Shown: in pieces, positions 1-31,030 of the stretch | Layout: each line of letters starts with the position of its first letter | How positions within the stretch are numbered: the stretch's first letter is position 1 | From: a virus | IMG/VR virus record: IMGVR_UViG_3300037508_001042 | Span: 1-31,030 of that record | DNA: 31,030 bases | Reading direction: 5' to 3' (one strand) | Notes under the pieces: generated by a model | Databases searched by the model: none | What the model saw: only the letters and a program-made list of their open reading frames with translations | Told to the model about the DNA's origin: nothing | Position numbers and translations under genes: made by a program

Positions 1-2
1 TG

Positions 3-281
3 CAGCAATTCAGCTTGTATGACAGCACCCCGTTGCAAACCGCGATCAGCCGTATCCCACAGATTTCCTCGGTCGAAATCTGCGACTACCTCACCGGAAA
101 CCAACTTCTCTTGGTCGAAGAAAACCCAGCCAGCGTTCAAACCATCGTTGGTATGGATGTCACCACTGTACAGTGGCAAGAGCAAGGCGGGCTTCTGGAG
201 AAGTTCCGAGTCATGGCGATGATGGTTCCTCTTGTTAAGCTTGACATTGCTAACAACTGCGGAATCGTTCACTTTAGCTGA
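3..281 (+). CDS. Probable major capsid protein, C-terminal part (5' end outside window)
   Basis: The reading frame is open from the first complete codon at position 3, so this is the last 92 residues of a longer protein. The C-terminus contains TTVQWQEQGGLLEKFRVMA followed by a short beta-like tail ending GIVHFS. That pattern resembles the C-terminal end of HK97-fold phage major capsid proteins, which form the capsid shell. A strong terminator directly downstream fits a highly expressed structural gene. It could instead be another abundant head protein, because the N-terminal arm and E-loop are not visible. The family call rests on recalled similarity of the C-terminus and on position ahead of the head-tail connector and tail genes. 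Confidence 0.6.
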   Translation, partial: QQFSLYDSTPLQTAISRIPQISSVEICDYLTGNQLLLVEENPASVQTIVGMDVTTVQWQEQGGLLEKFRVMAMMVPLVKLDIANNCGIVHFS

Positions 282-313
282 TCCTAGCTAAAGTCACAAA
301 GCCCCCCGCTGCA

Positions 314-359
314 CCCCGGCCATTGCGTTACTCCCCTACGCATGGCCGGGGTTTCTTTT
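314..359 (+). terminator. Rho-independent terminator after the capsid gene
   Basis: A G+C-rich inverted repeat, CCCCGGCCATTGCG (314-327) against CGCATGGCCGGGG (339-351), pairs over about 13 bp with one bulged base. It is followed at once by a T-rich tract, TTTCTTTT (352-359). It lies in the 104-base gap after the capsid gene, so it would end or reduce read-through from the capsid transcript. Confidence 0.85.
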
Positions 360-385
360 GAATCTAAGGGGAATACGGGGTTGAT

Positions 386-592
386 ATGGCTAAGTTTAGA
401 TTGTTGGCAGGGAAGCATGTTATTTCCACGGACCCGCTTACCAAAGCTGTTCCTGGGGACATTGTTGAAAGTGACAAGAATCTTGTCGAACTTTTCGGGG
501 ACAACAAATTTGAATTGGTAGCGGAAGCCGCTACCGATGTGCCCGAGTCTGTTGTAGAGTCCACAAAGAAACCTGTAAAGAAGGGTGTATAA
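386..592 (+). CDS. Small phage protein of unknown function (68 aa)
   Basis: I do not recognise a named family. The protein starts MAKFRLLAGKHV, then has short segments typical of a small beta-rich domain (GDIVESDKNLVELF), and ends in a Lys-rich tail (KKPVKKGV). An AAGGGG Shine-Dalgarno-like sequence sits upstream of the ATG. It is the first gene after the capsid terminator and lies 2 bases from the next gene, so the two are probably co-translated. Small proteins just after the capsid gene are often head decoration or completion proteins, but nothing in this sequence proves that role. Confidence 0.65.
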   Translation: MAKFRLLAGKHVISTDPLTKAVPGDIVESDKNLVELFGDNKFELVAEAATDVPESVVESTKKPVKKGV

Positions 593-594
593 CT

Positions 595-927
595 ATGAGT
601 TGCGAACCTCAGTTCGTCGGTCAGTTAGATTGGGTTTGTTTGAAAGCAGTCATCGATGACGTTCGCGGGGGCAAAGTCTCCGTGTCCACGGTTAGCAAGG
701 GGCTGTGGGTAGCCGGATGTGCTGTCGAATTGCTCGGCGCATGGGAACTGCCCAAGGTATTCGGAGATTCGGTAGAAGCAGATCGCTCTGTAACCGACAT
801 CTGCGATGAGTTGGAATCCCATATCCCAGTAGAGGGATCGATCCAAGGGCCTCCTCAAATCGACCCCGCGACAATCCTGATGATTGTCCAGCTTGTGTGG
901 AAGCTCGTCCAAGCACTCAGGAAGTAA
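595..927 (+). CDS. Hypothetical protein with hydrophobic C-terminal helix (110 aa)
   Basis: No family is recognised. The middle is Cys- and Val-rich, with a hydrophobic stretch around residues 40-50 (GLWVAGCAVELLGAW). The C-terminus has a second hydrophobic helix, ATILMIVQLVWKLVQAL, ending in a basic residue pair. This suggests membrane association or a buried helix in an oligomer. It overlaps nothing but lies only 8 bases before the next gene, which encodes an exported protein. Its place in a run of exported or membrane proteins leaves a lysis or envelope role open; that is inference only. Confidence 0.6.
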   Translation: MSCEPQFVGQLDWVCLKAVIDDVRGGKVSVSTVSKGLWVAGCAVELLGAWELPKVFGDSVEADRSVTDICDELESHIPVEGSIQGPPQIDPATILMIVQLVWKLVQALRK

Positions 928-935
928 TAGCAGCC

Positions 936-1673
936 ATGATTCGTGCAGCAGTGTTCATTATTTGGGGCCTACTGTGTTCAGTGGCTCTGGCAGATTTAGA
1001 CGTAACTGTTGTCAAGTCCCGCGTCCTGTCTGGGGTATCTAATCCCCGTGTAGTCGGGGATGTGATTCTTTACGACGGCGATCAGCCTCCTAGGGTGCTA
1101 CCTGCTGCTCAGATCACTGTTGTCACGGATTTTAAGTTCGTTCGCGTAAAAGCGCGGACGAGCTTGTTTGAAAGTTCTAATGTTCAACAGATTTCAGAAG
1201 GCGTTTATCTGTTGACCGGTTCCGGTAAATACGCAGTCGAGATCATTGCGTTTGACCCTGAAAAAGGAATCGATGAAAAGGTAGTCCAAGTGGAACTCGG
1301 TGATGTGCAACCTGATCCCAATCCCCCTGGCCCTACTCCTCCCGGGCCTGATAAACCTGTGCCACCCGATGTGTTCGATAATATCGGTCAGCGAGTCGCG
1401 GCTGCTACTGTATCAGCCCCTAGGAAACTTGAAGTCGCCAAAGTCTACCGTAATGCGGCAATCGAACTTCGAGAAAACCAATCTGTTACGGTCAACGGTG
1501 TGTTTGACAAATCTTTCCAAGAACGCGCTAGAATCGTGGGTACGAATGTAGCCGAGTGGCGGGCATTCTCTGAATTGCTGAATGCTGATGTCAAAGTCCG
1601 ATGGCCCATGAGTCGAATGACTGTAGCGGACTATTTCGACGCAGTAGCCGTAGGTCTGGAGGCAAAACAATGA
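936..1673 (+). CDS. Exported protein with signal peptide and Pro-rich linker (245 aa)
   Basis: The ATG at 936 is chosen over the upstream in-frame GTG at 897 because it opens directly into a signal peptide and has AGGAAG upstream. The signal peptide is a short basic start, a hydrophobic core (AAVFIIWGLLCSVALA) and a likely signal peptidase I site after ALA. The mature protein has a beta-rich N-terminal half, a proline-rich linker near residues 132-150 (PPGPTPPGPDKPVPP), and a helical C-terminal half. It should be exported to the periplasm or outside. The stop overlaps the next start as ATGA, so it is coupled to the papain-like peptidase gene. No enzymatic motif is seen. It may be a lysis accessory or a secreted phage protein. 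Confidence 0.7.
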   Translation: MIRAAVFIIWGLLCSVALADLDVTVVKSRVLSGVSNPRVVGDVILYDGDQPPRVLPAAQITVVTDFKFVRVKARTSLFESSNVQQISEGVYLLTGSGKYAVEIIAFDPEKGIDEKVVQVELGDVQPDPNPPGPTPPGPDKPVPPDVFDNIGQRVAAATVSAPRKLEVAKVYRNAAIELRENQSVTVNGVFDKSFQERARIVGTNVAEWRAFSELLNADVKVRWPMSRMTVADYFDAVAVGLEAKQ

Positions 1674-3811
1674 GTGGAGACTTAGGTTATAGCCCCGGCC
1701 AGATGGGATGGGTGATTCCAGGCACTCATACCGAACAAGAAATGCTTGATGCGGAAAAGCGGTACTTCGACAAGGCGTACCAAGACTACCCTTTAGCCTA
1801 TGAACAGCGGCCTGCTAGAGAAATGCCGCCCGTTATCAAGGCAAAGTGGGAAAAGTTCCAGGCAGATCGCGGAAGATTTCCAGGGTCACAGGATTTGACC
1901 CTGATTGACGAATTCGTATTCGGTCAGTCGTTTACATGGCTATCGCAGAAAATTGGCAGTTGTTTTCCAGCGGGTACGCTTATTCGCATGGCAGACGGAA
2001 GCCAAAAACCTATTGAACAGATTCGTTTGTTTGAGCAGGTTTTGACTGCTGAGGGCAATGTTTCTTATGTGTCTCAAATAGGCGGTCGCGAGGTGTCGGA
2101 AGACATCTACGAAATCAAGCTGTGGGGGCACATGCGGGTCAGAATGACCGAAGAACACCCGCTCTTGACCAAGCGAGGCTACGTCAGAGCGTCTGAACTT
2201 CGTTTGGATGACTACGTCGCTTTGCCAAAGTACGCCCCTAAGACGGCAGACTACCTACATACCACTGACCACATCGTTCAGTCCGGGCAACAGATTCGCG
2301 CTGCTAGGAAAGCCGCTGTGGGAACACACAGAACACACGGCGATTCGCATGTAAAGACCTATCGTACCGTTCCAGACGTTATCGAAATGGATAGCGATTT
2401 TGGCTGGATTTGCGGACTTTATCTAGCAGAAGGCAACACAGACCGAACAAAGTTGACTTGGACGCTACACGCCAAGGAACTTGAAACACACGCAGCTAAA
2501 CTGGCATCTTTGATGCAATCTAAGTTTGGCATCGAAGTATCGGTTACACAACCTAAGCAAAACACTTGCAAGGTTGTATTGCATTCGTGTGTATGGTCCA
2601 AGCTCTTTGAAAGCCTTTTTGGTTGCGGTTCGGGTGGTAAGCGGCTCCATGCCGACCTAGCCTCCGGCAACGAAGCGTTCCTTCGTGGGCTGCTGCAAGG
2701 TTGGCTAGACGGAGACGGACATCGTAGTGAACAAAGCAGCGACCAGGGGGCATTTTGGCAGGGTGTTAGCGTATCCAAGGCATTGGCTTTGGATATGTTC
2801 AACATTGCCCATGCCTTGGGCATGTTGCCCTCCATACAGTCTACTGACCCCAAGATTTCGCATGGGGTCAAATCCAGACAACGTCGCTATGATGTCACTA
2901 TCCGAGACAACCAACAGCCTATGCAGGCAATTGTTGAGGACTCGGTCGTCTGGAGACAGGTTCGCGGCATTGAAAAAGTGCCGTTTTCCGGCAAGGTTTA
3001 CAACTTCGAGGTTCCCGGCGATAATAGTTATGTGGCCGATGGACTCGGCGTACACAATTGCGTATGGTCGAATACTTTTCGCCGCTGGTTCGAGCGTATG
3101 TGCGTCGAAATCGCATTACTTGGCGAACCCGAGGAATACATCGGTAAACTCCAGTTCGGTCCCCAATCTATTGCGCCATTTTGCATCAATTACGGATTCG
3201 CCAGACAACGGGCAAACATGAAGGGCGGGGACGGCCTGTACTGCAAACCAATGTCGGAATCCCTGGTCAAAGATGGAGTGGTATTTTGCTCCACGCCCAA
3301 ACTTAGGGAACTGATGAATGCTGCCGGGGCCACCCGAGATACTGATTACCCGGAACCTCAGTCTGAAAGACTGTATCGCAGGATCGGGGACTGGGCCTGG
3401 AATAACGATCTTCGTCCGTATACCGCTTGCCGGGTTTTGGAGTCCACCCCGGTAACGAGCATAGAGCAGCATAACAGAAACGTAGAGCAACTAAAGCCCA
3501 TGTTTCAATGCTCCATGATTGCCATTCGCCGCATAGGGCATCACCCTGACGGATTCGCAATCCACGCGAGAGATACAAATAACGAATGGGCGCACAATAT
3601 GGGATGGGCCGGTGTAAGGATAGCCTCAGACGGTCAGCGATTCCATAGGCTATGCAACACATCCTGGCTACAGGACGGAAGCGCCGATGTAGAGAAATAT
3701 ATCTACAACGTCCCTGAAAAAGAACTGGAAGAATGGTACAGGCGGGGCAGAGTTGACACATCGAGCATCGGGGACATTGACGGCGTAAAATCCTTACCTG
3801 CAAACATCTAA
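1670..3811 (+). CDS. Papain-like cysteine peptidase interrupted by an intein (713 aa precursor)
   Basis: The ATG at 1670 overlaps the previous stop (ATGA) and has GGAG upstream. The precursor has an N-extein of 97 residues, a 366-residue intein (residues 98-463), and a C-extein of 250 residues, so the spliced product is about 347 residues. Across the junction the exteins read QKIGS then CVWSNTF. This matches the papain (C1) oxyanion Gln followed by GSC and an aromatic residue, with the +1 Cys as nucleophile. Later, WAHNMGWAGV resembles the catalytic His segment and CNTSW the Asn-Ser-Trp segment. The product is therefore probably a cysteine peptidase or a papain-fold amidase. Its target is unknown: neighbouring exported and membrane proteins suggest cell envelope work, while its place in the structural operon allows a virion role. 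The His and Asn assignments are by eye. Confidence 0.7.
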   Translation: MSGDLGYSPGQMGWVIPGTHTEQEMLDAEKRYFDKAYQDYPLAYEQRPAREMPPVIKAKWEKFQADRGRFPGSQDLTLIDEFVFGQSFTWLSQKIGSCFPAGTLIRMADGSQKPIEQIRLFEQVLTAEGNVSYVSQIGGREVSEDIYEIKLWGHMRVRMTEEHPLLTKRGYVRASELRLDDYVALPKYAPKTADYLHTTDHIVQSGQQIRAARKAAVGTHRTHGDSHVKTYRTVPDVIEMDSDFGWICGLYLAEGNTDRTKLTWTLHAKELETHAAKLASLMQSKFGIEVSVTQPKQNTCKVVLHSCVWSKLFESLFGCGSGGKRLHADLASGNEAFLRGLLQGWLDGDGHRSEQSSDQGAFWQGVSVSKALALDMFNIAHALGMLPSIQSTDPKISHGVKSRQRRYDVTIRDNQQPMQAIVEDSVVWRQVRGIEKVPFSGKVYNFEVPGDNSYVADGLGVHNCVWSNTFRRWFERMCVEIALLGEPEEYIGKLQFGPQSIAPFCINYGFARQRANMKGGDGLYCKPMSESLVKDGVVFCSTPKLRELMNAAGATRDTDYPEPQSERLYRRIGDWAWNNDLRPYTACRVLESTPVTSIEQHNRNVEQLKPMFQCSMIAIRRIGHHPDGFAIHARDTNNEWAHNMGWAGVRIASDGQRFHRLCNTSWLQDGSADVEKYIYNVPEKELEEWYRRGRVDTSSIGDIDGVKSLPANI
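1961..3058 (+). other. Intein with LAGLIDADG homing endonuclease domain (366 aa)
   Basis: The element is in frame and starts with Cys1 (block A: CFPAGTLIRMADG). It has a block B TxxH (MTEEHPLL) and ends NSYVADGLGVHN followed by a Cys at +1 (codon 3059-3061). This is a class 1 intein with terminal His-Asn and Cys nucleophiles at both junctions. Between the splicing blocks lie two LAGLIDADG-type helices, GWICGLYLAEGN (about 2402-2437) and LRGLLQGWLDGDG (about 2683-2721). Both carry an acidic residue, so the endonuclease may be active. No stop or frame break is seen, so splicing should be functional. It is inserted directly before the catalytic Cys of the host peptidase. Confidence 0.93.
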
Positions 3812-3820
3812 GGTGCTGAA

Positions 3821-4138
3821 ATGGACGAGACTCCAAACAGTTTATTAAACTGGGTTCTAGGTGCTATAGCTGCTTTGGCGGCCTCAGCCGCAGGTGTTAT
3901 CAAATACCTGTACAGTAAGACCGAGAGTGCTAATGCCTCCCGGATCAGCGAACTCCAGGCACAGGTTCAACAGCTTAAAGATATCAGCACTCGATGCGAG
4001 GATATTCGGGTACAACTTCATATCCAAGTCACCCAGCTTACGGCTGAATTGACTTTGCTAAAATCAGAACACTCTGATTTGAAGGGCCAATTCATCGAGT
4101 TGCAGCGAGAATTAACAGAATCTAACCGCCAGAAATAA
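3821..4138 (+). CDS. Single-pass membrane protein with coiled coil (105 aa), holin- or spanin-like
   Basis: The N-terminus has one hydrophobic segment (LLNWVLGAIAALAASAAGVIKYLY, residues about 8-31). The rest is a polar heptad-like coiled coil (SELQAQVQQLKDI, VQLHIQVTQLTAELTLLKSE) ending in charged residues. AAGGTG overlaps the upstream stop and serves as ribosome binding site. One membrane helix plus a long coil is seen in some small holins and inner-membrane spanins, but also in unrelated proteins. It follows the papain-like gene by 9 bases, which makes a lysis pair an attractive but unproven idea. Confidence 0.7.
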   Translation: MDETPNSLLNWVLGAIAALAASAAGVIKYLYSKTESANASRISELQAQVQQLKDISTRCEDIRVQLHIQVTQLTAELTLLKSEHSDLKGQFIELQRELTESNRQK

Positions 4139-4148
4139 GGATTGAACT

Positions 4149-4505
4149 ATGCCTGCCCAGTTTCCTAACCAGTATAGCTCTGATACCGTCGCCCGTTTCT
4201 TGGACCTCGGGACCACGGGACAGGTAGCCAATGCGACCGGGGCATTCTTGACTGGGTGCATTGTGTCTAATGTCAACGCGACAGCGCGGTATCTGAAAAT
4301 CTACAACAAGGCTACTGCTGCTACTGGTTCGGATACCCCGGTTATGACTATTTTGATTCCGGCTACAAGTGTAGTAAACTTAGGTGACATTGAAATACCG
4401 TTTAGCAACGGTATCGGAGTCCGTGCTACCACGGGTGTCGCTGACAATGATACAGGTGCGCCTTCTACTAACGACATCATTGCACATGTCCTTTACCGAG
4501 GATAA
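4149..4505 (+). CDS. Small beta-rich phage structural protein (118 aa)
   Basis: Composition is Ala, Thr, Gly, Asn and Val rich with few charges. Segments such as NATARYLKIYNKATA, TPVMTILIPA and SNGIGVRATTGVADNDTGA suggest a compact beta sandwich. Similar small proteins with an 'ATARYLKIYNKA' segment are common in phage structural regions, which I recall as a family resemblance without a proven function. TAAGGA lies upstream of the ATG. It sits directly before the fibre gene and may be a virion surface or appendage subunit. Confidence 0.7.
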   Translation: MPAQFPNQYSSDTVARFLDLGTTGQVANATGAFLTGCIVSNVNATARYLKIYNKATAATGSDTPVMTILIPATSVVNLGDIEIPFSNGIGVRATTGVADNDTGAPSTNDIIAHVLYRG

Positions 4506-4514
4506 CCCCGCGTA

Positions 4515-5918
4515 ATGTCCGCAACGTCGCTTGACCTATCGCAAATCAAAACCGATGCACTGTCGGCGGCATCGACGTTTAGGACGTTGATCGGGTTGGG
4601 CACTGGTGATACGCCGACGTTTTCTAGTTTAACGCTTGGCACATCTGGTGTGTTTGTCGGCGGGACAAATTTGATTGAGCAGCGCAACAGCACAAATGCA
4701 CAGCGTTTCAACCTCTATGGCACGTTTACCGATGCTTCCAACTTCCGCAGGATGTTCCTTTCATCGACGACAGCGGGGGCGTTTACGATTGGTGTCGAGG
4801 GTGCAGGAACAGGGGCGAGTGGGAATACGCTGGCGATTGGTAACCAGTTGCTATTTGGTGACGGTACTAACTCAGTTCCAAGTATTTCATTCAGCAACGA
4901 CACCGATACAGGAATATACCGACAAACCAACGCTATTAACTTTGCAGTCAATGGTGTATTACGGCAGCAATTTCAAACCGATGGATCGATTGCAATAATT
5001 GGTACAAGCCCGTTTTTGTTTGCTAGCGGAACTGGCAATTTTACAATACAAAGCGCAGTTGGATCTATCAATTTAATAGCATCTTCAATAGGCGTTTCAC
5101 CAAGCACCCTCACCGGCTCTTCCGCTACCTCTGCCCTAGACATCGCCCAAACCTGGAACACCACGGGCACACCGACGTTAATCAAAGCGAATGTCACCGA
5201 CACCGCTAGCAACGCAAACTCGCTGCTGATGGACTTGCGAACTGGAGGAGTTAGCAGGTTCCGTGTAACTAAAGATGGTTGGGTCAGAACGCCTTACTTA
5301 CAGCTTTACAGTGTCCCAAAAATTGCAGCAGAAAACGTATTAACTCAAGCTATTGTTTATGTTGGTTATGCACATTCGTTGAGGTTAGGCGTAAACGAAG
5401 TACCAAGAGTAGAAGTTGATCCGATTTCAGGACTTGGAATTGGTGTAGCTGCTGGTGGTGGAATGAACAATGGAGTGTGGCTAATCAACGACGCCGCTCA
5501 AACCCTCGCTCAGAGAAATGCCGGAAATGCCCAGACGTTCCGCATCTACAACACCTTTACGGATGCAAGCAACTACGAGCGTGGCAAGCTCGAATGGTCG
5601 AGCAACGTCTTCCGGATCGGCACAGAGAAAGCGGGCACTGGCAGTGCTAGGGCACTGGAACTTCAGACGGACGGGACGACGCGGCTGACGATTGGAACCG
5701 CTGGTTTGTTTACGATTGCCGACGCACTCGACATTGCAGTTGGCACAACCACCGGAACCAAAATCGGCACAGCGACAACGCAGAAACTCGGCTTTTTCAA
5801 CGCTACGCCAGTAGTACAGCCAACCGCAGTCGCAGACGCAACCGATGCGGCATCGGTGATTACTCAACTCAACGCACTTCTCAGTCGTATGCGTACCCTC
5901 GGATTGATCGCAACATAG
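4515..5918 (+). CDS. Tail-fibre-like repetitive structural protein (467 aa)
   Basis: The sequence is low in charge, rich in Gly, Thr, Ser, Asn and Ala, and repetitive, as in phage fibre shafts. A segment at residues about 61-100 (NAQRFNLYGTFTDASNFRR ending GAGTG) recurs at about 336-376 (NAQTFRIYNTFTDASNYER ending KAGTG). Other short motifs such as SNDTDTGIYRQTNAINF are typical of phage fibres that trimerise through beta-helical shafts. The C-terminus (ATDAASVITQLNALLSRMRTL) looks like a short helical coiled-coil end. The role would be host surface contact or virion decoration. No chaperone or peptidase domain is seen at the C-terminus. Confidence 0.75.
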   Translation: MSATSLDLSQIKTDALSAASTFRTLIGLGTGDTPTFSSLTLGTSGVFVGGTNLIEQRNSTNAQRFNLYGTFTDASNFRRMFLSSTTAGAFTIGVEGAGTGASGNTLAIGNQLLFGDGTNSVPSISFSNDTDTGIYRQTNAINFAVNGVLRQQFQTDGSIAIIGTSPFLFASGTGNFTIQSAVGSINLIASSIGVSPSTLTGSSATSALDIAQTWNTTGTPTLIKANVTDTASNANSLLMDLRTGGVSRFRVTKDGWVRTPYLQLYSVPKIAAENVLTQAIVYVGYAHSLRLGVNEVPRVEVDPISGLGIGVAAGGGMNNGVWLINDAAQTLAQRNAGNAQTFRIYNTFTDASNYERGKLEWSSNVFRIGTEKAGTGSARALELQTDGTTRLTIGTAGLFTIADALDIAVGTTTGTKIGTATTQKLGFFNATPVVQPTAVADATDAASVITQLNALLSRMRTLGLIAT

Positions 5919-5930
5919 GAACCCCAAACC

Positions 5931-6257
5931 ATGATCGACCTAACTCAGTTAACACAAGAACAACGATGGGGCGTAGACTTCGCAACGCTTGAAGCGAACA
6001 AGCTCATCGTCACCGAGAACGAACAGATCACCGCAAGCAATGCGAGTCTGCCCGAAGCGGACAAGAAGCCGCTGAAGGAACTGTTCACACCGCAAAGCTA
6101 TCTTGAGTCGGTAATACGTTCGGCTTGCGATTCGTATTACAAGCAACTCGTCGATTTCAAGAAAAAGTCGGCGTTGCAAATGTTTGATTCTTTAAGTCCA
6201 GAGCAACAAGCGGCACTCGTAGCCCAGTTGCACATTCCTGACGTTTTACCGGAGTAA
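5931..6257 (+). CDS. Hypothetical protein downstream of fibre gene (108 aa)
   Basis: No named family is recognised. The protein is charged and mostly helical (MIDLTQLTQEQRWGVDFA at the start, FKKKSALQMFDSLSPEQQAA near the end) with no membrane segment. It begins 12 bases after the fibre gene and ends 2 bases before the next small gene. Comparable small helical proteins often follow fibre genes in environmental phages and may help fibre assembly, but the sequence does not show this. Confidence 0.7.
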   Translation: MIDLTQLTQEQRWGVDFATLEANKLIVTENEQITASNASLPEADKKPLKELFTPQSYLESVIRSACDSYYKQLVDFKKKSALQMFDSLSPEQQAALVAQLHIPDVLPE

Positions 6258-6259
6258 TC

Positions 6260-6424
6260 ATGAACCTCGAAATCACCAAAGAAGAACAACAGCAACTGAT
6301 GGCATGTCTTGACCTCGCAGTCAAGCAAGGTGGCCTACAAGCAGCAAGTGTGCTACTGCCACTCGCCGCTAAGATTCAACAGTTGAAGGACGAATCGGAT
6401 GGCAACGCAGACACTCCTGTTTAA
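6260..6424 (+). CDS. Small helical protein (54 aa)
   Basis: The ATG at 6260 has GGAG seven bases upstream, overlapping the previous stop region. It opens a 54-codon frame beginning MNLEITKEEQQQLMACLDLA and continuing VKQGGLQAASVLLPLAAKI, an amphipathic helical pattern. It overlaps the next gene by 26 bases. Short proteins with the 'LDLAVKQGGLQAA' pattern recur next to phage fibre genes as far as I recall. The good ribosome binding site, tight spacing and protein-like composition support a real gene of unknown function. Confidence 0.65.
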   Translation: MNLEITKEEQQQLMACLDLAVKQGGLQAASVLLPLAAKIQQLKDESDGNADTPV

Positions 6425-7625
6425 TGCAGGCACGGGACTCACAATAGTCTGTAAGCTGTTTGGTCTTAATAGCGATACCGTTGTAGCTACGGCTACAGCG
6501 GTTGAGCGGACCAACGACAAGAATAGGTACGCAGTAGCCTTTACTGGCGTACCTGCGGGTGCTTACAGACTAAACGGGTTCGTGTCTAACGTGGGTGGAT
6601 TTGCCAATGAGGTCTACGACCTGACCTTATCAACTGCAACCTTCTACCCCAGGAGTGAGGCGGCAATCAACGTAGGAGCTATTGCTGATGCCGTGTGGGA
6701 TGAATCATACAATCAACATACTACAGCGGGAAGCTTTGGTAAGTTGATGGACCTACTAAGAAAAGCCAACACTCTTGTAGAAGGCACGGTACAGGCATCG
6801 CCCGCACCTACTTCTACGGTGTTTAAGTGCAACGTGGATTATCCAACTGGTGCTTTTGAACATGCGGTCCTGGTATTCCAAGAAGATGCAACACTGGCAG
6901 AGCAAAACAGCCCAATTCTTACATGGGTAAACAACGGTGATGGGACTTCAACCGTTACCTTGGAAGAAGCTAGAACCGCTGCTCCTGTAGCTGGAGACAA
7001 GTTCTTTATTCTGCCTGCTAGCCACGTTCACGCGATTGCGGATATCAAGCAAGCATTGCAAGAAAGCGTAGGAACCGGGGCCAGAACAGTTACCGTTACC
7101 GTCAACTACTCCGGCAACCCAGTTCAAAATGCGATAGTCCGCATGACCAAGAATGCGGAAACCTACATAGCCGTAACCAATGCCTCTGGTCAGGCTGTAT
7201 TTAATCTGAACGATGGAACGTGGACTGTAAGCATCACTGCGGCAAATCTGATATTTGCCGGGGCATCCCTTGTTGTCGATGGCACAGAAACGGTCACATA
7301 CAGCATGGCTGCCGGGGAAAGCATTTCCCCATCATCGCCGCCCTATACCACGGGCTACTGGGTTGTGCTAGACCTTAACGGTGTAGTCCAGCCCAATGCC
7401 CAGGTAGTGATCCAGGCCGCTAATCCTCCCAAAGATTCAACTGGCCTTGTCATGGAAGATGCACCTAGAACCGGGACAGCGAATGGAAGTGGAGTTGTGT
7501 CGTTCACGAATCTCGTAAAAGGAGCTACCTACGTTGTCTACCGTTCAAACAGCACTAGAAAGTTCAATGTTCTAGTCCCGGCGAACGCAGGCAACACGGT
7601 AGCTTTGGGAAGTATTGTAGGGTAG
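6399..7625 (+). CDS. Tail appendage/baseplate-like protein with Ig/carboxypeptidase-regulatory-like domain (408 aa)
   Basis: The N-terminal 80 residues form a beta-rich domain (VVATATAVERTND, GAYRLNGFVSN) like those that anchor phage appendages. The middle has FPRSEAAINVGAIADAVWDE-type text leading to a helical linker. Residues about 225-300 (TVTVNYSGNPVQNAIVRMT, then ASGQAVFNLNDGTWTVSI) look like a carboxypeptidase-regulatory or Ig-like fold. A second such module follows near 315-405 (GVVQPNAQVVIQAANPP, GSGVVSFTNLVKG). These folds commonly mediate carbohydrate or surface binding on virions. It ends 4 bases before the head-tail connector gene. Specific binding partners cannot be read from the sequence. 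Confidence 0.65.
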   Translation: MATQTLLFNAGTGLTIVCKLFGLNSDTVVATATAVERTNDKNRYAVAFTGVPAGAYRLNGFVSNVGGFANEVYDLTLSTATFYPRSEAAINVGAIADAVWDESYNQHTTAGSFGKLMDLLRKANTLVEGTVQASPAPTSTVFKCNVDYPTGAFEHAVLVFQEDATLAEQNSPILTWVNNGDGTSTVTLEEARTAAPVAGDKFFILPASHVHAIADIKQALQESVGTGARTVTVTVNYSGNPVQNAIVRMTKNAETYIAVTNASGQAVFNLNDGTWTVSITAANLIFAGASLVVDGTETVTYSMAAGESISPSSPPYTTGYWVVLDLNGVVQPNAQVVIQAANPPKDSTGLVMEDAPRTGTANGSGVVSFTNLVKGATYVVYRSNSTRKFNVLVPANAGNTVALGSIVG

Positions 7626-7629
7626 CGCC

Positions 7630-8049
7630 ATGCCAGCCACAACCACCATAACCGCAGTCCAGAAGATCATTCAGTACGATGATACTGTGATTACGGACAT
7701 TCAACCTTTTATTGATTCCGCGATCCTCATAGTTACTGCTGTGGTGGGAACGGCATTGCCTGATCCCGGATTAGAATTGGTAACACGGTATTTAAGTGCC
7801 CACTTAATAAGTATCACTGACAGTTCTACGCGAATCCAGTCGGAGCAAGTCAAGAGCTTGACGAACTCCTACCAGTACCGTCTTTCAGACGGCCTTGGTA
7901 TTACCCACTGGGGAGCCACTGCTATGATGCTGGACACCAGTGGAAAACTAGCCAACTGGAACAAAAAAGTGATTGATGGGGTTGCCGGGGCCTTTACCTT
8001 GGTTTGGGGCGGCAAACCGCCTGAACAGTCCCCTGCCTACAACAGCTAA
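7630..8049 (+). CDS. Head-tail connector (adaptor-like) protein (139 aa)
   Basis: The protein is helical, with IQPFIDSAILIVTAVVG near the N-terminus. ELVTRYLSAHLISITDSS and SEQVKSLTNSYQYRL follow, a layout like the DUF4054/gp6-type adaptors that sit under the portal. The order of the next genes (stopper, gp10-like, tail terminator, tail tube) is the standard siphovirus head-to-tail order and supports the call. The product would form a ring joining portal and tail. Assignment is by pattern and position. Confidence 0.6.
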   Translation: MPATTTITAVQKIIQYDDTVITDIQPFIDSAILIVTAVVGTALPDPGLELVTRYLSAHLISITDSSTRIQSEQVKSLTNSYQYRLSDGLGITHWGATAMMLDTSGKLANWNKKVIDGVAGAFTLVWGGKPPEQSPAYNS

Positions 8050-8057
8050 GGTGGCTC

Positions 8058-8402
8058 ATGTCCCTAATTCGCAAGTGCCAACGCGAAACCCTAGTCCACT
8101 GGCCCCTAATCGGGTCTAAGCAGACCGGGGAACCTATCTGGGGCGCACCGCAGCAACTTACCTGTCGATGGGACGACTGTACCCGGGAAATCATCCAGGC
8201 TAACAATACCCGAGTGCTTTCTAAGGTTGAGCTAATCACCGAGATTTTACTTTCCCCCGGTGATCTCGTTCGTCGGGGCACGTTAGCGAATACCGCCTAC
8301 TGGGAAGACCCAAAACGCAACCAGGATGCTTACGAGGTCTTAAAAGTATGCGATACCCCGACCCTAAACTACCGGGAAAGGCTATACGAAGCTTATGCTT
8401 AG
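8058..8402 (+). CDS. Putative head-tail stopper/head closure protein (114 aa)
   Basis: AAGGTGG lies just upstream of the ATG. The protein is beta-rich with conserved-looking text QLTCRWDDCTREIIQANN, DLVRRGTLAN and YEVLKVCDTPTLNYRERLY. The short beta-barrel pattern and the position between the adaptor-like and gp10-like genes fit head closure or stopper proteins of siphoviruses (SPP1 gp16 type), which plug the portal after DNA packaging. Two Cys (WDDC and TC) are not an obvious metal site. Its stop overlaps the next gene's start by 8 bases. Confidence 0.55.
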   Translation: MSLIRKCQRETLVHWPLIGSKQTGEPIWGAPQQLTCRWDDCTREIIQANNTRVLSKVELITEILLSPGDLVRRGTLANTAYWEDPKRNQDAYEVLKVCDTPTLNYRERLYEAYA

Positions 8403-8826
8403 TTACAGGGCCAGGATATTCAACCTCGACAAGTTCAAGACTTCCTTCAGGAACTACGATAAAAACCTAGGAAAAGCATTCAAACCAGCAATGGAGAAGG
8501 CTTCTGAGGTTTATTTTGAGGCTGCCGACGAACTGGTCCCTATGGAAACCGGGGCACTTAGGCGATCCCGGGGCATAGTTCAACGAGGGAACGGTTGGAA
8601 AACTCAGACTTTCCTGGGTTACGGGTTTGAGATAATGGAACTGTACATCCGCGAAACCTCTGGTAGCCCAGAGATCAAAGTTCCAAAAGACTATGCCGTT
8701 TACCAGCACGAAGTCCCCATGAACCACATACTTGGAATTGACCATTTCCTAGAAGAAGGGCTGGATTATTACGGGCATTTGATCGTAGACGCAGTCTTTA
8801 CTGAACTAGCAAAGGTGAAAATATGA
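8395..8826 (+). CDS. HK97 gp10-like neck/tail completion protein (143 aa)
   Basis: The pattern VPMETGALRRSRGIVQ followed later by DYAVYQHE is the hallmark of the HK97 gp10-like family ('P.dTGaLr.S' and 'yA.yqe'), which functions at the head-tail junction or in tail completion. The length of 143 residues is normal for the family. It overlaps both neighbours (8 bases at the start, ATGA at the end), fitting coupled translation of the connector cassette. Confidence 0.75.
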   Translation: MLSYRARIFNLDKFKTSFRNYDKNLGKAFKPAMEKASEVYFEAADELVPMETGALRRSRGIVQRGNGWKTQTFLGYGFEIMELYIRETSGSPEIKVPKDYAVYQHEVPMNHILGIDHFLEEGLDYYGHLIVDAVFTELAKVKI

Positions 8827-9212
8827 CCCCCGGGCTAGCATTAGCAGAGTTGATACAAGCTACGGCTACGGTGGCGGGTTACGAAATCTTCATTAACCAC
8901 ATGCCGGATAAGCCGGATAACGCCATTCTGATCTACGAAGTCAACGGAGGGGTCTTAGAATCGCGTAAAATGGCTTCTGGCGAACGCGAGGAGCATCCGG
9001 CACTCAGGGTGCTGGTTAGGGGCGCGGACTCGTCTGCGAGGGACGTATTGCAGTCTATAGCGGACTTGGCAGACACTACCTACAAATTCAGCCTGTCGAA
9101 CGGGCAAGTTTTGCAGGTTATCACAAAATCTAATACAATAGGATTTGCAGGCCATGAGCCACAAACCCGCCGCTACGTTTACACCCAGAACTACCGATTG
9201 ACTTTGGAGTAA
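8823..9212 (+). CDS. Putative tail terminator protein (129 aa)
   Basis: The start overlaps the previous stop as ATGA. The protein begins with a helix (GLALAELIQATATVAGYEIF) and then beta strands (NAILIYEVNGG, EHPALRVLVRG, RRYVYTQNYRLTLE), with a helix SARDVLQSIADLAD between them. This alpha/beta layout is typical of minor capsid/tail terminator proteins that cap the tail tube. Its position directly before the tail tube gene supports that call. No catalytic motif is expected. Confidence 0.65.
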   Translation: MTPGLALAELIQATATVAGYEIFINHMPDKPDNAILIYEVNGGVLESRKMASGEREEHPALRVLVRGADSSARDVLQSIADLADTTYKFSLSNGQVLQVITKSNTIGFAGHEPQTRRYVYTQNYRLTLE

Positions 9213-9218
9213 TTTTCC

Positions 9219-9680
9219 ATGCCTAACTTGAAGGACGGTTTCAAAATCCTGATCGCGATCAACGGGATCAGCGGCCAATTCGAGGAAATCGAAGTAACCC
9301 CACCGTCGATGAGTTCCGGTGGCGGGATCGACCAAACCACGATGCGTAACAGCCGTTACCGAACGATGCTCGGTAAGGCCCTGATTACGCTCGAACCCGT
9401 ATCGATCAAAGTCGCATTTGACCCCAAAGTCATTGCACAGATGCACCAGTTCCTCGGAACCAACCGGCACGTTACCATTACGTTCCCGGACGGGTCTACC
9501 CTGGTATTCTATGCCATCATCAACTCCTTCACCTTCGATTCCTTCAAGGAAGGCGAACGGCCAGAAGGCACGTTGGAACTGGTTCCAAGCAATATGTCCA
9601 CGGCAGCAACGCCGGTCGAAACCGCTCCGGTCTTTGCTACCGGAACCACGGCTACGACCACCACGACCGCTGGTCCGTGA
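9219..9680 (+). CDS. Major tail tube protein with Thr-rich C-terminal tail (153 aa)
   Basis: GGAG seven bases after the previous coding end precedes the ATG. The body is beta-rich (FKILIAINGISGQFEEIEV, ALITLEPVSIKVAFD, HVTITFPDGSTLVFYAIIN, EGTLELVP), a typical tail tube monomer that stacks as hexameric rings around the tape measure. After LELVPSNM the last 25 residues become low complexity (ATGTTATTTTTAGP), unlike the folded core and like the linkers of the 1138-residue protein at 14706. The tail is probably exposed on the tube surface. A strong hairpin follows the gene. Confidence 0.75.
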   Translation: MPNLKDGFKILIAINGISGQFEEIEVTPPSMSSGGGIDQTTMRNSRYRTMLGKALITLEPVSIKVAFDPKVIAQMHQFLGTNRHVTITFPDGSTLVFYAIINSFTFDSFKEGERPEGTLELVPSNMSTAATPVETAPVFATGTTATTTTTAGP

Positions 9681-9711
9681 TCCACTTAGTAGGTTTGTTT
9701 TCCACGTTTAC

Positions 9712-9738
9712 TCAGGCGGCCTGCTAAGGGCCGCCTGA
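9712..9738 (+). terminator. Strong hairpin between tail tube and chaperone genes
   Basis: TCAGGCGGCC (9712-9721) pairs perfectly with GGCCGCCTGA (9729-9738) around a 7-base loop. The bases after it (TTCGC) are not U-rich, so it is not a full intrinsic terminator. It may slow transcription or protect the 3' end of the abundant tail tube message, so that the chaperone and tape measure genes are expressed less. Confidence 0.55.
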
Positions 9739-9755
9739 TTCGCAGAGGGTTGTAT

Positions 9756-10115
9756 ATGATTTCTGTTTCTGTCATTCGTAAGTCTATTCCTGTTTCCCTG
9801 GAGTCTGAGTCTGGGGTAAGTCAGTTCTACATCAAAGAAATGACTGGGGCGCAGCGAGATGAGTTTCTGGCAACGACCAACAAGAAGCTCAAAGTTGATC
9901 CAAACACCGGCGAAGTCGTCGGGATGAACGATTACAAGGGTATGTACAGCACCCTGTTGTCGTTCTGCCTGTACGATGCGGACGGGAAACTGGTTCCCGA
10001 GGCATCCATTCAGGCTTGGCCGGATTCGGCGCAACGTGTTTTGTTTGACGCGGCTAGCGTATTGAACGGGCTGAAAAAGAGCGAAGAAGCAGAAGAGAAC
10101 GCCGAAAAAAACTAA
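9756..10115 (+). CDS. Tail assembly chaperone, short form (gpG-like, 119 aa)
   Basis: The ATG at 9756 follows AGAGGG by a normal distance and is preferred to the TTG at 9750. The body has beta and helical elements (SQFYIKEMTGAQRDEFLA, YSTLLSFCLYDADGK) and a charged helical end (LKKSEEAEENAEKN). Its position between tail tube and tape measure is the standard place for the lambda gpG-type chaperone, which coats the tape measure during tail assembly. Near its end the gene carries a slippery heptamer, so a fraction of ribosomes makes the longer GT form. Confidence 0.8.
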   Translation: MISVSVIRKSIPVSLESESGVSQFYIKEMTGAQRDEFLATTNKKLKVDPNTGEVVGMNDYKGMYSTLLSFCLYDADGKLVPEASIQAWPDSAQRVLFDAASVLNGLKKSEEAEENAEKN

Positions 10116-10453
10116 CTCTCGAAAGCGAGGAGTTTCTTTGGTACGAACTCGCTTTCGAGCTTAAATGGCCCGTGTCGCTGGTTAAGCAACTTACCACGGT
10201 GTCTGAATTTGAAAAGTGGCAGTCTTACTTCCGATTGAAGCAGACGCTGCATGACAAATCAGACTGGTATGCTGCTCAAACGACATGGGCCATTTTTGCG
10301 TCTCAGGGCGCAAAGAAATTTAAGCCCAATGACTTTTTGCTGGAATTCAAGTTGCCCGAAACCGAGAAGAAAAAAGAACGAACCTGGGAACAAGAACGCG
10401 AGTTGTGGCTAGGTATGCTAGGCGTAAAGCAGGAATCTGACGATGTCAACTAG
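9756..10453 (+). CDS. Tail assembly chaperone GT form made by -1 frameshift (about 232 aa)
   Basis: Ribosomes slipping -1 on A AAA AAC (10106-10112) read past the 0-frame stop into an open frame. That frame begins LTLESEEFLWYELAFELKW and continues VSLVKQLTTVSEFEKW and on to a stop at 10451-10453. The downstream frame has no good separate start before position 10172 and reads as protein from the slip point. The product adds about 113 residues to the 119-residue G form, as in lambda gpGT. The T domain recruits tail tube subunits to the tape measure complex. The end overlaps the tape measure gene start by 11 bases. Confidence 0.88.
10106..10159 (+). promoter_or_regulatory. -1 programmed ribosomal frameshift signal (slippery site plus stem-loop)
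   Basis: The heptamer A_AAA_AAC lies in the 0 frame at 10106-10112, just before a TAA stop. After a 5-base spacer, CTCGAAAGCGAG (10118-10129) pairs perfectly with CTCGCTTTCGAG (10148-10159) across an 18-base loop. Canonical heptamer, short spacer and stable 12-bp stem are the standard parts of a -1 frameshift site. It links the two tail chaperone frames. Confidence 0.92.
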
Positions 10454-13334
10454 GCAGCTACCTCCCCTGTATGTGAAGCTACAGGGTGATAATAAGCACT
10501 ACAGCAAAATGATGGATGAGTCCATCAGAAAAGCTGAGAAGCTAGAAAAGACTCTTCAGAGAATTTCTAATCTCTCTAGTTCAATTCCTACCTCTGGCGG
10601 TAAGGGAGGATTTTTCGGAGGTATAGTAAATGCGATTGCTTCGCTGCGGAATCTATTTTCAAGAAGCGCATCGACTACCTCCACAAACACAGGAACAGGA
10701 ACAGGAACAGGAGGTAAGACGCGAGGGTCTTCAGAAGCCTCTATGCTTTTGGCACAGGGCAAAGCAGATGCAGCGAAAATAGAGGCCGCCGCAAAAGCCG
10801 CAGCAATTACGCAAGAAGCTGCCGCCCGTGCAGCAGCGACCGCAACGAAAGCTGCCGCCCGTGCAGCAGCGACTACACAGGAGTCTGCCGCCCGTGCAGC
10901 GGCAACTGCGACAAAGGCTGCTGCCCGTGCAGCGGCAACTGCAACAAAGGCTGCTGCCGATGCACACGCTACCAGAGTTAAGGCTGCTGCCGATGCACAT
11001 GCTACCAGAGTTAAGGCTGCGGCAACGGCACATGCTACCAGCGTTAAGGCTGCGGCAACGGCACATGCTACGAGAGTCAGAGCCGCTGCGGATGCCGCAG
11101 CAAGAAGAACGGTCGCAGCAGCAAGAGCGTATGCTGCCATATTAACTGCCGCCATAACAGCTAGTGCTAGAGCTACTGCGATACAAGCGAGAACCGCGAG
11201 AGATAATCTAGGCCATGCTGAACGAAATCGAAGAAGCGAAGAAGCTCATAGGCAGAAACTTCGGATAGCCGATGAGATACATCAGAAAAGAATGGCTAGT
11301 CGGTTTTACACAACCCATAAGCCTAGCAGCGGCGGTGGGCAGAATAGGTTTGGGGCAGGGATTGCCGAGCGTGCAGACATCTACATGCACATGAATGCCT
11401 TGAAAAACCTAGCAAGTACGGCAAACTCTTTGCTAGAAATCGGAACATCGTTCCGTGAAAACTCCGTAGCTATCGAAGTCTTTGTAGGCTCTGCGCAAAA
11501 AGCCGACTCGGTAATGAAAGAGATTCAAGAGTTCGCTATTAAGTCTCCTTACATGTTCGCTGATCTTGCCGGGGAAGCAAGAAATATGATGGCTTACGGA
11601 GTGAGTGCCGAGCAGACAATGGATGTGATGAAAAGCCTGGGCGATATCGCCGGGGGTAATTCTAGGCGATTCGGGCTGCTTTCTTACGCTATGTCACAAA
11701 TTGTTTCTGTAGGCAAGCTACAAGGAAACGAGTTACGCCAGCTTACCGAACAAGGGTTCAATCCGTTAAAGACCATTGCGGACAAAACCGGCATGAGCAT
11801 GGCAGAATTGTTTGAGGCTAAAGAGAAGGGGCTGATTACCTCCCAAATGGTCATTGATGCCTTAAAAATAGAAACATCAGAAGGCGGTCGATTTGCGGGT
11901 ACAATGAACCGCATGAGTAATGAACTCGGTGGTTTAATGAACCGGATTCGTGAAACTATTCAAACATCGATCCTTCTAAAAGTCTATAAGCTTTTAGAAG
12001 AGGATTTGAAACGGCTTGCCAGACGCACGTTGGAGTATATGGCGGCATTGGAAAAATGGATCGATGATAATCCCGAGCTAATCAAACAAATAGTCACTAT
12101 TGCCCGGTATGTGTTCGTAGGTGTAGCAGCTTTCCATGCTGCCGGTTTAGTAATTGCATTCGTAGTCTGGAACATAAGCGCATTATTAAGAGTGCTTTCT
12201 GTTCTTAGATTGATTGTGATGCCTATAGTGCTGCTGTTTCAGATTCTTCCTATGATACTAGGTCTAATAGCAAGCGCGTTCACATTCTTGTTAAGCCCGA
12301 TTGGGTTGGTTATCGTTGCGGTAACGGCTATTGCAGGAGCCTTTCTGTACTTTAGTGGGTATGGAGGGCAGGCGATAGATTACATATCAAGTAAGTGGGG
12401 CCAGATGTTTACTTGGTTCAAGGAAGTTTTCGGTGCAATAACCACAGCACTTATGTCCGGTCAATGGGCAGCGGCTGGTAAGATCGCTATGTTAGCGTTT
12501 GAAATGGCGATTCGTGTGCTTATGCAACCTGTTTATGACATTTGGGTCGATCTTTATAGCTTCATAGCCGAAGGAGGCGTATTAGCCGTAACAGGATTCA
12601 TGTCCGTATTTGGTTCTGTCTCTACCACTTTAATGACGGGTTTTGGCACGGCTATTACCTGGATTACGGGGGCGTGGGATTTAGCGGTCAACGCTATTGC
12701 CAAAAAATTACTTTGGCTTTACAGCATGTTTGACTGGAGCATCGACTACGAAGAAGGTGCTAAAATGATGGACAAAGAGGCTGCTCAGAGGGCCAAGCAG
12801 CGCCAAACAGAGTTAGACCAAGCAAACGCAAAACGTGCCCAAGACCTTGCTGCCGCTAACGCAGAGCGTGAGCGATTTGCGAAAGGCATGAGTGAAGGAA
12901 TACGAAATCAAGCAAACGAGGCTAAAGATTCTTATGGTAATAGAATAAACCAGCTTGATGCCGAGTTAAAAGCTACCATGGACGAGGTAAACCAAAAAGC
13001 GGCTAGTGAGCCGACATCCCCAGAAGGTATGCCTGTACCAGAAGCATACGAAGGATATGATTTTAGCGGTTTGAAAGGGGGCAAGGGCAAAGGCGCAGGT
13101 AGCGCTGATCTTACCGCATTCACCTATGACAGCGGTTCTTATCGATCAAAAATGGCAGAATACGCTTCTCGCGTAAAAGCCGAAGGCGCGGGAGCCAATC
13201 CACAGTTGAATGCTCAGTTGACTGCTAATAACATTCTTCTCAAGATTCTTGGGGCTTTGACTGGCGGCGGGACCACTCCACCCGATGCAAACAACACCAT
13301 CAGCCCTGCAAACCTAAATTCCGTAGGTGCGTAA
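10443..13334 (+). CDS. Tape measure protein (963 aa)
   Basis: This long protein directly follows the chaperone pair, as tape measures do, and sets tail length. Residues about 100-240 are an Ala-rich repetitive coiled coil, followed by a basic helical segment. Residues about 346-475 (VFVGSAQKADSVMKEIQEF, MMAYGVSAEQTMDVMKSLG, GNELRQLTEQGFNPLK) match the tape measure N-terminal domain family. A hydrophobic region of several helices lies at about 546-638, which could insert in the host membrane during DNA entry. The C-terminal part is again helical and charged. The start overlaps the GT frame by 11 bases. No peptidase domain is seen. Confidence 0.93.
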   Translation: MSTRQLPPLYVKLQGDNKHYSKMMDESIRKAEKLEKTLQRISNLSSSIPTSGGKGGFFGGIVNAIASLRNLFSRSASTTSTNTGTGTGTGGKTRGSSEASMLLAQGKADAAKIEAAAKAAAITQEAAARAAATATKAAARAAATTQESAARAAATATKAAARAAATATKAAADAHATRVKAAADAHATRVKAAATAHATSVKAAATAHATRVRAAADAAARRTVAAARAYAAILTAAITASARATAIQARTARDNLGHAERNRRSEEAHRQKLRIADEIHQKRMASRFYTTHKPSSGGGQNRFGAGIAERADIYMHMNALKNLASTANSLLEIGTSFRENSVAIEVFVGSAQKADSVMKEIQEFAIKSPYMFADLAGEARNMMAYGVSAEQTMDVMKSLGDIAGGNSRRFGLLSYAMSQIVSVGKLQGNELRQLTEQGFNPLKTIADKTGMSMAELFEAKEKGLITSQMVIDALKIETSEGGRFAGTMNRMSNELGGLMNRIRETIQTSILLKVYKLLEEDLKRLARRTLEYMAALEKWIDDNPELIKQIVTIARYVFVGVAAFHAAGLVIAFVVWNISALLRVLSVLRLIVMPIVLLFQILPMILGLIASAFTFLLSPIGLVIVAVTAIAGAFLYFSGYGGQAIDYISSKWGQMFTWFKEVFGAITTALMSGQWAAAGKIAMLAFEMAIRVLMQPVYDIWVDLYSFIAEGGVLAVTGFMSVFGSVSTTLMTGFGTAITWITGAWDLAVNAIAKKLLWLYSMFDWSIDYEEGAKMMDKEAAQRAKQRQTELDQANAKRAQDLAAANAERERFAKGMSEGIRNQANEAKDSYGNRINQLDAELKATMDEVNQKAASEPTSPEGMPVPEAYEGYDFSGLKGGKGKGAGSADLTAFTYDSGSYRSKMAEYASRVKAEGAGANPQLNAQLTANNILLKILGALTGGGTTPPDANNTISPANLNSVGA
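10818..11078 (+). repeat. Tandem 33-nt repeats coding an 11-residue coiled-coil unit
   Basis: Within the tape measure gene, 33-base units follow one another. The clearest are four copies at 10947-10979, 10980-11012, 11013-11045 and 11046-11078, each coding KAAADAHATRV or a close variant. Upstream, related units code AAARAAATATK from about 10818. An 11-residue period gives a hendecad coiled coil. Change in copy number would change tail length in fixed steps. Confidence 0.85.
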
Positions 13335-14269
13335 TGACAGCTATTTTGAGAGGTCTAAAAAACGTAGCCATGTCCCGCGATGATGAGGGGCATCGAACTT
13401 ACGAATGCACTTGGATATTCAATACCGACAGCCCACTGGACGGCCCGGAGACAGTGCTACAGGCTGTCAATATAATACTGCCCACGGGTTCTGTGTACAG
13501 CATAGACAACGACTACGATCCCTGGGCATTCTGCACCCCTAAGCTCTCGATCTCGCCACACCCAGGATACAGTGACGGGGACGTAGTGCAGTCGTGGCAG
13601 ATTACCAATCAGTACACTACTAAGCCCATGCAGCGGTGTAACTCGACACAGATCGAAAACCCGCTACTGGAGCCGTACACGCTGTCTGGGGACTTTGTGC
13701 ATGTCTCCCGGGAAATGAAGACTGACCGGTTTGGAAGGGCACTTCGGCACTCGAATCTGGAGCCTATTCTTGGACCGGAGGTCGAAGAAAAGGTAAGCTA
13801 TCCGTCCATCAGTATCAGTTTCAACAGTGCTGTCTTACCAGCGTCTACCTTCAACTTACTGATTAACAGAGTCAACGATGCGCCTTTGTGGGGGTTTCCG
13901 GCAAGGTGTGTCCGATTTACAGACTGCCGGTTTGAGAGAGTTCTGTACGGTACATGTTTTTACTACTACAAGATACAATACACGTTTGAGTGCAATCTGG
14001 ATACCTTTGATAAGAAGATACCGTCATACGGTCTGGCTAGGCTAAAAAACGGTGCTATTCCGTTTCTGCCGGGGTCTTACGAAATCCCCAAAGACGATAA
14101 CGGCGAGAACATGCCTCCTGTGTTTTTGGATTATATCGGCAGACCTGCTACCCCTGATGATGTGAATATCCTAGGCGCTCCGATACCAGGAAATACATAC
14201 ATTCAAACAGTTCAGATTGCGAAACAGGCAAATCTTTTACTCTTAGGAATCCCAACGGTGCTAATCTAA
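13334..14269 (+). CDS. Putative minor/distal tail protein (311 aa)
   Basis: The start overlaps the tape measure stop as TAATG. The protein is beta-rich with many aromatic residues and no repeats (TAILRGLKNVAMSRDDEG near the start, FYYYKIQYTFECNLDTFD around residues 214-231). It contains several Cys. No firm family is recognised. Genes directly after the tape measure usually encode distal tail or tail tip proteins, so a tail hub or tip role is inferred from position. The end overlaps the next gene by one base. Confidence 0.6.
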   Translation: MTAILRGLKNVAMSRDDEGHRTYECTWIFNTDSPLDGPETVLQAVNIILPTGSVYSIDNDYDPWAFCTPKLSISPHPGYSDGDVVQSWQITNQYTTKPMQRCNSTQIENPLLEPYTLSGDFVHVSREMKTDRFGRALRHSNLEPILGPEVEEKVSYPSISISFNSAVLPASTFNLLINRVNDAPLWGFPARCVRFTDCRFERVLYGTCFYYYKIQYTFECNLDTFDKKIPSYGLARLKNGAIPFLPGSYEIPKDDNGENMPPVFLDYIGRPATPDDVNILGAPIPGNTYIQTVQIAKQANLLLLGIPTVLI

Positions 14270-14712
14270 TGCTAAAGTCGAACGAAGAAATAGTCAAGAC
14301 GGTAGGTGAACCTAAAGAAGAAGACCGATTCACAGCAGTTTTCCAGGGGACTTATTTGGAGTGGGGTACGGGGAATATGGTCAATTCTAGATGGGCCTAC
14401 GACCGACTACGCCCATCGGTTGACTCCGCGATCCAGTCTGATACCCGAGTAAATCCCGCCAAGGAACAGAAACTGCTACTGCCCGAAGGAAGTTTTGAAA
14501 TTTTCCTGGGGCACAAAGAACTGGAAATCCTAGGTAGCGATCCCCTGATGGCCGAACAGCAAAAGGGCAATGTTATTGAGGTCTATCTTGATGGAAAGTT
14601 GCATGCAATCCTCCGGCCCGGTAGGATGTTGTTCGGGGAGTTTCCTGGGGTTATTACCGTTAAAGCCACCAAAGCAACCGCTATTCTGCACATGACCGCT
14701 TTCCCATGCTAG
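14269..14712 (+). CDS. Hypothetical tail-region protein (147 aa)
   Basis: The TAATG junction couples it to the gene before. The protein has beta segments (RFTAVFQGTYLEWGTGNMV, GSFEIFLGHKELEILG, NVIEVYLDGKLHAILRPG) that suggest a small globular beta domain. No family is recognised. Placed between two tail genes with overlaps on both sides (7 bases with the next), it is probably a tail tip or baseplate component. Confidence 0.6.
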   Translation: MLKSNEEIVKTVGEPKEEDRFTAVFQGTYLEWGTGNMVNSRWAYDRLRPSVDSAIQSDTRVNPAKEQKLLLPEGSFEIFLGHKELEILGSDPLMAEQQKGNVIEVYLDGKLHAILRPGRMLFGEFPGVITVKATKATAILHMTAFPC

Positions 14713-17700
14713 GCATCCACAAAGGTTATTTTCTATCTGATGCCGACCGCAAGCGCTTAGGGCGCGTTTTAGGGGCCGCTGAAAGCGCGCCGCCTGCGTC
14801 TATGATTGCGCCGAAAGCAGGGCATTTGTTTAGTGCAGCAGATACCTACTTCGCTTTACCGCCTTGTGAGACAGGTATCCCGGCGGGGTATCTTAGAGAT
14901 GGGTACGACTCTAGTAGCGACTCCTTCGGGGCTGCAAAGTGCTGTCTGTTTAAGTATGACCGCGAAAGCAAGCGTATCATTCAGTTGTTAGATGGCGTGG
15001 GAATCCCTACCAGAGCCATAGTCTACAACGAAACCGGGTGGACAGTCAACCATCTGGTAAAAATCACAAAACATAAGAACGGGACTTGGGTAGTAGACAA
15101 AGGCGATATTGAGCAATCAAGGATTTGGCTCGGATTAAAATCCACAACCACTACAGGCACAACTACCAGCACTACCCCAAGTCCTGTGAATCTTCCTTGC
15201 CAGGGATACTGTTTATGGACTGCGAACTCCGGCCTTGCTTGGGAAGGGCCGGTAGGCGGGTGCGAGAACAGAACTACCACAAGTACAACAACCACGACCG
15301 CCGCACCCCCACCTACGACAATCGGCCCTACCACAACTGGAACAACTACCACTACTACGGCAACCAGTACAACCGCTGCCCCTTGTCTGTCCGCAAAACC
15401 CACCTGCAAGCTTAAATGCGTAGCCGTAACTACGACAGCAGGCGCATGGCCCCCTGCTCCTTCAACCGGGTTGACTTATCAGTTAGAGAATCCAGGAGCA
15501 GATGGATGCTCATCTCCTTGCACTTGCTACGGGCAGGGCGATCCCTGCTTCACTTTGAATGCGTACATCGAGAGTCGTTGTATTTTCATGGTCACTACGA
15601 CCAGTACGACAACCACTACAGAGTCGCCTAGCAATCGCCAGAATCCCTGTTTCCAAGTTAATAAGTTTGCCCCTACAGCAAGTATCCCTGCAAATACATT
15701 TCGCGCTGCTAGGATGCAAGGCGGCCTAGGGCCGTGGCAGGTTTGCAAAGAATGTGATCCAGGTTACAGACCGTTGTACCCCATCGGTGCAAAACCTCCT
15801 GTTTTGCCTAACGAAAGCGCAACAGCGGTTTACCATCAGTCTAGCTGTGTATACGACCCATGTTCCTCTGATCTGCCTTTGCCCGGTGATTACCCAGTAG
15901 GTAAAGCGGTCTACAGGGCATTCAACTGGGACAATCTTCAAACAAACTGGCAAAACGCCTTAGAGTCTGCGGACTTTCTACGATTCGATCTGAATCCGGG
16001 ACCAAGACCACTGAGTAATGCGTTTTTATATGCTGAGGAGGATGGATGGGAGATTCAAGGGTTGCAGCTACCAGGATTTCAGAACAGTTTGAACACTGTT
16101 TCTGACCCGCCTGACCGCAATCCCTTAGCGTGGTACGCACCTAACTGGTCAATATGCCAGTCATGCCCTCCAGGAACTCGGCCAAAGTTGCCCCCTCCTC
16201 GTATGCTGCCAATGGACACCTCTTGGTGGATCAGTATGCGAAACTGGTTGATAGATGACGCACCGAATGACCCAGACTGGGGATATGGCGTATTGTGGGC
16301 AGATGGAGAACGATTTGCTAGCTGGGGGCGCAGGCATGGCAGACTGGATTACGCTGAATCTGGCTCTAGGCTATGGAAATGGGAAACCCCTTGTGTTCCG
16401 GGCTACGACTGTAACCTGTGCAATTTTGCGCCAGCATGGCGCGAGATGTACGAAGAGGATTTAACTGAAACCACCCCGGCCCCTACTACTACTTTTACGA
16501 CAACCACTACGACAATCGCGCCTTGCGGTTGCAGGCCGCCTGTACGTTGTCCTGATGTAGCAGGGATGTGTGTGAGAACTGAGTGCGTTCCAGGAGGCGC
16601 AGGTACGGAGTTAGAATGTCCAGCGCCCCCTCCGGAAGCAGAGATACCGACTTGTTTTGACGGGCGAAAATGGTGCATTTGTACCAGTTCTACATCTACC
16701 ACTGGAACAGGCACAACTACTACATCCGCGCCTTGCGGACAATGTACATGGACATATGTAAGCGTGCCGATTTCATCGTCACTTAACCAGTGGCAGATGA
16801 CGGAGAGGTGTGAGAATGCTCTTAATAGTTGCCACTGTACGTTGCCTCCTGTTCCTCCTGGTACACCGGGATGCCCAGGAGGAGGCTGCTCTGGCACACT
16901 CCCGCCTAATGCAAACTGCGGGGATACTTATTCGGTTCCTTGTGGTTTGCCTCCTACTACTAGCCCGCGTCCTCCTTGTAGTAGCTGTTCCGGTACTTGC
17001 ATTTTTTATTCAGTATTTAACTTCCCGGGTACTGAGTATATATGGCAAGAGATACCATGCTATGTGTATTTAGGTGAAGGACACGGCGACTGCTGTAAAC
17101 TTGGCCCCCCGGGATGCGATAATAGTCTAGTTTCTAGTTTTGCAAATTGTCGATGCTCCGTACCGTCTGACCCTCCGACTAATGTATGCCAGATCATTCA
17201 AACAAGTTGCGGATCAGGTTATGCAGAGTGCGCATGTTGTAACACCACAAGCTGTCAACGAAAATGCACTTATAAGGGCAACGGTTATGGTGGTTGGAAT
17301 AAATTTATTGATAACTGCCCTACCACTTGTCCTTGTCCGGGCGCACCATTAGCACAAAGCCTGTCTGATTGTGACATGATCAATTTTCAGTGCGGAGAGA
17401 TTGTACCTACTCGCACCTCGACCAGTACAACCACGGGCACGGGGACTACCACAAGCACTACCACCATTGGTCCTGGAGCCTGCTGCTACCCCTGGAACGC
17501 TGCTTGTGCTGTACAAAGCCAAGTAAGCTGTGTGTCGAGTGGCGGTTCATTCCAGGGTGCGGGCAGTGTGTGTTCTCCTAACCCGTGTCCAACAACAACC
17601 ACAACAGGAACTCCTTTAGGCCGTTGCTGCGTACCGCCTAATTCTTGGGGCTGGGGATGCGGAGATGGCTACTCTCAGTGGTACTGTACCTTTATCGGAG

Positions 17701-18122
17701 GGTCTTGGACAGCCAACGCTACCTGCGGACCGCACCCATTAGCCGCTTGCGGATTCACTACCACTAGCACCACAACAACCACTATGCTACTAGGTGCTTG
17801 TTGTTGTGTTAATGTATACGTTTCTCCTGTGTCTTATAGTTGCACGGACGGTGTAGGACTGGAACAATGCCTAAGCTACTCAAACAATCAAGTTTCATGC
17901 AGTTGGAACACCGGCGTTACTTGTTTGTCCGGTAATCCCCCTTTCTGCGTGCCAGGGCCTACTGTTGTCCCGCCTAGTACCCAAGCTCCGCAAGCCCCAA
18001 CAGTCACGACAACCACGGCAGCCCCGACAACCACGGCAGCCCCGACAACCACGGCAGCCCCGACAACCACGGCAGCCCCGACAACGTCTGTGACACCTCC
18101 TAGCACCTCACCGCCTGAGTAG
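14706..18122 (+). CDS. Large Cys-rich protein with mucin-like Thr linkers (1138 aa), probable virion appendage
   Basis: The N-terminal 140 residues form a folded domain (SDADRKRLGRVLGAAES; RAIVYNETGWTVNHLV). The rest alternates Cys-rich modules with nearly pure Thr/Ser/Pro/Ala linkers at residues about 146-160, 189-226, 297-307, 587-606, 659-676, 901-923, 962-969, 1018-1027 and 1082-1138. Three modules at about 924-1081 begin GACC, GRCC or GACC and have regularly spaced Cys and a GG-S pattern, like repeats common in planctomycete surface proteins. The last linker is a DNA tandem repeat. The protein ends the tail operon and is probably an adhesin or tail appendage. Its Thr linkers are plausible O-glycosylation sites, and glycosyltransferase genes follow. 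No enzyme domain is seen. Confidence 0.75.
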   Translation: MLGIHKGYFLSDADRKRLGRVLGAAESAPPASMIAPKAGHLFSAADTYFALPPCETGIPAGYLRDGYDSSSDSFGAAKCCLFKYDRESKRIIQLLDGVGIPTRAIVYNETGWTVNHLVKITKHKNGTWVVDKGDIEQSRIWLGLKSTTTTGTTTSTTPSPVNLPCQGYCLWTANSGLAWEGPVGGCENRTTTSTTTTTAAPPPTTIGPTTTGTTTTTTATSTTAAPCLSAKPTCKLKCVAVTTTAGAWPPAPSTGLTYQLENPGADGCSSPCTCYGQGDPCFTLNAYIESRCIFMVTTTSTTTTTESPSNRQNPCFQVNKFAPTASIPANTFRAARMQGGLGPWQVCKECDPGYRPLYPIGAKPPVLPNESATAVYHQSSCVYDPCSSDLPLPGDYPVGKAVYRAFNWDNLQTNWQNALESADFLRFDLNPGPRPLSNAFLYAEEDGWEIQGLQLPGFQNSLNTVSDPPDRNPLAWYAPNWSICQSCPPGTRPKLPPPRMLPMDTSWWISMRNWLIDDAPNDPDWGYGVLWADGERFASWGRRHGRLDYAESGSRLWKWETPCVPGYDCNLCNFAPAWREMYEEDLTETTPAPTTTFTTTTTTIAPCGCRPPVRCPDVAGMCVRTECVPGGAGTELECPAPPPEAEIPTCFDGRKWCICTSSTSTTGTGTTTTSAPCGQCTWTYVSVPISSSLNQWQMTERCENALNSCHCTLPPVPPGTPGCPGGGCSGTLPPNANCGDTYSVPCGLPPTTSPRPPCSSCSGTCIFYSVFNFPGTEYIWQEIPCYVYLGEGHGDCCKLGPPGCDNSLVSSFANCRCSVPSDPPTNVCQIIQTSCGSGYAECACCNTTSCQRKCTYKGNGYGGWNKFIDNCPTTCPCPGAPLAQSLSDCDMINFQCGEIVPTRTSTSTTTGTGTTTSTTTIGPGACCYPWNAACAVQSQVSCVSSGGSFQGAGSVCSPNPCPTTTTTGTPLGRCCVPPNSWGWGCGDGYSQWYCTFIGGSWTANATCGPHPLAACGFTTTSTTTTTMLLGACCCVNVYVSPVSYSCTDGVGLEQCLSYSNNQVSCSWNTGVTCLSGNPPFCVPGPTVVPPSTQAPQAPTVTTTTAAPTTTAAPTTTAAPTTTAAPTTSVTPPSTSPPE
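18008..18079 (+). repeat. Four 18-nt tandem repeats coding TTTAAP
   Basis: The unit GACAACCACGGCAGCCCC occurs four times without change at 18008, 18026, 18044 and 18062, and a partial fifth copy follows at 18080. It codes the repeat TTTAAP near the C-terminus of the Cys/Thr-rich protein. Identity at the DNA level suggests recent expansion by slippage. Confidence 0.95.
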
Positions 18123-18136
18123 ACTATTCGGTAGAT

Positions 18137-18164
18137 TTGCAACCTAGAACTCCTTGTCTATAAT
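18137..18164 (+). promoter_or_regulatory. Candidate sigma70-type promoter for the 18207 gene
   Basis: A perfect TATAAT (18159-18164) is preceded at 16 bases by TTGCAA (18137-18142), which matches the -35 consensus at 4 of 6 positions. It lies 42 bases before the glycosyltransferase start. The -10 box falls in the loop region of the terminator, so the two signals share sequence. Chance occurrence is possible. Confidence 0.4.
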
Positions 18165-18178
18165 GCAAGGAGTTTCTT
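18148..18178 (+). terminator. Rho-independent terminator at the end of the structural operon
   Basis: AACTCCTTG (18148-18156) pairs perfectly with CAAGGAGTT (18166-18174) around a 9-base loop, followed by TCTT. It lies 26 bases after the stop of the Cys/Thr-rich protein and would end the late structural transcript. Confidence 0.75.
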
Positions 18179-18206
18179 AGCGGGTCGTATTTTCACAGGG
18201 ATTTTT

Positions 18207-20237
18207 ATGAGCAAGCCTTTTCTGACCATTGGTTGCGCCACTTACAATGACTTCAACGGTGTTTATTTCACCGTCCAAGCACATCGCATGTACCAGGATA
18301 CCCGGGATTGCGAGTTCATCATCGTGGACAACAATCCTGACTCGCCAGAAGGTCAGGCCACCCGGGACTTTATCCAAAGCATTTCTCACATTGAGAATAT
18401 CCGATACATCCCATACACAGAGATCGGCGGCACATCGCAACCTCGGAACAAGATCATTGAAGAGGCTCAAGGCGATTTTGTGATGGTCACAGATCCTCAC
18501 GTTTTCGTTCAGGCAAACGGCATTCACTTGCTCAAGAAGCATCTACGGGAAGCTACTCCCGAGATGCAGAAGAATCTGTTTACCGGCCCGCTGCTTTATG
18601 ACGGGCTTTCCTTTGTCTCCACTCACTTTGAGATCGGCTTTCAAGACCAGATGAACGGGACTTGGGCCACGGCTTGGCGGCATCCAGATGGGACGGCTAT
18701 CGTCTGCAAAAACTTTGACAACCGTGTGCATTTACGCAAATTGCATGTAGAAAGCAAGGGCGAATGGACTCCTACCGAGATTCCCTGGCCCGGCCACGAA
18801 CAACAGTTGGTGGATCGCGGTTACAAGGTCATGGGTATGACCAACGACGAACCGCCATTCGAGGTTCCTGGTCAAGGGTTCGGGTTATTTGTAACCAGCA
18901 AGGAACACTGGATTCCGTTTAACCGCGATTTCCGGGGATTCGGCGGCGAGGAAATCCTGCACCACGCTCTGTATCGCAAACACGGCAGGACCACTTACTG
19001 CCTGCCGTTTATCAAATGGGTGCATCGTTTTGGTCGTCCGGGAGGAGTTCCATACCCGCTCACAATGGAAAACAAGATCAGAAACTATCTGATCGGGTAC
19101 AAAGATGTGGATTGGGATACCGAAGAGGTGCGTAAGCACTTTGTAGACGAAGTCAAGTTCCCACAAGCGACCTTTGACATCATTGCCCGCGATCCCGTAG
19201 CGTTCCAGCCTTTTCAGCCTAGGCCAAGGGCAAACGGTCCCGCACCGGCAGCGGCGGCAGCGACATCCAATCTCGGTTTCCCGTTGCCCACGAATTACGA
19301 AACCCTCAATGATGTAGTGAACTTCGTAGCCCAGGCCCCTCGCGATCTGAACGAGCATGCCGGGCTGTTTATGAAGTGGCTCATTGACATGCACCATGCA
19401 GTAGACATCACCGGACGGCGAGAGTCCACTGCCCTGTTGTTAGGGGCACTGGGACGCAAAATCCCTTGCCGAGGTAATTGCGACAAGTCCAAGTGTGACA
19501 AACGATGCGACAAGCCTGCCGTCTTGGTCAGTTTCCAACAAGAACAGGATAGCTTGATCGGCATCCTCCAGGACATGGTAAAAACGCACTCCGGGCGACC
19601 GCTGGAGTTTAGCATCGCTCCGTTTGACCATTCTAAACTGGTCGATGAAATCCCAGAAACGGATTTTTTGTTCCTGGATACAGTCCACAGCGGCGAACGG
19701 GTTCTGGAAGAACTGACTCGGTATGCACCCAAAGTGTCTTCACGCATAATGATTCACGATACCGCGATCTTCGGGGTAGACGGGGAGGGCGGCGGCAAGG
19801 GCATGTTCTGGGGGATATCACAATTTATCAACCAGAACCCTGAATGGTTCATCGCTGAACACGCGAAAAACCAGTACGGGATGACGGTGCTGTCACGGCT
19901 GCCGGGTGACAAGCCCAAAGACCCCGTAAAACTGTTTCCCGGGATGCTCGATCCCGAAGGAAAACTTTGCGGTTGCGGGCAAGAACTAAAGGCCACCCTA
20001 AAGCTTATAGGCATCGAGGCGGCCCCTGGTTGCTCCTGTAACGCACGCGCAGCCGTGATGGATGATTGGGGACCGGCTAAGTGCCGCGAAGAGTTAGAGA
20101 CGATCCTAGACTGGCTCAAGGAAGAAGCCGACAAACGAAACATGGGCCACCTCTATGTGCGACCCGTGGTCAAGCTGGCGGTATTACGAGCAATCCGTGC
20201 CGCAGAAAAGAAGATCGAAAAAGGTCTTTGCAAGTAG
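18207..20237 (+). CDS. Glycosyltransferase (GT2-like)/methyltransferase-like fusion with Cys-rich C-terminus (676 aa)
   Basis: Residues 1-340 look like a GT-A glycosyltransferase: FLTIGCATYNDFNGV opens the fold, EFIIVDNNP forms the next strand, and VMVTDPHVFV around residue 93 is at the usual DxD metal site, here DPH. A Pro/Ala linker (PRPRANGPAPAAAAA) at about 342-356 joins it to a class I methyltransferase or cephalosporin-hydroxylase-like domain with GRRESTALLLGALG and DFLFLDTVHSGERVLEEL then SSRIMIHDTA. This domain carries a short Cys-rich insert (CRGNCDKSKCDKRC). The last about 90 residues (CGCGQELK, GCSCNARAAVMDDWG) form a separate Cys-containing helical domain, possibly metal binding. 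Its substrate may be the virion or the host surface. AGGGA precedes the ATG, and it has its own intergenic region. Confidence 0.75.
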   Translation: MSKPFLTIGCATYNDFNGVYFTVQAHRMYQDTRDCEFIIVDNNPDSPEGQATRDFIQSISHIENIRYIPYTEIGGTSQPRNKIIEEAQGDFVMVTDPHVFVQANGIHLLKKHLREATPEMQKNLFTGPLLYDGLSFVSTHFEIGFQDQMNGTWATAWRHPDGTAIVCKNFDNRVHLRKLHVESKGEWTPTEIPWPGHEQQLVDRGYKVMGMTNDEPPFEVPGQGFGLFVTSKEHWIPFNRDFRGFGGEEILHHALYRKHGRTTYCLPFIKWVHRFGRPGGVPYPLTMENKIRNYLIGYKDVDWDTEEVRKHFVDEVKFPQATFDIIARDPVAFQPFQPRPRANGPAPAAAAATSNLGFPLPTNYETLNDVVNFVAQAPRDLNEHAGLFMKWLIDMHHAVDITGRRESTALLLGALGRKIPCRGNCDKSKCDKRCDKPAVLVSFQQEQDSLIGILQDMVKTHSGRPLEFSIAPFDHSKLVDEIPETDFLFLDTVHSGERVLEELTRYAPKVSSRIMIHDTAIFGVDGEGGGKGMFWGISQFINQNPEWFIAEHAKNQYGMTVLSRLPGDKPKDPVKLFPGMLDPEGKLCGCGQELKATLKLIGIEAAPGCSCNARAAVMDDWGPAKCREELETILDWLKEEADKRNMGHLYVRPVVKLAVLRAIRAAEKKIEKGLCK

Positions 20238-20239
20238 AC

Positions 20240-20953
20240 CTAAATCGTCAAAAAGGAATGCCAATGCTGGAGTTTCATTTCAAACTCCGGCAGACTCTTA
20301 AAGATGTCGTTCTGCTTTAGCCGGTGTGCCGTGTACACCGGCAGACTGCCCTCGTACATGTAAACCGGGCATCCAACACTGTGGGCGATGTGGCTGAACC
20401 CGCTATCGCACCCTACAAAAAGACTGCATCGGGAAAGCAACTCAGCAGACTCCTGCAAAGTAACATGCGACCCTAGCCTAACGGAACGATACCCTTTGGA
20501 TTTTAGGGATTGCTTGACTGCAAAAATCAAACTAGGGGGCGGGTTCTTGCTCTCAGCAGCCGATAGACCGTCAAACTGGTAGCAGAAATACGGCTCGCAT
20601 TTTTGCAGGGACCACCGGAATCTCTTATCAACCATCAGCGGCGGGGTAGACCAGTTCAACCAGGGATCGACTTTGACCGTTCCCTGTTCCCGAACTAGCT
20701 GGGGCCGGTACTCAAATTCTGAGAAAAGGGCATCGATCTCTTGCAATCTGCCTGTGTAATCCATCCCCCCGTTCAAAGTACCCAGCTTGTAGGTGAACCC
20801 CTTTGGAAGGTCAAAGCGTAACCCCAGAAGGGCCATAAGGCTGTATGAAGTCCAGTGATCCCCTAGATTACCGTGATGCAGTTCATAGATAGCATTTACA
20901 TCTATGTATTCCGATTTACTAGTACGAAAGCCCAGATTCTTTTCGTTTTGCAT
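20240..20953 (-). CDS. GT9/heptosyltransferase-like glycosyltransferase (237 aa)
   Basis: The C-terminal half has CSLFVGCDSGFSHIAHSVG then CPVYMYEG, which matches the nucleotide-sugar binding end of GT-B heptosyltransferase-like (GT9) enzymes. The N-terminal half has ELHHGNLGDH, a loop like the GT9 'GD' site. At 237 residues it is shorter than bacterial heptosyltransferases (about 320), so part of the N-terminal domain is reduced. The ATG at 20953 is preferred because GAGG lies upstream; an upstream in-frame ATG at 20995 lacks a good site. It overlaps the GT2 gene by 35 bases. It is the last gene of the minus-strand operon and meets the plus-strand gene 2 bases away. Confidence 0.7.
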   Translation of the reverse strand: MQNEKNLGFRTSKSEYIDVNAIYELHHGNLGDHWTSYSLMALLGLRFDLPKGFTYKLGTLNGGMDYTGRLQEIDALFSEFEYRPQLVREQGTVKVDPWLNWSTPPLMVDKRFRWSLQKCEPYFCYQFDGLSAAESKNPPPSLIFAVKQSLKSKGYRSVRLGSHVTLQESAELLSRCSLFVGCDSGFSHIAHSVGCPVYMYEGSLPVYTAHRLKQNDIFKSLPEFEMKLQHWHSFLTI

Positions 20954-21677
20954 AGACTGCCTCAGCCCCAGGAATGATAAAAATGTCCGTAGCATCGTCG
21001 TACCTAGGATACAGAAGCCCTTCTCCTGGCATCACAGGAACTTTGCCCCACCACTCAGTGCAGGCAAATCCAGAACTGTGTCCGGAAGCATGGTCGCTCG
21101 CCGTATCAGCCCACCGATAAACGTAAGTCGGTGTTTCGTGATCGGTTTCCCCACAGAGTTTTTTGAACTTTGTCAACATCTCCTGGTCAAATCCGACAAA
21201 CTTAGAGTCCCCAAAACCGCCCACTCTTTCTAACCCTTTGCGAGTAAACGCTACAGAACTCCAGAACCGGCCTGTCGAGGACTCCACTTGTACAATCCCG
21301 GTAATCGCTGTAAGCACTACGCTGGGACGGCTATAGAGGCTCCAAGAAAGTGCCTCCGCGTGTTTCTCAAGGTGCTTTGGCATGAACATATCATCGCCGT
21401 CCATGATGGCAATCGCATCCCACTGGATGCCTTGTTCTTCTGCGTGTGCGACCATAGCCGTGTACTTCTCGCCCATGCTTTCGCATCTGGTGTGGAATCG
21501 CTTTATTACAACTCGGGGGTCTGGTTCAAGAAGTCCCGGTAATTGCGATTCCCAGGGCCTGTCATCTCCTAGCACCCAAACCCAGTCACCGTGGGTCTGG
21601 TCAACGAGTGCTTGGTACACGTTCTGCGTAAGCCGTTGGTGATGGTTATACAGAGGAGTCAGGCAAAGAAATTTCAT
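20919..21677 (-). CDS. GT2-family glycosyltransferase (252 aa)
   Basis: The protein opens MKFLCLTPLYNHHQRLTQNV, a typical GT-A nucleotide-binding start, followed by GDWVWVLGDD. The metal-binding motif is in AIAIMDGDDMFMPKHL (DGDD). Further on, RKGLERVGGFGDSKFVGFDQEML matches the GT2 segment with the catalytic acidic region. It would transfer a sugar from a nucleotide-sugar donor to a protein or polysaccharide acceptor. The start overlaps the previous stop as ATGA, and its end overlaps the GT9-like gene, so the two glycosyltransferases are probably made together. Confidence 0.85.
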   Translation of the reverse strand: MKFLCLTPLYNHHQRLTQNVYQALVDQTHGDWVWVLGDDRPWESQLPGLLEPDPRVVIKRFHTRCESMGEKYTAMVAHAEEQGIQWDAIAIMDGDDMFMPKHLEKHAEALSWSLYSRPSVVLTAITGIVQVESSTGRFWSSVAFTRKGLERVGGFGDSKFVGFDQEMLTKFKKLCGETDHETPTYVYRWADTASDHASGHSSGFACTEWWGKVPVMPGEGLLYPRYDDATDIFIIPGAEAVYAKRKESGLSY

Positions 21678-21880
21678 GCTTGGTTTCCGTAAGTCTTGTC
21701 GTCCGGATGGAAAATGGGCTGACCCAGTTCAAATCGTTTTGCCATGATCTCTATCTTCTCATTAGACCCTGGATCAGCATTCGTGGCTACAAACATAGCA
21801 TTTGCTACATCTTCGTCAATTTCATGCACTCCGTACCTCAGAACATACTCCGATTTAGTAGTTGCCCCAGTATCTCGCAT
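21674..21880 (-). CDS. Small conserved protein (68 aa), unknown function
   Basis: The text YVLRYGVHEIDEDVANAMFVATNADP and then SNEKIEIMAKRFELGQPIFHPDD is protein-like, and I recall similar small proteins in environmental phages. No function is assigned. It sits one base after the ATPase C-lobe gene and overlaps the GT2 gene as ATGA, so it belongs to the same transcript. There is no membrane or metal motif. Confidence 0.7.
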   Translation of the reverse strand: MRDTGATTKSEYVLRYGVHEIDEDVANAMFVATNADPGSNEKIEIMAKRFELGQPIFHPDDKTYGNQA

Positions 21881-21881
21881 T

Positions 21882-22481
21882 TTATACCACCGTAATTAGA
21901 TGCCCAACGTCCATGAATTCAGAGATGTGCGTGACCAGAATTATCTGTATTCCCAACTCCTCTGACAACTCAACCATGAGTCGCTTCACGTTTTCGCGGT
22001 ACTGCTCGCTTAGGAACCTGAACGGCTCATCCAGAATCAGTACCTGCGCCGGGCGGGGGCGCATCAACGCAAGACATGCGAGGCGTAGCCCGAATGTCAC
22101 TACGTCCAAAATGCCCCCGCCCACGCTTTGTACGGGGTCCAATTCGTTGCCCTGGGCATCGATTAGAACAGCCCGGGCTTCTGTCTGGCCCCGTTTGAGT
22201 TCAAACACCAAACGAAACTGGTACGATTCGGAACCAAAGACAGCCTGCAAACATCGCGTTACTACGGTGTTTATTTGAGCCTGTGCGGTTTCCTGGCATT
22301 CTGCACCTATCTGCCGAATGACTTCTTTGGCGGTTTCTTGGAATCTTTGTCGATCCTGTGCATACATAAGCTGTGCCCTAGTATCTTCAAGTTGTCTCTG
22401 CTTGAGGGATAATTCGCTACTTAGCCTGTGCAGCTTGGATCGCGTCAGCGTATTGGGTCTGGAATTGTTCGTAGTCGGCAT
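21882..22481 (-). CDS. Rad50/SbcC-like ATPase, C-terminal lobe (199 aa)
   Basis: After a helical arm (residues about 15-75) come the ABC-type signature SVGGG (119-123), Walker B VLILDEPF (147-154) and the switch His in ILVTHISEF (185). These are the C-terminal half of a Rad50/SbcC-type ATPase; the Walker A half is encoded separately at 23697-24701. The two halves must join to make the ATP-binding site, and with the nuclease at 22807 would process DNA ends. The ATG at 22481 has AAGGGAG eight bases upstream, and it overlaps the coil gene by 65 bases in another frame. A single ancestral frame broken by small indels is the alternative explanation. Confidence 0.85.
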   Translation of the reverse strand: MPTTNNSRPNTLTRSKLHRLSSELSLKQRQLEDTRAQLMYAQDRQRFQETAKEVIRQIGAECQETAQAQINTVVTRCLQAVFGSESYQFRLVFELKRGQTEARAVLIDAQGNELDPVQSVGGGILDVVTFGLRLACLALMRPRPAQVLILDEPFRFLSEQYRENVKRLMVELSEELGIQIILVTHISEFMDVGHLITVV

Positions 22482-22674
22482 CGAGTAGGCTCCCTTCTTG
22501 TCTTAAAAACTCGTCCAAGCGATCCAGTTCCTCCGAAGCATCTTCTACGGAATCAAAGCCGAGTTCATTCAACGATTTCATCAACTGTTTCTGCTCCCCC
22601 TCCAGACGGGCTTTCGCCATCTGCAAAGATTGGAGTTCCTTTACGAGTTTGTCGAGTTTGTTGGCAGCTACCAC
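22417..22674 (-). CDS. Coiled-coil piece of split Rad50-like ATPase (85 aa)
   Basis: From a GTG at 22674 preceded by AAGGGGAAG, the frame reads VAANKLDKLVKELQSLQ and continues with heptad-like text (LEGEQKQLMKSLNELG, SEELDRLDEFLRQEGSLLD) to IQAAQAK. It lies between the nuclease gene and the ATPase C-lobe and looks like the returning arm of a Rad50 coiled coil. A GTG at 22755 in the same frame would add 27 residues without clear protein character. The neighbouring frames on both sides are offset by +1, so this may be a separate gene or one piece of a frame-broken one. Confidence 0.6.
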   Translation of the reverse strand: MVAANKLDKLVKELQSLQMAKARLEGEQKQLMKSLNELGFDSVEDASEELDRLDEFLRQEGSLLDADYEQFQTQYADAIQAAQAK

Positions 22675-22828
22675 AGTTACGTCTTCCCCTTGGTTTGCAT
22701 GGACTGATTCCTGGTCTATACCCGAACGGGCATTCAAGTAAATGCTCGTTCCCACTGCCCGAGGCTATGTACAAGACCTCTTGGCAGTGTCTACATAAGT
22801 ATCGATCTATTTCCGAGTCTGCTCCCAC
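22565..22828 (-). CDS. Possible small zinc-ribbon protein overlapping the coil gene (87 aa)
   Basis: A GTG at 22828 with GAGGGA upstream overlaps the nuclease stop by 22 bases. The first 45 residues look like a zinc ribbon: YLCRHCQEV, then about 20 residues later LLECPFGYRPG. After about residue 45 the frame looks like an out-of-frame reading of the coil gene, so only the N-terminal part is likely to be under selection. The ribbon may be a free small protein, or may join the coil by a +1 shift. The upstream ATPase half ends in CPSC, so paired zinc sites are conceivable. Confidence 0.4.
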   Translation of the reverse strand: MGADSEIDRYLCRHCQEVLYIASGSGNEHLLECPFGYRPGISPCKPRGRRNCGSCQQTRQTRKGTPIFADGESPSGGGAETVDEIVE

Positions 22829-23724
22829 ACTTCCCTCAAAATTTTAGAAAGTTCTAGGCAAGCGGCGTTTTCAGCAGCGCGGAAAAGACGATCCGAAAAA
22901 GACTCTGATACAGTCTCTAGGCTACCGAGAGCCGCGATTACATCGTCCGCGACCTTTTCAGTCAAAGACGCTTCGTACCTGGGGGTCTGCCACTTAGGGG
23001 CAGGCACATCGTACTCGTACCATTCTGCAAGGCCCGAAGAAGATAGCAAGCCGTAGGCGGGTTTGTGATCCATCTGGTCCCGTTTCATGGGAATCAGGCT
23101 ACCGGGATTCCCTGCCTCCAGGGTGTTCCACCGGATGTGATTGTCCCCGATAAGTATGTAATCCACTAACTTGTTGTTTGCTGATAAACACGCGCGATAC
23201 TCTGCGTCCTCTGGCGCTCCGTAGTATTTGCTTGGGCTTGAATCTGTGTAGACATACTTGTGGATCACTTGTAAAGAAACCTCACTATGTGTCAACGGCC
23301 CGTGATCGGGAAATAGATACCGACCCCAGGGATTGGCCCAAACCGCTAATCCACCTCTGATTACGGTCCATGCTTCGGGTATCAAGTCATGGATAATGCC
23401 AGCTTTTACCAGTGCCCCGTATGCCCCGTCCATTCGCCTTTCGTAGTCATGCCCATTCAAGTCATGTTGCCCCGGAATTGCATACATCTCAGGTAAGTAG
23501 TCAATGGCCCACGAAACAAGTTCAGCCGGGGGATTCCATCGGTCGAATACGTCTCCCGCGCAGATAATCGGTATTCCGTAGCGATAAGACACCTCTTGCA
23601 GGTTATTTAAGTACGGAAGCATGACATCGTACCAGTTCGATTCGGCACGGCCCGAGGGGACCGTATGACGAAGGTGCAAGTCAGAACAAAGAACTGCTAC
23701 AGGGGACGGTTGCATGATGGGCAT
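22807..23724 (-). CDS. Mre11/SbcD-like nuclease (calcineurin-like phosphoesterase, 305 aa)
   Basis: Metal-binding motifs appear in order: SDLHLR (D15, H17), AGDVFD (D58), PGQHD (residues 84-88, with Gln where GNHD is usual) and IGDNH further on. These define the Mre11/SbcD family of phosphoesterases, which cut DNA ends together with a Rad50/SbcC ATPase. AAGGAGA lies at a good distance before the ATG at 23724. The start overlaps the N-lobe gene by 28 bases and the end overlaps the small zinc-ribbon frame. A role in recombination-dependent replication, as for T4 gp46/gp47, is likely. Confidence 0.88.
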   Translation of the reverse strand: MPIMQPSPVAVLCSDLHLRHTVPSGRAESNWYDVMLPYLNNLQEVSYRYGIPIICAGDVFDRWNPPAELVSWAIDYLPEMYAIPGQHDLNGHDYERRMDGAYGALVKAGIIHDLIPEAWTVIRGGLAVWANPWGRYLFPDHGPLTHSEVSLQVIHKYVYTDSSPSKYYGAPEDAEYRACLSANNKLVDYILIGDNHIRWNTLEAGNPGSLIPMKRDQMDHKPAYGLLSSSGLAEWYEYDVPAPKWQTPRYEASLTEKVADDVIAALGSLETVSESFSDRLFRAAENAACLELSKILREVWEQTRK

Positions 23725-24701
23725 ACTGGAATCTCCTTGATCTGGGACTGGGTTTGGGATATCTCGGTATCTTTGATAGCGATTGACAAGTTGCAGCTTT
23801 TTGCCTGTGCTACTAAGACTGCTAGTCGATCTCTCTTTTGTTTCATATGTGCTACAGTTTCAGCCCTGGCAAGCAAAGATTCGATTACGTCGTAAAATTT
23901 CTGACCAGGAAATTTACGGTTCAGAATGTTGTCAACCACCTTTTTTAGGGAATCCCGGCGAGAACCGTGTTCGCGGTATTGTCGGACTGTCTCCACAAAC
24001 AGAGAAAGCCAGCCCTCCATGTCCCTGTATTTCTGTAATTTTGCGTCCGATTCAGTTAAACGCAAAACCTTTATTTCCAGGGCGGCATAGCGGCACTCAG
24101 CCGATTCTAGCTTTGTGGCGCGTTCGTCTAGCAAAGCCAGCTTGTCCACAGCCTCTTGGACCCAAAGCAGTTCTTCTACGCCCTTGGCTAGTCTAGCCTC
24201 TTCTTCTTGGTATGTTGTGACCTGTGCTTTCGTTTTCGTCACCCGGCTGTTGATCTCAGCCATCGATTCATCAATGACCGAAAGATCGACTATCCGGTTT
24301 AGCTCCTTAGCCATTTGTCCCGGGGTCAGAGAAAGCAGAAACACGGGATCATGCTGGCCCTGAAAGTTAATGTCCTCCATCGCTAATAACTGGCTAACCG
24401 GGACGGGTTGCTGTGTTCCCGTAGCCAGATACTTTTGGCCGTTGACCGAGTATCCGTAGTTCTTTTTGTCCTTGAACCGAATTACTAATCCTTTGTCTGT
24501 CTTGATCCCGACTCGCGTGTCATCGGTTCCGTGGGTGGGCAGACCACTGATCGGGCGATGTTCTACAAGCCATCGAATCGCACGGATAATTGCTGACTTG
24601 CCAGTATCGCTCTGGCCCACGATAGCCGTAATGTGAGGGCCAAATGTGACCTGGAGGTCTTTGTGCCGTTGGAAATTCTTGAGTCGTAATTCTTGAATCA
24701 T
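23697..24701 (-). CDS. Rad50/SbcC-like ATPase, N-terminal lobe ending at a zinc hook (334 aa)
   Basis: Walker A is GQSDTGKS (residues 29-36), after the standard opening LRLKNFQRHKDLQVTF. The Q-loop lies in NFQGQHDP. A long coiled coil fills about 140-320. The protein stops four residues after CPSC (327-330), the zinc-hook motif that normally sits at the middle of a full-length Rad50. The returning coil and Walker B lobe are encoded separately downstream, after the nuclease gene. The start overlaps the exonuclease-fusion stop as ATGA. The split at the hook would need two or more chains to assemble. Confidence 0.88.
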   Translation of the reverse strand: MIQELRLKNFQRHKDLQVTFGPHITAIVGQSDTGKSAIIRAIRWLVEHRPISGLPTHGTDDTRVGIKTDKGLVIRFKDKKNYGYSVNGQKYLATGTQQPVPVSQLLAMEDINFQGQHDPVFLLSLTPGQMAKELNRIVDLSVIDESMAEINSRVTKTKAQVTTYQEEEARLAKGVEELLWVQEAVDKLALLDERATKLESAECRYAALEIKVLRLTESDAKLQKYRDMEGWLSLFVETVRQYREHGSRRDSLKKVVDNILNRKFPGQKFYDVIESLLARAETVAHMKQKRDRLAVLVAQAKSCNLSIAIKDTEISQTQSQIKEIPVCPSCNRPL

Positions 24702-25897
24702 CTGAGGGGTAGATATTTCTTAGGTACAAAATGTTCCTTGACCAGTTCTGCCTCGACCATCTGGACGCTAGCCAGGATCAGTTCGACGGCAGAGTCTATC
24801 CCATTGTATGTCAGCAACGGTACGAGAGGCGCGGCGGCAATGTTATTGGGTTGAGAGTTTTCTTCGCTATGAAAGTACTTCTCGACCTCGTCCGCAAAGA
24901 ACGGGACTCCGAGCCGGGCAAATGCCTGAAATTTCAAACCCGTTATCCCGCTCATGGGGTTTTCTATGTGGGCCGCCTGCATGGTATCGAACCACAGGTT
25001 CTTCGGCCACACCCCTAGCTTCTGGTAACTCCACCTAGCCTCGAATTTCATGTTCGCGGCAATCTTCTTTCCTGGGGATTCCAGGTAAGCGCGAATGCGA
25101 TCATGGTGTTCTTTGTAGACTGGGAATGCCACGCTACGCAGTTCCCCCTCGGCAACGAATGCAATGGACATAGTCCAAATCCGCATTCCTTGGAACTCGG
25201 GCTTTATCCCGTTCGTCTCGTAGTCAAAGGCAGAGAGATCGAGTGTGGCGGCCTGCGTCAGGAACTGGCCGATCTTCGCAGGATCGGTAAGAACCGTGAC
25301 GCAATCCTTGATATCCGGAACCCCGTGGTCCCACGGGCGACTAGCCAGACGCACCGCATCCCGTAGCCATCGGTACGCCCACATCTGGCTGATGTCCATC
25401 TGCCCCTTCTGAGGGGCCACAATCCCCACCGGACAAATCCACGCATTAAGCTGTTGGCAAGGAATCTGATGGCCGTACCACCGGTCAAATAGCTCTGCCG
25501 GTCGCTGCCAGAACCTGCCCACGACACTCTGAGTAGCCTTAGACCCGAACGGAATGACGACACGGGGACGCAATCTACTTAGCTCAGAGGCCATCAAAGG
25601 CTGGCAGTGCCGCCAAGCCTCCTCAGAGGCCCCAAAACACGCGGAAGCGGGTACTAGGACATAATCCCGCATCTCGATGCCAACACGCTTACAGAGGCCG
25701 TCTAAGCGATTATAGGGGCTATCCTGCAACCCGCTCGGAGAATCCTGCTCGACACCGTCCACAACAAAGACGATATCAGCCTGTTTTCCAGGCCATGTAA
25801 GCTTAGGGCTGCGACATTTTGCCGCAGCCCCACAAGCATTGCAGTTCGGTAACACAGATAACTGTTTTGTTATCTGCGGTTTAGTTAGTAGTGGCAT
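24698..25897 (-). CDS. Uracil-DNA-glycosylase-like domain fused to 3'-5' exonuclease (399 aa)
   Basis: The N-terminal part (residues about 15-185) starts with CNACGAAAKC, a Cys pattern like iron-sulfur family 4/5 uracil-DNA glycosylases. It continues with IVFVVDGVEQD, VLVPASACF and RPRVVIPFGSKA, matching the fold order of that family, although catalytic residues are not clear. The C-terminal part is a DnaQ-like proofreading exonuclease: Exo I in SAFDYETNG, Exo II in ANMKFEARW and Exo III in LLTYNGIDSA. Glycosylase-like and exonuclease modules precede a polymerase in SPO1-type DNA polymerases; here the gene stops after the exonuclease. The polymerase module should be encoded elsewhere. Junctions overlap on both sides (TAATG, ATGA). 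Confidence 0.75.
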   Translation of the reverse strand: MPLLTKPQITKQLSVLPNCNACGAAAKCRSPKLTWPGKQADIVFVVDGVEQDSPSGLQDSPYNRLDGLCKRVGIEMRDYVLVPASACFGASEEAWRHCQPLMASELSRLRPRVVIPFGSKATQSVVGRFWQRPAELFDRWYGHQIPCQQLNAWICPVGIVAPQKGQMDISQMWAYRWLRDAVRLASRPWDHGVPDIKDCVTVLTDPAKIGQFLTQAATLDLSAFDYETNGIKPEFQGMRIWTMSIAFVAEGELRSVAFPVYKEHHDRIRAYLESPGKKIAANMKFEARWSYQKLGVWPKNLWFDTMQAAHIENPMSGITGLKFQAFARLGVPFFADEVEKYFHSEENSQPNNIAAAPLVPLLTYNGIDSAVELILASVQMVEAELVKEHFVPKKYLPLR

Positions 25898-26907
25898 TAC
25901 ATCACCGCCGATTCCAGACTAGCGATCAAGGAGAAGTTGTCTCCGCGAATCTTTACCGTGTTCTGCCCCAGGTGGCAAGGGGTGTCGTATTTCAAAAGAT
26001 TCTGGATGTACTTGGGGTTCAAGGCAAATGACCGGGAAGGCCCCTCGTAATCGATGTCTCGAATCTCTTCGTAGAACCCGCTCATATTGCTAGCATGAAT
26101 CATCATCTTCTTGGGCTTTAGCCGGATGACGATCTGCTTGCCGGTAGAAGTGTCCGCTAAGAACGGAAGGGCTTTTTGAGTAGCGTCGAGAAGACCGGGA
26201 GGGAAGCGTAAGCTAGAAACGCACTCCGCATTGAAAACCTCCGACAAGTCGGGGAATTCGTCGGTGTACTTCCTAACGTACACTTCCAACCCAGTATAGG
26301 TCTTCATGCCAAACCAGTCGTCTCCGATATGGATCGCGGCAACGCCCAGCCCTGCAACCGCAGTACAGGACTCCCGGCGTATCAGAAAAGACCGCTCGAC
26401 TGGGCACTCAACCTTGTATCGCATTGCCTGATACCCATCGGTGGCTTGCAGTCCTTTTGGACTGATCTCCACGCATGTCCAGGCAAACTGTTCTGCTTCC
26501 TTGGCGGCACAGTCTGCCACCATAGCCAAACCGTCAGAAAACGCCGGTTGTACGTCTATCCAAGTCCGGGCGCGTTCCACGTTTTCCGAGTTCATCACAA
26601 CGTCTTGATGAACCGTGATCCCGATTCGTCGCATCCCGGGGCACTTAATCATCAGCCGTCCTTCGACAAGTTCTATGTCAACCTCGTCCTCCGACAGCTT
26701 ACGCAAAGTGTCAATGATGGGCCGGGCCGGGACAGCGCAGTTAAACTGCGTGGGCACTGCATGGAAACAGCAAATCTCTTCGTTGTAAGCGCTCACCCCG
26801 CCTGGGACAAACGTGTAACAGTCGCTCTGCTCTACGTTTTCAGTTCTGGCGATCCCTGGATGACAGGATTCGAGAACGCGAAGCAGTTCTTTACGATCTA
26901 TTTTCAT
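25897..26907 (-). CDS. DNA polymerase sliding clamp (DnaN/beta-like, 336 aa)
   Basis: The opening MKIDRKELLRVLESCHPGIA and the domain pattern FNCAVPARPIIDTLRKLSEDEV with ELVEGRLMIKC match the first domain of bacterial beta clamps. The end, RSFALNPKYIQNLLKY and VKIRGDNFSLIASLESAV, resembles the last clamp domain. The length of 336 is slightly shorter than bacterial DnaN (about 366). It would form a ring that tethers the polymerase and other replication proteins to DNA. It overlaps the next gene by one base and the nuclease gene before it by 17 bases. Confidence 0.8.
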   Translation of the reverse strand: MKIDRKELLRVLESCHPGIARTENVEQSDCYTFVPGGVSAYNEEICCFHAVPTQFNCAVPARPIIDTLRKLSEDEVDIELVEGRLMIKCPGMRRIGITVHQDVVMNSENVERARTWIDVQPAFSDGLAMVADCAAKEAEQFAWTCVEISPKGLQATDGYQAMRYKVECPVERSFLIRRESCTAVAGLGVAAIHIGDDWFGMKTYTGLEVYVRKYTDEFPDLSEVFNAECVSSLRFPPGLLDATQKALPFLADTSTGKQIVIRLKPKKMMIHASNMSGFYEEIRDIDYEGPSRSFALNPKYIQNLLKYDTPCHLGQNTVKIRGDNFSLIASLESAVM

Positions 26908-27418
26908 GGTTCAGTGACCTAAAAAAATTCAATGTCTCGATACACAGCCAGTCCTTTAGCCGCATCAGTTTTATGGGATGCCAGTCATCTTTAAGTATGC
27001 AACCGGTATCCGATCTGACTATGACGTTCGTAAGGACTAACGCATGTCTCCTGTCCCGTTTGTGTACTAGACACCAGTAGGGAACACCCGCCAAAGATGC
27101 CGCTCGCTTAGTCTGATCGAGAAAGCTTGCGTAAGTAGCATTCTTCGGCTTGTCTAGTAAGTCCTGGACAGTTGCACTGTTGTATCCTCTTTTCAATTCA
27201 AAGCAACAGAGGTTTAGTAATGCCTGACCCCGGTGATCCGTGGCGGTTATGTCGCCATAGCCGCCAGCCGTCGATTTGCCCTTTTTCCCGCGATTGGTGG
27301 CGCGGCCCCCTGAGCCGAGTACGCGCCAGAACAAATCGTCTTCTTTACCCTCAGACCACCACAGAGAAAGCATTACTGCAAACTCACGCTCCCAGGCAGA
27401 ACCCTTGGAACTACCCAT
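26891..27418 (-). CDS. PD-(D/E)XK endonuclease, resolvase-like (175 aa)
   Basis: The N-terminal helix (KGSAWEREFAVMLSLWW) and the conserved RVLGSGGRATNRGK precede GGYGDITATD, which supplies the Asp. CCFELKRGYNS then supplies the E-x-K pair of the PD-(D/E)XK nuclease core. Such phage nucleases include Holliday junction and flap-like resolvases, so recombination or debranching is the likely role. The helical C-terminus (HPIKLMRLKDWLCIETL) may bind DNA. It lies with clamp and exonuclease genes in the operon and overlaps both neighbours. Confidence 0.75.
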   Translation of the reverse strand: MGSSKGSAWEREFAVMLSLWWSEGKEDDLFWRVLGSGGRATNRGKKGKSTAGGYGDITATDHRGQALLNLCCFELKRGYNSATVQDLLDKPKNATYASFLDQTKRAASLAGVPYWCLVHKRDRRHALVLTNVIVRSDTGCILKDDWHPIKLMRLKDWLCIETLNFFRSLNHENRS

Positions 27419-27725
27419 TGGATTCTTGAGCCTCGATGGGGTTTTCCATTCCTACCGATTCCAATGCGGCTTGAGCCATCTGCGTGACCATCATCGCATA
27501 GTTCTCCGCATCCTTGACCTGCTTCAACATGCCTACGGCAACCAACTGCCAGAAGTACAACGCAAATTCAGGAGATTCGGTCGATAGATCGTAGGCTTCC
27601 TTGAAGAATTCCCCAAGAGGATTGTCCTTCTCGCCTTCGATGATCATGTGCAACAAGCTGTCCAGTGCGATCAGGTCAGCCTGGAGCGGCTCGATGATCT
27701 TGAAAAACTTAGTAGGTTCGCTCAT
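27411..27725 (-). CDS. Hypothetical helical protein (104 aa)
   Basis: GAGAGG precedes the ATG at 27725. The protein is acidic and almost fully helical (FKIIEPLQADLIALDSLL, SPEFALYFWQLVAVGMLKQ, YAMMVTQMAQAALES) with no membrane segment. No family is recognised. It overlaps both neighbours (8 and 17 bases), so it is made with the replication genes and may be an accessory or regulatory subunit. Confidence 0.7.
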   Translation of the reverse strand: MSEPTKFFKIIEPLQADLIALDSLLHMIIEGEKDNPLGEFFKEAYDLSTESPEFALYFWQLVAVGMLKQVKDAENYAMMVTQMAQAALESVGMENPIEAQESNG

Positions 27726-28020
27726 TTCGTCGCCTCTCTACCGCCGCCTGCACAGCGGGGTCATTTTTGTAATGGTCGATTTCAGACCGAATCGCACTTT
27801 GCGATATCTCTGGCTGGCCTGTCATCTGCATCAGTATCGCCTGCTCGTTCTCGACCATCTGTATTTTTGTCCGAAATCTTCGATTTCTTGTCTTGGGCAG
27901 TCGCGGTGTTGGGTTTGCCTTTGCAAATTCCTTACGATCAGCCAGTTGCTGGTAGCGTTCTTGTTTTCGGACCTTTCGCAAAATATCCCGGCGTTTTAGC
28001 ACTTTGTCACGTTTGTTCAT
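27709..28020 (-). CDS. Small basic helical protein (103 aa)
   Basis: The ATG at 28020 is chosen because it overlaps the upstream stop as ATGA and has AGAGGA just before it; an in-frame start at 28110 would run back into the exonuclease gene. The N-terminal 50 residues are very rich in Lys and Arg (MNKRDKVLKRRDILRKVRK), suggesting nucleic acid binding. The rest is helical (MVENEQAILMQMTGQPE, AVQAAVERRRNE). No named family is recognised. Confidence 0.65.
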   Translation of the reverse strand: MNKRDKVLKRRDILRKVRKQERYQQLADRKEFAKANPTPRLPKTRNRRFRTKIQMVENEQAILMQMTGQPEISQSAIRSEIDHYKNDPAVQAAVERRRNERTY

Positions 28021-28847
28021 TTCTTCATTCCTCTTGGAGTGGATGATCTCTCTATGTTTTTCAAAAGTTCGTCCCAGGCTATGGGGTTTTCTTGGGGCAC
28101 GGGGACGCATTTCGGTGTACCCGGAGCAGGAAGCTTGACTAGCTGTATGTTACGGTTGTAGATGTCGAGATGTTCCCACCAATCTTCTCGCCCTCTGTTA
28201 TGGCCGTTTACGAACTTACAAGCAGTTTTCATGCCGACCCTGGGCAATCCTGGTATACCGTCAGAACTGCACCCGGCCCATGCCTTGGCACTCGCGTATA
28301 GGCAAGGAGGTAAGTCAGAAAACGCCATCCTGAAATCTTCCTCAGAAAACACGGTTTGTGTACTAGGCTTGTAGACCACTACGCGAGTCCCCTCGATCAA
28401 CTGGTACAAGTCCTCGTCCGTGGAGACGATGTACACTTTTTTAGCGACATCCAGATTCCTGACACAAGATGCAATCAAATCGTCTGCCTCGAATCCCTTA
28501 GCCCAAAACACATTAGCCGCCCCCATTGCAGGTAAGTGCAACGTCCGAAGCAACTCGATCTCCGAGTGGAATAACTGACGATTGAGTTTTAGTTCCTCTC
28601 TCAGTTCCTCGGTCTTTCGGTTTTGCTTGTATTCTGGATAGACGCTCTTACGAAAATCGTAGCCGCCGTCGAAACAGAAAACCATAGTGTCAGCACACAG
28701 ATCGTTTTCCAGTTTCTTGCATGTGCGTATCAGACTGGAAAACACAAAATCAAGCCTCGGCGCGGCTCCTTTATAAGTGAAGTTCAAGGCATACCATGAT
28801 CGATATGCCAAATTCATCATATCCAGAATCGCGTATCGTTCAGCCAT
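28017..28847 (-). CDS. 5'-3' exonuclease/flap endonuclease (FEN-like, 276 aa)
   Basis: Active-site motifs appear in order: AILDMMNLAYRSW (first Asp), FCFDGGYDFRKSVYPEYK then QNRK, GFEADDLIAS and VSTDEDLYQLIE, with a helix-hairpin-helix like WAGCSSDGIPGLPRVGMKT. This is the PIN-like 5' nuclease family that removes RNA primers and flaps, as T5 D15 and T4 RNase H do. The length fits phage members. It is joined by a one-base TGATG overlap to the preceding gene and ATGA to the next. Confidence 0.9.
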   Translation of the reverse strand: MAERYAILDMMNLAYRSWYALNFTYKGAAPRLDFVFSSLIRTCKKLENDLCADTMVFCFDGGYDFRKSVYPEYKQNRKTEELREELKLNRQLFHSEIELLRTLHLPAMGAANVFWAKGFEADDLIASCVRNLDVAKKVYIVSTDEDLYQLIEGTRVVVYKPSTQTVFSEEDFRMAFSDLPPCLYASAKAWAGCSSDGIPGLPRVGMKTACKFVNGHNRGREDWWEHLDIYNRNIQLVKLPAPGTPKCVPVPQENPIAWDELLKNIERSSTPRGMKK

Positions 28848-29080
28848 CAGTCTTTGTTTCCTACCATCTGTTTACGCAGATCGTCGATCCGTTGGATTTG
28901 CTCAGTCATTTCGTTGTATTGCTTTCTGAGCTTATTTAACTCTCTGCGCACGCACATCCTTATCTCCTCCTTCTCAGTGTAGAGCAGGGTAGGGCAGATC
29001 GACAGTCGATGGTCAAGGGTATCCACCGCTTCTAGTAGCCCCTCGGCAGCATCAAGCAACAGATTACTTTGCATAATCAC
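28847..29080 (-). CDS. Small coiled-coil protein (77 aa)
   Basis: The frame opens at GTG 29080, which overlaps the RecA-like stop as GTGA; an ATG at 29074 would remove only two residues. The text LLLDAAEGLLEAVDTLDHRL and then EEIRMCVRRELNKLRKQYNEMTEQIQRIDDL is a helical coiled coil. No family is recognised. It lies between the RecA-like recombinase and the flap nuclease, so an accessory role in DNA processing is possible. Confidence 0.65.
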   Translation of the reverse strand: MIMQSNLLLDAAEGLLEAVDTLDHRLSICPTLLYTEKEEIRMCVRRELNKLRKQYNEMTEQIQRIDDLRKQMVGNKD

Positions 29081-30141
29081 GAATACCTCTTCTTTCTTTC
29101 AATGCGAATGGCGTTTTCGATGTCATCCCAGACTGCTTGCATCTTGTCAAACAGTTCGGTTTCCCGGCTGTCCTCTTCGATTTTGCGAATCAGTTCTTCG
29201 CGGTAGTAGCCTTTGTCGTACAGGTCGCTTACCACACGACCCCCGGACACCCCCCAAGACTTTTCTTCAATCAAGTAATCGACCGCCGCGCCCAAAGCAT
29301 CGATGCCGAAATCAGGCAAAATCGGAATAATCACGGTTCGTTCTTTACCATTGATTCGGTTTTTCTTGATGCGGAATACGGGCTTGATACCGATTATCCG
29401 CTCTTTGCCCTGGTATTCCTTGGTAATGGCTTTCCCGGGGGCAGTCCAGATTTCAAGACTGGCGTAGAACTTAATGGCATGGCCCCCAGATCGCGTCTTG
29501 GTAGGAGCGTAAGGACCGCCACCGATGTTGTCTCGGGTCTGTGAAATCGAGACTACGATGCTGCCAGACTGCTCAATTCCTTGAACAAGTCTGGGGAGAC
29601 GCTCAGAATTCAGCTTTGCCTTGCCGTCGCCATAAGACCCCTGGGTATCTTTACCTTGCTCCCGGCGCTTTGCGTTCTCCTGGATAAGTTCTTCCCGGGA
29701 TTCCGTAGAAAAGCTGTCCATCGAATCCAAAACCGCTACAATCTTCTTGCCTTCGCTCAACTTCTTGTCAAGGAAGTCATAGACCTTTTCAAGAAGCATA
29801 GGCTGGCCGTTAGAGGGTGTCATCACCTGTATTCGTTTGGCCGCCTTGCTCCCGAAGAAGACCTCGAAATCAAAGAAGCTTCCCACTTCGCCGTTGATGT
29901 GCCACAACTCGTATTCGTCGAAGTTCGGGTCGTTAGCCGCCTCTGCCAACATACTCAAGGTCGCAAGCGTTTTCCCGCTGGATGAGTCCCCGACATAAAA
30001 GCAGTACGTCCCCGCAATCATTCCTTTACGCCAGTCGCCCGATACGGCAAGGTTGAGTAAAGGACACCCAAGACTCAAGTACAAGCGAGATGTTTCTTTT
30101 GGTTTCGTGCCTTCTTCCAACGTCTTCATTGCTTTCTTCAT
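29077..30141 (-). CDS. RecA/UvsX-like recombinase (354 aa)
   Basis: The Walker A motif is GDSSSGKT (residues 51-58 from the chosen start), and Walker B is VAVLDSMDS near 135-143. SISQTRDNIGGG followed by TRSGGHAIKFYASLEIW is the loop and strand region of RecA-family recombinases. The ATG at 30141 overlaps the previous stop as ATGA and has AGGTGG upstream; GTG 30150 would add three residues. It would coat single-stranded DNA and drive strand exchange, working with the split Rad50-like ATPase and its nuclease in recombination-dependent replication or repair. Confidence 0.85.
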   Translation of the reverse strand: MKKAMKTLEEGTKPKETSRLYLSLGCPLLNLAVSGDWRKGMIAGTYCFYVGDSSSGKTLATLSMLAEAANDPNFDEYELWHINGEVGSFFDFEVFFGSKAAKRIQVMTPSNGQPMLLEKVYDFLDKKLSEGKKIVAVLDSMDSFSTESREELIQENAKRREQGKDTQGSYGDGKAKLNSERLPRLVQGIEQSGSIVVSISQTRDNIGGGPYAPTKTRSGGHAIKFYASLEIWTAPGKAITKEYQGKERIIGIKPVFRIKKNRINGKERTVIIPILPDFGIDALGAAVDYLIEEKSWGVSGGRVVSDLYDKGYYREELIRKIEEDSRETELFDKMQAVWDDIENAIRIERKKRYS

Positions 30142-30692
30142 TGATACCACCTGACAATGCTAGAGATGTTACGAATAGATGTTCTGATTTGTTCCAGGGA
30201 TTTTTCACGCATTTCGGAATCATGCAACGGAATACCCGCACTATTCCAAGGTTGGGGAAAGACAATCGAATGACCACCTCGCCACTGAAACCGGTTACAG
30301 TTCTCGACGTTGTCATCCAGCAAAAGGCAAGTCGGATGTGCGAGTAGCCATTTTTGCTTGATGAACACGATGTTCTCCATCGTGGCCCCGAAATGATCGT
30401 TTAGCCACTGGTACTTGCCATGTAAGCACTCGGGCGAGCTAAACGGCTGTGTGCAAAACACTACCTTTCCCCAAGTCGATGCCCAGTCCACAAGATCATT
30501 TGCCCAGGGATACAATGCTAGCCCAGTCCAAAATGACTGTGTACTCATTACCGCATCTAGCTTTGCTTGATGCTCCGTGGGTAGTAAACCGTGGCCCACG
30601 GTATCCCAGACAGAAGGATCGATTTCCGCTGAAACCTGAATCCCTGTCACCCAGTCTGCGAGAACCCCGTCTACGTCTAAGTAAATAATCAT
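30138..30692 (-). CDS. HAD-family phosphatase, 5'(3')-nucleotidase-like (184 aa)
   Basis: The N-terminus MIIYLDVDGVLADWV has the HAD catalytic DxD (D6, D8). Further motifs are VVFCTQPF (Thr of motif II), FIKQKW (Lys of motif III) and LLLDDNVEN (acidic motif IV). The DVDGVLAD form is typical of 5'(3')-deoxyribonucleotidases, which remove phosphate from nucleotides. A role in altering the dNTP pool is possible. A strong AGGAGG ribosome binding site precedes the ATG. It is the first protein gene of the minus-strand operon, and its stop is coupled to the RecA-like gene by ATGA. Confidence 0.8.
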   Translation of the reverse strand: MIIYLDVDGVLADWVTGIQVSAEIDPSVWDTVGHGLLPTEHQAKLDAVMSTQSFWTGLALYPWANDLVDWASTWGKVVFCTQPFSSPECLHGKYQWLNDHFGATMENIVFIKQKWLLAHPTCLLLDDNVENCNRFQWRGGHSIVFPQPWNSAGIPLHDSEMREKSLEQIRTSIRNISSIVRWYQ

Positions 30693-30713
30693 TGATTACC
30701 CTCCTGAATTAAG

Positions 30714-30788
30714 TTCCCCTAGATGGAGTTGAACCATCAAATCGGCCACGAAACGTGCCGCGTTTTTCCTGGATTAAACTATAGGGGA
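30714..30788 (-). tRNA. tRNA-like structure with defective anticodon arm (possible decayed tRNA)
   Basis: On the minus strand a 75-base cloverleaf can be drawn. The acceptor arm is TCCCCTA with TAGGGGA, the D arm is GTTT with AAAC and a loop containing GG, and the T arm is GATGG, TTCAACT, CCATC, with a perfect TTCRANY loop. Lengths between the arms are normal. The anticodon arm (CGGCA, CGTTTCG, TGGCC) has two mismatches, or one bulged G if shifted, and lacks the usual T at position 33, so no anticodon can be read safely (TTT by position). CCA is not encoded. It may be a decayed or highly diverged phage tRNA. It lies between the operon start and the partial gene. Confidence 0.5.
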
Positions 30789-30797
30789 AGTATCGTC

Positions 30798-31030
30798 CTA
30801 GCGGCAGCGGAGTCCGCGAATTGCTGCGCCAAACCTGCGGACAGGTCTTGCAACAAATCTTACAGACTTCTGAGCCACTTGTGCAGTCGCTTTCACAGGG
30901 ATTTCCACAAGTTTTACAGCTTTTTCTGCGGTAGCAGATACGGCTGATTGAACCCGTGGAAGCACGCATTTTCCGTTCTGGCAATCCTGTGCCTGCGCTC
31001 CGAGCGAGGTACTTAGCACCAAAACGACAC
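30798..31030 (-). CDS. Secreted small protein, N-terminus outside window (partial)
   Basis: The frame is open to the right edge of the window. Near the edge it reads VLVLSTSLGAQAQDCQNGKC, which looks like the end of a signal peptide (AQA cleavage) followed by a Cys-x-Asn-Gly-x-Cys pair. The rest is basic and helical (AEKAVKLVEIPVKATAQVA, ARPVRRFGAAIRGLRCR). The start codon is probably just outside; a TTG at 31022 is an unlikely start. The protein is likely exported. The role is unknown. Confidence 0.6.
   Translation of the reverse strand, partial: VVLVLSTSLGAQAQDCQNGKCVLPRVQSAVSATAEKAVKLVEIPVKATAQVAQKSVRFVARPVRRFGAAIRGLRCR

Follow-up and report, generated by a model that had tools for sequence, protein, structure and literature searches.

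The intein and its host gene

The window, by which we mean the whole stretch of DNA analyzed here, is a virus record of 31,030 bases. An open reading frame on its plus strand (1670-3811, 713 aa) harbors a complete class-1 intein. The frame is open from the ATG at 1670 to the stop at 3811, and its start overlaps the stop of the upstream gene in an ATGA. The intein occupies 1961-3058 (366 codons, precursor residues 98-463); the interval 1961-3061, in which a first-pass annotation had placed it, adds the codon of the +1 Cys, TGC (3059-3061). The spliced product is predicted to be 347 aa long, and the reading frame confirms the length proposed in that annotation. The features of the gene and its neighbors, all on the plus strand, are listed with the evidence for each.

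897-1673, plus strand: exported (signal-peptide) protein, function not assigned, directly upstream of the intein-bearing gene (ORF list)
1670-1960, plus strand: N-extein, host residues 1-97, ending Q93-K-I-G-S97, with Gln93 the predicted oxyanion-hole Gln (ORF; alignment with intein-free homologs)
1961-3058, plus strand: class-1 intein with LAGLIDADG homing endonuclease, 366 aa (PF14890, LAGLIDADG_3, Hom_end, intein_Cterm)
1961-1963, plus strand: intein Cys1, in block A, CFPAGTLIRMADG (sequence; phage inteins align with it from residue 1 in tblastn)
2144-2167, plus strand: block B, M-T-E-E-H-P-L-L, with Thr B:7 and His B:10 (sequence)
2414-2437, plus strand: LAGLIDADG motif 1, GLYLAEGN, acidic residue retained (sequence)
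2699-2722, plus strand: LAGLIDADG motif 2, GWLDGDGH, acidic residue retained (sequence; the LAGLIDADG_3 match covers residues 240-304)
2990-3058, plus strand: blocks F and G, GKVYNFEVPGDNSYVADGLGVHN, with penultimate His and terminal Asn (sequence; TIGR01443)
3059-3808, plus strand: C-extein, host residues 98-347 (ORF; alignment)
3059-3061, plus strand: +1 Cys, Cys98, the first residue after the splice and the predicted nucleophile, residue 3 of the invariant GSCVWSNTFR (alignment)
3593-3595, plus strand: His276, the predicted catalytic His, in H-N-M-G-x-x-G (papain-type H-x5-G), invariant in four of four sequences (alignment)
3656-3667, plus strand: Asn297-x-Ser-Trp300, with S-W invariant and Asn in three of four sequences (Thr in L113) (alignment)
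3821-4138, plus strand: small membrane and coiled-coil protein downstream, with a weak phrog_1009 match (PHROG profile)

The Pfam profile Intein_splicing (PF14890) matches the intein with an E value of 8e-14, and LAGLIDADG_3 (PF14528, 2e-5) and Hom_end (PF05204, 9e-5) match it as well, all above the Pfam cut-off; the NCBIfam profile intein_Cterm (TIGR01443), which describes the C-terminal splicing region, also scores above its cut-off. Cys1, a block B T-x-x-H (here T-E-E-H), the C-terminal His-Asn and the +1 Cys are all in place, as in class-1 inteins, and both endonuclease motifs keep an acidic residue, as in LAGLIDADG homing enzymes. Profiles, motifs and seamless junctions agree on the intein that the first-pass annotation had described from its plainly visible splicing blocks. 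A scan of viral contigs found no close relatives of this intein.

Intein-free homologs and the insertion site

Three homologs of the extein that lack an intein were found in uncultured phages, at 46-54% identity. With the extein alone as query, direct scans gave no relative in viral or genome contigs, and the homologs were recovered only by means of a degenerate DNA pattern for W-x2-Q-x-I-G-S-C-V, followed by an alignment-guided scan. The pattern gave one homolog present on two contigs (L110 and L113, 49% identity), and the scan added L115 (54%; L115:4935-5972) and L118 (46%), with nothing new in a final scan for further homologs. The other pattern matches, three of five (L111, L112, and L114), fell in an unrelated protein. 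A tblastn match to Klebsiella phages was also discarded, being a low-complexity, His-rich alignment in a frame that starts outside the annotated gene. Together with the extein, the homologs define a previously undescribed phage protein family with four distinct members.

No intein was seen in any of the three homologs, which are continuous over the site (YPQDIGS/CVWSNTFRPW, LPQDIGS/CVWSNTFRPW, and RPQETGS/CVWSNTFRRI, where the slash marks the position of the intein) and share the reading Q-x-x-G-S/C-V-W-S-N-T-F-R. Since the homologs run without a break across the junction, the insertion can be placed exactly, between Ser97 and Cys98. No other invariant run in the four-sequence alignment is as long as the block that is split in this way, GSCVWSNTFR, which has 10 columns against at most four elsewhere. 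The first-pass annotation had equated the +1 Cys with a key residue of the host protein, and the alignment bears this out in that the extein family keeps this Cys without exception.

Extein motifs and genomic context

Active-site residues of clan CA peptidases occur in the order Gln, Cys, His, and then Asn or Asp. The extein motifs stand in this papain order, as Gln, Cys, His (in H-x5-G), and (N)-x-S-W, and Gln93, Gly96-Ser97-Cys98, His276 with its H-x5-G, and Ser299-Trp300 are invariant in all four sequences. A motif pattern, Q-x2/3-G-x-C ... H-x5-G ... N/D-(x)-S-W, was matched by one of 9,460 shuffled ORFs and by 7 of 100,000 shuffles of the extein, figures that serve only as a guide because the pattern was designed with the protein already in view. 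Among 946 real ORFs of 200-500 aa from all loci, the only matches were the extein family and a family that sister phages carry in the same genomic slot. Given this very low background, the papain-like call is stronger than the short motifs on which it was originally based, and it is still a motif-based call.

A profile search with the extein alone, proposed along with that call, did not support it. The papain C1 profile (PF00112) does not match the extein family, and no significant match to any peptidase family was seen among Pfam, PHROGs, and NCBIfam profiles; NlpC/P60, CHAP, and similar amidases were absent from the Pfam, NCBIfam, and PHROGs results up to E values of 1-10, and a PDB sequence search with the family gave no match. 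The likeness to PF00112 lies in the order Gln, Cys, His-x5-Gly, Asn-(x)-Ser-Trp, while the spacing departs from that of papain at two places: the Gln is 5 residues before the Cys rather than 6, and the Asn, which is a Thr in L113, is 3 residues before the Trp rather than 2. AlphaFold models from a shallow alignment of 4 sequences had mean pLDDT values (31.7, precursor; 35.8, L115 protein) too low for a papain fold to be judged from them.

The genomic slot offers a second line of comparison. Sister phages share head and tail genes with the window, including a 311-aa tail-region protein that is 58-61% identical, and between the major capsid and tail genes they carry a different gene with papain motifs (NQAxLGKC, GNHA, ENSWG). 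The window has the intein-bearing gene in that same capsid-tail slot. The sister-phage proteins (L017, L018, L019, and L022-L038) resemble the extein in slot and motif order, but they have no intein, and no significant sequence or profile-profile similarity was found between the two families. In a more distant relative, L079, the papain-motif protein has a weak PF00112 match in the right region (E 0.46). In the sister phages the papain-motif gene is immediately followed by one for a protein that has a membrane anchor, a thioredoxin-like C-x-x-C (NCPPC, PCPAC), and a Cys-rich segment (L017:13667-13999; L018:1126-1635 and L019:1455-1964, both on the minus strand); this protein could serve a cysteine enzyme as redox partner.

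It is conceivable that the extein is not a cysteine peptidase at all, such that Cys98 is structural, serves some other chemistry or belongs to a papain-like fold that has lost catalysis, and the intein just went into the block with the highest conservation. The lack of a family match at every sensitivity used, the triad spacing that is off by one at two places, and an Asn that varies fit this reading. Set against this are the invariance of Gln, GSC, H-x5-G, and SW in papain order and the papain-motif gene that sister phages carry in the same slot, and we regard a non-peptidase as unlikely. The motifs instead make Cys98 a probable papain-type nucleophile, and the extein family a probable new family of papain-like (clan CA) cysteine peptidases or amidases.

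The neighboring genes hint at where such an enzyme may act. Exported proteins similar to the one upstream of the intein-bearing gene precede the peptidase gene in L113/L116, L115, and L118, as judged by eye, and a small membrane or coiled-coil protein is encoded downstream in both the window and L115, where the two proteins (3821-4138 and L115:6822-7127) have in common a weak match to phrog_1009. Because these neighbors are exported and membrane proteins, they suggest a role in the envelope or in lysis.

Gene order in this region varies. In L118 (5001-9269) the peptidase gene lies before the scaffold/protease-like and major capsid genes, and in the window it comes after the capsid gene; the position of the peptidase module with respect to the head genes has shifted. 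Elsewhere in the window, a 1138-aa tail-region protein (14706-18122) has Cys-rich segments with long Thr-rich repeats (TTTTST, TTAAP) in between and is followed by a gene resembling a glycosyltransferase fused to a second enzyme domain. On the minus strand, an SbcC/Rad50-like ATPase is apparently split into separate genes that flank an SbcD-like phosphoesterase gene (21882-24701), an apparent uracil-DNA-glycosylase-like domain is joined, by sequence reading, to a 3'-5' exonuclease domain (24698-25897), and a tRNA-Asn (GTT) lies at the window edge (30713-30788).

Predicted splicing and homing, and the probable catalytic cysteine

The account that we favor, and consider likely, is that a homing class-1 LAGLIDADG intein has entered a gene in the late region of an uncultured tailed phage, and that this gene belongs to the probable papain-like family. 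After translation, Cys1 and Cys+1 would carry the acyl shift and the transesterification, the terminal Asn would cyclize, and Ser97 would then be joined to Cys98. Only after splicing would Cys98 follow Gln-x-x-Gly-Ser and stand at the head of the helix needed for a papain-type site. Until then 366 residues separate the predicted nucleophile from Gln93 and Gly96-Ser97, so the precursor should be inactive and splicing obligatory. On this point the first-pass annotation, which held that the precursor has no active site, should be right, from the anatomy of the protein.

That annotation also considered it notable that an intein should use the catalytic Cys of its host as its own splicing residue. 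Inspection of the junctions of the nearest phage inteins, which are 20-27% identical to this one, places the arrangement among known cases. The inteins in C5-methyltransferases of Escherichia phage P1 (Dmt), Lactobacillus phage Nyseid, and EBPR siphovirus 2 likewise have a LAGLIDADG endonuclease and sit directly before the Cys of P-C-Q, which is their +1 residue (GGTP/CQAFS in P1 Dmt, GFP/CQDIS in Nyseid, SCP/CQPFS in EBPR, with the slash again marking the intein); they differ in being only 23-24% identical and in having a methyltransferase rather than a peptidase as host. The thymidylate synthase intein of Aeromonas phage PS1 (20% identity, again in another enzyme) has as its +1 residue the Cys of P-C-H (P/CH). 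The Cys of P-C-Q (PF00145) and that of the thymidylate synthase P-C-H (PF00303) are both catalytic. Two further inteins, at 24% identity, are in ribonucleotide reductase, a radical enzyme: in Enterococcus phage vB_Efa29212_3e the +1 residue is a conserved Cys in an S-C motif where the barrel domain begins, and in Tenacibaculum phage PTm1 the N-extein ends before the Cys at intein position 1, with a match that stopped short of the C-terminal junction. Pfam matches confirm the host enzyme family in Nyseid, P1, PS1, and the Enterococcus phage; the EBPR host match is below the Pfam cut-off, but starts at the +1 Cys. The catalytic Cys of a host enzyme thus serves as the +1 residue in other phages too, and the new element here is the host protein; in a literature search of partial coverage, no intein was seen to be described from a papain-like peptidase.

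Placement in an active site is in fact the norm for inteins, and it has been explained by protection from loss (PMC3359363, PMC7765530). In one survey, native intein sites were on average 8.3 A from active-site residues, compared with 21.1 A for other Cys/Ser/Thr positions, and it was argued that blocking of the host protein selects for splicing (PMC3359363); mycobacteriophage inteins show the same active-site theme (PMC5050341). The position before Cys98 is best understood as the usual protection of a selfish element from deletion rather than an evolved switch.

The first-pass annotation went further and read splicing as an activation switch. In such a scheme, splicing would be conditional on redox state, temperature, metal or timing, and the peptidase would become active only late in infection or in the virion. 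Two essential cysteines stand at the junctions, the gene sits among exported and membrane proteins, and conditional splicing has been described for other inteins (PMC6195587, PMC7360933, PMC5790916), all of which would suit regulation. Three homologs without an intein, however, need no switch, the endonuclease motifs are intact, as expected for a young selfish element, and the active-site position is already explained by the general tendency of inteins. We therefore consider a regulated switch very improbable, and the chance is slimmer still that the intein acts as a built-in propeptide, making an intein-blocked zymogen that regains its catalytic Cys only through splicing whose timing depends on a signal, for example redox state. 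Precursor inactivity follows from the anatomy, but a regulatory switch does not; nothing in the sequence points to regulated splicing, and the intein looks like an ordinary homing element. That the intein sequence was wrongly joined to the gene during assembly has a negligible probability, for although the gene is on a single contig and is not covered by the closest relative, L004, both junctions are in frame and codon-exact (His-Asn/Cys), and the base composition of the intein (0.507) is like that of the exteins (0.498 and 0.517), giving no sign of a chimera.

As it stands, the homing-intein account agrees with the known preference of inteins for active-site codons, and a probable cysteine peptidase joins the enzymes that lend their nucleophilic Cys to a phage intein. 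If splicing were to prove conditional, the protein would be a natural intein-gated protease.
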